Shown here in pieces: positions 1-64,000 of a stretch of 64,000 nucleotides of DNA. A program made the position numbers and the translations under genes. The DNA is taken from the NCBI RefSeq assembly GCF_019375555.1, contig NZ_JAHXDN010000001.1, positions 969,501-1,033,500 of the forward strand. The letters are read 5' to 3'. The notes below the pieces were generated by a model, which ran no database searches, was not told where the DNA came from, and saw only the letters and a program-made list of their open reading frames with translations. This stretch comes from Roseobacter insulae (GTDB taxonomy: Bacteria; Pseudomonadota; Alphaproteobacteria; Rhodobacterales; Rhodobacteraceae). How positions within the stretch are numbered: the stretch's first letter is position 1; the number at the start of each line of letters is the position of its first letter.

Positions 1-1
1 C

Positions 2-76
2 GCCCGTCCGGACACTATCGAGGAAGACTTCGCGGCGCATTACCCGAAGTCCTCTGACGCCACGCCAGCAGAATAA
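2..76 (+). CDS. petB: Cytochrome b of the bc1 complex, C-terminal end only
   Basis: The frame open from the window edge to the TAA at 74-76 encodes the last 24 residues of a protein and contains the motif [13 protein letters not shown]. That is the usual C-terminus of alphaproteobacterial cytochrome b, the quinol-oxidising membrane subunit of ubiquinol:cytochrome c oxidoreductase. It lies 14 bases before the cytochrome c1 gene, in the standard petABC (fbcFBC) order. The fragment is too short for domain analysis, but motif and position agree. The rest of the gene lies to the left of the window. Confidence 0.85.
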
Positions 77-90
77 AGGAACACAAGATC

Positions 91-876
91 ATGTTCAGAA
101 CTCTTACTCTTAGTGCTGTGGCGGCTTTCGGGTTTGCCACGGCCGGTCTGGCGGCAGGCGCTGAAGGACATATCGAAGATTTCGATTTCTCCTTCGAAGG
201 TCCCTTTGGCACCTATGACCAGAATCAGCTGCAACGCGGCCTTCAGGTCTACACGGAGGTCTGCGCGGCCTGTCACGGTCTGAAATTCGTGCCCATCCGG
301 TCGCTGGCAGAAGAAGGCGGGCCAAACATGCCCGAAGATCAGGTGCGCGCCTACGCGGAAAACTTCGAAGTTTTCGACCCGGAACTCGATGATTTCCGTC
401 CTGCAAAAACCTCGGACCACTTCCCCGAGTCGGGCCTTGAAAATGCGCCGGACCTTAGCCTGATGGCCAAGGCACGCGCCGGTTTTCACGGTCCGTATGG
501 CCTTGGCATCAACCAGTTCTTCAAGGGGATTGGCGGACCTGAGTACATCGCCTCGCTTCTGACCGGTTACACCGGCGAAGAAAAAGAACAGGCTGGCGTC
601 ACCTTCTATGAGAACACGGCCTTCCCCGGCGGCTGGATTTCAATGGCGCCGCCGATCTACGGTGAGGATGTCGAATATGCAGACGGGCACGAAAATGACC
701 TGCACCACATTGCAGAAGACGTATCGGCCTTTCTGATGTGGACGGCAGAGCCGAAGATGATGGCGCGCAAGCAGGCTGGTTTTGTCGGGGTGTTGTTCCT
801 TACGCTTCTGTCGGTATTGCTCTACCTCACAAACAAGCGCATCTGGGCGCCGGTGAAGGGCAAGAAAACCTCGTAA
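91..876 (+). CDS. petC: Cytochrome c1 of the bc1 complex
   Basis: This 261-residue protein is the c-type haem subunit that passes electrons from the Rieske protein to soluble cytochrome c. A signal peptide occupies about residues 1-22. The haem-binding motif CAACH is at residues 58-62, and Met185 in WISMAPP is the expected axial ligand. One C-terminal membrane anchor (about 229-247) is followed by a basic tail, so the haem domain is periplasmic. AAAGGA lies 10 bases before the ATG. The gene is last in the pet operon and a strong hairpin follows it. Length and motifs are normal for the family. Confidence 0.97.
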
Positions 877-900
877 CGCCAACTGGACTGTGACGACAAA

Positions 901-935
901 AAAACCCCCCGTGCAGATGTTGCGCGGGGGGTTTT
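901..935. terminator. Bidirectional hairpin terminator after petC
   Basis: A perfect 11-bp stem (AAAACCCCCCG paired with CGGGGGGTTTT) encloses a 13-nt loop. On the plus strand only four T residues follow, whereas the minus-strand side has a run of seven. It should end petC transcription and, more efficiently, any transcript arriving from the right. Confidence 0.8.
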
Positions 936-1311
936 CCGTCTGCACCTTCGCGAGGAAGGCTAATGACAGACCCTGGGGAGAGTCAGAATCGGGGGGTCTG
1001 AGGGTTCACAGTTAGTCGGCAGCTAAAAGCGTCTTTGGCCGTGATCTCGTCCCTGTCCCTTACCGTAGAAACGTTCTTCCGTTACCACCTTATGCGCCTT
1101 GAAATCCAAGGCTGATACTCGTTACCGGTCACCACTAATAAGTTAACAATACGTTGACGGGGAATCGGTGTATGTGATCTTGATCACATTGTTCGAAATT
1201 CTTTTCAGCTTCGCGCTGCCCGGTACGGTGCAGACCGTTCCCAAATTAAACTGAGACACAACAGTTCCAACCCGGATTGTAAGTTGAGCAGCCACGCGAA
1301 AATGCCTCAGA
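936..1311. other. Intergenic region without a firm gene; possible minus-strand small transcript
   Basis: No convincing conventional gene is present in these 376 bases. They contain a CRP-type palindrome at 1173-1188. On the minus strand there is a weak TTG-started 28-codon frame (1023-1109) encoding a very basic peptide that ends GQRRF. The strong minus-strand terminator at 901-935 lies beyond it. A small RNA or small protein gene is possible but unproven. Confidence 0.4.
1173..1188. promoter_or_regulatory. Crp/Fnr-type operator palindrome
   Basis: TGTGATCTTGATCACA is an inverted repeat of 7-base arms around TT. It matches the TGTGA-N6-TCACA CRP consensus exactly. A Crp-like regulator gene lies 400 bases to the right (1592-2266), which makes autoregulation or control of a neighbouring small transcript plausible. 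Confidence 0.6.
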
Positions 1312-1461
1312 TCAGAAACGCTGACGCGTTTTGTCGACCATGGATTGCGCGACACGAAACTCGCGATCGGTTTCAACCAGCCAGGCGATCATCGCCTTGA
1401 CGGGAGAGGGCTTGGTTGGTGCTTTTGCAGCCTCGGCGGGTGTCTTGTTAAGACGTTCCAT
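1312..1461 (-). CDS. Conserved-looking small protein, 49 aa, function unknown
   Basis: An ATG-started 49-codon frame has a good ribosome site (AAAGGGA) about 10 bases upstream. The product is soluble, lysine/arginine-rich and without membrane segments. It starts MERLNKTPAEAA and ends with a helical stretch, WLVETDREFRVAQSMVDK. It lies downstream of the Crp-like gene on the same strand with a 130-base gap. I do not recognise the family. Reality is inferred from the ribosome site, codon use and a coherent charged helix. Confidence 0.5.
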   Translation of the reverse strand: MERLNKTPAEAAKAPTKPSPVKAMIAWLVETDREFRVAQSMVDKTRQRF

Positions 1462-1591
1462 TTTCAAATATCCCTTTTTGTGCCTTTCCCGGAAATTGCC
1501 GGGGATGTTGGGTCAGGGCCGAAAGCCTCTGAATGCACCCAACATGGCGCAAAAACGAATCAACGTCTGTGAAACCGGTCACACGCGATGG

Positions 1592-2266
1592 TTAAATCTG
1601 ATGCAAATCCGCCATGACCTGCAAAGCCTCGCGGTCCAGCACCTGAACACCGCCGCGCGTCGCCTCGATCACGCCCGCGCGTCTCCACAGTGAAAGGGTT
1701 TTGGAGACGGCTTCGCGGGTGGCGCCAACAAATTCAGCCAGTTCAGACTGAGACAAGGTCAGCATCGACAGATGATCTGAGCCGTCGACCGTGAGATAAA
1801 GTATCTTGCGCGCCAGCCGTGCGGGCATCGGCAGGAAGACCTGTTCGTTCAACTGGCTGCTCATCCAGCGCATACGTTCCCCTGCCAGCTGGATCATATC
1901 AATGCCCAGGTCAGGCGCTTCGCGTATGGCGCGCAACATGTCCGCATTCTTTACACCGCGCAGGCGGGTTTTTTCCAAGGCGGTCACCGTCGCAGTACGC
2001 GTGCCGGGATCGAACAGCGCAATCTCGCCGAACAGGGCACCCGGGCGCATGACGTCCAGAGACAGCTTGCGCCCCTCGCGCGACAACACGCTGAATTCAA
2101 GAGAGCCGGAGACGATTGCGTAGAGCGTATCACCGATGTCGCCCTGTTCGAACAGGACCTCACCTTCATCGAGCTCAACTTCGGTCGCGACGGAGGCCAG
2201 AAGATCTGAAAGATTTTTGGATGCGTGGGCAAGAAACCCGGTATTCGGTAGCGTCACAGTATCCAT
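1592..2266 (-). CDS. Crp/Fnr-family transcriptional regulator
   Basis: This is a 224-residue regulator. The cyclic-nucleotide-binding barrel covers about residues 25-115 and contains FGEIALFDPGTRTATV around 79-94, close to the cAMP-pocket pattern (Glu81, Arg90-Thr91). A winged helix-turn-helix follows at about 170-205 (SELAEFVGATREAVSKTLS). No cysteine cluster is present, so it is not an oxygen-sensing FNR; it is CRP-like. GGGGAAGG lies 8 bases before the ATG. A perfect TGTGA-N6-TCACA palindrome downstream is a candidate target. The ligand is unknown. Confidence 0.9.
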   Translation of the reverse strand: MDTVTLPNTGFLAHASKNLSDLLASVATEVELDEGEVLFEQGDIGDTLYAIVSGSLEFSVLSREGRKLSLDVMRPGALFGEIALFDPGTRTATVTALEKTRLRGVKNADMLRAIREAPDLGIDMIQLAGERMRWMSSQLNEQVFLPMPARLARKILYLTVDGSDHLSMLTLSQSELAEFVGATREAVSKTLSLWRRAGVIEATRGGVQVLDREALQVMADLHQI

Positions 2267-2413
2267 GGTTAACCTTCCCCAATTTCAGTCCCCGCCCCCC
2301 AAGACGGCCAAGCGTAACGTGCGTCACGCGTAGTTTCAATCGCAACGGGTGTCACCGTTAATACCCGCTGCGGTCTGCTTTGTCGGAGAACAACGGATCG
2401 ATCAACAACCGGG

Positions 2414-2773
2414 TCAGCGATGAAAGCCGCCAACGCGGCCTTCGAAGGTTGCACCAAACCCGGCCAGCGCCGATTGCACATCATCATTTGCCGGTCCGTA
2501 GACCGTGAAGCGAACCGGCGTGAATGTTGTAAGAAACCGGTCTGCGAAATTAGCGCCGAAATTGGCCAGATGGGTCATTGCGGCGTCACTGTCCACATAG
2601 CATTCCAGCACCGTGCATCGCGTCCTGTCCGGTGTGACGTAGTATTCATACGTCAGGGCACCCGGTTCCGTTTTCAGGGTGGCTGCAACCATTTCGTCCA
2701 CCAGCGGCTGCACCGCATCCCCTTGGCCGTCCTGGACGTTCATCTCCAGGACCCATTCAATGTGATCGTTCAA
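2414..2773 (-). CDS. Antibiotic biosynthesis monooxygenase (ABM) domain protein
   Basis: A 119-residue single-domain protein resembling YgiN-type quinol monooxygenases. These are small dimeric ferredoxin-fold enzymes that oxidise quinones or simply detoxify aromatics without a metal or cofactor. The frame shows the usual series: IEWVLEMNV strand, a helix with VDEMVAATLKTEPGALTYEYY, then RTRCTVLECYVDSDAAMTHL. I chose the TTG at 2773 because GGGAGAGG sits just upstream and the product begins where ABM domains begin. An upstream ATG at 2812 would add 13 unlikely residues. The substrate is unknown. Confidence 0.75.
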   Translation of the reverse strand: MNDHIEWVLEMNVQDGQGDAVQPLVDEMVAATLKTEPGALTYEYYVTPDRTRCTVLECYVDSDAAMTHLANFGANFADRFLTTFTPVRFTVYGPANDDVQSALAGFGATFEGRVGGFHR

Positions 2774-2864
2774 GCTACCTCTCCCACAAGGTAGGTCCAG
2801 AGTAGCGATCAAGTCAGTCAGTTGTCACGGCTTTTCTAGTTTGACGGGCGGGCGGGGCGCGGGA

Positions 2865-4118
2865 TTATGCCAATAACGACGTGCCGTCGTGTCCCTTGAT
2901 CGTCAGGTCGACGATGCTGCCCTCCCGCTGCGGGGTGCTGAGCTGAACCTCACAAAACTGCTCAGTCCGGCCCATTGTCGGGCTTTCCATCAGCACCCGG
3001 TGATGCCGCCCGACTTGCGCTTGCAAATGGGTGCGCACACGCTCAGCACCGGCCTTCCGCAGGCATGCCGCCCGTGCCTTGATGGCGTGCCCGTCGACTG
3101 CCGGCATCCGCGCGGCGGGCGTACCGGGCCGCGGCGAATAGGGAAACACATGCAGCCAGGTCAGATGACAGTCTTCCACCAGGGCCAGCGAGTTGTTGAA
3201 CATCTCTTCCGTCTCAGTCGGGAAACCGGCGATGATATCCGCGCCGAAAGTCATGTCCTGCCGCAGCTTGCGCGCGTCTTCCGCGAACCGGATCGCGTCA
3301 TCCCGAAGATGCCGCCGTTTCATCCGTTTCAGGATCAGATCGTCCCCGTGCTGAAGCGACAGATGCAGATGCGGCATCAAACGGGGTTCGGTTGCAATTG
3401 CCGTCATCAGGTTTTCGTCGACCTCGATGCTGTCGATGGAGCTTATGCGCAGTCGCGGCAGATCCGGGACCAGACGCAGGATTCGCATCACGAGGTCACC
3501 CAGTTTGGGGTTCGCAGGCAAATCCGCGCCCCAGCTGGTCAGGTCGACACCTGTCAGCACAACTTCGTTGAAGCCCTTATCGACCAGCCTCTTTATCTGA
3601 TCCACGACCATGCCCGCGGGAACCGAGCGCGAGTTACCCCGGCCATAGGGGATAATGCAGAAGGTGCATCGGTGGTCGCAGCCGTTCTGGACCTGGACAT
3701 AGGCGCGACTGCGGGTGCCGAAACCGTCGATCAGATGGCCGGCCGTTTCCGTCACGGACATGATATCGTCGACCTGAACCGCCTCGGTGTGTCCGACAAA
3801 GTCGGCGGCGAGTCCGTGCCACGTGGTGCCCTGCATCTTTTCGGTGTTGCCGATCACGGCATCCACCTCGTCCATCCTCGCAAAGGTTTCCGGCTCGGTT
3901 TGCGCCGCACATCCGGTCACGATCAACCGTGCCTCGGGATGCGCGCGGCGCAGCTTTCGAATGTCTTGGCGCGCCTTGCGGACGGCCTCTGCCGTGACCG
4001 CGCAGGTGTTGACCACCACGGCGTTTTCCAGCCCGGCCTGTTGTGCCAGCTCTTTCATTGCTTCGGTTTCATAGGCATTCAGACGGCAGCCCATTGTGGA
4101 AAATACCGGGGCTTTCAT
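2865..4118 (-). CDS. mtaB: tRNA t6A37 methylthiotransferase MtaB
   Basis: A 417-residue radical-SAM enzyme that adds a methylthio group to N6-threonylcarbamoyladenosine-37 in tRNAs. The N-terminal UPF0004 domain has its three cluster cysteines at Cys11, Cys39 and Cys70. The radical-SAM cluster motif CDHRCTFC is at 147-154 and a TRAM-like domain ends the protein. Starting STMGCRLN rather than the MiaB or RimO pattern supports the MtaB subgroup. Its ATG overlaps the dapF stop by four bases (ATGA), so the two are co-translated. Confidence 0.93.
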   Translation of the reverse strand: MKAPVFSTMGCRLNAYETEAMKELAQQAGLENAVVVNTCAVTAEAVRKARQDIRKLRRAHPEARLIVTGCAAQTEPETFARMDEVDAVIGNTEKMQGTTWHGLAADFVGHTEAVQVDDIMSVTETAGHLIDGFGTRSRAYVQVQNGCDHRCTFCIIPYGRGNSRSVPAGMVVDQIKRLVDKGFNEVVLTGVDLTSWGADLPANPKLGDLVMRILRLVPDLPRLRISSIDSIEVDENLMTAIATEPRLMPHLHLSLQHGDDLILKRMKRRHLRDDAIRFAEDARKLRQDMTFGADIIAGFPTETEEMFNNSLALVEDCHLTWLHVFPYSPRPGTPAARMPAVDGHAIKARAACLRKAGAERVRTHLQAQVGRHHRVLMESPTMGRTEQFCEVQLSTPQREGSIVDLTIKGHDGTSLLA

Positions 4119-4957
4119 GTCAGGCTTTCCAGAAACGAGGGGGTGAGTGTGCCGCTGAAGACATGGGTTGTAGGGCCGGTCATCCAGACACCGTCCTCGC
4201 GCCAGTCGACAAAGATCGTGCCGCCGTCCAGTTCAATTTGCACCTTGCGACCGGTCAGCCCGCGTCTTGCGGCGGCAACGCCTGTTGCGCAACTGGATGA
4301 GCCGGAGGCGAGCGTTATACCCACGCCGCGTTCCCACACGCGCATCCGGATGTGGTCCGGGCCGATGATATGCGCGACCTGAACGTTGGTGCGTTCGGGG
4401 AACAATGGGTGGTGTTCATGTTCGGCCCCGAAAGCGGCAAGATCGACGGACCCCACATCGTCCACGAAGAAGGTGCAATGTGGATTGCCCAGGCCGGTCG
4501 CAACGGGGGATCCTTCAATCGGCAGGGCCAGCGTGTCCATGTCCGAGGCCAGCGGTACGTCGGACCAGCCCAGCTGCGGATGCCCCATATTGACCGCCGT
4601 AAGCCCGTCACCTGCATCGCAGGCCGTCAGGACACCCCGGTCGGTGGTAAGCGTCAGCGTCTCCTGCCCGGTTTCCTGCATCACATGCCGCGCAACACAG
4701 CGTGTCGCATTTCCGCAGGCTGCAGAAAGGGACCCGTCCGTGTTGTAGAATGTCAGATGCAGGCCGTGGTCTTTGCTGGTCATCACGGCCAGCTGGTCAA
4801 ACCCTACACCGCGATGTCTGTCACCGAGAGCCCGGGCCAGGGCAGGGGTTATATCGATTCCCTGCACGCGCGCGTCCAGCACGACAAAGTCGTTTCCCAG
4901 CCCGTGCATCTTCATGAAGGGCAAACCGTTATGATTATCGCTGCGCATTTCGGCCAT
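4115..4957 (-). CDS. dapF: Diaminopimelate epimerase
   Basis: Converts LL- to meso-diaminopimelate for lysine and peptidoglycan synthesis in the cytoplasm, without a cofactor. The product has the family start FMKMHGLGNDFVVLDAR and both catalytic cysteines (AACGNATRC in the first half, SGSSSCATGVAAA in the second). The start is uncertain: the ATG at 4957 gives 280 residues, the ATG at 4948 lacks three of these, and neither has a strong ribosome site. An upstream frame to 5032 would run into the tRNA promoter and is rejected. It is first in a two-gene operon with mtaB. Confidence 0.93.
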   Translation of the reverse strand: MAEMRSDNHNGLPFMKMHGLGNDFVVLDARVQGIDITPALARALGDRHRGVGFDQLAVMTSKDHGLHLTFYNTDGSLSAACGNATRCVARHVMQETGQETLTLTTDRGVLTACDAGDGLTAVNMGHPQLGWSDVPLASDMDTLALPIEGSPVATGLGNPHCTFFVDDVGSVDLAAFGAEHEHHPLFPERTNVQVAHIIGPDHIRMRVWERGVGITLASGSSSCATGVAAARRGLTGRKVQIELDGGTIFVDWREDGVWMTGPTTHVFSGTLTPSFLESLT

Positions 4958-5014
4958 ATAAGCCGATGCGGCAAAACTATCCAGTATGTCCTTGCGAAAA
5001 CACCGAATAAGGGC

Positions 5015-5043
5015 TTGACCCTCCCCCGGCACCTTTCTAAGTA
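5015..5043 (+). promoter_or_regulatory. Promoter of tRNA-Lys
   Basis: TTGACC at 5015-5020 and TAAGTA at 5038-5043 are separated by 17 bases and lie just upstream of the mature tRNA start at 5056. This is the expected arrangement for a housekeeping sigma promoter, and the TTGACC box matches the strong -35 of alphaproteobacterial stable-RNA genes. Confidence 0.6.
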
Positions 5044-5055
5044 CACCGCCTAGTG

Positions 5056-5131
5056 GGGCCGTTAGCTCAGTTGGTAGAGCAGCTGACTTTTAATCAGCGG
5101 GTCGCAGGTTCGAATCCTGCACGGCTCACCA
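5056..5131 (+). tRNA. tRNA-Lys (anticodon TTT)
   Basis: A 76-nt cloverleaf with a 7-bp acceptor stem (GGGCCGT with ACGGCTC, one G-T pair), D arm, anticodon stem GCTGA/TCAGC around loop CTTTTAA, T arm with GGTTCGAATCC, and an encoded CCA. The anticodon is TTT. The 18-kb accessory region begins immediately after it, making its 3' end a possible integration site. I could not find an integrase or a second copy of the tRNA 3' end. Confidence 0.97.
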
Positions 5132-5143
5132 CTTCTTCCCATA

Positions 5144-6340
5144 GTGTCTTCTCAGCTGCTTCTGGCAGCGCTCTATTTCACGCAGCCCGGCCAGCTTCTG
5201 GAGACGGCACGGAAGGGCAAGACGGCACAACTGCTGATCGGCCTCAACGAAGCAACCAGCCCGCAGGCGCTGTGCCAGCTGCATGAGGTGCCGGGCGTTA
5301 CGATCCGGTACCAGACCAGCCGGTTCCATGCAAAAATTTCATCTTCGATCAGGCCGCCTTGCTGGGATCGTCAAACCTGACGGATGGCGGCCTGCGCGCC
5401 AATCGCGAGGCGGTTGTCCGGCTCGACCGCGACGATAATACCGACGCTGTCGACGATATCCGCGCACTCTTCGTCGAGCTTGGGGATGCCGGGCAGGTCC
5501 TGACCCGAAAAAAACTGATGCCTTCGAGAAAATTTACGATGAACTGAAGCGCCGTACGCCTGATCCTGAAAAAGAGATCGAGGCAGCGCCGGGACAGGCC
5601 CAGCCGCCCAACGTCAATGTCAAAAGCCACGAGAAGTCCAGCGAGCGCATCTTCCTCGAAACCTTACGACAAGAAGTCTATGGACAGTGCCGCCCTGCCT
5701 TCAGCGAGGTGACGGCGTCCTCGACGAACATGGATTTCGCCGCACGGATCTCGCGAATGTCGGTACCGAGAACGAAACCAATCGCTTTCTGAACTATGTC
5801 AGACTGACCCATATGATCGGCGACGAGGCATGTCAGACTGACCCGCTGCGTAGCATCTAAGACCGCCGCCAGGAGATCATCCTCTACGCGCAAGAGTGGG
5901 TTGATGCTGCGAACCGCAAGGTGCCCGAAGACCACGCCGCCTGGATCGAGACGGTGAAACGAACATTCGGCACACGCAAGGTCACCGAAGCGGCCAGCAA
6001 GGAGGACACTACCGACGGCCTGATATCACTGCACGCCTTCACAGAATAGCTGCGTTTCGTAAAGGGCGGCCTGAAAGACCTTCCCGCTGAATTCTGGAAG
6101 GCGAACAACGATGATGTCAACCGCGTCAAATCCACATTGACCTACCTACTGCACGGCCCTGGCGATTTCATCCAACGCTTCCACGATGTACTCCATGACC
6201 GGTCGATCAAGCTGACGCGCTTCGCCTATTTCTGCGCTCTCGAACTCCATGGCACCGTCAAACCCGACGAATACCCGCCGATGAACGGACGCATGGCCAA
6301 GGCGCTGCGTTTCCTCGACTTCGACGTGAAAGGTGAATAG
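5144..6340 (+). pseudogene. Decayed phospholipase D-like domain protein
   Basis: Successive frames together read as one PLD-superfamily protein. The first part contains the HxK half-motif (RFHAK). After a frameshift near 5335 comes FIFDQAALLGSSNLTDGGLR, the typical following segment. Further pieces continue to DFDVKGE just before 6340. At least two frameshifts and in-frame stops (near 5858 and 6047) break it. An exact 15-base direct repeat, ATGTCAGACTGACCC (5796-5810 and 5830-5844), marks local damage. Related proteins are often helicase-associated or defence-associated, but this copy is surely inactive. Confidence 0.75.
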
Positions 6341-6735
6341 ATGCAGCCGGCCGGCACAATTGTCGGCGACATCACACGGCGCACAACGATCTACACGGTC
6401 TTCCCGCGCCATCGCTTCTTTGAACTCTTTGACGAGAAGAAGAACGCCATGGTCTGGCCGACCGTGTGGGAAGATCCGTTCGAGAACTTCATCCTGAGAT
6501 CACCCGTCCGCACTGCCGCTGGTGAGACCGGAGGTTCTCATTCCACAAGGATGTCTACTGCCAGTGCTGGACGCGGAAGACGAGAGCGGATGCGATGTGG
6601 CGCATCTAGTCGCCGGACACGGAAACAATAAGCGTCAGAACAACGGTTGGCAGACTGATCGCCAGCCTTCTCGCCGCCAACAAGGGTGTAACCAACGAGA
6701 GATGCTTCATTGGCAAGGTTGACTGTGGGGGATAA
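6341..6735 (+). pseudogene. Decayed DUF2971 gene
   Basis: Starting one base after the preceding pseudogene, the frame encodes a start resembling DUF2971 proteins (RFFELFDEKKNAMVWPTVWEDPFEN). Near 6490 the frame is lost. The continuation VYCQCWTRKTRADAMWRI is found in another frame and ends in a TAG. A last piece, TTVGRLIASLLAANKGVTNE, follows to the stop at 6735. The tight spacing implies an old two-gene PLD/DUF2971 operon. The role of DUF2971 is unknown. Confidence 0.7.
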
Positions 6736-6916
6736 ACTGCTGAGTTACAGCGTGAATCATGGCTATTTTGTGCGTCGAGGCAATGATTGCCAACACACTG
6801 CTCCGTTCGACCAGACATTTGACAGAGCCTGACAACACGAATTCAGCAAGTCGCATTGGTCTTAGGACGGGCTTGGACCGGTCAAACTTGGTGTTCTGTG
6901 CGGCAGGCGTAATTGA

Positions 6917-6975
6917 CCAATGTCCGCTCTGAGCCCAAAGTACCGAATGCTGCGAGCATTATGAACGTCAGCTTC
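6917..6975. repeat. Dispersed degenerate intergenic repeat, copy 1
   Basis: Shares the order TGTCCGCT, GAGCCCA, GAATGCTGCG and ATGAACGTC with noncoding copies near 8066-8127 and 59246-59300. It lies in a 270-base gap with no other recognisable content, apart from weakly similar sequence beginning near 6870. The similarity was found by eye and is imperfect. Confidence 0.45.
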
Positions 6976-7002
6976 CTAACATCTCGAAAAGACTGACCGG
7001 GT

Positions 7003-7905
7003 TCAACTCGGAGTGTTGGCATTCCTCACGGAGCCGAGCGCTCTGACGAGTAGCAGGCTGGATTTGTGCGCGGAGTAAGACTGCTCGCGCGTGGAAGCCT
7101 CTTCACCGTATCGCACTGCAGCCGAGCATTGAATATCAGATAGGAGGCTGTCCAAATCCAATCCCATGATGGAACCTGCCAGCGCTTCGTGGAGCTCTTT
7201 CAGGTTATGAGTCCGTGGAATGGGCGATACATCACCGATCACCTCAATCAACCCCTTCATGAACTTCTCAGCAAGTTGGAGTGATGCCCATCTGGCCTGC
7301 CCATGGTTCGGGTTCTGGCTAGTCATGTGCATTGCAGCAGTCATCCAATCGCTCTGTGCTTCTGGGAAGAAGTGGCTGGATTTGGAAAATCGGTCGAATG
7401 TCTGTCGAACGTCCATTCCTACCATGAACATACCATAGACCTCGGCGAGATCATTGTCGCTGAAGTGATTTAGTCGCGCGGCGGTTATGCCCGACAACTG
7501 CTTACAGGCGTTCAATCTCGGAGCACCAACAACTGCGTCGTCATCATCAGAAATGTCTCGTTCAACTACTGGCGTGAAAAACCCATAGACGATTGGCAGC
7601 TTGAGTTCCCATAGATCACCATCAGCCTGCACCGCGACCTTTGCATTGGCAGACGGATCGAGTTTGATACCGTCTCCATAGACTTGCTCATACCAATCGT
7701 GAATTCTTTCTGCGTACTTCCAACTACTAATCAGATGGTCAGGGACGCCAGGCTGAGGCTTCGTGAACAACATCGACATATTGAAACGCTGTCCGAACTT
7801 GATAATCGCATTCATTGGACGACCTAGCGGAGGCACGCCTGCCGCTTTCAATTCTTCGTCGATTTCGCGGATGACTGGGGTGATGTCTTTTGGAATGTGT
7901 GACAT
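7003..7905 (-). CDS. Hypothetical protein with HEPN-like C-terminal region
   Basis: A 300-residue soluble protein. The first half is unrecognised. The last 130 residues are helical, with ARWASLQLAEKFMKGLIEV followed by HNLKELHE and a third helix. This layout is reminiscent of HEPN domains (nucleotide-binding or RNase helical bundles of defence and toxin systems), but I see no clear catalytic R-x4-6-H motif. The ATG at 7905 is preferred to one at 7941 because AAAGGG lies 5 bases upstream. It is a lone gene of lower GC in the accessory region. The HEPN assignment is tentative. Confidence 0.6.
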   Translation of the reverse strand: MSHIPKDITPVIREIDEELKAAGVPPLGRPMNAIIKFGQRFNMSMLFTKPQPGVPDHLISSWKYAERIHDWYEQVYGDGIKLDPSANAKVAVQADGDLWELKLPIVYGFFTPVVERDISDDDDAVVGAPRLNACKQLSGITAARLNHFSDNDLAEVYGMFMVGMDVRQTFDRFSKSSHFFPEAQSDWMTAAMHMTSQNPNHGQARWASLQLAEKFMKGLIEVIGDVSPIPRTHNLKELHEALAGSIMGLDLDSLLSDIQCSAAVRYGEEASTREQSYSAHKSSLLLVRALGSVRNANTPS

Positions 7906-8065
7906 GAAAGCCCTTTGGTTTTCGCCCAGTACTTCTGGCACCCCGCGTCAGTTGGTCGACGCTCAGTTTTGAGAAGTATCCAAGTCTACCGGAACACAAA
8001 AGCAGTCATTCGAGAAGACGCAGCAAGAGCTCACTTCGTCACGCACTGCCGTCTCGATGTTCTTT

Positions 8066-8127
8066 GCGGCTAAGGTCGGAGAGGAGCCCAGATTTGACGA
8101 ATGCTGCGATATGCCTGAATGTCTGAT
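8066..8127. repeat. Dispersed degenerate intergenic repeat, copy 2
   Basis: Contains GCGGCTAAGGTCGGAGAGGA, then GAGCCCA, GAATGCTGCG and TGAATGTC. These match the blocks of the copies at 6917-6975 and 59246-59300. It occupies most of the 7906-8183 gap between two divergently pointing unknown genes. Confidence 0.45.
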
Positions 8128-8183
8128 GCTTAAGCATCCTGTTGGATCTGTTGACTAAGAGCGAGTAGTCTCCAGCGAGCAGA

Positions 8184-9530
8184 TTGGAAAGGGACCGGTT
8201 TGTGATCGACATCATTGACCGAGCTACGCTTTGCGCCTGGCTCGAGGGACGCAACGAAGCCGATGAATTGATAGTTGCTTCTCGAATCGCATGCAGGAAA
8301 CTGCCACGGCTAGTAAGTGCTGTCGTCGGAGATCCAAGCGTGAAGACACGGCAGAAAGTGGTTCTGCCTGTCTTTCGTTGTATTGCCGCCGTGGTCACAA
8401 GTGCAGTTCAAAGCGATTTTCACGCTGAGATTCGGCCTCACCTACCGAGTATCGCCAACGCGGCAAACGAAGCCTATCAGACTTGCGCAGCCATTGATGC
8501 AGCAAACACTGATCATCAGACAGCTTTCAGCGTGGGCGCTGCGGACACAGCAACTGCCGCATTTGAAGCGGCAAAGGTGGCGATTGGCTCCTTCGGATCC
8601 GCACATTATGCAGCCGCAGCAGATATCGAAGAGTTTTGGAGAGCAATTCGACATGATGCTCGATTGATTGAACAAGGCGAACAAGCTTTCCAGTTCGGCG
8701 GGCGCTGTCTTTGGCCTGACCCGATAGGACTTCATGGAACTCCAGACGAACTACTTACAAAATGGTTTCAGCTTCGAGACTATCTCTCCCAAGTGAACGA
8801 CGATTGGCAAGTTTGGATTGGTTGGTACCAAGACCGCCTCGACGGGAAACCGATCAACAAGTTGCAAGAACTTAAGAAAATCCTCCTTCCAAGTAACACC
8901 ACCGCACAGGGAACCATCAAGTTAGATACAAAGAATTCCGGAGATGTTCACGTTGGTCGCGCTCCTGGCCACAGTGACGGCCCCGCGACAGCCTGCGCGG
9001 GAGGTCTTTCGAACATCTCTGATTTCGAGGGAGAAACAGATGTTCGAAAGCGCGCTGGATTTCAAGCTGCGCAAGCAATCAAAAACAATCCAGTAACCAT
9101 AGGATTTCAGCTGTCCGATCTTCTTGGGCGGGTCTCACAGGAGATCGCCCTACGAAAGGAAGAAAGACGAAATGATCCATACGCAGTTCGGAACATTGCA
9201 CTTCTAGAGAACATCGAAATCTCTCTCAATGAGCTTTCATCCGCGACCTTTGAACTAGCAACAGAGGAAGCCCCAAGATCTTCTGAAGCGGTAAAAAAAC
9301 GCGCTTGGACAGTTCGTGATCAGCTTGAAGAGTACTCAGGGTGGATTGCAGGTGATGAAAACGCCAGAGCCATTGCGAACGGGGTTCTGTTTAGTGGGAT
9401 GGCTGGTGTGCTGATACAGGTCGTGGGGATGTCAGCGCTTCCCGTGACCGTGTTCGCCGTAACTGCGATGGCCGGTGAGAAGTTCAACAACAAGATTGCG
9501 GATTTAATCAAGCGGATGAAAGGGGGTTGA
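8184..9530 (+). CDS. Large uncharacterised protein of a family also present at 43.0-44.4 kb
   Basis: A 448-residue protein that I cannot name. The N-terminal two-thirds share blocks with the protein at 43003-44436: WLE....ACR near the start, then LW-x-D, a W..L spacer and DW-x-VWIGWYQDRLDGKP around residues 175-230. A variable linker and a helical region follow. Residues near 400-430 are hydrophobic and may hold two membrane segments (FSGMAGVLIQVVGMSALPV and beyond). The start lacks a clear ribosome site but the frame is long. Context and lower GC suggest a mobile, possibly conflict-related protein. No catalytic motif is visible. Confidence 0.75.
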   Translation: MERDRFVIDIIDRATLCAWLEGRNEADELIVASRIACRKLPRLVSAVVGDPSVKTRQKVVLPVFRCIAAVVTSAVQSDFHAEIRPHLPSIANAANEAYQTCAAIDAANTDHQTAFSVGAADTATAAFEAAKVAIGSFGSAHYAAAADIEEFWRAIRHDARLIEQGEQAFQFGGRCLWPDPIGLHGTPDELLTKWFQLRDYLSQVNDDWQVWIGWYQDRLDGKPINKLQELKKILLPSNTTAQGTIKLDTKNSGDVHVGRAPGHSDGPATACAGGLSNISDFEGETDVRKRAGFQAAQAIKNNPVTIGFQLSDLLGRVSQEIALRKEERRNDPYAVRNIALLENIEISLNELSSATFELATEEAPRSSEAVKKRAWTVRDQLEEYSGWIAGDENARAIANGVLFSGMAGVLIQVVGMSALPVTVFAVTAMAGEKFNNKIADLIKRMKGG

Positions 9531-9858
9531 ATTTGGGCATTTATTTTCGACGGTAACAGAATTTGATGCGTGAAAAACCCGTCCTACACGTACAGGTTGG
9601 GCTGGCAACGTCATTGATACGTTGAGCGGCTAAGGACTGCAAAGAGCCCATCTTGCCGGGTACTGCACGTCCCACCAAGATCCGCTCATTCAGGGTGGCC
9701 AATAACGTGAAAAATCCAAAGACGGTTGCCGTAAACTTCCAGATCACGTTTGATACCGTTCGCCCGAAAATGAAAACTGCCCCATTGCGTGATTGAACAT
9801 TGCAAACCAGCCAGGTGTCAAAAGAGCGATTAGTTCGCAAAAATGCCGGACTGATCGA
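9531..9858. other. Intergenic region with a possible repeat copy
   Basis: No gene is supported between these two convergent genes. At about 9625-9655 the sequence GCGGCTAAGGACTGCAAAGA followed by GAGCCCAT resembles the start of the repeat at 8066-8127, so a decayed copy is likely. Confidence 0.4.
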
Positions 9859-10497
9859 TCAACTCCCATTCGTCAGCTCACCTTGGCGCTTCAAGTACTG
9901 CCCTATGGTGTTGTGTATCCCGTCAGCACCGCCCGCCAGCACCAACGTCGTGATCAGGATGTCCAGAGCGGAGAACCAAACCTGTTGCGTTTCATTTTTT
10001 ATCGCAGACGAAAACTCACCCACCACGAACTGTCCGAGTATGCGAAAGCCAATCACCGCCGCAAAGGCGCTTATTACCACGCTCGCGAGTGTCGCAGTGA
10101 AGGCTTTCTTTTCTTTCAAAGGTTTCAGTTCCTTCACCGCTTCTGAAACCCTTTGCTGATGCAACTCAACAGCAGAAACAAACGCGGCTTCAGCTTCTTT
10201 CTCGCCCGCGCCACTGGACCGCGCTGCCAGCACCGCCTTGGCAGCGTTTTCCTTTACGATACGCGCAGCCGTGACTTCGTCGGTCAAATCGGCCTCTTGT
10301 GACCCATGATTCGCACTCACTACGACCTCAACCGCTCGCTCAATAAAAAGCGCCACAAAGATGATGGTGAGGAACTTCTGACCAATGTCTGTCACGCCAA
10401 GAGCTGTGAGGTTGACGTTCTCAAAGCCGATACCAAAGGAAATCCAGGCAGCAGCGACAGCGACGCCGGCAATGATCACTGAGGGCAAGTAATTCAT
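9859..10497 (-). CDS. Uncharacterised membrane protein with coiled-coil loop
   Basis: A 212-residue protein with an N-terminal pair of membrane segments (about 5-25 and 40-60), a charged helical middle rich in Ala/Glu/Lys (about 65-135), and two more hydrophobic segments near the C-terminus. The last contains the motif LAGGADGIH. A glycine-rich (G/S)xxGIH motif in a final membrane segment recurs in small bacterial membrane proteins of unknown role. The ATG at 10497 is chosen over a TTG one codon earlier. It follows the peptidase-like gene on the same strand after a 550-base gap. A pore or holin-like partner role is only a guess. Confidence 0.65.
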   Translation of the reverse strand: MNYLPSVIIAGVAVAAAWISFGIGFENVNLTALGVTDIGQKFLTIIFVALFIERAVEVVVSANHGSQEADLTDEVTAARIVKENAAKAVLAARSSGAGEKEAEAAFVSAVELHQQRVSEAVKELKPLKEKKAFTATLASVVISAFAAVIGFRILGQFVVGEFSSAIKNETQQVWFSALDILITTLVLAGGADGIHNTIGQYLKRQGELTNGS

Positions 10498-11046
10498 CAA
10501 TTCTGTCCAATTATGTGCGAGTTACGACGTAGTTTGCTCTTTGCTACCATCAGAGATGTATGATGGGTTCGAGGTTTGTGTTTTTTCTGTGGCTTTGAGC
10601 CGGTTCTCCTAAGATGCCGGTGCTGTATTTATATCGTAAGCAGTCGTTCGCGCAGCCACAGCGAAGGTCGGAGTTGCCCCGCGCCCTGGGCGTCTGATGC
10701 CGTCAGTGAATTTCCAGTTTGGGCTGGTAGCACCCTCACTGGTGCATCGCGCGGCCAAGATCGGCGAAGAGCCCAGACCAGACTTATTGATTTTGTGCTG
10801 CATGCGCTTGCAGCGTGAATGTTGCTGCAACAGAATAAACCCCCATGCCGCTGTGCTGCGAGAAAACCAGTCGTTCAAGCGGCTACGGGCCGAAATTTGC
10901 GAGTTTGCAGCAATAATGCGTGCTACAAGTGCATCTTCAGATTTATCTTGTTTCATTGTGTCATCCATTGTTCTGAATTTGGTAAAACATGAAATTTTGT
11001 TCCGAGGTCAGCCCCGAGAACTCAAGATCATCGAGAGTTTGCGCCG
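10498..11046. other. Intergenic region with a doubtful gene fragment and repeat copy
   Basis: A minus-strand frame from about 10968 begins plausibly (MKQDKSEDALVARIIAANSQ, then a WGFILLQQ segment). It has no ribosome site and turns into repeat-like sequence (GCGGCCAAGATCGGCGAAGA, GAGCCCA near 10750-10775). It is best read as a truncated gene remnant joined to a decayed copy of the dispersed repeat. No complete gene is supported. Confidence 0.4.
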
Positions 11047-12324
11047 CTAGTTGATAACTGGCATCAAGAAGGCCACGAACTCAGATTCAACGGTTCCATC
11101 CGCAGCTTCGACGCGACGGGGATACACTTTTTCCTTGACTGTGTTGCCCTGATTTCCTCCGAGCAATTTGACGTGGGTGTCTGAGTAATCCACGACAAAC
11201 CCAACATGACCCCGGCCCGTCGTCCAGTCTGCATCCATAAAGGGCGCGTATCTGCGAACCGCTATGCAAAACTTCCGCGGTTCATTGAGCTTGATGAACT
11301 GATTTCTCTTATTCCAGAAAAAAGACCGAGCACCGGGATGGTTCGTTCCCACGTAACCGCTTGTTTCCAAACAGTAGTTCACAAATACGGCACACCAATC
11401 TGTTTCGTCGCCATTCTCGGGATCAAACCACGACGCGCCAACCTCAAAGTAGTTCAGAATACGTGGATTGCTTTGAGGTCCAGCGATCTCGCTGCGGGCC
11501 TCCGGGTCTAGGGCCGCTTCGCGTTGCGCTACCTCGATCCAGTCTGATGCCGCGCCAATAGCTGCGCTCACACCTGTTCCGTTTCCCGCAACCAGCGGGG
11601 TTGCGTCCGAAAAACCGCTTGAGGGTAAATGCGGGCGCTGTTCCCCTTGCGTCCAGCCTTCCATCAACTCTATGGCCGACGTAATCTTACGTATATATGC
11701 GATCTTGAGGTCATCAAGGACAGCGTCACGACTTAGACCAGTTTGCGTAACGACAAAGGACACGTAGGCGCCCGTGTCGTTCTCGGATGACGGCGCGTAG
11801 CGACTGATGGCCGCTTCCAACGTCAAAGGCCCGTAACTGCGTCCACGCAGCAGGACCTCGATTGCTTTTTGCCCTGTCGTCTTGTCCGGGAAGATCGCAA
11901 AGCTTCCATCATTGCCAATGGCGCCATTATTGCTTGAAAAATCGCCCTTTCGGATGTTGCCAGGGTTGAAATTGCGCCAGGAGCGAGAGCCGCCGACGCG
12001 CAAAAACTCGCGCCCTGCATCGTCCACAAGAAGAATGGTCTTGGTCGCCGTTTTGTGGGCCGCAACAAAAGCGGACGGCCCACCCGGAGGCGCTGGGTTC
12101 GGCGTGTCCATGATCGCAACCGGGGGCGAGGTAAGCGTAGTCTCGACAATGTCACTGTTTAAGTCAGTGCTGTCGCTCTCCGAAGTATAAGGAAAAACGC
12201 AAGACACGGAATACGTGCCATTGGGGTCTTTTTGTGCGCTGAATATACCGTTTGCAACAGTACAGAAATTCCTGTGTCCGTCGACCTGATCCTCTAAGAC
12301 GCCGTGTACAACGACTTCCGTCAT
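11047..12324 (-). CDS. Putative peptidoglycan-active protein with C-terminal TIGR02594/CHAP-like domain
   Basis: A 425-residue protein without a signal peptide. After a short N-terminal region, residues about 95-240 resemble phage or lysis-type modules (FNPGNIRKGDFSS, ISRYAPSSENDTGAYV). The last 150 residues match the TIGR02594 NlpC/P60-CHAP-like pattern: DWCAVFVNYCLE supplies the cysteine, GHVGFVVDY the histidine, then LLGGNQGN. Cell-wall peptidase or amidase activity is therefore likely. The ATG at 12324 is preceded by AGGAGAAGG. It is the last gene of an operon with three lipoproteins, which suggests an envelope-directed effector with companions. A prophage-derived origin is also possible. 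Confidence 0.75.
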   Translation of the reverse strand: MTEVVVHGVLEDQVDGHRNFCTVANGIFSAQKDPNGTYSVSCVFPYTSESDSTDLNSDIVETTLTSPPVAIMDTPNPAPPGGPSAFVAAHKTATKTILLVDDAGREFLRVGGSRSWRNFNPGNIRKGDFSSNNGAIGNDGSFAIFPDKTTGQKAIEVLLRGRSYGPLTLEAAISRYAPSSENDTGAYVSFVVTQTGLSRDAVLDDLKIAYIRKITSAIELMEGWTQGEQRPHLPSSGFSDATPLVAGNGTGVSAAIGAASDWIEVAQREAALDPEARSEIAGPQSNPRILNYFEVGASWFDPENGDETDWCAVFVNYCLETSGYVGTNHPGARSFFWNKRNQFIKLNEPRKFCIAVRRYAPFMDADWTTGRGHVGFVVDYSDTHVKLLGGNQGNTVKEKVYPRRVEAADGTVESEFVAFLMPVIN

Positions 12325-12337
12325 AACCTTCTCCTCC

Positions 12338-12940
12338 CTAGAGTTTCTTGAGCGTGATGAATTGCGCATTCAAAGCGGCGTTTTTGCCGTCAGACACGGC
12401 TTGGTATACACGAGGTAAATCCGCCCCCTCACTTTCGAAGGTGCCACCGAAACGCTGGAGGAAATTGAGATATTCCAGCGCTTTGGCGTTAGTCGTAGCT
12501 GGTTCAGAGATGAACCAATCGCGAATTTTGGCGCTGTTTTGCTGGTCAGACCGCGCTGCTGGCGCGGCGACTCCCGAGCGTTCAAAGATCGCCTGGACCG
12601 CCTCGTTGTTGCCACCGGCTGAAACGGCGGCCTTGCCGGAGGCAAAGCTCGTCTCAATGGTGACTTTGGCTAGCAAGGGGTTGTTGTTTGAATCGGGTGT
12701 GCGTTTGAGGTTGAAGGAAGAAAGCATGTTCACCGCCTCACTCCCTTCTGGATTGCGGGGCGGCACATAACCCACAACGCGTCTTTGCAGACCGGTGTTG
12801 ACTTCAAGGGGCTGGCCTTGCGGCGCATCGGTGCGGATCGCAATATTCAGGCCCGTGCGTTCGCCGTAAACGAGAGTGTCTGAACAGGCACTGATCAGCA
12901 GTGTCGCGACGAAGCCTGTCGTGAGATATGAACGCATCAT
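12338..12940 (-). CDS. Lipoprotein, 200 aa
   Basis: An N-terminal lipoprotein signal with lipobox LISAC puts the mature protein on a membrane, its Cys at about residue 19. The rest is hydrophilic and without a recognised domain; it contains AVSAGGNNEAVQAIFERSG and a helical tail ending in LKKL. The start overlaps the stop of the upstream lipoprotein gene by four bases, and 13 bases separate it from the peptidase-like gene. Tight packing indicates one transcript. Function unknown. Confidence 0.75.
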   Translation of the reverse strand: MMRSYLTTGFVATLLISACSDTLVYGERTGLNIAIRTDAPQGQPLEVNTGLQRRVVGYVPPRNPEGSEAVNMLSSFNLKRTPDSNNNPLLAKVTIETSFASGKAAVSAGGNNEAVQAIFERSGVAAPAARSDQQNSAKIRDWFISEPATTNAKALEYLNFLQRFGGTFESEGADLPRVYQAVSDGKNAALNAQFITLKKL

Positions 12941-13311
12941 TCGTTCTCCTTGGCGAGTTGGTCACAACTGGTGGCCGAGCGGATACGAGCCGGATCATTG
13001 GCTATCTGATCAGCTGCTTTGCCAGTGGCGGTGAAGTCCCTGTATTCCGCAAGGTAAATCCCATCAGCCACGAGCCGTGTGCAGTGCACGAGGGCCATAG
13101 CCTCGGTCTCTTGTTCGTTGCCTTCAACGGGCACGTTGGTCGGAATAATCGTCACAAAGTCGCGGTCATAGCCAAACAGCAATTGGCCCTGCTGACGCGC
13201 CTGATTGACCTTGGCATTTAGGCCGACCACACTCTCGTGGGCGACATAAAGGTTTTGTGGCGTGCAGTTGCACAGGAAAAGTGCCGCCAGCGCGGCGGGT
13301 ACAGTCTTCAT
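12937..13311 (-). CDS. Lipoprotein, 124 aa
   Basis: The ATG at 13311 (GAGGAAGAACGC upstream) overlaps the previous gene's stop by four bases and gives MKTVPAALAALFLCNC, a short lipoprotein signal. The mature part is small, with two further cysteines near the end (VHC and TSC) that may form a disulfide in the periplasm. No family is recognised. It is the middle gene of the three-lipoprotein operon. Confidence 0.7.
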   Translation of the reverse strand: MKTVPAALAALFLCNCTPQNLYVAHESVVGLNAKVNQARQQGQLLFGYDRDFVTIIPTNVPVEGNEQETEAMALVHCTRLVADGIYLAEYRDFTATGKAADQIANDPARIRSATSCDQLAKENE

Positions 13312-13817
13312 GATGCGTTCTTCCTCTGGTTTTGGAGCTGGCAATTCGATTGGTCGGAAAGGCTGATCTCGATTGACGCGCGTTCGGGTGAGGCGGGGTC
13401 AAATCGCACAGCACTTGCCCCGTTCGGAGCGCCGGTTGCCGCAAGCAATACTTCGCGGCGCCCGAGCGTCAGCCCGAATTCTAGACTCGAGGCGACAAGC
13501 TGGAGGCCAGCTGTCTCTTGGTAGTGCAATCGCGGCGCTAGCCGACCACAGGATTTGATGTGAAGATGCAGGGCTTCGACCCGGCCGAAAGACAAACCAG
13601 CCATCGGGCCGCGTGTCTCAATACGCAGCCCGTTGGCCACGATATGACGCGTGCGCGTCTCATAAGTTTCGCGGGTGTTGACATTGACGAAGCCAAAATC
13701 ATTGAACGAGCATCCCTGCAAGACTAGCAGGCCTAGGCAACAGGCCACGCTCCTGCTGCACGTATCAATAGCCAGCATGATTTTCTGAAATTTGCGACGT
13801 GTCGGTGCAAAGATCAT
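13308..13817 (-). CDS. Lipoprotein, up to 169 aa
   Basis: The frame begins with a basic N-region (RRKFQK), a hydrophobic stretch and lipobox LLVLQGC, so export and lipidation are likely. The mature protein is mainly beta-like, e.g. LQLVASSLEFGLTLGRREVLL, with no known domain. A second ATG at 13778 would still keep the signal; neither has a clear ribosome site. It heads the operon of three lipoproteins and the peptidase-like protein. The three could form an outer-membrane or periplasmic assembly (inference). Confidence 0.65.
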   Translation of the reverse strand: MIFAPTRRKFQKIMLAIDTCSRSVACCLGLLVLQGCSFNDFGFVNVNTRETYETRTRHIVANGLRIETRGPMAGLSFGRVEALHLHIKSCGRLAPRLHYQETAGLQLVASSLEFGLTLGRREVLLAATGAPNGASAVRFDPASPERASIEISLSDQSNCQLQNQRKNAS

Positions 13818-14208
13818 AACGTAGTCACTGTTCCCAAAGGGCTCGCGGCTGCACGAACCAGTCGATCAACAATCCAAAACTCAGCGTGAATTTTGCGGGA
13901 ACGGCGCGTGAAGATGGCGTGAAATCGCACTCGATGTTGCAAGAAAAAGCGATAATGAGGACCCGCGCACCAAGCATAGCCCTGCGATTTCAGGAAAGGC
14001 CCGCTGCGCGCAGCATATCTGCCATTGAGGTAGTCGGCGCATGCTTGCCGGGCTTAAACTCCTGAGGATTCAGTGCGGAGATTCTTGCGGTCTTCGATCA
14101 CTGCCTCATGCGCCCTCGGTGCGAGCGTTCCTGCGTCAATCTGGAGCTCACTCTAATCGCGATCGGTCCCGGCGGTAGTATCGTGATCGATAAATTGTCC
14201 CAGATAAA
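13818..14208. other. Intergenic region, no gene seen
   Basis: About 390 bases between the lipoprotein operon and a broken small gene. I find no frame with both a start site and sensible composition. The part next to 13817 should hold the operon promoter, but I could not pick convincing boxes. Confidence 0.4.
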
Positions 14209-14425
14209 TCAGGATCGACGGTCGCTAGCTGTTATCAACTGGTTGTGTGGTTGTGCGACCATGGCTGTACCAAACGCATCAAGAGCCGCCAGAAACTCTA
14301 GGTCGTCCGGCTGGGCCGGGGGCATCCGGCACGCAATAGGTCAACGGGGCGCGCTGAAGTTTCGAGCCGTCCGGGTTGTGAACATCGCTGACGAGTGCGG
14401 CACCATGAGAACGTTGGCAAGACAT
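14209..14425 (-). pseudogene. Small gene apparently broken by one frameshift
   Basis: A start at 14425 with GGAG six bases upstream opens MSCQRSHGAALVSDVHNPDG and runs to PDAPGP. After that the original frame becomes unlikely. A one-base shift instead gives AQPDDLEFLAALDAFGTAMV and a stop at 14209. The two halves together would make a protein of about 71 residues. It follows the subtilase gene on the same strand after 200 bases. Alternatively the second half is its own small gene starting at MPPAQPDD. Family unknown. Confidence 0.35.
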
Positions 14426-14626
14426 GTGAATCTCCAAAGGTTAAGTTGAGACTACCGTCACATTTGTGGTGTGCAGAGCGCGTTAAACTCGTGCGAAAGT
14501 GCCGTAGATCGTATGTTAAGACTGAGTCCAGCTGGCGGCAATTACGCGACAGCGGCGCCTGGCGTTTGTGCGATGCGCGTAGATTTTAGCTGTCAGGGAT
14601 GTTGCGCCGAGCACTGGCCCGTTCGC

Positions 14627-16642
14627 CTAGGCGCGAAATCCGCTTCGTTCCATCTGCTCAGCGACGCCGCCACCCTCTGCCGTCAATCGAGTATCGCGTC
14701 CGCGTAGCCAATTGATCTTGTTCTGATTGTGATCGGACTCAGTGTTGATGACCAAGGCGCCAAGGTTGAGTGAGCTTACGGTATCAGACCCGCCAAATGC
14801 TAAACTGTTGACCAAGGCTTGTGTCAGCGCATTGACGACCTGCGGAACCGCCACACTCGTGCCGTTCAATGCCACTTTCACCGCCGATCTGCTGCCTGCA
14901 GCCAGAACACCACCTAACACGCGCGAGCGGTCGCTGATTGCTGCCATGTCCGGCGATCGGACACTGTCCGACCCTGCTGAAGAATAGCTGGCACAAGAGG
15001 CATCCCGCCACCGATACCCAGCAACCACAATCATGCTTTCGGCGGTTGCGATGCCGTTGAGGGTGCCATAGCCGGTCACGCGCCCGCTCTTAGCAAACCA
15101 GTTTACATACTCGGAAATTTCGTTGTCGATCTTTTGCGCGCGGGACTCTTGGTGGTTCAGAAGCCGCGAAGGTTGGCCGGGTCTGCGATAGCCATAGGGT
15201 GGCTCATCTCGTTGAATCCATGCACAAATATCATCATTGGTCCGCAATGTTGCCGAGACCCGAATTTTCCAAACACCAGCAGGTGCAAATGGCGGTTCAA
15301 GCCGCGGGACATAGGTGGGCGCAATGGCCAGCAGGAGCCTGATTTTGCCAACTCTGTTTCGTTGCGCATCCAGTTCGACATCCGCTGCGGCCCAGGCAAC
15401 ACCTTTCTTGCTGTCGCTGTCAACCAGTTCCAGATACCCGCCTTTCTCTTGGATTAATGCTGCTGCGCCGAAGCGCGCGTTCGGCGGGACCAGTTCGATC
15501 GTTCGATCTAGGGCTGTTCCCGGCAGCCAGATCTCCAAAAAGTTGGGCGATTGATCCTGTGCGGGGAGCATCCAATCAAGTTCCAGCTGATGCTGCCCAT
15601 TATGATCTGCAATCAGAGCAGCATGCCCATCCGCGCGGAACCTGTTTCCCGCTGGAAGGACCACATGCACCGGGTTGACCGAATCATTCGAGTCGCCCGC
15701 ATCTGTGATTTCGGCAAAGCATTTTTCGACCGGATGCGAGCCAAGACGGCTGCCTGCACCCAGCCCATAGCTGAAATTCACTACAAGTGGGACGCTACCC
15801 TGACCAAGCGCACGTGCAATTTCGCGAGCGCGGGCTTCGATGTAGCGTATGGCGGCTTTTACAAAGAGATGTAGGATAGACCCCGACGCCTCAAGGATCA
15901 CACGGCGCGGCAGTTGAACGGAAATGATCCGTCGGTCTTGCCCGTCCTCGTCTTCGGGCTCGTAACCGCATGCAAGATCCATAACATGCGTGCCGTGGCT
16001 AATCCGCTTAGTCAGCCCAATCGTTTCGTTTTGGGCGAAATCTGCGAGCTCAAGCTCTTTCAAAACCGCATCTTCGCTGTCTGAGCTTTTCAGGACGTGC
16101 TCAATTTCAGCATTCGACCATTCGCGCCCAAACGGTACGGTCGGCGCAGCCGGGTCTTTGGGCTTGCCATCCATCACCCACGCATAATCAACGCGAGACG
16201 TCTTGTTGGCCCCCTGAAATCTATGATGTGCGAAATTGGTCGCATCATCGACTACGGCAACGATGACAAGCTGCTTATCCTGCTGAGGCTTGGCTAGGCC
16301 GGGGCTGGGCGCTGCTGCCAAATGGTCGTAGTTTTGCGGAACACTTTCGGGCCTGAGCGGCGCACGATGCCACGGCTCGGGTGGGATCAAAGAGCCATCT
16401 GTATCCGGATCCCAAGGCTGCACGGAAGTGATCCGAATTCCGTCCAGGGCCGCTGCGGGATCACCCGATTTTGTCGCGGCCACGTTGCTCGTGTCTTTAA
16501 TCCAGAATGGCTGCTGATTCACTGGCTCGCCAGGATAGCCAGCCTCGAAGCGCTGGCCGAATTTCTCGTACCAAATGACGTACGGACTTTCGAATGTCCG
16601 CTCAGAAATCTCCGGTCGATGCTCCCACTCAAACTGTGTCAT
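14627..16642 (-). CDS. S8 subtilisin-like serine peptidase, 671 aa
   Basis: The catalytic set of subtilases is present: Asp132 or Asp133 in VAVVDDATNFAH, His216 in ISHGTHV, Ser596 in LNGTSVAVP, and the oxyanion Asn333 in VLPAGN. An insert of about 250 residues separates the last two blocks, larger than in secreted subtilisins. No signal peptide or propeptide is obvious, so the enzyme may act in the cytoplasm or leave by a non-Sec route. The ATG has GAGGG upstream, and the stop of the haloperoxidase-like gene lies within the same spacer (9 bases), so the two are coupled. Targets unknown. Confidence 0.9.
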   Translation of the reverse strand: MTQFEWEHRPEISERTFESPYVIWYEKFGQRFEAGYPGEPVNQQPFWIKDTSNVAATKSGDPAAALDGIRITSVQPWDPDTDGSLIPPEPWHRAPLRPESVPQNYDHLAAAPSPGLAKPQQDKQLVIVAVVDDATNFAHHRFQGANKTSRVDYAWVMDGKPKDPAAPTVPFGREWSNAEIEHVLKSSDSEDAVLKELELADFAQNETIGLTKRISHGTHVMDLACGYEPEDEDGQDRRIISVQLPRRVILEASGSILHLFVKAAIRYIEARAREIARALGQGSVPLVVNFSYGLGAGSRLGSHPVEKCFAEITDAGDSNDSVNPVHVVLPAGNRFRADGHAALIADHNGQHQLELDWMLPAQDQSPNFLEIWLPGTALDRTIELVPPNARFGAAALIQEKGGYLELVDSDSKKGVAWAAADVELDAQRNRVGKIRLLLAIAPTYVPRLEPPFAPAGVWKIRVSATLRTNDDICAWIQRDEPPYGYRRPGQPSRLLNHQESRAQKIDNEISEYVNWFAKSGRVTGYGTLNGIATAESMIVVAGYRWRDASCASYSSAGSDSVRSPDMAAISDRSRVLGGVLAAGSRSAVKVALNGTSVAVPQVVNALTQALVNSLAFGGSDTVSSLNLGALVINTESDHNQNKINWLRGRDTRLTAEGGGVAEQMERSGFRA

Positions 16643-16651
16643 AGCGCGCCC

Positions 16652-17848
16652 TCACATGTCCGCCGCGCGCCGATCTGGCCATTCCGCCTTGGCCTTTTCC
16701 CATAGCCAAGTTAGCGGCAGGCACTCGGTTGCGGTTACGACATTCACTTTGGCCCCAAGCTCAACAATTCTACGGCCCGCAGCATCTAAGGATTGTCTCT
16801 GCCCTTTGTCGAACAGCGTCCTCATTCGAAAATCCTCATTGCCGACGACTGTGCCATCGAAATGTGCGGTGCTGATAAAATTGCTGGTTGTCTCAGTATA
16901 GGGGCCAGCAGCGCCTGGCCCAAGTCCACGCCCACGCGCCACGAAATACTCGCCCAGCCCCAGACCAAGCATGGCTCCAGCAATGGAGTCGGCCGGGAAG
17001 TGCACACCTGCAATCGTCCGGTTGATCGAGATTCGTTCGGCCTGATGCATGAGTTGGTCTTGTATTCCAAACTCGATGTCACGATCATCGATCAGCAGGG
17101 ACATAACGCGTGCGACCGTGAAGGCTTCCGTGGCATGGCCGCTCGGCAAAGTGCCATGACCCGGCATGGGGATCATGGGTTGGATCTGGCTTGAGAACAT
17201 GTCTGGACGCTTGCAGGCCAACGCGTGTTTGACCCGCTGCGCGATACCGGTTGCAAATAGCTGTGCCGTTGCCATCAGTTCGAGCGAATATTTGGTGCGC
17301 GATGGGTGCAGCCCCAATATCACGCCAAAGAAATGCTCTGGATAGCCAGTTTGTGACAGGATTTCTGCAGAGCGGTCCATGCGCAATTCGGCATATGTGT
17401 TGACGTAGTCCAACTGCTCCTTGAAGTCTTCGATCCTTGGGCGCCGGAAGCTGAACAGCGGCTCGGACTCGTAAGTTGTCTTGCCTTCGGTCAAAATGCC
17501 CGCGCCAAGATGGGACACTTGGAAGTCGATGCCGTCTTTAGGCGCAGTTTCAAAAACCATACCAGCCAGCAAATCTGACTGGATGACATAGCCGCGCGCC
17601 CAAACTGGCCATTCGGACATGTTGCCAGCCTCTCCTGCCGTGTAGGCGGACACGTTGCGGTTGGGCCCGGCCCACCGCCCCATGATTCCGTCGCGGGCCG
17701 TTGTGACGGCGTACGATTCACCGGGTGTAAAACCCCGCCCGCCGACCCCGCCCCCGGCCCCGGTCGCGCCGGTTGCTCCAGTAGCGCCCGTGGCACCAGT
17801 TGCGCCCGTGGCACCAGTTGCACCGGTGGCGCCTGTTGAAAACGGCAT
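16652..17848 (-). CDS. Vanadium-haloperoxidase/PAP2-superfamily protein with collagen-like N-terminus
   Basis: Three motifs of the vanadium-dependent haloperoxidase/acid phosphatase fold are present: K-x6-RP in KHALACKRP (about residue 207), PSGH (about 235), and R-x5-H-x3-D in NRTIAGVHFPAD (about 277). The protein may thus halogenate or dephosphorylate an unknown substrate. Before the domain lies an uninterrupted (Gly-Ala-Thr)8 tract and a glycine-rich linker, like collagen-type triple-helix or surface tails. No signal peptide is seen. The ATG at 17848 follows AAGGGGAG. The gene sits between the SARP-type regulator (21 bases) and the subtilase, in one operon. Confidence 0.85.
   Translation of the reverse strand: MPFSTGATGATGATGATGATGATGATGATGAGGGVGGRGFTPGESYAVTTARDGIMGRWAGPNRNVSAYTAGEAGNMSEWPVWARGYVIQSDLLAGMVFETAPKDGIDFQVSHLGAGILTEGKTTYESEPLFSFRRPRIEDFKEQLDYVNTYAELRMDRSAEILSQTGYPEHFFGVILGLHPSRTKYSLELMATAQLFATGIAQRVKHALACKRPDMFSSQIQPMIPMPGHGTLPSGHATEAFTVARVMSLLIDDRDIEFGIQDQLMHQAERISINRTIAGVHFPADSIAGAMLGLGLGEYFVARGRGLGPGAAGPYTETTSNFISTAHFDGTVVGNEDFRMRTLFDKGQRQSLDAAGRRIVELGAKVNVVTATECLPLTWLWEKAKAEWPDRRAADM
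17762..17833 (-). repeat. Gly-Ala-Thr coding repeat (8 units)
   Basis: Seventy-two bases encode eight consecutive GAT triplets. Codons vary at third positions, but two adjacent blocks (GGTGCCACGGGCGCAACT type) are nearly identical. Unit number could therefore change by slippage or recombination. Confidence 0.85.
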
Positions 17849-17869
17849 GACATCTCCCCTTCGTGCCAA

Positions 17870-19543
17870 TCAAGATTTACGAATTCCGGCTTCCTCCAGG
17901 GCTTTTGCCCATCGCTTACCGGTATCAAATTGTGCGGCAGGATGCGTGCTGAGATAGCCACTAATGGTCAGGTTCGGCTCGCGTCGGGCCAACTCTCTTG
18001 CGGAGGCTTTCGCCTCTTCCATGCGCCCCAGACCATGCAGGGCGATGGTGCGAGTGCGTAGTGTAGAATTGTGCATGGGGTTGCGCTGGTAGGACCGCTC
18101 CGCCAGCGCAAGTGCTTCAACATAGCGCATCGCCGACAGTTCAGCCGTGGCTGACAGTGTGTCGAATAGATATGCCCCCGGATCCAGAGGGGACAGGATG
18201 CGCGACTGTCGCGTTTGAGCGACTGCCGGCTCATACGCACCCTGGATCGCATGCGATACGCCGGAAAATAGGCATCCATAGGCGTTGTTCGGATCAAGAT
18301 CGAGCGCATGTTCGAACCGCTGCCGTGCGACATCGAAATTCTTCAGCACATTGCTTTCCAGAATCCCGTCCACAGAAAGCGAGAACGCGCAAGTCGGGTT
18401 CAATTCCAGCGCCCTCGCCGTGCAATCCTTGGCCCGCGTTGCGTCCAAACTGGCATTGTCGTGCCATCCCTGCGACAGACAAAGCACGTACCACAACCCA
18501 AGCCAGCTATGCACAACCGAGTTGCGCGGCGCCCGGCGGAGCAGCTCTTCTAAATACTTGCGTGATCTGGCACTGCTTGCGATGTCCTGCTTATGTAGAA
18601 GATACACAGCGGACATGAACAGATCATGGGAGTTGGTATCCGGGAGCGGCGTCGCGCTTGCCAAATCAAGCGAGGTGCGCAGCACTGATTTCGACACTGC
18701 GAGCGCGATTTCGGCGGCAACCGTAGATTCGCTTGCAAAGAATGCGTTCAGATCTCCCTTGAATTCGGAAGACCAGACAAAGTCACCCGTTGCCATTTCG
18801 ATCAAGTCGACCGTCACGCGAAAGCTGTTCGCCTTGCACACAAGCGCACCCGAAACGACGTAGTCCACATTCAAAGCGTTCTTCAGAGTGTCCAAGTCCA
18901 CATGTCGTGCGTTGATGCTGCGGCAGGAAAAATGCGATTTGATATTGGCGAAATGCGATTTCGAAAGTGTGCGCGCGACTTCTTCGGCCAGCATATCCCC
19001 GAGCAATCCGTGCTCGTTGCCTTTGTGAAGAGACAGAAAAGGCAACACGCCAAGCGCAGGAATAACTCGATCGACGGGGCGTGTGGCTACAGGTGGCAAT
19101 GACGTAGGTGGTGCCAAGGTCTGGGCGAATACCGGGTTTTTGCGTTGATCGCGGAGCCAATCCTCGAACTCCGTCAGTCCGGTTAGATCGAGCCCTTCCA
19201 GAAAAAGGCCATCTGTTGGCAATCCGATCACCTCGACATGCTCAAGGTTGAGCTTGACGCAACTGCGATCACTGTCATCCAGCACATATGCGCAGGCCGG
19301 ACCTAATGCGCCGCGTAGGCTGGATATGCACTGCCGAAGCGAGCTGTTGCCGCGTTCTTCATCGTAGGCAAGCGGCCAAAGCATTGAGCGCAAAAATGTG
19401 CGCGAGCGGCGGCCATCTGGCGCCTTAATCAATAGAGCAATCATTGCGCGCAATTTCTGGTTTTTGATGACCAGCCGTTTATTTTCAACCAACCAGGCAT
19501 CAAAAGCGCCATAAAGGCGAACTGAGAATTTATAATCTGCCAT
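17870..19543 (-). CDS. SARP-type transcriptional activator with TolB-like and TPR domains
   Basis: A 557-residue regulator. Residues about 5-100 form an OmpR/SARP winged-helix DNA-binding domain (LRAMIALLIKAPDGRRSR, then NSSLRQCISSLR). A TolB-like N-terminal segment follows (ALGVLPFLSL, ...VDYVVSGALV, about 165-300), with TPR-like helical repeats to the end (ALELNPTCAFS, ALDLDPNNAYG). This layout is known from activators of enzyme and symbiosis loci in alphaproteobacteria. It is first in an operon with the haloperoxidase-like and subtilase genes and is probably their activator. The signal sensed by the TPR part is unknown. Confidence 0.85.
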   Translation of the reverse strand: MADYKFSVRLYGAFDAWLVENKRLVIKNQKLRAMIALLIKAPDGRRSRTFLRSMLWPLAYDEERGNSSLRQCISSLRGALGPACAYVLDDSDRSCVKLNLEHVEVIGLPTDGLFLEGLDLTGLTEFEDWLRDQRKNPVFAQTLAPPTSLPPVATRPVDRVIPALGVLPFLSLHKGNEHGLLGDMLAEEVARTLSKSHFANIKSHFSCRSINARHVDLDTLKNALNVDYVVSGALVCKANSFRVTVDLIEMATGDFVWSSEFKGDLNAFFASESTVAAEIALAVSKSVLRTSLDLASATPLPDTNSHDLFMSAVYLLHKQDIASSARSRKYLEELLRRAPRNSVVHSWLGLWYVLCLSQGWHDNASLDATRAKDCTARALELNPTCAFSLSVDGILESNVLKNFDVARQRFEHALDLDPNNAYGCLFSGVSHAIQGAYEPAVAQTRQSRILSPLDPGAYLFDTLSATAELSAMRYVEALALAERSYQRNPMHNSTLRTRTIALHGLGRMEEAKASARELARREPNLTISGYLSTHPAAQFDTGKRWAKALEEAGIRKS

Positions 19544-19902
19544 CTATCTTCCTCAGCACGTAGCAACCGAGGGAACCTGTGGTGCCGTGAGGTATCGACG
19601 TTGCAGCGCAGGTCTTGAAAATGGTATTAGGCGTTGGATATTTGAGTCGTGGCATAAGTCTGTCGTGCAGTTATTGAATCTGGCTTTGAAGGTCTGTATG
19701 AAGTCCCCCATTGGCACACATCCTTCCCTAAATTACGTGCAAAGCTCCCCCAGGACCAAACCGGTCCGCATGCAAATTGTTAAGCGAGAAAAATAGATCT
19801 GTGAAGGAGCTTAACGTTTTATTCACGCTGATTTCACACGGCAGTCCTTCTGTTTTCAACGCATTTCCAGCACTCTGGGTGTAGCTGTTCGGAGGAAATG
19901 AA
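19544..19902. other. Divergent promoter region of regulator and small gene
   Basis: These 359 bases separate two divergent genes and hold no supported frame. They are AT-richer than their surroundings, with a stretch at 19760-19850 rich in A and T (GCAAATTGTTAAGCGAG), as expected for promoters. No specific operator could be identified. Confidence 0.4.
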
Positions 19903-20142
19903 ATGTCGGATATAGACGATACACGCCTCGCAACTGCCCGGCGAAAACTGAAAGGTCTACGGGACCTTAGCGACTTTTGCACAGAGTGGGACGCCCTGAG
20001 GTATCTCGTTTCCGAACAAGAACTACGCAATTCCAATTTGCCAAAAGAGGCATGTGAAGTTGTTCTCTTGATGACGCAGTTCACGGATAAGGCCGTGTTG
20101 CTACCAAAGTCTCATTCATCCATTTCGGATACTGAGTGCTAG
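19903..20142 (+). CDS. Small protein of unknown function, 79 aa
   Basis: GGAGG lies 7 bases before the ATG, a strong start. The soluble product is charged and begins MSDIDDTRLATARRKLKGLR. Its stop lies at or inside the left edge of an insertion-sequence remnant, so the original protein may have been longer and lost its C-terminus. No family recognised. Confidence 0.5.
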   Translation: MSDIDDTRLATARRKLKGLRDLSDFCTEWDALRYLVSEQELRNSNLPKEACEVVLLMTQFTDKAVLLPKSHSSISDTEC

Positions 20143-20640
20143 GATCAGGACCCATTGATTTCCGCTTAGGAGCGTGATTCACGGTTCGAACGTCGAGCGG
20201 TGAACATGTCTGACCTATTCTGGCTGGTAGACGCGCAGATAGAGCGTCTTAATTCCTACTTCTCGAAGTCGCACGGCAAGCCGCGCGTTGATGACAGGCG
20301 CGTCCTTAGTGGGATTATCTTCATCAATCGCAATGATTTGCGGTGGGGCGATGCGTGGTTCTGCGACCCGCAAGCGCCGTACCAAAAGGCACGGTCGAGA
20401 ACACGAACAACAGGCTGCGGAAGTACCTGCCCCGCTCAACCGAACCGCTGGCGCTGACAAATCGATATTTGAGGTCGATTTGCCACCGCCTCAATTCCAC
20501 GCCGCGCAAATGCTTGGGCTATCACACCCCTGCTGAGATCTTCGAAGCCAAGCTGATGGAAATCCAGAACCGTCTGGAACAAACGACATATCAAGAACTG
20601 CACTTCACCGTGAGTTCACATATGCGGGATCAATGAAGTA
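20143..20640 (+). mobile_element. Fused remnants of an IS5-type and an IS30-type transposase
   Basis: From 20206 the frame reads as the N-terminus of an IS5-group transposase (MSDLFWLVDAQIERL, RVDDRRVLSGIIFINRN). Near 20350 it changes to the middle of an IS30-family transposase (WFCDPQAPYQK). One missing base then shifts the frame, and the IS30 C-terminus continues to 20636 (GTVENTNNRLRKYLPRS, TPRKCLGYHTPAEIF). GGATCAGGACCCATTGATTT at about 20144 looks like an IS5-group end. Neither transposase can be active. Confidence 0.8.
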
Positions 20641-20792
20641 GGGCGGCGCAGAAAACTGGTGCGAGCTGGAGATCCGCGTTGTAGCTCCACAACCGAACAG
20701 CGTAGAAAGTGTTTGGAGAAGCACGTCAGTAGGTCTATTAGTTTTTGGTAGCCGCAAATTGTATAATGTCTACATTTTTGAACGGGGCTGAG

Positions 20793-21011
20793 ATGCGTAG
20801 GTGGAGATACGTCATTCTATTCGTGGCGATCAGTGTAGTTGCGTATGTCGTCTATACCTCGTTTCGTCCACCTTTAGGTATGGAGCCGCTCGGCGGCAAT
20901 GAAGAGACAATCGCAAATATCGGCCTTTGGACCGCAGTAATCAGTGCTGTCGGGGCGTTCTTTAGCCTTCTAAAAGACGTTATCGGCCTATTCAACAAAT
21001 CCGAGGACTAG
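20793..21011 (+). CDS. Small membrane protein beside the caspase gene, 72 aa
   Basis: GGGGCTGAG precedes the ATG at 20793; an earlier ATG at 20766 is possible. The product has two hydrophobic segments (about 5-22 and 35-55), a short periplasmic loop and a charged C-terminus ending NKSED. Its stop is only a few bases from the following caspase-DctP frame, and the ribosome site of that gene (GAGGA) lies within its last codons. The two are therefore likely co-translated and may work together at the membrane. No family recognised. Confidence 0.65.
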   Translation: MRRWRYVILFVAISVVAYVVYTSFRPPLGMEPLGGNEETIANIGLWTAVISAVGAFFSLLKDVIGLFNKSED

Positions 21012-21046
21012 CGATCCGCCTGACCGCACTCATCCTCTGCGCACTG

Positions 21047-23215
21047 TTGCAGCTTATGGCTACGTCGGCACCGGCCCAGCAGGCAGCGGACGTGCACAGA
21101 AATATCGACACCTCTCTGACTTGGTGGGACCGTGTCAACAACGAATATAAATGGCTACGAAACAGCCTAGGCAACAGGTACAGATTCGAACGTTCTATCG
21201 GCGTGGTTATCGCGATCGGCGATTATACCGGTGATTTCAAGCCCTTGTCTTCGCCCGCCAAGGACGCTGTGCGCATGCGTGATTTCCTTTTGAATGAGGC
21301 TGGTTTTGACGAAGTCCACGTCTTAATCGATGAAGACGCTAGTAGCGAGAATATACGGCATTTGATGGAAGATATCATCCCTGATCGCGTTACCGAGGAT
21401 GATAGGCTGCTCCTTTATTGGTCTGGTCATGGAGGTTCTGGAAAGGATTCCAGAGACTACCCTTATGGCTTTCTTGCATTGCAAGACGCTTCGAAGGATG
21501 GAAAGCAGGGCTCGATTTATATGGATGAGGTGCGGCGATGGCTTAGGCGGATCGACGCGCGGCATGTCTTGTTCCTAATTGACGCATGCTACAGCGCGCG
21601 CGCGCTTCAAATGATGTCGAGCGGGGAAGATCCAGTTTGGGAGCAAATGGCTGCACCGGCGGAGCATATGCTGACATCGAGCGGCGGCCAGGATGTGTCC
21701 TACGGCTATACAGATGGATCCGGTGGTTTGTTTACCACAGCTTTTTTGCAAGCTGCTCGCGGTTCGGCCGACGCAAACAAGGACGGGCTGACAACGATCA
21801 CCGAGATCGCCAGCTATCTGGAGCCGCAGCTCAGCAAAATGACACATTTGGGTTTCACTCAATCCCCGCAATTTGGCGCTATTGGCCTGGATACTGGTCG
21901 TTTCTTTTTCCTCAGCGGCCACAGCCCACCGGACAGTCAAGCTCCATCAGAGCCGAAACCAATCGAATCCTCAGGGTTTGACGCTTGCACCGCCGCAAAC
22001 GCAGATTACGAGATCTTCGTCCGCGGCGCTCAGGATTGTTTGGAAGTGGAAATCTTCCTCGAAAACCACAAGGAGTCCAGCGATTGCACAGCGGTAAAAG
22101 CCGCCGAAAGACGCAAAGAGAGCTTGTGTGAATTCGCGGCTGCTGCGCCGCCTCGCGATCCTTGTTCCTCAGTGGTCCCGCCGGAAGGCATGCGCTGCTC
22201 TGTTGATCCGCAGGGCCGCGCGGTGTTCCAAGATATCGTCAGCGTGCCGCTCGCGACAATAAATACCGATCCCGTGACGCTTCGGGTTCAGACACATTAC
22301 TCACCTGAAACCTCAAGCGGCAGGGCCGTTGCCCAATTTGCTGATGCGGTGAGCAGCAGGAGCGGAGGCAAAGTTAGTTTTGAAGTATTCTATTCCTCAT
22401 CCGTCGTCAGATCGGTCGATACCTTCGATGCGGCAGCTACGGGCATCCTCGATTGCGATATGACCGGTGGCGGTTATCAAACCGGAAAAGACCCGGCTTT
22501 TTGGCTAGTAGGTGACATCTACGGAGGGTACGAAACGCCAGAGCAACAGATCAAATGGTTGAATTTCGGCGATGCCGAGGAAATAGTGCAAGAGCTCTAC
22601 TCGAAGTATGGTATGCACTTCGTTGGCTGGTGGATTGCGGGCCCAGAGTCCCTAACAGCGTCGACGCCGATCAGGGGTCTAGAGGACGTCAAAGGGCTGA
22701 AGATCCGCACGCCTCCCGGCGTACTGTCTAGAGCTTGGCAACGGCTGGGCGCGAGCCCTATCGTCATGGATTTCACCGAGATATTCACCGCGCTTGAGAC
22801 TGGCATTCTGGACGGTGCTGATGCCTCAAATCTTGTAAATAACGTTGGCTTGGGGCTCTACGACATCTCACGCCACACCGCCTATCCGGGCTTCCATTCC
22901 ATGCCGTCGGATCATCTGGCCTGCAACAAAGACATGTGGGATGGACTTCCAGTGGTGGTTCAGAATCTGATTGGAGAAGAGCTTCGGGCGATGGCAGCGG
23001 ATTTGGCCGCCAGTACGCGGATCGAAAACGATGAAGCGGCGAGAGAAGTACGCGATCAAGGCGTAAGCATCTACGTCTGGTCGCGGCAGGACCGCATGAC
23101 TTTTCGCCAGGCCGCGCTCGACGAATTCGAGGCGACGCTTGTGTCAAACAGTCTTGGCCAAAGATTACTGAGAAGTCATCGGCAGTACATGGGTCAGATC
23201 GGTTTACTGAATTAG
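21047..23215 (+). CDS. Exported caspase-like protein fused to a TRAP-type (DctP) solute-binding domain
   Basis: A 722-residue protein. Residues 50-290 form a caspase-fold (peptidase C14) domain: His128 in YWSGHGG and Cys181 in LIDACYSA are the catalytic pair. A cysteine-rich helical linker (about 310-385) follows. Residues about 405-722 resemble TRAP-transporter DctP proteins: THYSPETSSGRAVAQFADAV, the binding-site segment GLKIRTPPG with Arg554, then FTEIFTALETGILDGAD. No TRAP membrane genes are nearby. The listed start is a TTG; 33 bases upstream, after GAGGA, the frame could begin at an ATC codon and encode a signal peptide (RLTALILCALLQLMATSAPA). A ligand-gated periplasmic protease is inferred. 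Confidence 0.85.
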   Translation: MQLMATSAPAQQAADVHRNIDTSLTWWDRVNNEYKWLRNSLGNRYRFERSIGVVIAIGDYTGDFKPLSSPAKDAVRMRDFLLNEAGFDEVHVLIDEDASSENIRHLMEDIIPDRVTEDDRLLLYWSGHGGSGKDSRDYPYGFLALQDASKDGKQGSIYMDEVRRWLRRIDARHVLFLIDACYSARALQMMSSGEDPVWEQMAAPAEHMLTSSGGQDVSYGYTDGSGGLFTTAFLQAARGSADANKDGLTTITEIASYLEPQLSKMTHLGFTQSPQFGAIGLDTGRFFFLSGHSPPDSQAPSEPKPIESSGFDACTAANADYEIFVRGAQDCLEVEIFLENHKESSDCTAVKAAERRKESLCEFAAAAPPRDPCSSVVPPEGMRCSVDPQGRAVFQDIVSVPLATINTDPVTLRVQTHYSPETSSGRAVAQFADAVSSRSGGKVSFEVFYSSSVVRSVDTFDAAATGILDCDMTGGGYQTGKDPAFWLVGDIYGGYETPEQQIKWLNFGDAEEIVQELYSKYGMHFVGWWIAGPESLTASTPIRGLEDVKGLKIRTPPGVLSRAWQRLGASPIVMDFTEIFTALETGILDGADASNLVNNVGLGLYDISRHTAYPGFHSMPSDHLACNKDMWDGLPVVVQNLIGEELRAMAADLAASTRIENDEAAREVRDQGVSIYVWSRQDRMTFRQAALDEFEATLVSNSLGQRLLRSHRQYMGQIGLLN

Positions 23216-23395
23216 CGCCCGTTTTTTTTGTGTGTCAGAGGCCCCTTCAAAATACACCTTAAACACGAACCCTCAATCAATTGAACATAATGAACCCCAT
23301 GGTTGTGCGGAGTGCGTTGTTCGGCTGACCAACAGCAGCCATTGGAGCAAAGTGCAGCGAATTCACGCTTTGTCCCGCACATCCGCCCTTGCCGT
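23216..23395. other. Short gap with a possible repeat copy
   Basis: After the caspase gene an eight-T run (23223-23231) may help termination. At 23330-23390 the sequence CATTGGAGCAAAGTGCAGCG with AATTCACGCTTTGTCCCGCA resembles the intergenic repeats seen in Roseobacter-group genomes, and marks the right edge of the accessory region. Confidence 0.35.
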
Positions 23396-23818
23396 TTAAG
23401 TCAGGTGCCGCGCGCGGGCGCCGCGTTCGATGGCGGCGGCGTGCAGGCGGTCGAGGTTCAGCTCGTAGCGGATTTCCTCCAGCAGGCGCAGTTCCGCCTC
23501 GTCAAGTGTCCCGTCCGCCGCCGCGACATCGCAGGCCAGCGCGTAGGCCGTCTCGAAAAGCCGTTCGGGCAGGCTCTCGCGGATCAGGCCGAAAAGGGCA
23601 TCAAGCCCGTCCTCCTGCTCGAAGAGGTCGAAAACTGTCTGGCTGATCGTGCCAAGCCGGTCTTCGTCATATCCGGCGAAGATCGGCAGCATCTGCACCG
23701 CAGACTGTATCTTAACGAGTTCGGCGGTGCGGATGTCCTCATCGGACGCGGAAACGGCGATCATGAGGGCGACAAGGCTGTCTTGCGCGGAAAGCGCGTG
23801 GGCGGGATCATCAGGCAC
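23396..23818 (-). CDS. TerB-like protein
   Basis: A 140-residue all-helical protein with the TerB/DjlA acidic pattern: SAQDSLVALMIAVSASDEDIRTAELVKI and a second similar motif, ACDVAAADGTLDEAELRLLEEI. Such domains bind metal and occur in tellurite-resistance and other envelope-stress proteins. The start is a GTG at 23818. It is divergent from lysK with a 115-base gap, and marks the return to core gene content. The exact role is unknown. Confidence 0.8.
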   Translation of the reverse strand: MPDDPAHALSAQDSLVALMIAVSASDEDIRTAELVKIQSAVQMLPIFAGYDEDRLGTISQTVFDLFEQEDGLDALFGLIRESLPERLFETAYALACDVAAADGTLDEAELRLLEEIRYELNLDRLHAAAIERGARARHLT

Positions 23819-23933
23819 AGGCTTGGTCTTTCACTGGGTTCAATTGGGCCAGATTATTGACGCCAATGCTGCAACGCAATAGGGACGGGCGAAACCGGCG
23901 CACGGGGCGCCTGGTAAAACGCTCAGGTGAGAC

Positions 23934-25517
23934 ATGTCCGAGATACGCGACGCCGCAATGACCAGCAAAGCATGGCCTTTCGAAGAAGCGCGCCGTATCC
24001 TCAAACGCTACGAGATGGCACCGCCCGAAAAGGGCCACGTCCTGTTCGAGACCGGCTACGGCCCGTCGGGCCTGCCCCATATCGGCACCTTCGGGGAAGT
24101 GCTGCGGACAACGATGGTGCGTCGCGCGTTCGAGCAGATTTCGGATATTCCCACGCGGCTGATCTGTTTTTCCGACGATCTGGATGGCATGCGCAAGGTG
24201 CCCGGCAATGTGCCGCAGCCGGAAATGCTGGCCGAGCATATGCACAAGCCGCTGACCTCGGTGCCGGATCCGTTTGGCACACATGAAAGCTTTGGCCACC
24301 ACAATAACGCCATGCTGCGCCGCTTCCTCGATACCTTCGGGTTCGACTACGAATTCTACTCGGCCCGCGAATTCTACCAAAGCGGCCAGTTCGACGACAT
24401 CCTGCGCCGCGCGGTCGAACGGTATGATGACGTGATGAAGGTCATGCTGAAATCGCTGCGTGAAGAGCGCCGCCAGACCTATTCGATCTTCCTGCCGATC
24501 CATCCGGAGACAGGCCGCGTGCTGTACGTGCCGATGAAGGAGGTGAATGCCAGGGATCACACGGTAAAATTCGATGATGAGACGGGGCGCGAATGGACCC
24601 TGCCGGTCACCGGTGGCAATGTCAAACTGCAGTGGAAACCCGATTTCGGTGCCCGCTGGGCGGCGCTTGACGTCGATTTTGAAATGTACGGCAAGGAACA
24701 CGCGACAAACACCGCGATCTACGACCGCATCTGCGAGATCCTCGGTGGCAGGAAGCCCGAGCACTTCAGCTACGAGCTGTTTCTGGACGAAAACGGGCAG
24801 AAAATTTCCAAGTCTTCCGGGAATGGTATTTCGATCGACCAATGGCTGACCTACGCCAGCACCGAAAGCCTGTCGTATTTCATGTACCAGAAACCGAAAA
24901 CGGCGAAGCGGATGTATTTCGACGTGATCCCGAAGGCGGTCGACGAGTACCATCAGCAGCTGCGCGCCTATGAGACGCAGGATGTAGTTCAACGACTAAA
25001 CAATCCCGTGTGGCATATCCATTCCGGCGATGTGCCAAAGTCTAACATGCTGGTGCCCTTCTCCATGCTGCTCAATCTGGCGAGCGTGTCCGCAGCTCAG
25101 GACAAATCGCATCTTTGGGGGTTCATTCAGCGCTACGCTCCTGAAACCAATGCGGAAAATAATCCGGACATGGATGCCGCGGCGGGCTTTGCGGTGCGCT
25201 ATTACAATGATTTCGTGAAACCCAAGAAAACCTATCGCCGCGCGACCGGCCCCGAGCGGGACGCGCTCACCGACCTGCGGGATCAGCTCAAGGCGTACAA
25301 CGGTCCGGTGGATGACGAGGCGTTGCAATCCATCGTATATGCCTGCGGCCGTGATCGTTTCGACCCGCTGCGCGGCTGGTTCACAGCACTCTACGAAGTA
25401 TTGCTTGGCGCCAGCCAGGGCCCGCGTTTCGGCGGCTTCATTGCGCTTTACGGGATCAATGAGACCGTGGCGCTGATTGATCAGGCACTTGCGGGCGAGC
25501 TGGCGTCCGCGGGCTGA
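23934..25517 (+). CDS. lysK: Lysine--tRNA ligase, class I
   Basis: A 527-residue class I LysRS, the archaeal-type enzyme used by alphaproteobacteria in place of class II LysS. The HIGH-like motif is PHIGTFGEV near residue 45 and the KMSKS-like motif is [10 protein letters not shown] near 290. GGTGAG precedes the ATG at 23934; a second in-frame ATG at 23958 could also serve. It charges the lysine tRNA in the cytoplasm. The next gene on the same strand follows after 59 bases. Confidence 0.95.
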
Positions 25518-25576
25518 CCCTCTTGCCGGATGGCGCGCGTGACTTACCCTATCTTCAGGCAATAGGGAGGCGCGCC

Positions 25577-25978
25577 ATGCGCAACATGATTTTTGCACTT
25601 CTGGTCTGGCTTGGCCTCGGCGGCATGGTTCAGGCACAGCAAGCCGATATTCAGGCGACCATCGACAGCCAGTTCCAGGCTTTCAAGGCCGATGATTTCG
25701 AAACGGCCTTCGGATTTGCCAGCCCGACACTGCAACGCTTGTTCCAAACGCCGGAAAATTTTCGCAGCATGGTCACCCAAGGCTACCCGATGGTCTGGCG
25801 GCCGGGCGCGGTGCGCTATCTGGAACTGCGTGAACAGGGGGCGGCCTTCTGGCAGCGTGTGATGATCACCGACCAGCAGGGGCGCGTTCATATTCTCGAT
25901 TACCGCATGCTCGAAACCGACGCCGGCTGGCGCATCAACGGGGTACAGATCCTCGACAGCTCCGATTTCAGCGCCTGA
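25577..25978 (+). CDS. DUF4864-family exported protein
   Basis: A 133-residue protein with a signal peptide (MRNMIFALLVWLGLGGMVQAQQ). Its mature part matches DUF4864: QATIDSQFQAFKADDFETAFGFASPTLQ, then NFRSMVTQGYPMVWRP. GGGAGG lies 7 bases before the ATG. It is a small periplasmic NTF2-like protein of unknown function, common in Rhodobacterales. It probably shares a transcript with lysK. Confidence 0.85.
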   Translation: MRNMIFALLVWLGLGGMVQAQQADIQATIDSQFQAFKADDFETAFGFASPTLQRLFQTPENFRSMVTQGYPMVWRPGAVRYLELREQGAAFWQRVMITDQQGRVHILDYRMLETDAGWRINGVQILDSSDFSA

Positions 25979-26084
25979 CGGCACCGGCCCGGAACGGTGG
26001 CCCGGAACGGTGGGGTGAGCCCGTCTTAACTCTTCGCGCCTAGACCTGTGGCCTTCAACGGCTTGGCGAAGGGACATGTGAAAC

Positions 26085-27734
26085 ATGAACAAGGTGGTCA
26101 CGGACGGCGTACAGTTGATGCCGATTGCCTTTGCGTCTGCGCTGGATGCCTATTCCAGCGAGGATGGCACGCCCGGCTCGGACAGCTATTCAGACGGCGA
26201 TGGCACCGCGTCTATCGTGGTGGATGCCGATTTCGGCAGCTGTCTCGAAGTCATAAAAAAGCAGGGCACCCAGCGTATCCGGTACATGGGTGAGACGCCC
26301 CTGCTCCCCGGGTGTTACCTGCGCATTACCGCCCGCGTGAAAGCTCTGCGCGGGCCGCTGCCTGCCGTGCGTATCGCCGGGTTTGCAGGCGGCGCGGGTG
26401 GCGCAGCTGTTGGTGGTGTCGTGACAACCGGCACCGCGATCAGCCTCCCGGCGCATGATGCGGTCGTCGAGGTCTCGGCCATTGTCGGCGCGGGTGCCCG
26501 GCCCGGCGTGGACATGGTATGGGGTCCGGCGGCGCTTTACGGTCATTTCGGTCTGGATCTGACGGGGGCGAGTGGTGGTGTTATCCGCGTGGACGACCTG
26601 ATCATCGAAGATGTGACATCCGCCTTTCTGCGCGACATTCTGGCGACGGTCGACGTGCGCGACTACGGCGCAGTGGGCGATGGGGTCACCGATGACAGCG
26701 CCGCCTTCAGGGCCGCAGATGCGGCGGCGCGGGGCCGACAGCTGCTTGTCAGCCGGGGCACGTACCATCTGGCCGGGGATATTGCGCTCGACGCGGATGT
26801 GCGGTTCGAAGGCACGGTCACGATGCCTGCAGATGCCGTGCTCTTGTTACGCCGGAACTTCAACCTGTCCTCCTACAGCGACGCCCTTGGCGACCATGAA
26901 ACCGGCTTTATCAAGGGGGTTCAGGCCTTGTTGACGGCCTCTGACCCGCGCAGCTTCGATCTGTGCGGCCAGACTGTCGGGCTGACCCGACCCTTCGCGC
27001 CAGGCGATCCTGTGGGCGAAGGCCAACTGTCACCCGGGCGCCGCATCATCCGGAACGGGCGGCTGGAAGCGCGTGGCCACACAGCCTGGCACACCCGGAC
27101 CGTCAGCATGCAGGCAAGGGTGTCGGCAACCGACCCGCAGACCCTCGCAGACGTCCCCGATCTTGTGGACATACCCCTTGGTGCGCTGGTTACGGGCCCG
27201 GGTGTTGCGCCAGAAACCTACGTTCGGGCCAGGAACCCGGCCAATTGCGAACTCACCCTCACTGCGCCGGTGGCGCCGACGACCGGATCGGCGGATTTCA
27301 CCTTTAGCCGCTTTCAGTATATTCTGGATTTCAGCCGCCTGCGGCAGGTGACCGGTCTGGTCCTTCAGGATGTTGACCTGATGTGCCGGGGTGTCGCCAG
27401 CGGCATCATGCTGGCCCCCGCCGGTCACGCCTTCCAGGTGCGGGACTGCCATTTTATGGATCCACGCGACCGGGGTGTCACCTCTATCGGGGAGGGCTGC
27501 CACCAGATGCTGCTGGATCACTGTCAGATTGTCTCGGGCAGTGAGGCCGAGGTTATCGGGCTCAACACCAATGCCGGAGGGGTGCGGATTTGCAACTGCT
27601 TTGCCTCCGGCGTGCAGCGGTTCGGAGTTCTGGGCGGGGCGAATACTGTCCTGATGGGTAACCAGACCGCGCAGCCGGGCAATCCGCAGGACCTGTGGGT
27701 TTTCCGGCCGTCAGATACCTCCGGCACGCCGTGA
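26085..27734 (+). CDS. Pectate-lyase-like (GH28-related) parallel beta-helix protein
   Basis: A 549-residue protein. About 190 N-terminal residues form a beta-rich region; then VRDYGAVGDGVTDDSAAFRAA (about residues 191-211) marks the Pectate_lyase_3 domain and the start of a right-handed beta-helix with repeated short strands. No signal peptide is evident. Relatives in marine alphaproteobacteria are often longer, so this copy, ending abruptly in PSDTSGTP, may lack its C-terminal part. A role in surface polysaccharide binding or cleavage is likely; the substrate is unknown. Confidence 0.75.
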   Translation: MNKVVTDGVQLMPIAFASALDAYSSEDGTPGSDSYSDGDGTASIVVDADFGSCLEVIKKQGTQRIRYMGETPLLPGCYLRITARVKALRGPLPAVRIAGFAGGAGGAAVGGVVTTGTAISLPAHDAVVEVSAIVGAGARPGVDMVWGPAALYGHFGLDLTGASGGVIRVDDLIIEDVTSAFLRDILATVDVRDYGAVGDGVTDDSAAFRAADAAARGRQLLVSRGTYHLAGDIALDADVRFEGTVTMPADAVLLLRRNFNLSSYSDALGDHETGFIKGVQALLTASDPRSFDLCGQTVGLTRPFAPGDPVGEGQLSPGRRIIRNGRLEARGHTAWHTRTVSMQARVSATDPQTLADVPDLVDIPLGALVTGPGVAPETYVRARNPANCELTLTAPVAPTTGSADFTFSRFQYILDFSRLRQVTGLVLQDVDLMCRGVASGIMLAPAGHAFQVRDCHFMDPRDRGVTSIGEGCHQMLLDHCQIVSGSEAEVIGLNTNAGGVRICNCFASGVQRFGVLGGANTVLMGNQTAQPGNPQDLWVFRPSDTSGTP

Positions 27735-27784
27735 AAGGCCGCGCGCCCGGGTACATGGCACAGGCAACGTGACACCCTGCCGGG

Positions 27785-28456
27785 TCAGAAATCCCGCCAG
27801 ATGCCGAGCTTGAACTCGGTGTCGCCACCGCCATTGACCGGCACTTCCATCCCGATCTGCAGCGTGTATTTCCCCTTGCCCGGAAGGATGAGAACGGATG
27901 GCGCGAACTTGGTGAAAATGTCGGCGTTCTGGTGGGTCATGAAAACCTGCACCATGCCTTTCCAGTGGTCGTTGAACCCCAACCCGATCGTGCCATCCAG
28001 CTTGATGCGGGTTTCCAGCGTCGATCCGGGGATGTTGATACTGCTGTCCACCACGGCCCAGCCATAGCGCTCGCCGATCTTGATGCCACGACCCCATGAC
28101 AGCCCGGCCTCGACCGCCGGGGCGATCACGGTGTTCTGCGATCGCGCGCCCAGCCCGGCATGCCACGCCCATTTGTGGGTCGCGTCCGGCGCGCTCAGCG
28201 GAAAGCGCAGAAAGACGATGCCGGAGCCGGATTGCTGCAGTGTCCGGTCAATGCCATAGAAGATGTCAGCGCCGATGGTGAGGTTGTCGCGCAGCCCGTA
28301 CTCCAGATAGGCGCTGCCCGCCGTGTCTTTTTCGCGGGTGACATTGAAAGAGCCCGCGGCGAACCCCTTGCCTTTCTCACGCAGCCACGGACCGGCCAGT
28401 GCCATCTGCACGCCCGCCAAAAGCAAAATTGTGGCCAGCGCAATTACCCGCGTCAT
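27785..28456 (-). CDS. Exported beta-barrel-like protein
   Basis: GGGAGA lies 7 bases before the ATG at 28456. The 223-residue product has a signal peptide (ALATILLLAGVQMALAGP) and a body of alternating strands (YLEYGLRDNLTIGADIFYG, KLGIWRDF at the end). The terminal Phe fits an outer-membrane barrel. No specific family is recognised. It is followed by a second exported protein gene on the same strand in reverse order (28504-28929 lies upstream). Confidence 0.75.
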   Translation of the reverse strand: MTRVIALATILLLAGVQMALAGPWLREKGKGFAAGSFNVTREKDTAGSAYLEYGLRDNLTIGADIFYGIDRTLQQSGSGIVFLRFPLSAPDATHKWAWHAGLGARSQNTVIAPAVEAGLSWGRGIKIGERYGWAVVDSSINIPGSTLETRIKLDGTIGLGFNDHWKGMVQVFMTHQNADIFTKFAPSVLILPGKGKYTLQIGMEVPVNGGGDTEFKLGIWRDF

Positions 28457-28503
28457 AGCAGCTCTCCCGCGCTGCATCATGGTTAACGAAAGTTAACAAT
28501 TGG

Positions 28504-28929
28504 TTACACGCCGGCGGGCAACGCGCACCGACGGAACGCGGCAACGGGCTCCGCGGCACCCTTGAGAGAGACCGAAACAGCGCGATCTCCCAAGAGCGCG
28601 GTTGCGGTGCCGTTGAACTGCAAGCCGTCGAGCACATTGCCGAAGCCGGTATCCGTGACGGTCACCGCCCTGTCGTCGTCGCTCAGCCGGTGGCGGTCGG
28701 TGGACAGGGTCCTGCCTGCGGGGCCGGTAAAGCGCAGCCCGAATACATCGGCCTCGGGCCATCTGGTGGGGAGGGTGAGGGTGATCGAATAGAGCGGGCG
28801 GGTGGGGTCGAATGTCAGCACAACCTCGACACTCGCCTCGGCATGGGTGAGGCGACAGGGAAAGCCCGGCGTGAATTCCCAGGCCTGGGAAGGGGTCGCA
28901 CCGCAGAGAAAAGCAAGGATCATACGCAT
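28504..28929 (-). CDS. Exported protein of unknown function, 141 aa
   Basis: The ATG at 28929 gives a short signal peptide (MRMILAFLCGATPSQAWEF) and a mature beta-rich protein with a final disulfide-capable cysteine. An upstream ATG at 28980 would add 17 residues and spoil the signal. The ribosome site is weak. Together with the beta-barrel-like gene 47 bases downstream it may form an operon. Function unknown; homologues with this pattern occur in Rhodobacterales. Confidence 0.65.
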   Translation of the reverse strand: MRMILAFLCGATPSQAWEFTPGFPCRLTHAEASVEVVLTFDPTRPLYSITLTLPTRWPEADVFGLRFTGPAGRTLSTDRHRLSDDDRAVTVTDTGFGNVLDGLQFNGTATALLGDRAVSVSLKGAAEPVAAFRRCALPAGV

Positions 28930-29095
28930 GGCGTTCAAAGATAGCGTGCCCAGTCGGAATGGCGAGCGGGCCGGCGGCATCGGCAGAATTCCGACAGATC
29001 ATCGCCTCATGATACAGATCGACGCAGCACCCGGTGAAAACCGGTCGGCGCGCACCTATATCACGGAAACAATCAATCTATGAGGAGAAAAACAC

Positions 29096-29332
29096 ATGCA
29101 ATGCCCCGTCGATGGAACCACCTTGGTGATTACAGACCGCAGCGGGGTCGAGATTGATTATTGCCCGCAATGCCGGGGCGTCTGGCTGGACCGGGGCGAG
29201 TTGGACAAGATCATTGACCGCAGCGCCGGAGCGGCCCCTCCGCCACCGCCGCAACAGCACGGCCATGACGACCGCGGGGGCTACAAGAAGAAAAAGCGCG
29301 GCAGTTTCCTCGAAGATATCTTCGATTTCTAG
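29096..29332 (+). CDS. TFIIB-type zinc-ribbon protein
   Basis: A 78-residue protein with Cys-x(19)-CPQC, a four-cysteine zinc site of the zf-TFIIB family (residues 3-26), then WLDRGELDKII, a polyproline/histidine linker and the basic tail KKKKRGSFLEDIFDF. AGGAG lies 7 bases before the ATG. Cytoplasmic; function unknown, though the family is very common in proteobacteria. Its stop overlaps that of the convergent EamA-like gene. Confidence 0.85.
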   Translation: MQCPVDGTTLVITDRSGVEIDYCPQCRGVWLDRGELDKIIDRSAGAAPPPPPQQHGHDDRGGYKKKKRGSFLEDIFDF

Positions 29333-29667
29333 GCGATCCGGCTCATCAGGATCATCGACAGCAGCGCGCAGGTGATCCCGGCGTATTCCCTGAACATCAG
29401 CGCCTCGCCAAAGTAGACCGCACCCAGAACGGCGAGCGCGATAAGCGTCAGCATGGAGTAGGCGACACCGGCCTGCGCCAGCGTGACGTGCTGCATCGCG
29501 TAGAACCATAAAATTGCTGAGAACCCGTAGAGCACGATGCCCAGCATGACGTGTGCGGAGGTGACGGGCAGGCCGCTGTCGGCCGCCCATTTGATGGCGA
29601 AATCGCCGATGATGACAATGATGGCGGTGAAAAAGGCAAAGAAATAGCCAAAAGCAAATTGGGTCAT
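29329..29667 (-). CDS. Small DMT/EamA-family transporter
   Basis: A 112-residue protein with four hydrophobic helices, the size of small multidrug-resistance/EamA half-transporters. The motifs LAQAGVAYSMLTLIALAVLGAVYFGE and the terminal SMILMSRIA agree. The ATG at 29667 is chosen because the 18 residues before it lack membrane character. Such proteins act as dimers in the inner membrane to export cationic compounds. Substrate unknown. Confidence 0.75.
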   Translation of the reverse strand: MTQFAFGYFFAFFTAIIVIIGDFAIKWAADSGLPVTSAHVMLGIVLYGFSAILWFYAMQHVTLAQAGVAYSMLTLIALAVLGAVYFGEALMFREYAGITCALLSMILMSRIA

Positions 29668-29782
29668 TGGAAATACACTCTCAATCAATACACAAACTCT
29701 GAAATGCCGGGAGTGTAGCACAAAACCCGCTTCGGCGCATCATTGCGTGAATTTCGATGTCGTCTCGCGCCACTGAGATAAG

Positions 29783-29856
29783 CCGTGCTCCGCACGGCAG
29801 CGCCCGACCCTCCCCCCAGGGAGGGCGCTTCTCGCCCTCCTAGGGTCGGGCGCACC
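29783..29856. repeat. GC-rich palindromic module (copy a)
   Basis: A short palindrome (CCGTGCTCCGCACGG) runs directly into CAGCGCCCGACCCT, GGGAGGGCGCTTCTCG and AGGGTCGGGCGC. The outer 12-base arms pair. It has the same block order as the modules near 42.8, 46.5 and 47.2 kb, and lies 140 bases before the TRADD-N gene. Confidence 0.6.
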
Positions 29857-29996
29857 GTGAAGCTTTGATGCCCGCGAAAGAAGCCTCGTCAAATTGAAGC
29901 CGTCCTGATGCTGGCCGGGATATGAATGTAAAGACAGGGTTGATTTTCAAACGTTGCCGCGAAATAGTACCACGTATTTAGACAACGATTTTTGCT

Positions 29997-30566
29997 TTGG
30001 ATACTTCAACGGAAATATTTCAAATAATTGCGGCTGCCGTAGCTGTGGTAGCAGTTGCAGTTTCTTTGCTTGGAGCATTTCGCTCCGGAGCAATAAAATC
30101 GCTGCGATTTGGCTCAATAGCAATAGAAGGCGCGATAACGCCGGAAGAGATTTCTAGGATAGAAACTGATCTAGAGTCATCTAAGCCTTTTGAAACAAAA
30201 GCTTTGTCAAGCTATTACAATCAAGCCTTGCAGCGAGCCAATGTCAGTTTTTGGTTTAGTCTAGTTTTCGCATCGGTTGGGTTCGGTGTAATTGTTTTCG
30301 CCTTTGCATCGCATTCATCTAGCGATTTGACTGCGACAGTTGTGAAAGTAGTTAGTGGTGTCATAATTGATGCCGTTTCTGTTTTATTCTTTGCGCAGTC
30401 AACCTCTTCGCAGAAGTCGATGAGTGAGTTCTTTGAGAAGCTCAGGCATGACCGGCTTAATGCCGAAGCTAGAGAAATGATTTGCGAAATTGAAGATGTA
30501 TCGAAGCGAGATGAGGTGCGTACCCAACTTATCCTGAAGTACTCGGGTATAGACGTTGGCCAATAG
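29997..30566 (+). CDS. Orphan TRADD-N-type membrane protein (CyanoTRADDas_TM-like)
   Basis: A 189-residue protein. An N-terminal membrane segment (about 10-28) is followed by a small domain. The core motif SYYNQALQRANVSFWFSLVFASVGFGVIVF (given here as pattern only), then VSGVIIDAVSVLFFAQS, FFEKLRHDR and a helical tail, matches the cyanobacterial TRADD-N-associated transmembrane family linked to conflict systems. The first conventional codon is TTG at 29997, without a clear ribosome site. Codon use is AT-richer than its neighbours. It stands alone beside a GC-rich repeat and abuts the uvrB stop by three bases. Confidence 0.75.
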   Translation: MDTSTEIFQIIAAAVAVVAVAVSLLGAFRSGAIKSLRFGSIAIEGAITPEEISRIETDLESSKPFETKALSSYYNQALQRANVSFWFSLVFASVGFGVIVFAFASHSSSDLTATVVKVVSGVIIDAVSVLFFAQSTSSQKSMSEFFEKLRHDRLNAEAREMICEIEDVSKRDEVRTQLILKYSGIDVGQ

Positions 30567-30569
30567 GAG

Positions 30570-32774
<2,205 letters not shown>

Positions 32775-32933
32775 GGGTTATCCTTGGAGAGTGCTTCCAA
32801 GGTGTCATGTTTTCCGCCGGGTTCAAGGGGCAGCGGAGGCCTGCTGCCAAAAAATGACAGGAGTGCGCGATCATCGCCCGCCCCTAATCCGGTGGCGGGA
32901 CAGCCCCGGACCACCGTTTGACCCGCTGTGCGC

Positions 32934-33506
32934 TCAGGCGTGCCGGCGCCTGCGCCGTGCCAGCCCCAGCGCGCCAAGTGCCGACATCAGCAGAACCGCC
33001 CCTGCAGGCAGCGGCACCACGGCGAGCGCGGCTGTCGCTGTCAGCGTACTGTCATCCACGCCTATTCTGCCAAGCAGGGCATTGTCGACGCAGACGCCCT
33101 GGCTCACACTGCCGCTGGCAAACCCGACGGTGTCGCACCTCAGCCCGCCGGTCGATGTGAACCAGGTCTGGCCCTCGACCCCGCCGGAAAAGCCACCGGT
33201 CACAAACTGGCCGGTGCTCGTGTCGAAGTTCAGGTTGAACGTGCCCGCATGGGACCCCGCGCCATCCGTGAGGTAATTGCGCGCGCCCAGCGAAACACCG
33301 TCGCGCAGGACGGTGATGGTCAGGTTGTCGATGTCACTGGCGGTGATCACCCCGGTGCCCAGCAGCGCGTCGGAAAACGACAGGGAGCCGGTCAGCGCAT
33401 AGCCGCCCGATCCGGTCCAATCAATATCATAGGTCGCGGCGGATGCGACCGTGGCAAAGGTGGTCATCCCGGCCAAGATGGCGGCGCATGTCGTCAGTCG
33501 CTTCAT
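32934..33506 (-). CDS. VPLPA-CTERM sorting-domain protein (1)
   Basis: A 190-residue exported protein with a signal peptide ending VASA. The C-terminus has the sorting signature VPLPAGAVLLMSALGALGLARRRRR: motif, membrane helix and basic tail. Such proteins are processed by exosortase-type enzymes and usually move to the surface or exopolysaccharide. No exosortase gene is in the window. The mature part has a disulfide-capable pair (RCDTV, VCVDN). Function unknown. Confidence 0.85.
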   Translation of the reverse strand: MKRLTTCAAILAGMTTFATVASAATYDIDWTGSGGYALTGSLSFSDALLGTGVITASDIDNLTITVLRDGVSLGARNYLTDGAGSHAGTFNLNFDTSTGQFVTGGFSGGVEGQTWFTSTGGLRCDTVGFASGSVSQGVCVDNALLGRIGVDDSTLTATAALAVVPLPAGAVLLMSALGALGLARRRRRHA

Positions 33507-33783
33507 TCCCAAAATCTCCCAATTACAGGTTACTCAACCATAAGTTGCTTATGATTCCCTCATGAATAGAAAGACGGAGGTTCTCACAATCATACAGGGA
33601 ATTATCGAAATCGGCGGGAGAGTGGCGGCAGCTTGCCTGCAGCGCGCAGTGACTAAGCGGGAATGCGCTAAATATGTGCACAACAATAAGAAATACGCCG
33701 CGGAAAAGAGGTCTTGCCCGCAGCGCATCAATTGCCGATAACCAATCATGTTTCTTACCTTATCGAGTTGACCGGAGAGTCTC

Positions 33784-34095
33784 ATGCGCGCACGCATTTA
33801 CCAGCCCGCGAAAACCGCCATGTCCTCGGGCATGGCAAAAACCCAATCCTGGGTGCTGGAATTCGCACCCGCCTCGGCGCGCGAAGTCGACCCGCTCATG
33901 GGCTGGACGTCATCGGACGACATGCAGTCGCAGGTCAGGTTGCGGTTCGAGACGAAGGAGGCCGCTGTCGAATACGCAGCGGAGAACGGCATCAATGCCG
34001 ACGTGCAGGAACCCAAGAAGCGCAAACCGAATATCCGGCCGGGTGGCTATGGTGAGAATTTTGCAACCGGCCGCCGCGGTGCCTGGACGCACTGA
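33784..34095 (+). CDS. NADH dehydrogenase NDUFS4/ETC complex I subunit
   Basis: A 103-residue protein matching the alphaproteobacterial homologue of mitochondrial NDUFS4 (18 kDa), an accessory subunit of respiratory complex I. It contains the pattern [16 protein letters not shown], then [25 protein letters not shown] and a C-terminal [11 protein letters not shown]. It stands apart from a nuo operon, as is usual. CGGAGAG lies just before the ATG. Its TGA overlaps the ATG of the next frame. Confidence 0.92.
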
Positions 34096-34322
34096 TGGCC
34101 TTTGACGTCGCGCGGGCGCTCGTGTCCGACCGCGCGATGCTGAACGCGCTGATCGACGCGGCGCGCGACATGGGGGTGCAGCGCCTTTTCCTTGAAACCG
34201 GATCCGGCCCCGAACACCACGCCGCACGCAAGCTCTATCAGAGCGCGGGCTTCACGATCTGTGCGCCCTTCGGGGACTACACCGTTGATCCGCTCAGCGT
34301 GTTCATGTCCCGCCCAGTCTGA
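34095..34322 (+). pseudogene. C-terminal part of a GNAT acetyltransferase
   Basis: Only the second half of an acetyltransferase is encoded: MGVQRLFLETGSGP, ARKLYQSAGFTIC and PFGDYTVDPLSVFM match the last 70 residues of GNAT proteins. The N-terminal half with the acetyl-CoA-binding core is missing. The ATG overlaps the preceding stop, which could give a translated fragment. A truncated gene is the best reading. Confidence 0.65.
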
Positions 34323-34364
34323 TCCGGCGGGGCGTGCCCCGTGTCGGGCGTGGCCATTACAACG

Positions 34365-34396
34365 TTGACAAACTTCAGGCAGCGCGCGACATACAT
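34365..34396 (+). promoter_or_regulatory. Promoter of tRNA-Arg
   Basis: TTGACA at 34365-34370 is followed 18-20 bases later by ATACAT/ACATAC, which I take as the -10. The mature tRNA starts at 34404. The perfect -35 box and short leader fit a stable-RNA promoter. Confidence 0.6.
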
Positions 34397-34403
34397 CCCG
34401 CGT

Positions 34404-34480
34404 GCCCACGTAATTCAACTGGATAGAATATCCGACTTCTAATCGGGCTGTTGGGGGTTCGAGTCCTCCCGTGGGCGCCA
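34404..34480 (+). tRNA. tRNA-Arg (anticodon TCT)
   Basis: A 77-nt cloverleaf with acceptor GCCCACG/CGTGGGC, D arm ATTC...GAAT, anticodon stem TCCGA/TCGGG with loop CTTCTAA, T arm GGGGGTTCGAGTCCTCCC and encoded CCA. Anticodon TCT reads AGA. Confidence 0.96.
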
Positions 34481-34746
34481 CTCTTTCTTTCCGACACGGC
34501 GCGACATTTTCAGGTCGCAGACATCGGCCGCTGCATACTCGCGGGCTGTCCCGACCCGGTGGCGCATTTTGCAGCCCAAGGCTTCGGTTAAATTCACGGC
34601 ACCGGGGCACAAGATCGCCCCGGGGACCTGCCGAAACCGGCGCCCCGGGAATTTAACGTTGCAATTGCACCGGAACTTTTCGACTGTCGGACTAGAAAAC
34701 CCCGTGCGCCGTGATCAACGGACAAGGTATTGGGACAAGCTGGAAC

Positions 34747-35874
34747 ATGAAGATTCATTTCACATCACTCCTCGTGGCGGGCGTGCTCGCCTTTGCATCC
34801 CCCCTGAGCGCGCAGCAAGGCCCGCCACCGGTCACCGTGGCCAACCCGGTGGTGAAGACCATTGTCGAGGATGACGAGTTCGTCGGCCGTTTCGAGGCGC
34901 GGGCCGACGTGATTATCCGGTCGCGCGTGTCGGGGTATCTGCAGGACGTGCAATTCACCGATGGCAGCCTCGTGGAGGCCGGGCAACTGCTGTTCACGAT
35001 TGATCAGCGCCAGTTCCAGACAGCGCTCCGGCAGGCGCAATCGCAGATCGACATCGCCGAGGCCACCTATGATTTTGCGTCCGAACAGCTGGAGCGCGCG
35101 CAATCGCTGATCAGCAACGGCAACATCGCCCAGAGTGTTCTGGACGAGCGGCGCGAGGGCTACCTGTCGGCGCAGGGCGCGCTGGAGCAGGCGCGGGCGG
35201 CGCTGGAACTCGCACAGCTGGACCTGGAGTATTCCGAAATCCGCGCGCCCATGGCCGGGCGTATCGACCAGTCGCAGGTTGATCCGGGCAATCTTGTGCT
35301 GGCGAATGACACGATGCTGACGTCGATTGTCTCCTCCGATCCGATCTATTTCTACTTCGATATCGACGAGCGGTACTTCCTTGCCTATGCCCGCGACGCG
35401 CGGGCGCGCGGCGCCTCGCTGCAGGAAGGCGGCGGCGGGCTTGAGGTCCGGGTGTCGCTGTCAGACGAGTCCATACCGCCGCAGAACGGGGTGCTGGATT
35501 TCTCCGAGAACCGCATAGATCAGGCAACCGGCACCATGCGTGTCCGGGCGATTCTGGACAATCCGGACGAATTGCTGACACCGGGTCTCTTTGGCCGGGT
35601 GAACGTGCCCGGGTCGCTGCCCTACGATGGGGTGCTGATCCCGGATTCGGCGCTGGTGGCGGATCAGAACCGCCGCCTCGTGATGTCGGTTGATGGCGCG
35701 GGCAACGTGATCCCGCTGGAAGTGCGACCGGGGCCGAGGATTGACGGATACCGGGTTATTCGCGAAGGGCTGGACGGGTCCGAAACCATCGTGATCGAAG
35801 GGGTTGTGCGCGCCCGGCCCGGCAGTGTCGTGACGCCGGAGAAGGTCGATCTGCCGCTGATCGCGGAAAACTGA
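34747..35874 (+). CDS. RND efflux periplasmic adaptor (membrane-fusion protein)
   Basis: A 375-residue MexE/AcrA-type adaptor. The signal peptide (ASPLSAQQG) is followed by a lipoyl-like barrel, a coiled-coil hairpin (about residues 80-150, ALRQAQSQIDIAEATYDFAS) and a beta-barrel region. The ATG at 34747 replaces an earlier ATG that would precede the signal. The gene is 1 base before the pump gene, so the two form an operon. No outer-membrane channel gene or regulator lies in the window. The substrate is probably drugs or hydrophobic toxic compounds. Confidence 0.9.
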   Translation: MKIHFTSLLVAGVLAFASPLSAQQGPPPVTVANPVVKTIVEDDEFVGRFEARADVIIRSRVSGYLQDVQFTDGSLVEAGQLLFTIDQRQFQTALRQAQSQIDIAEATYDFASEQLERAQSLISNGNIAQSVLDERREGYLSAQGALEQARAALELAQLDLEYSEIRAPMAGRIDQSQVDPGNLVLANDTMLTSIVSSDPIYFYFDIDERYFLAYARDARARGASLQEGGGGLEVRVSLSDESIPPQNGVLDFSENRIDQATGTMRVRAILDNPDELLTPGLFGRVNVPGSLPYDGVLIPDSALVADQNRRLVMSVDGAGNVIPLEVRPGPRIDGYRVIREGLDGSETIVIEGVVRARPGSVVTPEKVDLPLIAEN

Positions 35875-35875
35875 G

Positions 35876-38800
35876 ATGGGTCGGTTTTTTGTCGACCGGC
35901 CGGTCTTTGCCATTGTCATCTCGATCCTGCTGACCATTGTCGCTCTGATTTCCTACTCCCAGCTGCCGGTGGAGCAGTATCCGCAGATCGCGCCACCGTC
36001 GATCGTCGTGCGCGCTAACTACCCCGGTGCGGATGCCGCCACGGTGGCGGCAACGGTCGCCACCCCGCTGGAACAGGAAATCAACGGTGTCGAGGACATG
36101 TTGTACATTTCCTCCTATTCCACGGCGGACGGCTCGATGAGCCTGTCGATCACCTTCGAGTTGGGAACGGACCTCGATGCCGCACAGGTGCTGGTGCAGA
36201 ACCGCGTTGCCATTGCCGAGCCGCGTTTGCCGCAGGAGGTGCGCAACCTCGGTGTGACCACCACCAAATCCTCGCCCGACCTGATGATGGTCGTACACAT
36301 GCTCTCGCCCGATGAAAGCTTCGACCAGCTCTACGTGTCCAACTACGCGCGGTCGCGGGTGCGTGACCAGCTGGTCCGGCTGGACGGTGTCGGTGATCTG
36401 ATCATCTTCGGGGAGCGGGAGTTCTCCGCAAGGGTCTGGCTGGATCCGGACAGGCTCGCCTCGCTCGGGCTGACAGCAGGCGATGTGGTGGATGCGCTGC
36501 GCGAACAGAACGTGCAGGTGTCCGGCGGCTCCCTCGGCGCGCCGCCGAACAACGGTCAAAGCGCCTTCCAGGTCGCGGTCACGACCCAGGGGCGCCTGCA
36601 GACGCCCCGCGAATTCGGCCGGGTGATCGTGAAAGCCTCCGACGAGGGGCGCGTGGTGCGGGTGCGGGATGTGGCGCGGGTGGAAATCGGCGCGCGGTCC
36701 TACGTCACCAACTCCTATCTCAACAACAAACCGGCGGTAGCGCTTGGCGTGTTCCAGCGCCCCGGGTCGAACGCCCTTGCCTCGGCTGATGAAATCATCG
36801 CCACGATGGAAGAGCTGTCGGAGGATTTTCCCGCGGGCCTCGAATACCAGGTTGTCTATAATCCCACCGAATTCATCGAATCCTCGGTCAACGCCGTTTA
36901 CGAAACCCTGTTCGAGGCGATCTTACTTGTCGTCATCGTGATCATTGTCTTCCTGCAAAGCTGGCGGTCCGCCGTCATTCCGCTGCTGGCCATCCCGGTG
37001 TCGCTGATCGGCACCTTCGCGGTCATGCTGGCGCTGGGATACACGCTCAACCTGCTCACGCTGTTCGGCCTGATCCTGGCCATTGGCATCGTGGTGGACG
37101 ACGCGATTGTCGTGGTCGAAAACGTCGAACGCAACATCGAAGACGGGATGGACCCGCGCAAGGCCTCGCGGCGCACCATGGACGAGGTGCAGAGCGCGAT
37201 CATCGGGACCTCGCTGGTGCTCATTGCCGTCTTTGTGCCGGCGGCGCTGGTACCGGGCATCACCGGGCAGTTCTACAAGCAGTTCGCCGTCACGATCTCG
37301 GTGGCGACGGTGATCTCGACGGTCAATTCGCTCAGCCTCTCGCCCGCCATGGCCGCCGTGATGCTGAAGCCGAAATCCGACGCCCCCGGCAGGAACCCCA
37401 TCGCAATCGTGACAGGCCCGTTTGCGCGCGGGTTCAACCGGGGCTTCGACGCCCTGACCCGCGGATATACCCGGGCAGTGACCTTCCTTGTCGGATCGAC
37501 CGCCACGATTGCCGTCGCCTTCGTGGTGTTCTTCGGCCTTCTGGGGGCCACCTACTGGATCAGCCAGAAAGTCCCGACCGGCTTCATCCCCGACGCGGAC
37601 CAGGGCTATGCCATCGTCGTCGTGCAATTGCCCGACGGGGCCTCGCTGGAACGCACGGACGAGGTGATCCGGCAGGCAACGGAGGTCGCCCTGGGCACGC
37701 CCGGCGTGACAAATGCGGTGGCTTTCGCCGGGTTCTCCGGGGCGACGTTCACCAATGCCTCCAACCAGGGCGTGATCTTCACCACCTTCGAAAGCTTCGA
37801 GGCGCGGGGGAAATCCGGGCTTGATGCCGGGGCCATCGTCGGCCAGCTCTTCGGGCGCATGCAGTCCCTGCGCGAGGCTTTCATCATCGCCATCGCACCG
37901 CCCGCCGTGCGCGGTGTCGGCAACGGCGGCGGCTTCAAGCTGCAACTGAAGGAAAACGAAAGCGCCGACATGTCGCGCGTGCTGGGCACCGCCTATGCGA
38001 TCATGGGGGCCTCGCAGCAATCCGACAAGGTGCAGGGGGTTTTCACCACTTTCTCTGCCGGATCGCCACAGGTGTTCCTCGAAATCGACCGGGTGCGCGC
38101 GCAGATGCTGAACGTGCCCATCGGCTCGATCTTTGAAACCCTCGCGATCAACCTCGGCTCGTCCTACGTCAACGACTTCAACGCCTTCGGGCGGCTTTTC
38201 CAGGTCCGTGCGCAGGCAGACGAACAGTTCCGCCTCGAAGAAAAGGACATCTCGGCGCTGCGGGTGCGCTCGGTCACCGGGGCGCTGGTACCGTTGGGCA
38301 CGCTTGTCTCGGTGGTGGAAACCGCGGGTCCGGCGCTGGTGCAGCGCTACAACCAGCAGGTCTCGGTGCCGGTGCAGGGTTCTGCCGCGCCGGGCGTGTC
38401 CACCGGGGATGCGCTGATCGCGATGGAAGAGCTTGCCGCCTCGCTGATGCCGCCGGGGCTTGATTTCGAATGGACGGAACTGGCCCTGCAGGAACGCGAA
38501 CAGGGCAATACGGCGGCCTATATCTTTGCCTTCTCGATCCTCTTTGCCTTCCTGTTCCTTGCCGCGCTTTACGAAAGCTGGGCATTGCCGGTGGCGATCA
38601 TCCTGATCGTGCCGCTGTCGGTTTTGGGCGCGCTTGCCGGTGTGATGTACCGCGCGATGGACAATAACATCCTGACGCAGGTGGGGTTGATCGTCCTCGT
38701 CGGGCTCGCCGCCAAGAACGCCATCATGATCGTGGAATTTGCCAAGCAGGCGCAGGAGGAGCGCGGGCTCGGCCCGGTCGACGCGGCAATCGAGGCCAGC

Positions 38801-39025
38801 CGGTTGCGATTGCGCCCGATCCTGATGACCGCCTTTGCCTTCATCCTCGGGGTGATCCCGCTGATGATTGCGACGGGTCCGGGGGCCGAGATGCGGCAGG
38901 CTCTGGGCACAGCCGTTTTCTTCGGGATGTCAGGCGTCACCTTTCTGGGTCTGTTCTTCACGCCGGTGTTCTATGTCGCGATCAGGCGGATGTTTCCGCT
39001 GAAACGCAAACCGCAGGCGGCGTAG
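35876..39025 (+). CDS. RND (HAE1) multidrug efflux pump
   Basis: The 1049-residue protein has the usual twelve membrane helices, two large periplasmic loops and the HAE1 signatures (GRFFVDRPVFAIVISI at the start, VVDDAIVVVENVERN in TM4). The Asp pair in helix 4 and a lysine in helix 10 (GLAAKNAIMIVEFAKQ) form the proton path. The ATG lies just after the adaptor stop (TGAGATG). Inner-membrane pump for proton-driven export. It resembles the MexF/AcrB branch; specificity is unknown. Confidence 0.95.
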   Translation: MGRFFVDRPVFAIVISILLTIVALISYSQLPVEQYPQIAPPSIVVRANYPGADAATVAATVATPLEQEINGVEDMLYISSYSTADGSMSLSITFELGTDLDAAQVLVQNRVAIAEPRLPQEVRNLGVTTTKSSPDLMMVVHMLSPDESFDQLYVSNYARSRVRDQLVRLDGVGDLIIFGEREFSARVWLDPDRLASLGLTAGDVVDALREQNVQVSGGSLGAPPNNGQSAFQVAVTTQGRLQTPREFGRVIVKASDEGRVVRVRDVARVEIGARSYVTNSYLNNKPAVALGVFQRPGSNALASADEIIATMEELSEDFPAGLEYQVVYNPTEFIESSVNAVYETLFEAILLVVIVIIVFLQSWRSAVIPLLAIPVSLIGTFAVMLALGYTLNLLTLFGLILAIGIVVDDAIVVVENVERNIEDGMDPRKASRRTMDEVQSAIIGTSLVLIAVFVPAALVPGITGQFYKQFAVTISVATVISTVNSLSLSPAMAAVMLKPKSDAPGRNPIAIVTGPFARGFNRGFDALTRGYTRAVTFLVGSTATIAVAFVVFFGLLGATYWISQKVPTGFIPDADQGYAIVVVQLPDGASLERTDEVIRQATEVALGTPGVTNAVAFAGFSGATFTNASNQGVIFTTFESFEARGKSGLDAGAIVGQLFGRMQSLREAFIIAIAPPAVRGVGNGGGFKLQLKENESADMSRVLGTAYAIMGASQQSDKVQGVFTTFSAGSPQVFLEIDRVRAQMLNVPIGSIFETLAINLGSSYVNDFNAFGRLFQVRAQADEQFRLEEKDISALRVRSVTGALVPLGTLVSVVETAGPALVQRYNQQVSVPVQGSAAPGVSTGDALIAMEELAASLMPPGLDFEWTELALQEREQGNTAAYIFAFSILFAFLFLAALYESWALPVAIILIVPLSVLGALAGVMYRAMDNNILTQVGLIVLVGLAAKNAIMIVEFAKQAQEERGLGPVDAAIEASRLRLRPILMTAFAFILGVIPLMIATGPGAEMRQALGTAVFFGMSGVTFLGLFFTPVFYVAIRRMFPLKRKPQAA

Positions 39026-39036
39026 GCATCACGGCT

Positions 39037-39054
39037 CCGCGCAGGCCTGCGCGG
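39037..39054. terminator. Perfect 18-bp palindrome between convergent genes
   Basis: CCGCGCAGGCCTGCGCGG is a perfect palindrome in the 30-base gap between the pump stop and the stop of the next gene on the other strand. It lacks a T run, so it is a weak or Rho-assisted terminator at best. Confidence 0.4.
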
Positions 39055-39055
39055 G

Positions 39056-39430
39056 TCACAGGCCCCGGCACACGGTTTCGGCGGTTTCGGCAAAGTTTTT
39101 CCACGCTTCCCAGAACCGCGCATTGCCCGGTGCATCCGACTGCCGGACGTCCTGCAACAGGCCGGGATCGCTGAAATACACGACGCTGCGCTTTTGTTGC
39201 TGTTGCGTGAGGGTGCGGTCGGCAACCGCCTGAATGCAGCCGCATCGGGCCCGCGTGGCGTTTGGCCGGTCGTGAACCAGGCAGGCGGTGCCGATGGGTC
39301 CGGAGGCAAAGCTTACCGGTATCGCCTGCGGGTCGCTGATGCCGGTATCGGCGGAGCGGCGGTCGGGTGCGGTGCCGCCACAGGCCAGCAGAAGAAGCAA
39401 TCCGCCGGCCGCTGCACCTAACCTCACCAT
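39056..39430 (-). CDS. Small cysteine-containing lipoprotein of the so-called arginine transporter group
   Basis: A 124-residue lipoprotein (lipobox LLLACGG) whose mature part shows GTACLVHDRPN, RCGCIQAVADRTL and DVRQSDAPGNARFWEAW. Proteobacterial databases often label this pattern arginine transporter although no transport evidence is visible. Four cysteines suggest disulfides. The ATG at 39430 is used; GTG codons precede it. Confidence 0.7.
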   Translation of the reverse strand: MVRLGAAAGGLLLLLACGGTAPDRRSADTGISDPQAIPVSFASGPIGTACLVHDRPNATRARCGCIQAVADRTLTQQQQKRSVVYFSDPGLLQDVRQSDAPGNARFWEAWKNFAETAETVCRGL

Positions 39431-39550
39431 CACAGTCACCCCTTGCTCAACCTCACACCCCGGATTTATGTCTCAGGAACGGGCGGGTTTCAATGACGCA
39501 AGTATCCCCGCGCCCGGGACCGGGCGCGGGAGAAGGCAGGCCGTGACGCG

Positions 39551-40645
39551 TCAGAACTTCCAGCGCGCACCCAGCGCCATGACGTCGATGTCTTCAAGAT
39601 TGGTGCCTGTCGAGTCAAAGGAAAGCGTCCGGTAGGTCGCGTAGATCTCAACGTTATGCCGGTCGAGACGCTGCACGATGCCGAGCCCGACGGAAGAGCT
39701 TTCCGACCCGGTGATGGCGAAATCATTGCCCTCGTACAGGTCCAGCGACACCGCCGTCGATCCGGCCGGGAACCAGTCCTGAATGTAGCCCAGCTTGACG
39801 TAGATAAAGTCGTCGTCGCCTTCCTGCTGGCGTCCTGTGGAAATGGCGGCGTTCAGACCGGTGGGCTCGTGCAGCATCGCAAGGGACCCGATGGCCAGTT
39901 CTTCGTCGCTGTCGATCCAGGAATAGCCCAGACGGGCATCCATCTTGATATCGCCAAAGTCCCGCGCGTACTTCAGGCCAAGATCGTAGAATTCGCGGTC
40001 GTCACCTTCACGCAGGACTTCCTCGCCCGCCGAGACACTGACGCCGAAGCCGCTGAAATCGGGGCTGTCGTAGCGCACGCGGAAGCGCCGTGCGCCGTCG
40101 AAGTTGCTGAAGGCATCGCCGATGTCCACCGCAGAGGGCGCGCCGCCCTGGGGCCGGAAGGCGATGTTGCCCGCCAGATCGCCGATCGCGGAATAGGCGA
40201 TCACGGAGGTGCCGGAGAAATCTGCCTCCGAAAATCCGTCCGTTGCAGTGCTGCCCTGACCGAAGGAAAAGGCACCGATGCCGGGTGTGGTGTAGACCAC
40301 TTCGACCTTGCGCAACTCCGTCCGCCGCCAGTCGAAGTCCAGCCCGGTGTCGTCAAGGGTCACCGAACTTGACCCCCTCAGGCCCAGGGCCGTCTCGAAA
40401 TGGAACTTCAGCTTGCCTCCATTGGCCAGACCGCTCTCCCAGATTGCCCCGACGCGGGTATTGGAATTGTCGTTGTCGGTGATGAAGGACTCGCTCTGCG
40501 TGCCGTCATCCACGCTCCACAGGCCAAAGTTGAGCTGACCATAGAAATTGAAAGTCGAGTCCTGCGCGGCAGCCGTGTGCGGCAGGGCAAGCAGAACGCT
40601 GCTGGCGGCAGGGATGGCGAGGCGGGAGAGGGGGAGTTGTCTCAT
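39551..40645 (-). CDS. Outer-membrane porin
   Basis: A 364-residue trimeric-porin-like protein: signal peptide (ALPHTAAAQ), then alternating beta strands (FNFYGQLNFGLWS) and a final Phe (ARWKF), the outer-membrane insertion signal. AAAGGG lies before the ATG at 40645; upstream frame is rejected. It resembles Gram-negative porins of Rhodobacterales, which pass small solutes. A single gene with its own promoter. Confidence 0.88.
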   Translation of the reverse strand: MRQLPLSRLAIPAASSVLLALPHTAAAQDSTFNFYGQLNFGLWSVDDGTQSESFITDNDNSNTRVGAIWESGLANGGKLKFHFETALGLRGSSSVTLDDTGLDFDWRRTELRKVEVVYTTPGIGAFSFGQGSTATDGFSEADFSGTSVIAYSAIGDLAGNIAFRPQGGAPSAVDIGDAFSNFDGARRFRVRYDSPDFSGFGVSVSAGEEVLREGDDREFYDLGLKYARDFGDIKMDARLGYSWIDSDEELAIGSLAMLHEPTGLNAAISTGRQQEGDDDFIYVKLGYIQDWFPAGSTAVSLDLYEGNDFAITGSESSSVGLGIVQRLDRHNVEIYATYRTLSFDSTGTNLEDIDVMALGARWKF

Positions 40646-40845
40646 GAAAAGACCCTTTGTTGAGCTGATAAGGCTCATCCGAGCTATGCATTCCGCGATC
40701 ACTTGCGACTGCACAAAACTGCACATGCCTTGTCAATTAATGCGCCCACTGTGGCCTCATACGTGTAGTGGTACAACCGTTGATTGAAAGGCCGTCGGCA
40801 GGCCCTGCCGGTGTTCCGCAGGATGTCCCGCCGCCCCGGGGACGG

Positions 40846-41856
40846 TCACGCGGCAGTGGCGATCAGCAGCCGGGCCTCGTGTTTGCGCAGGGTTGCATAG
40901 GCGGGGGGCCGGCCGATGAGCTCCGGGAAATCCCGCGTCACTTGCGCGCGCGCCATCGGCAGCAACGCATCCAGCGCCATGGCCCCCAGCGAGAAACTCT
41001 CGCTCCACATCCCCGCGCTGCGCAGAACCGCGTGATCCTCCAGCAGCAGGTGATGGTAGCCGATGGGCCCGCGCGTCACCCGCGTCACCCCCGTCAGACC
41101 CACAAGATGCCCCGCCGGAACCAGCACCTCGTCCTGCCCGAACAGCATCTCCGCCTGCCAGCCGGTGACCAGCAGCTTGTGCTGTTGCGAGACCAGCACG
41201 TCCGCGGTGTTGCCCATCGTTCCCGCCGCAATGTGAACCGGGGCGAAACTGGCCTGCCCCTGCACCGCCCGCCTGCCGGCCCACAGCACCCTCTGGGCAC
41301 CGTGATCGCGGGTTACCACGGCCATGCCCGGGATCACCCGCTCCACCGGCATCGGCCCGTCGCAGGTGTCGATCACCGTGCCGGTGGCAAAACACACGGG
41401 CGTTGCATATTCGGTCTGCTGAAACGTCGGCCCTTCGAACGCGCTGGTCACCGTCAGCGGCACCCCGACCGGCGGGAACCCTCCCGGCCCGCCGATAAAG
41501 GCAAGCCCCTCTACCGTCGCGTAGGCCGGGCTGGAATTGTTCACGTTGAACCCGACAACCGTCCAGCTGTTGACCCCGTCGGTCAGCACCAGACCGTATT
41601 CCGCTTCGACCGCGGCGTTATCGGCAAAGGGGGTGCCATCGATGGTCTGCGCGCCGTTCAGCCGCTGGCTGCCATCGTTATCGCGGAAATCGAGGTCGTC
41701 GTCTTCGATGGACACCGGTTGCCACGCGCCGGAATTCAGCGTGATGGTCAGCCCGTCGAGATGCGAGCCGTCGCCCTGGCTCACCCCGTCCAGCTGCTCG
41801 CCGCCGCTGATGGTCAGGGCGCTTTCGCCCAGCACATATATGTCGTAAATCGCCAA
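40846..41856 (-). CDS. Hint-domain protein
   Basis: A 336-residue protein whose C-terminal half is the Rhodobacterales Hint (intein/hedgehog) domain. It begins at VCFATGTVIDTCDG (catalytic Cys-like), then PVERVIPGMAVVTRD, VSQQHKLLV and DHAVL. The N-terminal half is beta-rich and may be a surface carbohydrate-binding part. The start is a TTG; no signal peptide. Such proteins undergo self-cleavage and may be secreted by a non-Sec system. Target unknown. Confidence 0.85.
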   Translation of the reverse strand: MAIYDIYVLGESALTISGGEQLDGVSQGDGSHLDGLTITLNSGAWQPVSIEDDDLDFRDNDGSQRLNGAQTIDGTPFADNAAVEAEYGLVLTDGVNSWTVVGFNVNNSSPAYATVEGLAFIGGPGGFPPVGVPLTVTSAFEGPTFQQTEYATPVCFATGTVIDTCDGPMPVERVIPGMAVVTRDHGAQRVLWAGRRAVQGQASFAPVHIAAGTMGNTADVLVSQQHKLLVTGWQAEMLFGQDEVLVPAGHLVGLTGVTRVTRGPIGYHHLLLEDHAVLRSAGMWSESFSLGAMALDALLPMARAQVTRDFPELIGRPPAYATLRKHEARLLIATAA

Positions 41857-42057
41857 TCGGCATACCCGTTATCAAGACCTGCTGGCGCGAAGTGCCTTAT
41901 AACTCTGGCCAAAATGCGTTTTTGCTGGGTTTGCGAGGGGCATTTTCGGGCCAAATCGCCTCAGTTTCTACCGGTGGTGGAGGCCGGGCACCCGCGCACC
42001 CCCGGCAGGCGGTGCGCTGCCGGATACCGGACCGCCGGGCAGGGGGCCCGCGATGTT

Positions 42058-42591
42058 CTAGGCGGTACGTCGCTTTCCATGCCGCGACCGGGCTGAAAAC
42101 GCGGCCCCAAGCCCGAGCAGCGACAGCCCCAGCGCCCATCCTGCCGGTAGCGGTACGGGGGCAAGGCGGGTGGTGCCGCGGATCTCTCCGTCGGGCCCGG
42201 TCTCCACGAAGGAGAAGGCGCCATTGACGGCGATCTTGCTGTCCAGGGCCGGTGACACGCTGATCGACACGAAGGGTTGCAGCGGCAGGTCGCTTTCCGC
42301 AACCGGCGTCGCAAAGAACACCTCAAGCGACCCCGTCCCATCGGTCGCGAAACCGGTGGCGGGGCCGGAGAGGACCACGTTGTCGAATATGACCTCTCCC
42401 GGGGCCACGGCGAAGTTGGGGCTCAGCGCCACCGAGTCCAACCCGCCGATATCGTCAAGCGAGGTCGCCTGCGGGATCAGGAACCAGAAGTGGGTTCCCG
42501 CGATGCCGAAGCCCTGAATGATCGCCGCGCCCAGCGCGGCCGGGCTGCAAAAAACGAGACTGCATGAGAGTAACAAAGTGCTTAGTTTCAT
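42058..42591 (-). CDS. VPLPA-CTERM sorting-domain protein (2)
   Basis: A 177-residue exported protein. The signal peptide ends SPAALGA, the body is beta-rich, and the C-terminus reads APVPLPAGWALGLSLLGLGAAFSARS plus a basic tail. This is the same sorting architecture as the protein at 32934-33506. GGAGTG lies before the ATG at 42591. Function unknown; depends on an exosortase not seen here. Confidence 0.85.
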   Translation of the reverse strand: MKLSTLLLSCSLVFCSPAALGAAIIQGFGIAGTHFWFLIPQATSLDDIGGLDSVALSPNFAVAPGEVIFDNVVLSGPATGFATDGTGSLEVFFATPVAESDLPLQPFVSISVSPALDSKIAVNGAFSFVETGPDGEIRGTTRLAPVPLPAGWALGLSLLGLGAAFSARSRHGKRRTA

Positions 42592-42759
42592 GGGACACTC
42601 CTGACTGGTTGGACCCCGCTCGAAACCTGATTTTTGTGCCCCAACCATACAATTTTTGCGTGATTCTGTCGAGGGACTGCGGAGAGTACCAGCTGCCAGC
42701 AGGCGGTACCTTGGTGCGCGCCATCAATTCGCCGCGTTTTGTGCGATGCACCGCGTCCG

Positions 42760-42976
42760 ACCCGAGGGGGGTGAGGCCCGTCTCGGAAACTGTCCGGGAG
42801 ACAGTTTCAGGGCCGAACGGGCGGCGCCGCGGGAGAGGTGCTTTGAAGCTGGCGCTGTCTTTCGCGCGGAGTACTGCGCCCGGACCGAGGGGTGGAAGCG
42901 AAGCGCCCGCATCAAGCCGCAGGCGAGCTTTCAGCACAACAGGGGCGGTTCGGGCGCTGCCCAATCGCAGATTGGG
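42760..42976. repeat. GC-rich mosaic repeat element (copy d)
   Basis: The 217-base block ends, next to the following gene's 3' end, with the palindrome CCCAATCGCAGATTGGG (42960-42976). Before this it contains GGGGCGGTTCGGGCGCTG, CCGGACCGAGGGG, GAAGCTGGCGCTGTCTT and GAACGGGCGGCGCC. The reverse complement of this order recurs at 47231-47815. No coding frame is supported here. Confidence 0.7.
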
Positions 42977-43002
42977 CATTTGGCAAGCGCACCGTGATGG
43001 CC

Positions 43003-44436
43003 TCACTCCCCTGAGCCTGACCACCATCTGGAAAGTCGATTGACAACGCTCGCTAACCATTTCAATCGCCCATCGCCTTTTTTGGTTCTGTCCATCCATG
43101 CGAAGATCGTTGTGGTCCAATTAGTTACCCGTGCGCGCACAGATCGCGGTGGTTTGGGATTGCTCAATATGATTTCAATGTCGCTCTGGTAGATTTCTTG
43201 CGCTTCGCTGTTCAGTTCAGGCCCGAGCTCATTTGGCAGCTTGGCCATTTCCTGGCGATCTGAGGCGGTCGGGTAGGCATTGGTTCTCAAGGCGGCGAGC
43301 CTCCCGATCCGCGCCTTGATCAAAGCGTTTTCATCACTCAATTCTTCAATCGCGGTATATAGGGTGTTCTTCAAAACCATCAGTGACGCATCTTCGGGGT
43401 AGAGATCACCAATGTTTCTATCCAGCGCCATACAGGCATCCCAACAGGTTGTGGCGAAAAGCGTTGGTTCCGGATTGTCGGTCAGCAAAATGGGTTGCAA
43501 ATGGACGGCCTCGTAACTCGTTTCGGAGAACCCGTTTGTTTGTCCTGTTGCAAGTGCTGATCCAAGAGCATTGCGCACGCGATGCATCACAAAGGTCAGG
43601 GTACCGCTCTGAACGTCGAGCGGGTGTTCTGGCACAAAAACGCCTGCCTTGTCGTCATACACAAGGCGACGGCTCGTTTCTGTGCGCCAGTTGAGGCGGA
43701 TCTCCTTGATCCGGCGCGCGACCGTCGCTGGCCCGGCGTCCCATTCTGCGTCGGCGACTTCCATTGCAATCCGGTGGACCAAATCCCACGGCATTGGGTC
43801 GCCCAATAGAATGCGCTCATACCATTCGATCCAGAACGACCAATCCGCTGCATCAGCGTCAAACTGAGCTTTCAATTTCTCCCAATACTCTGCCATCTCA
43901 GCGGGTTGTGACTGGTCCATCCACAGTGGTACCCACGCGAGGGGCGCATAGCTGTCCTTTTGAGAAAACAAATACACAACGCGGTCGTTCTGACCCCCCG
44001 CGCAATAATCAACTCGACCCAACGCTTCAGCTGCGGCTAATGCGAGGCTATCTTTTGCCCCAGCGCGCACAAAGCAGTTTACAACATCTGAGACTGCAGC
44101 CATCGCTCCGGGTGCTCGTCCGCTAATAGGCCCACCGAGCTGGTTATAGAGTCTGCTCGTTGCCATTGAAACGGCATCTTTGTACACTGCGCTTTCTTCT
44201 TGCTTGCTTATGATTGCAACTGAGCAGATCAGAGCTACTCGACATGCGGCAAAACTCGCGCCCATTTCGGTTGCGATTGGCCAATGTCCGACAGCTGGAA
44301 AAATGCGAAGCGCTGCCCGACAAGCGATCCAAGCAATTGTTCGGTTGTCTAGTGTCTCGAGCCAAGGTTGGGTGACTCTACCCTTCGCTGTCTCCACTCG
44401 CTTAACCACCTTGACCAACCCCGAAAACCCCACCAT
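43003..44436 (-). CDS. Large uncharacterised protein, distant relative of the 8.2-kb protein
   Basis: A 477-residue protein of unknown function. Its N-terminal part has [19 protein letters not shown]. The centre has LWMDQ, WEKLKAQ and [22 protein letters not shown], which matches the 8184-9530 protein. The C-terminal 60 residues are basic and tryptophan-rich ([18 protein letters not shown]) and may attach to membrane or nucleic acid. The start lies 11 bases from the lepA start on the other strand, so the lepA promoter must be inside this gene. Lower GC and an adjacent GC-rich repeat suggest insertion. Confidence 0.75.
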
Positions 44437-44447
44437 ATCCCATCACC

Positions 44448-46247
44448 ATGACACCGCTATCCCATATCCGCAATTTCTCCATCGTCGCGCATATCGACCA
44501 CGGGAAATCCACGCTCGCCGACCGGCTCATTCAGTCCACCAATACCGTGGCCGACCGGGATATGAAGGAGCAGATGCTCGACAGCATGGACATCGAGCGC
44601 GAGCGCGGCATCACCATCAAGGCGCAGACCGTCCGTATCAACTACACCGCGCAGAACGGCGAGGAGTACGTGCTCAACCTGATCGACACGCCGGGCCACG
44701 TCGATTTCGCTTATGAGGTCTCCCGTTCGATGCGCGCGGTCGAAGGCTCGCTGCTGGTCGTGGACAGCACGCAAGGGGTCGAGGCGCAGACGCTGGCCAA
44801 TGTCTACCACGCCATCGACGCCGACCATGAAATCGTGCCGGTGCTGAACAAGATCGACTTGCCCGCCTCCGATTGCGACCGCGTCGCCGAGCAGATCGAG
44901 GATGTCATCGGCATTGATGCCTCCGGCGCCATCCGCGTCTCCGCCAAGACCGGGCAGGGCATCACTGAGACGCTGGAAAGCATCGTCCAGAACCTGCCCG
45001 CCCCCAAGGGCACCCGTGACGCGCCGCTCAAGGCGATGCTGGTGGACAGCTGGTACGACAGCTACCTCGGCGTCATCGTCCTGGTCCGCATCATGGACGG
45101 GGTGCTGAAAAAGGGCGACCGCATCCGCATGCTGTCGAACAACTCCACCCACCACGTGGACCGCATCGGCGTTTTCCGCCCCGCCATGACCGTGATTGAT
45201 GAGCTCGGCCCCGGCGAGATCGGCTTTCTGACCGCCTCCATCAAACAGGTCCGCGACACCCGCGTCGGCGACACCATCACGCATGAGAAAAAGGGCACCG
45301 AGGACGCGCTGCCGGGCTTCAAACCCTCCCAGCCTGTGGTCTTCTGCGGCCTCTTCCCCGTGGATTCCGCCGAATTCGAAGACCTGCGCGACGCCATCGA
45401 GAAACTCGCCCTCAACGACGCCTCCTTTTCCTATGAAATGGAAACCTCCGCCGCCCTCGGCTTCGGCTTCCGCTGCGGTTTCCTGGGCCTGCTGCACCTT
45501 GAGGTCATCCGCGACCGGATCGAGCGCGAATATGACATCGAGCTCATCACCACCGCGCCCTCCGTCATCTACCACATCCACATGCGTGACGGCACAATGC
45601 ACGAACTGCACAACCCCGCCGACATGCCCGACCTCACCCTCGTCGACCATCTGGAGGAGCCGCGCATCAAGGCCACCATCCTGGTGCCCGACGACTACCT
45701 CGGCGATGTGCTGAAACTCTGTCAGGACCGCCGCGGCATCCAGCTCGACCTCACCTACGCCGGCTCCCGCGCCATGGTGGTCTACGATCTGCCGCTGAAC
45801 GAAGTCGTTTTCGATTTCTACGACCGGCTCAAGAGCGTGACAAAGGGCTATGCCTCTTTCGACTACGCGATGATCGGCTACCGGCAGGACAATCTGGTGA
45901 AAATGCAGGTCCTCGTGAACGACGAACCCGTCGATGCGCTCTCCACGATGGTGCACCGCGACCGGGCCGAGGCACGCGGCCGCGCCATGGTCGAAAAGCT
46001 CAAAGACCTGATCCCGCGCCACATGTTCAAGATCCCCATTCAGGCGGCCATTGGCGGCAAGGTGATCGCCCGAGAAACCCTCTCCGCGATGCGCAAGGAC
46101 GTGACCGCCAAGTGTTATGGCGGGGATGCGACGCGCAAGCGCAAGCTGCTGGACAAGCAGAAGGCAGGCAAGAAGAAGATGCGGCAGTTTGGCAAGGTGG
46201 ATATCCCGCAGGAAGCTTTTATTTCCGCCTTAAAAATGGACGGCTGA
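44448..46247 (+). CDS. lepA: Elongation factor 4 (LepA)
   Basis: The 599-residue ribosome back-translocating GTPase. G1 AHIDHGKST is near residue 15, G3 DTPGHVDF near 80, and G4 NKID near 135; the EF4-specific C-terminal domain follows ([20 protein letters not shown], with [10 protein letters not shown]). Length and motifs are typical. The start is only 11 bases from that of the divergent gene at 43003-44436. Core gene, normal high GC. Confidence 0.97.
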
Positions 46248-46450
46248 AAGCCACCATTTTTACGGCGAGTGCGGAAAAGGCGCTTTTGCGCAGCAAAAGC
46301 TGCCGACCGGCACCCGGTACAGTTGGAGCGCTGATGGCCGGCGGGAGGCAGCGTATTGCGCAGCAATGCGCGTTCCCGGACAGTGCATTTAGAGCACCAA
46401 GCGTCCGATTATCCGGAAAACCACTGCAAACGTCTCTCCTACAGAACTGA

Positions 46451-46533
46451 GGGCAGCGACCGGCCGCGGGCGAAAGCGAAGCGCCCGCCCGGGGGTGCGG
46501 TCGGGCGCTGCCCCTGCGGGGCTGGGGGTGGTG
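46451..46533. repeat. GC-rich palindromic module (copy b)
   Basis: Contains GCGAAGCGCCCGCCC, GCGGTCGGGCGCTGCCC and CCCTGCGGGGCTGGGG. Read on the minus strand this is GGGCAGCGCCCGACC then GGGCGGGCGCTTCGC, the same blocks as copies a, c and d. It sits between lepA and the orphan membrane protein. Confidence 0.6.
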
Positions 46534-46590
46534 GAAAGTGGGGAGGGCGGCCACTAAGCTTGCTCGGTAATTTCTCTAAGTTTCCGCTTA

Positions 46591-47223
46591 GTGCTGTGGG
46601 ACTTTGGCAAGTGGTTTGATGTTTTGATGGGCTCAAGAAGAAGTAGAGATGTAGATAGCCAAATGCGCGGATTCGCGGCAGCACTGCAAGAGCTGGTAAA
46701 AAGTAATGAAGCGAATGCAAAGAGACTTCAGGCGCTTGAACTTGAAAAACAGCACGACCAACTGATCGATATTCAATCAAAACTTTTTGACAAAGTAGCC
46801 ACGTACAACAACGTCGTCGTAACACTGGGATATGCGGGTTTTTTTGCCATTTGGAACTACGTATCCACTGACTTGGGGGTTGCGGACACAAGACTGGTGG
46901 CCATAATGCTGGGTTGCTCGCTGTTTTTGTTTGTCGGCTGGGTCGTCGTCGGCAGTTTTCAGGCCAGTCAACTGAATATTGGAATTGCCAAGGTCTTAAA
47001 TGACCCTTCTCTGACGCCGTTCGAGAGACAGGAAAAATTGGAAGCAGTTCAATTGAACAAATCAAAATCTCAGTTGCGATATTTTGCTGTCTGGTATTGG
47101 GTATTCTACTGTTCAGCCGGACTAGGCTTTTTTGCAGGTGGATACCTGCTATTACTCTTGCTTTTGCGGATCGTTGGGATCGAATTCGGAATACAAAGTT
47201 TTCTAGACTCGCTGAAACGTTGA
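46591..47223 (+). CDS. Orphan membrane protein, 210 aa
   Basis: An N-terminal coiled-coil-like region (about residues 20-65, rich in Glu/Lys/Gln) is followed by membrane segments near 75-92, 103-121 and 168-195. The loop after the second segment contains DPSLTPFERQEKLEAVQLNKSK. No family recognised. The GTG start at 46591 is used; an ATG at 46627 is an alternative and neither has a clear ribosome site. Codon use is AT-rich. The stop codon is part of the inverted repeat TGACAA-TGCT-TTGTCA, and GC-rich repeats flank the gene on both sides. Confidence 0.65.
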   Translation: MLWDFGKWFDVLMGSRRSRDVDSQMRGFAAALQELVKSNEANAKRLQALELEKQHDQLIDIQSKLFDKVATYNNVVVTLGYAGFFAIWNYVSTDLGVADTRLVAIMLGCSLFLFVGWVVVGSFQASQLNIGIAKVLNDPSLTPFERQEKLEAVQLNKSKSQLRYFAVWYWVFYCSAGLGFFAGGYLLLLLLLRIVGIEFGIQSFLDSLKR

Positions 47224-47820
47224 CAATGCTTTGTCATGCAAATCCTTCAGATTTGCAGCGCCCGAACCGCCCCCACGGGGCGGGCGCTTCGCTTTTTCCG
47301 CCCCTCGGTCCGGGCGCGGTGCTTAGCACATAAGACACCGCCAGCTTCAAAAGCGCCTCTCCCCCGGGGCTCCGCCCGTTGTCACCTCAATTGATCCCCC
47401 GGATCAATTGCCGCGCTGCGCGCGGACCGGTGCCAACCCCACCACGGGGCGGGCGCTTCGCTTTTCCCCGCCCCTCGGTCCGGGCGCGGTGCTTAGATTA
47501 TAACGCACCAGTAGCAGTCAAAGGCTCCCGGCGTCGTGCTTGCGCACGCCGCGCTCGTCGCTTCAAACAGTCCCCGGACTGTTTGATCCGGATACGCCAG
47601 ACCACTCCCCGACCCTCGGTTCGGGTCAGCCTGCGCGTAGCGCGGGCGTCACCGACAGAGCGTTGGCAAAGCCAATGCGGAGTCGGCGCGGCGCTCCGCA
47701 CAGAAGATACCGCCAGCTTCACTAGCGCCTGACACGGGGCTCCGCCCGTTCGACCCTGAGCCTGTCCCCCGGACGGTTTCCAGGACGGGTCTCACCCCCG
47801 GCCCGATCCTCGCGGATCGT
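47221..47820. repeat. Long GC-rich mosaic of several repeat copies (copy c)
   Basis: After the palindromes TGACAATGCTTTGTCA and GCAAATCCTTCAGATTTGC (47238-47256) comes GCAGCGCCCGAACCGCCCC. The blocks GGGGCGGGCGCTTCGCTTTT and CCCCTCGGTCCGGGCGCGG occur at about 47277-47320 and again at 47447-47490. ACCGCCAGCTTC and GGGGCTCCGCCCGTT occur near 47337-47380 and 47708-47750. About 600 bases of tandem, partly rearranged copies, with no supported gene. Confidence 0.7.
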
Positions 47821-48188
47821 GCGTTCGGCATTGCAAATGATCTCTCGGATCATGCCTTGCCCGCCGCCCAAGCAGCGCGCGCTGCCCGCACCCTCTCTTT
47901 ACAAACCCGTCGAAATCCGGCGATCACCGCCGATCTGTGACCAGATGTCATACAGCCTGTGCACAGGCAGTGCACACATGTCATACCGCCCAAATCATCG
48001 ACTATGCCCCGAAATCCCGGCACCGGGGCACAGTCTCTCTCCGGGGCCCCATGGCCCCGCCAAACCCATTGCGCGTCCGCTCCGTTCACCTTTCGCAGGG
48101 ATTTAGCGCGCCATGTCGCCACGCGTTCCGCGTGTATTTCCCGCGCAGATACCAACCGTGTAACCCGCCCGGGAACAACGGATTTTTC
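47821..48188. other. Noncoding stretch with no firm gene
   Basis: Frames here lack ribosome sites and believable composition. A near-palindrome (CTGTGCACAG) and TGTGCACA occur at 47957-47980. A minus-strand frame from 48155 of 101 codons is cysteine- and arginine-rich and looks accidental. Confidence 0.4.
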
Positions 48189-48250
48189 CGCTTATCCCCA
48201 ACTTACTCACAGGAAAAACCCCAATAAATTCAGTATCTTATCCACAAGAA
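48189..48250 (+). other. Cluster of DnaA-box-like sites in an AT-rich stretch (candidate origin element)
   Basis: TTATCCACA at 48239-48247 is a perfect DnaA box. TTATCCCCA at 48193-48201 has one mismatch and TTACTCACA at 48204-48212 two. All are on the same strand within 55 bases and in sequence much richer in A/T than its surroundings. GANTC sites (GATTC near 48290 and GAATC near 48433) lie to the right. This could be oriC or a DnaA-titration site. No dnaA, parAB or repABC gene is in the window to confirm it. Confidence 0.45.
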
Positions 48251-48319
48251 ATTTCGTCAAATCGTCATTTTTCTGTTGCGCGACTCACATGATTCACCCC
48301 AATCTCTTCTAACCGCAAC

Positions 48320-48700
48320 GGAGTTCTCTGAACGAAGGAGTGGACGCAAAGGCCCCTCAGGGTGGCAGGCGAGATGGGATAGGCTCCTCGGGGTCAGGCC
48401 TAAATCGTTTAAAACCAAGAGGATACAGGTCGAATCGTGTGGACCCGAAAGGGTCGTGACGGGGGCTGGTATAGGCTGGATCAGATCTTACCGTGTGGGT
48501 CCGCAAGGACCGTGACGGACGGTCGGTGACAGTAGGGTTGGCGCGGGGGACAGTCGGTTTTCGGATCGTCCGTCTCGGCTGGGAGTGGCAACGTTCCCAA
48601 GCAAGCTGGGCCAAAAAATCGCCCTCTGGGGGGATGATGAGGTTCAAGAAGGCGTCAGGATGTGCCGCAAGGCACGGTTGGGACCTCGGTCCAAACCCCT
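48320..48700 (+). ncRNA. Candidate structured RNA with GNRA-capped hairpins
   Basis: Three 5-bp stems are closed by GNRA loops: GACCC-GAAA-GGGTC (48442-48455), GGTCC-GCAA-GGACC (48498-48511) and GTGCC-GCAA-GGCAC (48662-48675). The first two sit in matching contexts (GTGTGG...GTGACGG) and differ by compensatory base pairs, which supports RNA structure. GGACC-TC-GGTCC is at 48681-48692. Lies upstream of the DksA-like gene and could be its leader or an independent RNA. It matches no RNA family I know. Confidence 0.45.
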
Positions 48701-48813
48701 GGCGCCTTTCGCTTTTTTCGATTTTCCTAATCCTTCGCCGGCTTTGACCCATGTCAATGCAGCAGCCGTCAGCGCATGCCACTCTCCGTGCGAATGATGA
48801 CAGGAGAGCGGCC

Positions 48814-49137
48814 ATGGATCTCGCAACACAGCAGCAAACCCTACTTGAGCGCCGTGCGGAACTGGTGGGCCATCTGACCGAGGTCGAGCAACAGCTGGAC
48901 GAAACCCCGACCAAGGACATGGAGGATTTCTCCACCGAGCGGCAGGGCGACGAAGTGCTGGAAGCTCTGGGCCAGGCGGAACTGAACGAGGTCAGGCGGA
49001 TCGACGCTGCCCTGAGCCGGATCGAGCAGGGAACCTATGGCGAATGCCTCGACTGTGGCGAGATGATTTCCGATGCCCGGCTGAGTGTTCTGCCGGACAC
49101 GGCCCTGTGCAAAACCTGCGCTGCCAAAAACGCCTAA
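48814..49137 (+). CDS. TraR/DksA-type zinc-finger protein
   Basis: A 107-residue short DksA-like protein: coiled-coil (EQQLDETPTKDMEDFSTERQ) and the C4 zinc finger CLDCG...CKTC. AGGAGAG lies 6 bases before the ATG at 48814; the frame upstream has no good start. Short TraR/DksA proteins bind RNA polymerase through the secondary channel and tune stress promoters; whether this one does is inferred. It forms an operon with the next small gene. Confidence 0.88.
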   Translation: MDLATQQQTLLERRAELVGHLTEVEQQLDETPTKDMEDFSTERQGDEVLEALGQAELNEVRRIDAALSRIEQGTYGECLDCGEMISDARLSVLPDTALCKTCAAKNA

Positions 49138-49147
49138 GGAGGATGTC

Positions 49148-49327
49148 ATGATCCGTATCGCTGCAATTCTCTACGCGATTGTCGCAACCACGATGGCCGG
49201 GGCGGGGGTGATCGCTGTCCTGAGTGCCGGCTACACCGCTCTGGTGCCGATCCTGGTTGCCGCGGGCTGCGGGGCCGTTCTGGCTGCCCCTGTGTCCCTG
49301 CTCTTAGCGCGTAAAATCGTCGGCTAA
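49148..49327 (+). CDS. Small two-helix membrane protein (misnamed CTP synthetase group)
   Basis: A 59-residue protein with two hydrophobic helices (AAILYAIVATTMAGAGVIAV and VPILVAAGCGAVLAAPVSLLLA) and a basic C-terminus. GGAGGATGTC precedes the ATG at 49148, an excellent ribosome site. Similar small proteins in Rhodobacterales are often labelled CTP synthetase in error. Function unknown; inner membrane. It follows the DksA-like gene after ten bases. Confidence 0.8.
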   Translation: MIRIAAILYAIVATTMAGAGVIAVLSAGYTALVPILVAAGCGAVLAAPVSLLLARKIVG

Positions 49328-49493
49328 GCGGAGTTTGCGCTACAACTCACGTGCCGGTGGATCGGAAGGTTTGCGGCGGTCTGTCGCAAGACCATGGTGG
49401 CAGGGGCGCGATGATCAGAGAGCGTTCGGTCAAACGAACGCAGCTTCGCGTTGGCCGTGGCACGGCTGCGTATTGTGTTTCCAGAGGCGAAAA

Positions 49494-49518
49494 ACCCGGC
49501 CCATGTCGAAGGCCGGGT
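49494..49518 (-). terminator. Intrinsic terminator of the entericidin gene
   Basis: ACCCGGCC and GGCCGGGT form an 8-bp stem. On the minus strand it is followed by TTTTT. It lies 50 bases past the stop of the gene at 49571-49687. Confidence 0.65.
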
Positions 49519-49570
49519 GTGGGTCAGCGGGTTTCCACGCCAACCGATCTCGTCAACAAGCGTTAAGCGA

Positions 49571-49687
49571 TCAGATCGCTTGATCCAGCGCTTCGCCAGC
49601 GTTTTGCACATCGCGGCCGACGCCTTTGGTGGTCTCACAAGCGGCGAGTGCCAGAATGGCGGTAAGAGCAAAAGCAAGTCTGATCAT
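49571..49687 (-). CDS. Entericidin A/B-family lipoprotein
   Basis: A 38-residue lipoprotein: MIRLAFALTAILALAAC is the signal and lipobox, then ETTKGVGRDVQNAGEALDQAI, the small amphipathic helix of entericidins. AAAGGA lies upstream of the ATG. These envelope peptides are linked with osmotic or stress-induced lysis or protection. A terminator follows. Too small for the usual gene tracks but the family match is clear. Confidence 0.85.
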   Translation of the reverse strand: MIRLAFALTAILALAACETTKGVGRDVQNAGEALDQAI

Positions 49688-50042
49688 TGGGGTGTCCTTT
49701 GTTGGATTGTAATCGCACGGTGAATATACCGCATTCGCGCTTCAGTTCACGTGAAAAAAGAGGCGGTGCGCGCCCCGCCCCTGATACTGGTTACCTTACG
49801 GCGCTCTGGTCGCAGGGCTTCCGTCCGGTGCGCCGAAGTTGTCAACGGACTTTCCTGCGCCATTTCTTTTGTGACAGGCGGTCAGGGCAGACATTACCGG
49901 GGTAAAAGATGCCAGACACAAAACAATGCTCCCTTTCCGATTGCCCGGGGGAAACGTCTGGCACCGCAAAAGGTTCCTGCAAACAGGGGGGCATCTGAAT
50001 GCCTTGCCACGGCATCGGCGGTTGCGCGCCTAAGCCCGCTTG
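49688..50042. other. Intergenic stretch with one doubtful small frame
   Basis: Between entericidin and the glycan operon's last gene there is no certain gene. One frame at 49909-49998 (plus, GGGGTAAAAG upstream) encodes 29 residues with three cysteines (MPDTKQCSLSDC..., then GSCKQGGI) and could be a small peptide. Confidence 0.3.
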
Positions 50043-50522
50043 TTACTGCGCGCGGTAGAAAAGATAGCGTTCGGGATCAATCGTTTCCGGGCCGCAAATC
50101 TGGGTGAAACCGGTGAGCGGTTGCTGGCTGACCACCAAGCCGCCGGGCATCATCAAGGGGGCGATCAGAGGTGACAGCCGCGCTCCTTCCGCGACGTCCA
50201 GCTCCTTTACACCGAAACCGAAATCATAATGGGCAAGCGCCATTTTCGCGCCGCGCCGGGCCAGTTGCTTCAGCATGTCGTCAGCTTCTCCCAGCAGGAA
50301 GTTTTCCGTGGGCGGCACGCATGAGGGATGAGGTTGCAAGACCCGGTCAATCACCCAGATCCGGCGATCCGGCAACTGCTGCCTCAGGTGGTCATAGGTC
50401 CGGCCGTTCCCAAGACCCAGTTCAAGCACATCGCCATGAATGTCGGCGATGTAGTCAGACGCCCAATTGAGGCCGTCGATCTGGGCGGACAGTCTGCGGC
50501 GCATGGATTCCAGACGGCTCAT
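50043..50522 (-). CDS. Class I SAM-dependent methyltransferase
   Basis: A 159-residue methyltransferase: DVLELGLGNGRTYDHLR is the SAM-binding loop I motif, RIWVIDRVL motif II. GAGGAGAG lies just upstream of the ATG at 50522, which overlaps the deacetylase stop by four bases. Last gene of the seven-gene glycan operon; it may methylate the glycan or a lipid precursor. Substrate unknown. Confidence 0.85.
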   Translation of the reverse strand: MSRLESMRRRLSAQIDGLNWASDYIADIHGDVLELGLGNGRTYDHLRQQLPDRRIWVIDRVLQPHPSCVPPTENFLLGEADDMLKQLARRGAKMALAHYDFGFGVKELDVAEGARLSPLIAPLMMPGGLVVSQQPLTGFTQICGPETIDPERYLFYRAQ

Positions 50523-51280
50523 TGGCTCTCCTCGATCACGGTTTGAAGGGATGTTTCGCGCGCCCCGCCCGCAAGCAATTCGCTGAGAAACGCGCGCGTG
50601 AAATCCCAGATCTCCGGGGTGTGCACGAGATGATGCGTCAGATACCCGAAGGGCTCTGCCGGATCTGAGGCACCTAATCGTCGGGCCTCCAGGTGCCTCG
50701 CGGCCTCTGCGATGATTGCATCTGGTGCCACCAGCCCGCGTGTTCCGCGCCAATCGATCGGGTCAATATGTGTATTGACCGTGATGAGACCCGGGACAGC
50801 CTCTGCGGAGTTGCGCGGCGTGAAGGTCGAAACCGCCTTGTATCCGACGTCTGACAGGGGTTGAAAATACATCGCGTTCAACCGGTTCCAGGGCGCGACA
50901 AAGACCGGGACAAAACGCTTACCAAACATCTGGCGCATTTGCGAAAACCCGCGTTCCAGATCAAAGGTCGCATCGGCGCGGCCGTGCCCGAACTCTGCCT
51001 TCTTCTCGCCCGCCGGGGCGCGGTTCTCGTGGGTCCATCCATGCGCGACAGGGATGACATTGGGCAGGGTCGTGACGGCCGCCGCGAGTGTGGGGGTCGC
51101 GCGCGCGGGAATGACAGCCAGATGAGTTGAGACGCCGAGATCGCCAGATAGTTGCGCAAGCTGGTCGAGCTGCGGTGTGGCCGCGATGGCATCATCATCG
51201 CGCCACCAGATGGGCAGTTCGATATTCGCCGCGCGCAGCCTTGCCAGCTCCTGTCGCAAAGGTCTCCAATCCGGGATCAT
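50519..51280 (-). CDS. Polysaccharide deacetylase-like (NodB-type) protein
   Basis: A 253-residue protein with NodB-type motifs: IWWRDDDA (catalytic Asp pair) and HGWTHENR (H-x3-H metal site). No signal peptide, so it acts in the cytoplasm or on a lipid-linked precursor. It overlaps both neighbours by four bases. Presumably removes acetyl groups from the glycan built by the other operon enzymes. Confidence 0.85.
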   Translation of the reverse strand: MIPDWRPLRQELARLRAANIELPIWWRDDDAIAATPQLDQLAQLSGDLGVSTHLAVIPARATPTLAAAVTTLPNVIPVAHGWTHENRAPAGEKKAEFGHGRADATFDLERGFSQMRQMFGKRFVPVFVAPWNRLNAMYFQPLSDVGYKAVSTFTPRNSAEAVPGLITVNTHIDPIDWRGTRGLVAPDAIIAEAARHLEARRLGASDPAEPFGYLTHHLVHTPEIWDFTRAFLSELLAGGARETSLQTVIEESQ

Positions 51281-52416
51281 GCGCGTCGCTCACGGAGAGT
51301 TTCGACAATTCTCACGGTTTCACGGGCACCATCGAACTTTGCCGTTTGGGTCGGCCTTTCAGGGGCATTCATGACCTCCTTTAGCGCGCGCAACAAAGTG
51401 TCCTTGCTCAAATCCGACGTCGGAAGTAACGCAACGCCAGGCAGTCGGGCAAGAGCCTTGGCCCGCAAGGATTGTTCTACCTCCCCTCCCGCGTCGAACG
51501 GGACAAACACCGCCGCGGTTCCCGCCTGCAGGATATCCAGCGCGGTGTTGTAACCGCACATTGAAACTGATGCCCTGGCATGGTGCAGCATTTGTCGGAA
51601 ATCCGGTCGTGCGGTCTCCGCGATGACGTTGTCAGGGGCGCGTGATCGAAGACGGGCAACCCGTTTGGCAGCGTCCTGTCCGCCCACAAGAATACGCCAT
51701 CTCCACGATGGCTGCGCCGCCGCCGCGCCCACGGCCTCATCGAACAGATGATCACCGACATCGCCGCCCCCGGCGCTGACGAGGATCTCTCCCTTTCCGG
51801 CTTCCTTGGGGTGTCCGCCCGCGGCCCCAGGGGCCACGAACCCGGTGTAATACAACTCGTTGGCCAAAGCGGGAGAGACCGGCCAGCTGGCCTCCAGGGG
51901 CATGATCTGCGCATCGGAATGCACGAGCACGGCATCGTAGTGGGTGCGAATGATATCCTCCGTCGCCGCAGCTTTCGCAGGCTTGGAGGGCGGGGCCAGG
52001 ATATCGCGGACAGAGGCGCAAACCACCGGCCGCACGGGCAGGCGCCGCGCTGAAGTGAGCAGATGCACAAACTCATCACGCAGGATACGTCGCCCGAAGG
52101 GAAAGAGTTCTGTTACGATCGCATCGGGGGCCAGTTCAACGAGGGTCCTTTCCAGCACGTGCCGGCGTTTGTACATGTAAGTGTCCGTGGTCGGGGTGCC
52201 GCTGTCATCCAGTAGCCGTGTGAAATTCACCCCGTCTGATCGCAGGGGCGGAAGATGTACGAGGTTGACCCCCGTCGCATCCAGGTGCGGAGCGTGCAGG
52301 CCGCCGGACACAACCGTGCACCCATGGCCTGCTGCGGTGAACGCACGGGCCAGCGTCAGGGCGCGCGCGAGGTGACCGGTCCCGAGAAGATGCGTGACAA
52401 CGATCATGGTTTTCAT
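51277..52416 (-). CDS. Glycosyltransferase (GT28/MurG-like)
   Basis: A 379-residue GT-B enzyme. It begins TMIVVTHLLGTGHLARALTLA and has the C-terminal donor-site pattern ARASVSMCGYNTALDILQAG, as in MurG-like glycosyltransferases. The ATG at 52416 overlaps the phosphatase stop by four bases; the longer frame to 52617 would run inside the phosphatase gene. It is similar in layout to the protein at 55308-56504, suggesting two transfer steps by related enzymes. Confidence 0.85.
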   Translation of the reverse strand: MKTMIVVTHLLGTGHLARALTLARAFTAAGHGCTVVSGGLHAPHLDATGVNLVHLPPLRSDGVNFTRLLDDSGTPTTDTYMYKRRHVLERTLVELAPDAIVTELFPFGRRILRDEFVHLLTSARRLPVRPVVCASVRDILAPPSKPAKAAATEDIIRTHYDAVLVHSDAQIMPLEASWPVSPALANELYYTGFVAPGAAGGHPKEAGKGEILVSAGGGDVGDHLFDEAVGAAAAQPSWRWRILVGGQDAAKRVARLRSRAPDNVIAETARPDFRQMLHHARASVSMCGYNTALDILQAGTAAVFVPFDAGGEVEQSLRAKALARLPGVALLPTSDLSKDTLLRALKEVMNAPERPTQTAKFDGARETVRIVETLRERRA

Positions 52417-52997
52417 GTTGCGCGCACCTTCAGCCGTACCGGCGTGTCCAGTGCGGTCCACTTCGGGCCGTCGATCTCGATCACGAACAACCGGTGCCGT
52501 TTGACCCTGAACGCGGCAGGCCCTTCGAAATTCCATCCTGTGGCATGGGCCAGCAGAACGCGCATCACGCCGATATGGCAAACCGCGACTGCATCCCCGG
52601 TCAGGTTCTGCGCCCATGGTACGAGGCGCCGCCGCAGGACATCGGGGCTTTCGCCGTTCGGCGGCATGTAGGACCAGCCCCAGTCTTCAATGTCCTTGAA
52701 CCCGCTGGCGGGATCCGATCGCAGGTCAATGCCGCGCAGGCCTTCCCAGTCGCCCCAGTCCATCTCAATCAGCGCGTCATCGACCACCGGCTCGCGTCCG
52801 GCGATCAGCTGTGCGGTGTGTTTTGCACGCATCAGTGGGCTGGCCCAGAGTTGCGCCTTGTCCCACGGTGATGGGAGCGCATAGGTTGTCAGTTGCGCCT
52901 CTGCATCCGGGTCAAGAGGCATGTCCGTGCGCCCCTGAATGCGGCCCTGCCTGTTCCATGACGTGTGACCATGGCGAAGAAGCCCGAGACGGATCAT
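52413..52997 (-). CDS. Histidine phosphatase-family protein
   Basis: A 194-residue phosphoglycerate-mutase-like phosphatase with the RHG motif LLRHGHTSWN and the second histidine in AVCHIGVMR. Lies in the middle of the glycan operon, so it probably removes phosphate from a sugar or lipid intermediate. Start and stop overlap both neighbours by four bases. Length and motifs are normal. Confidence 0.88.
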   Translation of the reverse strand: MIRLGLLRHGHTSWNRQGRIQGRTDMPLDPDAEAQLTTYALPSPWDKAQLWASPLMRAKHTAQLIAGREPVVDDALIEMDWGDWEGLRGIDLRSDPASGFKDIEDWGWSYMPPNGESPDVLRRRLVPWAQNLTGDAVAVCHIGVMRVLLAHATGWNFEGPAAFRVKRHRLFVIEIDGPKWTALDTPVRLKVRAT

Positions 52998-54067
52998 GTC
53001 AAAAGCTCCGCGATCGCGGTGCGGAGCGTAGAGCTCGCGGTCGGCATAAGATGAAGCTGGGCGACATGATCACGAGCGGTTCGACCGCGCGCGAGGCGCA
53101 TGCCCGGGTCGCCAAGCAGGGCGTCTATCTCAGTTGCAAGCGCCGTGGCACCCTGTTCGGGCGTTGGGTACTTCCCCGGAGCCAGCACATCGCGGACACC
53201 TGGGCGGTCTTGCGCAACGACCGGCAGCGCCGCGGCCTGCGCCTCAAGATAGGTCATGCCAAAGGCTTCGTTGACGCCGGGCCAGAACAGCAGGCTGGCC
53301 CTGGAATAGGCACACTGCATCGCATCCTGATCCAGTGAGCCGCGCAAATCGACACGGTCGCCAAATTTATGCATCATGGAGGCCACCGCATCCAGCGCCG
53401 GCCCGTCGCCCGCGATGACGAGGTTCCAGTCCGGTGTCTTCAGATGGCTGAGCGCATCCGCGATCAGCTCGTAGGAGGCAAACTTGTCCCCGTGCCGCAG
53501 CATCCCGACGCTGAGCATCGGTCCGTCGCCAAGGCTGGCCTGCGGCAATTCCGAGCGCGCCAGAAACGGACGCAACTGCCGGATTTTTTGACCGGGAGGG
53601 GCGTAGGCAAGCAGCGATTCAGCATCTCTTTCCGTCAGATGAAAGATCACGTCTGCCGCATCGCTGGCGGCCTCCGCCGCATGGGCAAACTGCGCCCAGG
53701 GACCCTGCAACCGCTTACGGGCGCGGGTGGCCTCTATCTGCACATAGGGAATGTTCAGCGCGGCAGAGACTTTTGGACCAACCAGATCGGGTGCCTTGTA
53801 GTAACTGTGATACGTCAGCCAGAGCTGCCAGTCGGCATAGCGGCCTGCGCTGATCAACCGGGAGATCTCAGCCTCTGCCAGCGCCAGCAGGCGCGATTGC
53901 ACCTCGGCCGAGCCGGCCTTGTCGCGGGTCTGCAATGTCGACACGACGCTCGCGGGCATGCCGCCATAGTCCAGCGCTTTAAGCACCGCGCGCGCCATGG
54001 TTCTGTCACCGGATGGCACAGGATGAGATGGCGGCTTCATCGGGGCATAGAACGCAATCATCGTCAC
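52994..54067 (-). CDS. Glycosyltransferase family 4 protein (2)
   Basis: A 357-residue GT-B fold enzyme: N-terminal domain with PSGDRTMARAVL, C-terminal donor domain with ASLLFWPGVNEAFGMTYLEAQAAALPVVA, a GT4 nucleotide-sugar site. Cytoplasmic, probably working on a lipid-linked glycan. Overlaps both neighbours by four bases. Exact sugar unknown. Confidence 0.87.
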   Translation of the reverse strand: MTMIAFYAPMKPPSHPVPSGDRTMARAVLKALDYGGMPASVVSTLQTRDKAGSAEVQSRLLALAEAEISRLISAGRYADWQLWLTYHSYYKAPDLVGPKVSAALNIPYVQIEATRARKRLQGPWAQFAHAAEAASDAADVIFHLTERDAESLLAYAPPGQKIRQLRPFLARSELPQASLGDGPMLSVGMLRHGDKFASYELIADALSHLKTPDWNLVIAGDGPALDAVASMMHKFGDRVDLRGSLDQDAMQCAYSRASLLFWPGVNEAFGMTYLEAQAAALPVVAQDRPGVRDVLAPGKYPTPEQGATALATEIDALLGDPGMRLARGRTARDHVAQLHLMPTASSTLRTAIAELLT

Positions 54068-55311
54068 GCCCCGGAGTCCAGCATGTGCCGGAGGCGTTTT
54101 GCAAGATGGTCGATTCCGGGCGCCATCTGAAAGTCCGACATCAGCCGATCATAAGCCGCGTCCGCCAGTTTGGCGCCTCTTGTCGGATCTGCGGCCATCC
54201 CTTGAATTTCGGCGGCAATACTCTCCGGCGCATCATCGGTCAGGATGCCATGAGTGCCGCTGTCAATGAATTCGGGGATCGCGGAAACAGGTGTGGACAG
54301 AATTGGCAGTTTCTGGCTTGCCGCCTCCATCAGAACATTGGGCAGACCGTCACGATCGCCGTCCTCTGCCACTCTGCTGGGCAGGACAAAAAGGTCGGCA
54401 GCGCGCATGGCATCTATCACTTCGGGCTGGTCGCACGCGCCGCGCCATGTGATCCTGTCAGCGACGCCCAGGTGTTCGGCCAACGCTTGCATTTCGCCCT
54501 TCAGCGCTCCGCCGCCGATATGTGTCCAGTGCCAGTCCAGCTCGTCCGGCAGAAGTGCAAGGGCCGCGATCAGCCGGTCGAATCCCTTCTTTTCCACCAG
54601 CCGCCCTACCGACATCAGGGCTATGGGATCGCCTGCCTGCCGCGCTGTGCGGTCAGGGGGCGCGGGAAATCGGTTCAGATCCAGCCCGTGATACACCAGA
54701 TCGACGCGATCCTCGCGATCTGCGAGCGATTGCAGGTATTTTGCGCCCAGACCGGTGCAGGTCGCACCGAACGCCGCGCCGAAGCTCTTGGCTGCAAGCT
54801 TCTCGCGCAACTCCCATTCAGGGGAGGTCCAGATGTCTTTGGCATGCGCGGAGAATGACCAGGGAATGCCGCGCAGTATGGCGGCATATCGCGCAACGGA
54901 TGACGGTGTGTGCAGGAAATGAGCGTAAAGTCCAAGCGTTTCGGCGGGCAATTCGCGTGACAGCACGCAGGCCTGACCGAACCGCCGCAACCGGTTGGGA
55001 GTCCGTTCGCGCGCGTAGTCAGCGCGGATTGCACGCCATGCGGCAGCGAATCCAGGACGTGTAATCGCCGCAATGACACCGCGGAGCACGCGCAGTGGCT
55101 CGTCCTTCAGATATTCCGGGAGATAACGGACCGGCGCATTGAGCCGGTCATGAAGCGGATGTGTTTTTGTGTCTGTCGGGTGCCGCAGGGACCAGATGTC
55201 AAAGTCGATTCCGACCTCCTCAAGGGCTACAAGCTCCTGGGCAATGAATGTCTCTGAGAGACGCGGCCACCCTTTCACGACCACGCCAAGGCGCGCAGCG
55301 GTTGGCGTCAT
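54064..55311 (-). CDS. Glycosyltransferase family 4 protein (1)
   Basis: A 415-residue GT4 enzyme: N-terminal KGWPRLSETFIAQELVALE (colanic-acid type), and VLPSRVAEDGDRDGLPNVLMEAAS in the donor domain. Cytoplasmic retaining glycosyltransferase. Overlaps both neighbours by four bases. Probably adds a sugar to the same glycan as the other operon enzymes. Confidence 0.88.
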   Translation of the reverse strand: MTPTAARLGVVVKGWPRLSETFIAQELVALEEVGIDFDIWSLRHPTDTKTHPLHDRLNAPVRYLPEYLKDEPLRVLRGVIAAITRPGFAAAWRAIRADYARERTPNRLRRFGQACVLSRELPAETLGLYAHFLHTPSSVARYAAILRGIPWSFSAHAKDIWTSPEWELREKLAAKSFGAAFGATCTGLGAKYLQSLADREDRVDLVYHGLDLNRFPAPPDRTARQAGDPIALMSVGRLVEKKGFDRLIAALALLPDELDWHWTHIGGGALKGEMQALAEHLGVADRITWRGACDQPEVIDAMRAADLFVLPSRVAEDGDRDGLPNVLMEAASQKLPILSTPVSAIPEFIDSGTHGILTDDAPESIAAEIQGMAADPTRGAKLADAAYDRLMSDFQMAPGIDHLAKRLRHMLDSGA

Positions 55312-56504
55312 TGCTCCGCCATCAACGCCGCTGCCCGGGCGACGACGATGTCGAGCCCATCCAAAAGCCCGTCAGCACCCGCCTGAGAGGGTTTTTGTTG
55401 TGTCGGCAATGCACGGATAAAGTCGATCATCGTGTGCGGGTTCATACCATCCCGTGTCTCGTCGAGCATCCTCACCAGGCCGAGATCTTCCGCCCGCGAG
55501 GCGCGGATCCACTGTTCCAGCCGGGGTACCGTGCGCGGAACGATGACGGCGCGCTTGTCGAATGACAGAACTTCGCAGAACGTGTTGTACCCCCCCATGC
55601 AGATGACGCCCTCCGCCCCAGCAAAAAGGGCCTCGATGCGCGAATCGAACCCCACTGCCGTGACGCGTCCGTTCAAACGGGCGACGCGGGCATCGAATGC
55701 GTCCCGCACCTCACCGGACAGAAACGGCCCGTAAACGAGAACGGCATGCGGCGCCAGCGACGGATCGGCCTCGTAGGCTTCCAGAACAAGGCTGACCATC
55801 GCCTGACCATCACCGCCGCCCCCGGGGGTAATCAGCACGTATGGTATATCCGGCGTGTCGGCGGCATCGGTGACCTCCCGCCGCAGATAGCCTGTCCACC
55901 GAATGCGCGCCCGTGTGGCTTCGGACAATGGCAGGCCTTGCGTCGGGTCGTAGACGGAGCGGGGGCCATAGACCCAGATTTCATCGTAAAACCGCTCCGT
56001 CGCGTCGACCGCGCCTTTGCGCGCCCACTCCGCCGCGAGGGCCTTCGGTTCGTCCAGCACGTCTCTCAATCCCAGAACGCAGCGGGCGCTGTCTTTCTTC
56101 GACAGCCACTCCAGTGTTTGCAGCAGCTCGCCGCGAAACCCCGTCGGTTCCTTGTCGACAACAAATAGATCAGGTTCATATTGCTCGATGGCAGTCTGGA
56201 TCAGGCCGGAGCGCAGGGAGGTCGTCTCATCGATATCCAGACCAAGCGTCTGGCTGACATACGACCCGTCCGGCAGTTTCGTCACCCCGGGCAGGCGCAC
56301 GTGGTCCACCCTTTCAGGAAAGGTGAAACGCCCGGCGACAGGCGACCCGGTCAGGATGATTGCCGAGGCGCTGGGATCAGAGGCCGTGAGCGCGGACGCC
56401 AGCGCCCGTGATCTGCGAAGATGGCCCAGACCGAAGGTGTCATGGCTGTAAAACATTACGCGCGGAGAGCGTTCGGAGCCCTCTGCCTGAGGAGTTCGCA
56501 TCAT
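55308..56504 (-). CDS. Glycosyltransferase (GT28/MurG-like), first gene of glycan operon
   Basis: A 398-residue GT-B protein: MFYSHDTFGLGHLRRSRALAS at the start and GVICMGGYNTFCEVLSFDKRAVIVP in the donor domain. The ATG at 56504 follows AAGGATCA; an ATG at 56540 adds 12 residues and has no better site. It opens a seven-gene run of 4-nt overlaps. Related to 51277-52416. The operon appears to build a surface or secreted glycan, but no polymerase or exporter is seen. Confidence 0.86.
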   Translation of the reverse strand: MMRTPQAEGSERSPRVMFYSHDTFGLGHLRRSRALASALTASDPSASAIILTGSPVAGRFTFPERVDHVRLPGVTKLPDGSYVSQTLGLDIDETTSLRSGLIQTAIEQYEPDLFVVDKEPTGFRGELLQTLEWLSKKDSARCVLGLRDVLDEPKALAAEWARKGAVDATERFYDEIWVYGPRSVYDPTQGLPLSEATRARIRWTGYLRREVTDAADTPDIPYVLITPGGGGDGQAMVSLVLEAYEADPSLAPHAVLVYGPFLSGEVRDAFDARVARLNGRVTAVGFDSRIEALFAGAEGVICMGGYNTFCEVLSFDKRAVIVPRTVPRLEQWIRASRAEDLGLVRMLDETRDGMNPHTMIDFIRALPTQQKPSQAGADGLLDGLDIVVARAAALMAEQ

Positions 56505-56821
56505 TTGATCCTTCGCACCTGTTCGATCAAACACATTCATGACAACACGCTCATCCGCCTATCTGACTCGGTGCGATAAACCTGCGAGGGATTGCTGTGC
56601 AATACGTAAGGCCCTGCGAGCGGCGGCAAATTCAGGCACATCGGCCAGTCCTTGTGTCTGTTCTACAGGGTTGTACCCATCGGTTACTCCCTCTTTGGCA
56701 TAAAAGTTAATCGGGTGCAAAACACGACTGATCGCCGGAGTTTCAACTGATGTGCAATTGCAATGGTGCCGACTGTCCCATACCGTCGCCTGCAAGAGTA
56801 AATTCTGCGGATTGTCTTATC
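56505..56821. other. Divergent promoter region
   Basis: Separates the glycan operon and the MscS-type gene. It contains no supported gene. Short frames have no ribosome site. Two early ATG codons for the right-hand gene (56750, 56764) would give cysteine-rich leaders and are judged unlikely. Confidence 0.4.
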
Positions 56822-59182
56822 ATGCGCGCTTTCTGGTTTGTTTTCATAGTTCTAACTGCGGTTGTATTTGCGTCGGTTGCACCGTCGTCCGGCAAGGCGC
56901 AGGGGCTTGGCTCGCTTGTCGGGCTGGGCGCCTCTGACAGCAGCGAGGACAGTGACCAGATATCCGAAATCATGCGCCAGGCATCGGAAAACGGGGTCGG
57001 CGTGGTCGTCATTGACCAGAGCGGCCGGATACTCACCTCCCCGGTTGCCGCAGATCCGCAAGCTCACGAAACAGCCGAAGGTTCAGGCCTGATGAAGGCG
57101 CAGGATGCCATCGTCAATTTCCGGGCGGTTCTGATCGAGCGCATTCTGGATCTGCCAAATGCCTTCAACGAGGTTCTCTACATCCTCAGGGCGACCAGCC
57201 CCGATGGCACGATCTGGGCCTATGTCAAAGCGCTGCTGGTTTCGCTCCTGCTGTTCGGGGTCGGCATGGTGTTCGAGGCGCAGGTCTACGGCAAACGCAT
57301 CGTCAAGAATTTCGTGGTTTCGCGGATCAAGCAAAACCCGGAAGGCTATGCCGAGAAAATGCCGTTTCTGGTGTTCCGGTTTTTCATGGGCGTGATCGGG
57401 ATCATCGTCTCCATGGTGGTGGCCTATATTCTCGGGGCACTGATCTTTGGCCCCCTGGAAGACAAGGCGATGCAATTCACCGTCAGCGTGATTAATACGG
57501 CGTATTTCATGAGCCGCCTCGTTGCAAACCTCTGGCGAATGGTGCTTTCACCCTACTTGGATCAATACAGGATACCCGTGCTCGACACGCGTGACGCGCG
57601 GCGGCTGCACAATTGGCTGTGGGTCCTTGGTACTGTCGATATCACCGCCATTCTGTTCGGGATATGGATCGGCGAGTTGGGTCTGAACTACGACGTCTAC
57701 GCCTTCCTGTCATCGCTGATGTCCGCCTTCGTGGTGATGCTGAACATCCTGATGGTTCTGGTCAACAGACGGGCGATTTCGACTGCCATGCGTCAGGGCA
57801 AGGCAGTCAACGAGCTCAGCTGGGCCGTCAAGATCCTGACAGCGGTCTGGGCACCGCTGGTCATTGGCTACGTGATCTTCGCATGGCTGGAGCTGACCTA
57901 TGACCTGGTACTGGGGAACCCATCGTCGATTCCGCTGATCGCCGGAGCCTATGCCATCCTGATGTCTATCATTGTTGTCTACGGTGTCATCAATTTCCTG
58001 ATCGAACGCAGCTTTCAAAGAGCGCGGGCGCTGCGCGAGGTGAATGAGGTCAGTGCGGAAGACGACGAGGCGGAGGCCACGTCCGACGCCGAACAGGAGG
58101 CCATCGCCGCCGCGCAGTTTGCGAGGCGTCACCCCCTGGGCACCTTCGAGGCGCTGGCGCGGCGGGTTGCCGGCATTCTGGCGTTCGTGGCCGGTGTCTA
58201 CGCGTTCTTCTATATATGGGACAACAATTCGGCGCAGATGGTGGAGAGTTTTGCAGCCCAGTTGCTCGATATCATGGTCATCATCTTCATCGGTTACATT
58301 GTCTATCACGTGTTCCGCATCTGGATTGACAACAAGATCCTGGAAGAACAGGGAGACGTGACGGAAGGTGAACTGGGCGATGAAGGTGGCGGCTCCAGCG
58401 CCAGCCGTCTCGCGACCTTGTTGCCCTTGTTCCGCAATTTCATCCTGATCGTGGTGCTGGTGACGATCAGCCTGATCATCCTGCTCGAATTGGGTGTCAA
58501 TGTGGGGCCGCTCTTTGCCGGCGCGGGTGTCGTGGGGGTCGCGGTCGGCTTTGGCTCGCAGGCGCTGGTGCGGGATATCTTCTCAGGCGGGTTTTTCCTG
58601 TTCGATGATGCGTTTCGCAAGGGTGAGTACCTCGACATCGGCGGGGTTAAGGGCACCGTGGAAAAGATTTCCGTCAGATCCTTCCAGCTGCGCCATCATC
58701 TTGGTGCGCTGCACACCATTCCCTTTGGTGAAATCCAGGTCATGACCAACTACTCCCGCGACTGGGTGATCATGAAACTGCCCTTGCGCGTGACCTATGA
58801 CACGGACGTCGAACATGTGCGCAAGCTGATCAAGACGCTGGGAGTGGAGTTGCTGGATGATCCGGTGATCGGTGACAACTTCATTCAGCCATTAAAGTCG
58901 CAGGGCGTGATCGAAATGCAGGATTCCGCGATGATCATCCGCGTCAAGTTTATGACCAAGCCCGGTGATCAGTGGTTGGTCCGTAAAAAAGTCTACGAGG
59001 AAATCCGGGCGCTGTTCGAGCGCGAAGGCGTCAAGTTTGCCCATAAGGAGGTAACCGTGCGCCTCGCCGACGGCAAGGTGGAGGATTTGTCAGAAGAGGA
59101 CAGGAAGTCGGTCACCGCCGCAGCGCAAGCGCAGATCGAGGAGGAATTGCTCGATGACGACGATGGCGGAGATGATCGGTAG
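56822..59182 (+). CDS. Large MscS-family mechanosensitive channel
   Basis: The ATG at 56822 opens MRAFWFVFIVLTAVVFASVAPSS, a signal peptide; total 786 residues. A periplasmic domain is followed by many membrane helices, then the MscS core: GAGVVGVAVGFGSQALVRDIFSGGFFLF (pore helix) and DDAFRKGEYLDI with the C-terminal cage. The long N-terminal part resembles the MscK/DUF3772 group. Releases solutes on osmotic downshift. It stands alone with its own promoter. Confidence 0.9.
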   Translation: MRAFWFVFIVLTAVVFASVAPSSGKAQGLGSLVGLGASDSSEDSDQISEIMRQASENGVGVVVIDQSGRILTSPVAADPQAHETAEGSGLMKAQDAIVNFRAVLIERILDLPNAFNEVLYILRATSPDGTIWAYVKALLVSLLLFGVGMVFEAQVYGKRIVKNFVVSRIKQNPEGYAEKMPFLVFRFFMGVIGIIVSMVVAYILGALIFGPLEDKAMQFTVSVINTAYFMSRLVANLWRMVLSPYLDQYRIPVLDTRDARRLHNWLWVLGTVDITAILFGIWIGELGLNYDVYAFLSSLMSAFVVMLNILMVLVNRRAISTAMRQGKAVNELSWAVKILTAVWAPLVIGYVIFAWLELTYDLVLGNPSSIPLIAGAYAILMSIIVVYGVINFLIERSFQRARALREVNEVSAEDDEAEATSDAEQEAIAAAQFARRHPLGTFEALARRVAGILAFVAGVYAFFYIWDNNSAQMVESFAAQLLDIMVIIFIGYIVYHVFRIWIDNKILEEQGDVTEGELGDEGGGSSASRLATLLPLFRNFILIVVLVTISLIILLELGVNVGPLFAGAGVVGVAVGFGSQALVRDIFSGGFFLFDDAFRKGEYLDIGGVKGTVEKISVRSFQLRHHLGALHTIPFGEIQVMTNYSRDWVIMKLPLRVTYDTDVEHVRKLIKTLGVELLDDPVIGDNFIQPLKSQGVIEMQDSAMIIRVKFMTKPGDQWLVRKKVYEEIRALFEREGVKFAHKEVTVRLADGKVEDLSEEDRKSVTAAAQAQIEEELLDDDDGGDDR

Positions 59183-59245
59183 GGACAATCGAAACGGAGT
59201 GAATACATCCGGCACTGAAGCAGTAAAATCTCGTTTGGTAAATCA

Positions 59246-59300
59246 AGTGTCGCTTTGAGCCCAAACTGCGTGATGTTGCGCCTCGTATGAATGTCAGGTC
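59246..59300. repeat. Dispersed degenerate intergenic repeat, copy 3
   Basis: Shares GTGTCGCTTT, GAGCCCAAA, TGATGTTGCG and ATGAATGTC with the copies near 6917 and 8066. It fills the gap between the MscS gene and the methyltransferase gene. Confidence 0.45.
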
Positions 59301-59363
59301 TTGACCAGCTGCCCAGACGTCACATGGTTTACGTAAAACTCGTACTCGTGCAAAGATTGACGC

Positions 59364-60140
59364 ATGTTGGAGTTCGACGAGAAAACGACCAAATTACTTG
59401 AGATCGCCTATAAGGGCGGTGATGTAAGCCTTCGAAGAAGAAAAGCTTTTGACGCCTTACATCTGTCCGAGGGAGACTTCGTCGTAGATATCGGCTGTGG
59501 AAATGGGCTTCTCACGGAAGAGATCGCGCGAGCTGTTGGCTCCTCAGGGCAGGTCATTGGAATCGACCCCAGCGATGATATGCGGACTGCGGCTTCCCTT
59601 CGCTGTTCGGCCTTCCAAACCACTGAGATCGTAAACGGCTCGGCTGATGCGCTCCCTCTGAAAGACGGTGAAGTCGATAAAGTTGTCGCAGTTCAGGTTC
59701 TTGAGTACCTTCCAGATATTCCAACAGCAATTGCCCAAGTGCATCGCGTTCTGACAACAGGTGGACGGTTCGTTGCCGTTGATACTGGCTGCAAAACACT
59801 CGATTGGTTTTCAGAGGATGAAGATCGTATGCGGCGAGTTCAGGAGGCATGGGATCATCACTATGTCGAACCGCGGGTTGCGGCGCTTTGGCCGCGTCTT
59901 GTTCGAAATGCTGGGTTTGTTGCCGTCGAGGTAAAGCCCTTTACATTCGCTGACGTCACTCTTCGTCCAGACGGAGTAGCGTTCATGCTGTTGCACCTGA
60001 TGTCTAGTTACGCTTCGGAGAACGGACATATGAGCTCCAAGGAAACAAAAGCCTGGTTCGACGAACAGATTGATCTTGCGCAGCAGGGACGTTTCTTTTT
60101 CTCGCTGACATACTACCAGATGAGCGCAATCAAGGCCTAG
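59364..60140 (+). CDS. Class I SAM-dependent methyltransferase
   Basis: A 258-residue protein with motif I VVDIGCGNGLLTEEIA, GIDPS and VLTTGGRFVAVD, of the Methyltransf_11 group. The C-terminal 70 residues are unusual and may bind the acceptor. Lower GC than neighbours and a single gene between a repeat and the ABC operon, so perhaps acquired. Substrate unknown. Confidence 0.85.
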   Translation: MLEFDEKTTKLLEIAYKGGDVSLRRRKAFDALHLSEGDFVVDIGCGNGLLTEEIARAVGSSGQVIGIDPSDDMRTAASLRCSAFQTTEIVNGSADALPLKDGEVDKVVAVQVLEYLPDIPTAIAQVHRVLTTGGRFVAVDTGCKTLDWFSEDEDRMRRVQEAWDHHYVEPRVAALWPRLVRNAGFVAVEVKPFTFADVTLRPDGVAFMLLHLMSSYASENGHMSSKETKAWFDEQIDLAQQGRFFFSLTYYQMSAIKA

Positions 60141-60214
60141 CGGCGATAGTCGAGAGCGGTCTTTTACGCTACCGCAACGAAAGCTCACTTCGTCCGCAAA
60201 CCGGATCTTACCGC

Positions 60215-60230
60215 CTGAGCGGAGGCTCAG
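60215..60230 (-). terminator. Short hairpin after the ABC transporter operon
   Basis: CTGAGC-GGAG-GCTCAG forms a 6-bp stem 13 bases past the last ABC gene's stop. There is no clear T run, so termination is uncertain. Confidence 0.4.
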
Positions 60231-60242
60231 AGAAACGAAGGA

Positions 60243-61397
60243 TCAGCTCTTGTATGGGTCAAGCGAGGCGCGCAGGCCGTCGCCCAGGAAATTAAATGCG
60301 AGCACCACGAAAATGATGGGCAGCATCGGGATCGCGGTCCACGGGTAGATTTCGATGGAGGCGAGGTTTTGCGCGTCGTTGAGCATGACCCCCCAACTGA
60401 CTGCCGGCGCGCGCAGGCCAAGGCCGAGGAAGCTGAGCGCCGTCTCGCCGAGGATCATCGCGGGGATCGACAGTGTCGCCGAGGCGATGAGGTGTGACAT
60501 GAAATTGGGCAGCAGATGGCGCCGGATCACCCGGCCCGGTTTCGCGCCCATCATTTCCGCCGCCCGCACGTATTCCTCTTCTCTGAGCGACAGGAATTTC
60601 GATCGTACGGCGCGGGCCAGTCCGGGCCAGTCGAGAATACCCAATATGATCGAGATAATGAAAAAGACCGCGACAGGCCCCCAGTTGGACGGTACTGCCG
60701 CGGATAGGGCCAGCCAGAGCGGCAGTTCCGGCAATGAGCGCAATATCTCGATCACCCGGTTGATCAGCCAATCTGTCTTGCCACCGAAATACCCGGCAAT
60801 TGAGCCAAAGAAGATGCCAAGGCCAAAGGATACCGTGATTCCGATCAAACCGACGGTCAGTGACAGCTGTGCGCCGTAGAGGATGCGACTGAACACATCA
60901 CGCCCCAACCTGTCGGAACCCCACAAAAAGATCGTCGCGCCTTCCGGAGCGCAGAAAAGATGTGTGTCTGACCGGATGAAGCCAAAGAGGTTGTAGGTCT
61001 CTCCTTCGCAGAAAAACTGCAGCGGCATGGGCCGAGTTTCATCCGTTTCGTAGGTCCAGCGATAATTGACAAGATCCGCAGTTGCGGTCGTCGGGTAGAC
61101 AAATGGCCCGATGAACTCCCCTTCGTGCCAGAAATTCACCGACTGCGGCGGAGAGTAGAGATAATCGGCGCTGCGCTGGTTCGGCGTGTAGGGAGCGATA
61201 AAGCCTGCAACCGGCAGCATCAAATAACTGAACAGCAGGAAAATGCCGGAAATCAGCCCGAGCTTGTGCCTTTTGAACTTTCGCCAGATCAGGATCCAAG
61301 TGGAAGCATCCATATCCGACCGTTCTGGCGCGCTGAGATCGGTGGTATCCGAATATGGCGCGTCGTCGACGTAGCGACCGTCCGGTAACTGGGTCAT
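60243..61397 (-). CDS. ABC transporter permease (YejE/OppC-like)
   Basis: A 384-residue inner-membrane permease with six helices: an early helix at about 45-65, a large periplasmic loop and the EAA motif region (AAEMMGAKPGRVIRRHLLPNF). The soluble N-terminus is typical of YejE-type microcin C/peptide transporters. It overlaps the next permease by four bases and is last in the operon. No ATPase gene follows; it may lie upstream outside the window. Confidence 0.9.
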   Translation of the reverse strand: MTQLPDGRYVDDAPYSDTTDLSAPERSDMDASTWILIWRKFKRHKLGLISGIFLLFSYLMLPVAGFIAPYTPNQRSADYLYSPPQSVNFWHEGEFIGPFVYPTTATADLVNYRWTYETDETRPMPLQFFCEGETYNLFGFIRSDTHLFCAPEGATIFLWGSDRLGRDVFSRILYGAQLSLTVGLIGITVSFGLGIFFGSIAGYFGGKTDWLINRVIEILRSLPELPLWLALSAAVPSNWGPVAVFFIISIILGILDWPGLARAVRSKFLSLREEEYVRAAEMMGAKPGRVIRRHLLPNFMSHLIASATLSIPAMILGETALSFLGLGLRAPAVSWGVMLNDAQNLASIEIYPWTAIPMLPIIFVVLAFNFLGDGLRASLDPYKS

Positions 61398-62422
61398 GAG
61401 CCGCGCGCTCCGTACCGGATGCGCGGGTCGAGCAGAACCAGCAGCAAGTCAGAAATCATCGTGCCGATCAGGGTCAGCAGCGCAACGAACATCAGAATAA
61501 ACCCGGCGAGGAACTGATCCTGGGATTTCAACGCAGTCAGCAAGGAGGGACCAATGGTTTGCAGGCCCAGCACGACCGAAACCAGAACCGACCCCGATAC
61601 CATTGCCGGCAGCAGGTTGCCGATGTCGGCGACAAACGGATTGAACGCCATGCGCAACGGGTATTTCGCCAGCAGCTTGGAGGGCGCAAGCCCCTTTGCC
61701 TTGGCTGTCTCAACATAGGGTTTCGACAACTCATCCAGCATATTGGCGCGCAGACGTTGCATCATCGCGGCGGCACCGGATGTCCCGATCACGAATGTCG
61801 GAACAATAAGATGCACCAGAATGGACTTCACCTTGTCAAACGACATCGGTTCTCCCTCGAACTCGGGAGACATCAGCCCGCCGATAGGCAGGTCGAAATA
61901 CTTGTTGCCATAGTAGAACAGCATCAGTGCAAGCAGGAAGTTGGGGGTGGCCAGTCCCAGATAGCCCACGAAAGCAGCGGTGTAGTCAATCCATGTCTCT
62001 GATTTTGCGGCGGCGATCACCCCCAGCGGCAGCGCCACCAGATAGACGAACAGAACGGCCGCCAGGTTCACGAGAACCGTCAGCCAGAGGGCGTCGCCAA
62101 CGATTTCAGACACGGGACGGTCAAATTCGAAGGACCAGCCGAAATTGCCCTGAATGAGCCCGTACCACCCCTGCGGTCCCGGCGCCATACCGACCCAGAT
62201 CAGGTATTGCTCCCAGATCGGACGGTCCAGCGCGTACTCTGTTCTGAGGAATTCGGCCTTCGCCACACCCTCTGCCTGACCCGTGGCGCGCAGCTCGGCG
62301 ATCTGGTTGCTCAGATAGTCGCCCGGCGGCAGGTTGATGATCACGAAGATCATGATCGACACCACCCACAGCGTGATCAGCATGGTGATAAACCGGTAAA
62401 CTGCGTATTTGAGAAACATCAT
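61394..62422 (-). CDS. ABC transporter permease (YejB/OppB-like)
   Basis: A 342-residue permease that begins FLKYAVYRFITMLITLW and has the EAA loop (VETAKAKGLAPSKLLAKYPLRMAF). Partner of the 60243-61397 permease. The first ATG (62422) overlaps the stop of the solute-binding gene (ATGATG), so all three are translated from one message. Substrate probably oligopeptides. Confidence 0.9.
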   Translation of the reverse strand: MMFLKYAVYRFITMLITLWVVSIMIFVIINLPPGDYLSNQIAELRATGQAEGVAKAEFLRTEYALDRPIWEQYLIWVGMAPGPQGWYGLIQGNFGWSFEFDRPVSEIVGDALWLTVLVNLAAVLFVYLVALPLGVIAAAKSETWIDYTAAFVGYLGLATPNFLLALMLFYYGNKYFDLPIGGLMSPEFEGEPMSFDKVKSILVHLIVPTFVIGTSGAAAMMQRLRANMLDELSKPYVETAKAKGLAPSKLLAKYPLRMAFNPFVADIGNLLPAMVSGSVLVSVVLGLQTIGPSLLTALKSQDQFLAGFILMFVALLTLIGTMISDLLLVLLDPRIRYGARGS

Positions 62423-64000
62423 TGGGTGAGCTGCTGGAACGGTTCGTCGTAATAGAACTCATCGACACGGTGAATGCCGAAATGCGCTCCGGGATCCCAA
62501 GCCCACTTTGCCTCTTCCGGGACATTGCGCAGCTTGTTGGAGACGACAACAGGCTGCGGTGCTTCGGACAGAATACCAATGCCAAACTGCTGGTCGGCGT
62601 GAATGGCCAGCATCTCGCGCCATATCTCTGCGCGTTCTTCACTGTCGGTTGTATGATCCCAGTCCCAGCTGAGCTGCATCAGGCGTTGCGCCGCTGGCAT
62701 GTCGGGGGGTTCACCCAGTTCGCCGCCGGTCTGGTAATACTGGCCCCACTTCGGCCAGGCAAAAAACTCCTGATGCGTAGGTGCGAGGTACTCGGGCGGC
62801 GTGTAGGGTTGTGGCAGGCCGTTGTCCCAGCCGTACCAGATCGCCGCCATGGAGAGACCGGAATACACCCGGTTGCGCAGGATATCGCGGTCAAGCGGGC
62901 GCATGATCAGTTTGATCCCGATCTCGCGCCATGTGTCGGTCACGATGGCGAGCGCGTTCTCCACTTCCTGTCGCTCCCCGGCAGTTTCGATGACGAATTC
63001 CATGGGCCGCCCGTCGGGCAATTTACGAATGCCTGCGGGCGTCCGCTCCGTCAGTCCCATTTCATTCAGCAACGCATTGGCCTTTGCGGGGTAGTAAATC
63101 GACCACTTGAAGAGGTTGGCAGGATCAAAAAACGGGCTCCGTGCAAGCGCCGTCATGCCGCCTTCCTTGGCCAGCCCGAAATACAGCGCCCGGTTGATCA
63201 TCCGCCGATCGATCGCAAGGCTCAGGGCTCGGCGAAAACGTGCATCTCTGATGATCTCTCGCCAGACCGGGTCGGCGAAGTTCAGGTTTGGGTAGATCGC
63301 AATCTGGTTGGCCGCGCCGTTTGCCCACAGCAGGGTTCTGTACCCGGCGCCATCGGTTTCGCCTTTCTTGAGGATCGAGATATCCGGGAAATCGAGCCCG
63401 CGCGCCTGAAGATCGACCTCGCCGGCATTGGCCTTTGCCGCGATCAACCCGCCGCCGACAATCGTCATCTCGACCACATCAATGTAGGGCAACTGAACGC
63501 CGTTCGCATCGATGCGATGGTAGTACGGGTTGCGCACAAAGAGATGCCGGCTGGACTTGCTGCCGGAGGCATTCAACCACGGCTGCAGTGTCGGCAGGTC
63601 CGGGTTGTCGAATTTGTACATGTTGTCACGGTCGTTATGTAACGCAGCCCATGCCCGGACACGGGCCTTCTTGATCTTTTTCTTCAGGTCCTTGGCGTCG
63701 GCAAACTCGGCATGAAACTGTTTGAGGTAATGCGCGGGGCGGTAGATGAAAAAAGGGCTGGCCTGTGCCAGAAGCTGTAAAAACTGGGGGTTCGGCGTGG
63801 GCCATTCGATGATGACCGTGTGATTGTCGGGAAAGGACACATCCGCCAGAACGCCATCAACGATCATGTTTTGCGGCGGGCCGGAGGGGCTGAGTTCGTT
63901 GTTCAGCGCCACGTGTTTCCAATAGTATTCAAAGTCTTTCGACGTGAAGGGGTGGCCGTCCGACCACCGGTGCCCACGTCGCAGATGAAGCGTGAACTTG
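62419..64000 (-). CDS. ABC transporter solute-binding protein, 5' end outside the window
   Basis: The frame stays open to the window edge, so the N-terminus and signal peptide are missing. The visible 527 codons show the SBP_bac_5 family pattern: HRWSDGHPFTSKDFEYYW, then DARFRRALSLAIDRRMINRALYFGLA and TWREIGIKLIMRPLD. It is the periplasmic receptor of the YejABE-type importer. Overlaps the next gene by four bases. An internal GTG at 63912 is not the true start. Confidence 0.92.
   Translation of the reverse strand, partial: KFTLHLRRGHRWSDGHPFTSKDFEYYWKHVALNNELSPSGPPQNMIVDGVLADVSFPDNHTVIIEWPTPNPQFLQLLAQASPFFIYRPAHYLKQFHAEFADAKDLKKKIKKARVRAWAALHNDRDNMYKFDNPDLPTLQPWLNASGSKSSRHLFVRNPYYHRIDANGVQLPYIDVVEMTIVGGGLIAAKANAGEVDLQARGLDFPDISILKKGETDGAGYRTLLWANGAANQIAIYPNLNFADPVWREIIRDARFRRALSLAIDRRMINRALYFGLAKEGGMTALARSPFFDPANLFKWSIYYPAKANALLNEMGLTERTPAGIRKLPDGRPMEFVIETAGERQEVENALAIVTDTWREIGIKLIMRPLDRDILRNRVYSGLSMAAIWYGWDNGLPQPYTPPEYLAPTHQEFFAWPKWGQYYQTGGELGEPPDMPAAQRLMQLSWDWDHTTDSEERAEIWREMLAIHADQQFGIGILSEAPQPVVVSNKLRNVPEEAKWAWDPGAHFGIHRVDEFYYDEPFQQLTQ

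Follow-up and report, generated by a model that had tools for sequence, protein, structure and literature searches.

A caspase-like protease fused to a TRAP-type solute-binding domain in Roseobacter insulae, with a small membrane partner in a putative two-gene module

Results

Gene content of the locus

The window, meaning the whole 64,000-nucleotide stretch of Roseobacter insulae DNA that was analysed, carries two neighbouring genes on the forward strand. The initial annotation had described them as a gene for a small membrane protein followed by one frame encoding a caspase-like protease and a DctP domain, and both open reading frames (ORFs) were found as described: a single frame, ending at the stop 23215, holds Peptidase_C14 and DctP, each above its Pfam cut-off. 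The features, in window coordinates, are as follows.

20793..21011, forward strand: gene of the small two-helix membrane protein, ATG to TAG, 72 aa (ORF list)
21003..21007, forward strand: SD-like GAGGA, read from the sequence, 6 nt ahead of the in-frame ATC 21014
21014..21076, forward strand: putative encoded signal peptide, from the translation, with similar N-termini in relatives
21047..23215, forward strand: caspase–DctP fusion ORF, 722 aa from TTG, the frame being open further upstream
21200..21874, forward strand: Peptidase_C14 caspase domain (Pfam 3.3e-17), His codon 21428–21430, Cys codon 21587–21589
21986..22198, forward strand: cysteine-rich linker with 6 Cys, the first four common to the Neomegalonema relative
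22301..23116, forward strand: DctP (TRAP solute-binding) domain (Pfam 3.4e-41), arginine codon 22706–22708
23400, no strand: left boundary of synteny with relatives, which takes in TerB and the next gene on the right (blastn)

The mechanically called ORF of the small membrane protein opens earlier, at TTG 20745 (ORF list).

Caspase domain

The Peptidase_C14 model (PF00656) matched the fusion ORF with 63.4 bits against a cut-off of 21.4. The His-Cys dyad, annotated as complete, is present in SGHG and DxCxS motifs and was invariant in 11/11 aligned rows, that of the window included; the catalytic cysteine, called Cys181 in the initial annotation, is residue 200 when counted from 20990. Structure prediction, proposed there as a check, gave a divided result: the AF2 model is confident in the caspase core (block pLDDT 80–94, model residues 41–170) and mixed in the rest of the domain (54–92), but the DctP half, which was modelled without relatives, and the arrangement of the domains in the full-length model were poor. 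Using Foldseek, the caspase part of the AF2 model found a metacaspase as its best match (E 4.2e-11, TM 0.61 by target length), and the core matched metacaspases, MALT1 and caspases. PADLOC assigned a generic caspase model to the window and to the three relatives scanned, gave a weak MotB-type match for the OmpA end of one relative (L075, listed below) and returned no match for the small membrane protein.

Start codon and export

The fusion had been annotated as apparently exported. Its signal-peptide-like stretch, IRLTALILCALLQLMATSAPA, lies upstream of TTG 21047 and not within the TTG-started ORF, and reading of the sequence found no ATG, GTG or TTG ahead of the encoded signal peptide in the fusion frame. 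The GAGGA before ATC 21014 is presumed to provide translational coupling to the small gene. Relatives of the caspase carry signal-peptide-like N-termini at the same place (translations and alignment), and in four loci (L066, L070, L075 and L076) the ATG of the caspase gene and the stop codon of the small gene overlap; export of the fusion is therefore likely, by homology to these relatives. Expression is the weakest link of the caspase–DctP fusion.

DctP domain and its free paralogue

The C-terminal half matched DctP (PF03480) with 141.9 bits against a cut-off of 23.4 and passed NF037995 (93 against 50 bits); TIGR00787 was not reached (90.9 against 175.05 bits). Because the AF2 model is poor in this half, the fold is assigned from sequence matches (Pfam 3e-41; PDB 4pe3, E 2e-48). 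Arginine 573, which we take to be the conserved ligand arginine by function, was invariant in a 6-row alignment, in agreement with the annotation of a DctP-type domain that keeps this residue.

The fused domain was then set against the 19 best-scoring free-standing DctPs of relatives and the genome's own copy (20 genomes). It keeps 105 of the 128 columns that are invariant among these 20 free-standing orthologues, including long runs (PIVMDFTEIFTALETG, and GFHSMPSDHLACN nearly so), and loses 23, arginine 573 being absent from the lost columns. The free-standing proteins are 77–99% identical to their nearest fellow, and the fused domain is 52–57% identical to each of them, a strong divergence that could reflect either relaxed constraint or new specificity.

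The best other DctP of the same genome is a free TRAP paralogue (L063 4722–5801), which is 52% identical and shares the long conserved runs. Two membrane genes come after its gene; their position and sequence suggest DctQ and DctM, and a PF06808 match at 338779–340341 confirms the second as DctM. The fused domain belongs to the same family as this free paralogue, which sits in a TRAP operon. The annotated lack of TRAP membrane genes near the fusion was borne out for DctM, since a PF06808 search found no such gene in the window and the nearest lies about 45 kb away, outside it. With the free paralogue in a TRAP operon, one could suppose that DctP in the fusion docks on the DctQM encoded by this genome (at about 338–340 kb on contig C1) and brings the protease there, a proteolysis linked to TRAP transport that we regard as improbable, given the 23 of 128 invariant columns lost and the presence elsewhere of the module described below without DctP.

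A small membrane protein accompanies the caspase in relatives

Relatives were collected by a pattern-limited scan with a three-member caspase alignment against an 84,980-species collection, which gave 14 loci. Twelve of these, at E 2e-31 or better, together with the locus of genome G836, make 13 distinct strong relatives (L082 repeats L067; L070 comes from G011 and L077 from G385): a Neomegalonema MAG, Fluviibacterium, Labrenzia alba, a Sulfurovum MAG, an uncultured Roseobacter, four Tateyamaria, which are close kin and not independent, a Rhodospirillaceae MAG, a Thiothrix MAG, Candidatus Rhodobacter lobularis and G836. The range covers Roseobacteraceae, other alphaproteobacteria, Thiothrix and Sulfurovum.

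A two-helix membrane protein is encoded directly upstream of the caspase in 13/13 of these relatives, and the small upstream protein that the initial annotation had proposed as a partner is supported as a real one. An HMM built from 11 relatives, with the window copy left out, found the window partner at 62.3 bits, and leave-one-out partner HMMs, with close pairs left out together, recovered the partner in 12/12 cases. The partner HMM found none in 62 other caspase locus records (best E 0.36), a set that is not random, includes repeats of one place and has flanks of mostly about 1.5 kb. In 12/12 genome handles, or 11 distinct genomes, since G1030 and G1374 look like one, the partner occurs once, next to the caspase. 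Partner distances followed caspase distances (Mantel r 0.75, 12 pairs, p 1e-4), also without the Tateyamaria type (r 0.60, 8 pairs, p 0.015). No Pfam family matched the small protein, either in the window copy or in the relatives' partners; AF2 places its helices at residues 2–24 and 36–71 (mean pLDDT 79.7), with a loop between them of the kind R-x-P-x-G-x-x-P...E-T-I-A.

Searching 385 class and 398 phylum genomes for the partner returned the window copy and two weak matches (class sample); as only the window copy is credible there, the module appears rare and patchy. The weak matches, at L053 and L054, were rejected (E 0.024 and 0.94 with a larger model; the long ORFs of L053 are unrelated). 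Among the more distant relatives of the caspase, L078 (Planctomycetaceae) and L079 (Atribacteria) lack a partner by HMM and are not counted as module members. Judged by sequence, this is a sporadic two-gene module, consisting of a constant two-helix membrane protein of about 70–105 aa and an apparently exported caspase with an exchangeable C-terminus.

The Tateyamaria-type partners (L070–L074 and L081) carry at their C-terminus a long charged extension that is probably cytoplasmic. Those that were aligned (L070, L071, L072 and L081) lack the arginine found in the loop of most other partners, which argues against cleavage there as a general mechanism. In each of three other genomes of the same bacterial family, three caspase-like matches lie within about 8–18 kb (G400:C12 11341–25652; G389:C6 25319–42913; G956:C5 32152–39808); the partner HMM found no small partner at the loci scanned from these genomes.

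The C-terminal domain differs among relatives

Pfam assigned the C-terminal ends of the relatives as follows.

L066, L069, L076: FGE-sulfatase
L070 (scanned as L021), L071, L081: PG-binding and FGE
L067: Sel1, with a PG-binding match just under the cut-off
L077: PG-binding, with a region without known family
L075 (Rhodospirillaceae MAG; 3639–5194): OmpA
L068: no known domain

The ends of L072–L074 were judged by eye to be like that of L071. By identity, the nearest relative of the window caspase is L066, the Neomegalonema MAG (39–42%), and in the caspase tree, across which the C-terminal domains vary, the window groups with L066 and L068 with moderate support (84/75). The six linker cysteines of the fusion are residues 333, 350, 366, 380, 392 and 403; four are common to the window and L066 (DPCVGANAEYELFVRNARQCWEVEAYLETH against DACTAANADYEIFVRGAQDCLEVEIFLENH), in which an FGE-sulfatase domain then follows. 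Since L066 shares the caspase and cysteine linker and has a different end, DctP sits at a swappable position. The simplest reading is that the caspase and linker are older and that the C-terminal domain was exchanged. An interchangeable domain is favoured over a one-off accident because caspase, cysteine linker and partner are kept with other domains. The PG-binding and OmpA domains fit the periplasm and are counted in favour of a periplasmic caspase.

Search for a second caspase–DctP fusion

No second caspase–DctP fusion was found in the 14 scan loci (84,980 species) or among the caspase loci sampled at family, order and genus level; with a single genome per species in the collections, and close neighbours of the window's genome perhaps left out by the scan, the fusion may still occur in sister strains. 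The DctP model, which as a control finds the window and L063, found the domain in 0/16 module locus records and 0/62 other caspase locus records. A single-protein search with the caspase half over genome contigs returned nothing, where the alignment-based scan succeeded; viral contigs gave no match to the caspase or DctP alignment, and plasmids gave only distant caspases for the caspase half (21 records, all with query coverage under 80%). The search for the same fusion and partner in other genomes, suggested in the initial annotation, was thus successful for the partner (13/13 relatives) but gave no homologue with both domains. The caspase–DctP fusion is one sequence, and the conserved two-gene module is the sturdier and larger finding. 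Singleton status does not make the fusion false, as its caspase, linker and partner recur next to other domains.

A singleton could also arise by an assembly or annotation artefact joining two genes, which the initial annotation had named as a possible refutation. We rejected an artefactual join with the genome's own DctP, because the best other copy is 52% identical and no near-identical one exists elsewhere in the genome; with a linker that, next to the caspase, has a homologue in a relative, and with the module inside a 1.27 Mb contig, an artefact of any kind is hardly credible.

Genomic surroundings

Four of the 18 other genomes of the genus were compared; in these, synteny runs from window position 23400 rightwards, blastn alignments beginning at 23400–23401 in 4/4. 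The right-hand syntenic part includes the TerB gene and an adjoining gene, present in 19/19 genomes, the gene to the right of TerB being taken for a putative lysyl-tRNA synthetase. In the left flanks (about 16 kb) of the four same-genus genomes, blastn found no alignment of more than 150 bases to window positions 1–23400. GC content is 54–60% at 12–19.5 kb, 50–52% at 19–21.5 kb and 57–65% at 23–30 kb. The module sits in a variable region.

Several other features were observed in this region. Upstream of the module, in the low-GC part, lies a remnant of an IS4/5-type transposase (20200–20457, forward strand; DUF4096 27 bits against a cut-off of 34.3). A PAP2-type phosphatase (16652–17869, reverse strand; Pfam 9e-12) carries a Gly-Ala-Thr repeat near its N-terminus that matches a collagen model under the cut-off; the ORF adjoining its gene (17870–19543, reverse strand) has TPR and BTAD matches under the cut-off, and a 671-aa ORF (14627–16642, reverse strand) has no Pfam match at E 0.001.

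A variable locus with a transposase remnant below the Pfam cut-off, a signal peptide without an ATG, GTG or TTG start, the singleton status of the fusion and its fast-diverged DctP would all suit a decaying gene, in which the fusion arose in the variable region beside the remnant of a mobile element and is poorly or not expressed. The frame of more than 720 codons is intact, the dyad and 105 of the 128 DctP invariants are kept and an SD-like site precedes the ATC, so that decay appears rather unlikely.

Discussion

A sensor-gated periplasmic caspase as the preferred reading

We tentatively favour, with a probability of roughly 40%, a periplasmic caspase that is gated by a sensor and paired with an unchanging partner in the membrane; membrane protein and protease stay the same across the module while the binding domain changes, which fits such a design. 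The initial annotation had likewise predicted a ligand-gated periplasmic protease, with the small membrane protein as anchor or signal relay, and is supported in part, namely for the two domains, the probable export and the partner. We infer the export, disulphides, gating, target and outcome in the account that follows. The caspase would be secreted to the periplasm. The N-terminal charges and the loop of the small protein, with its helices as predicted, suggest a topology in which the N-terminus is inside, the loop periplasmic and the C-terminus inside, which would place the loop where the caspase would be. The loop could then hold the caspase at the inner membrane, where it would be kept off until the C-terminal domain senses something: proteins or glycans for FGE/C-type-lectin-like domains, the cell wall for PG-binding and OmpA domains, and for DctP a small molecule that is probably akin to what the ancestral TRAP system binds. 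Closure of the DctP clamshell round its ligand would send a signal through the linker, probably braced by disulphides, and switch the protease on. As a first target, the two-helix protein would be the likeliest, whether it serves as an anchor, a substrate or an executor.

Several results were counted against the sensor-gated reading: the want of a second fusion and of a canonical start, the poor AF2 model of the DctP half and of the domain arrangement, the lack of the loop arginine in Tateyamaria-type partners, the moderate tree support and the divergence of the fused domain (52–57% against 77–99%).

A bolder form of the sensor-gated caspase, which we hold to be possible and still doubtful, is a new periplasmic caspase system in which the two-helix protein acts as executor, forming a pore or giving a signal once a caspase with a cartridge-like receptor releases or activates it. 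The window would hold the variant with a TRAP receptor as trigger, a small-molecule-gated caspase. The module was seen in Alpha- and Gammaproteobacteria and in Campylobacterota.

To our knowledge, few triggers of bacterial caspases are known. Where nature has fused a caspase to a solute-binding domain that has clear relatives among transporters, the trigger becomes testable, and the constant partner is an equally testable first substrate. The conserved caspase–partner pair further delimits a module for which other genomes can be searched.

Comparison with known systems

Among the matches listed in a search of the open literature, neither a caspase–DctP fusion nor a small two-helix caspase partner appeared, which is a weak test, for the fusion in part because the term DctP is confused with the nucleotide dCTP; on this weak test, no earlier description of the two-gene caspase module was found.

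Multidomain prokaryotic caspases with FGE-sulfatase (33 sequences) and PG-binding (11) domains were reported by Asplund-Samuelsson et al. (2012; PMC3501461), and module relatives have the same two kinds of end. That paper also includes a Cyanothece caspase joined to ANF_receptor, which binds ligands outside the cell; in contrast to the present case, 'solute-binding' and 'SBP' have 0 occurrences in its main text, and its operon section mentions no small two-helix partner. One cyanobacterial metatranscriptome sequence, Metacaspase|PBP_like_2, likewise joins a caspase to a domain named as a binding protein, of another domain family (PMC4933709, in the part cited). In the sections consulted of these papers and of PMC7159879, fusions of caspases to FGE, PG-binding or other binding-protein domains are already in print. 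FGE/CLec domains, which resemble the FGE-type ends seen here, are described by Dore et al. (2024; PMC10907252) as putative antigen sensors in diversity-generating retroelement systems and proposed as sensors in conflict systems; the systems in the cited part of that paper are STAND or ternary, unlike the module. The free TRAP paralogue is 52% identical to the fused DctP and differs in standing alone, followed by its two membrane genes.

In gene order, the module is like the EACC1-caspase 'System 4' of Kaur et al. (2020; PMC7159879), a two-gene conflict system that, in the cited part of the paper, has a 5' gene for a membrane protein and a 3' gene with an N-terminal caspase and a variable C-terminal domain. 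The variable domains are read there as effectors deployed by self-cleavage, and TM helices followed by a periplasmic-binding-protein domain are reported at the variable position. This supplies the main rival to the sensor-gated reading: the membrane protein would sense, the caspase would cut itself and the C-terminal domain would be released as cargo. The shared gene order and variability speak for it, as do matches of the caspases to the EACC1-associated caspase model (NF047832), which lie under the cut-off of 140 bits at 85.2 bits for the window and 54–74 bits in 9/9 relatives scanned. DctP, PG-binding and OmpA would be binding domains without obvious toxic action, and the constant component is not EACC1 by Pfam, so that we consider release of an effector unlikely.

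The EACC1 domain (PF19953) was found neither in the window's small protein (E up to 0.1) nor in 12 partners (E up to 1, filters on); a genome search with it gave 0/5, with control genomes likewise at 0/14. Membership of the EACC1 family was rejected on the partners, which have no PF19953 match, and on the caspases, which fall below the NF047832 cut-off in 10/10. The constant component has two helices here and, in the cited part of PMC7159879, one TM helix with alpha+beta extensions in EACC1; unlike in the EACC1 system, the whole caspase appears to be exported. By analogy, the module may be described as EACC1-like in layout and not by family.
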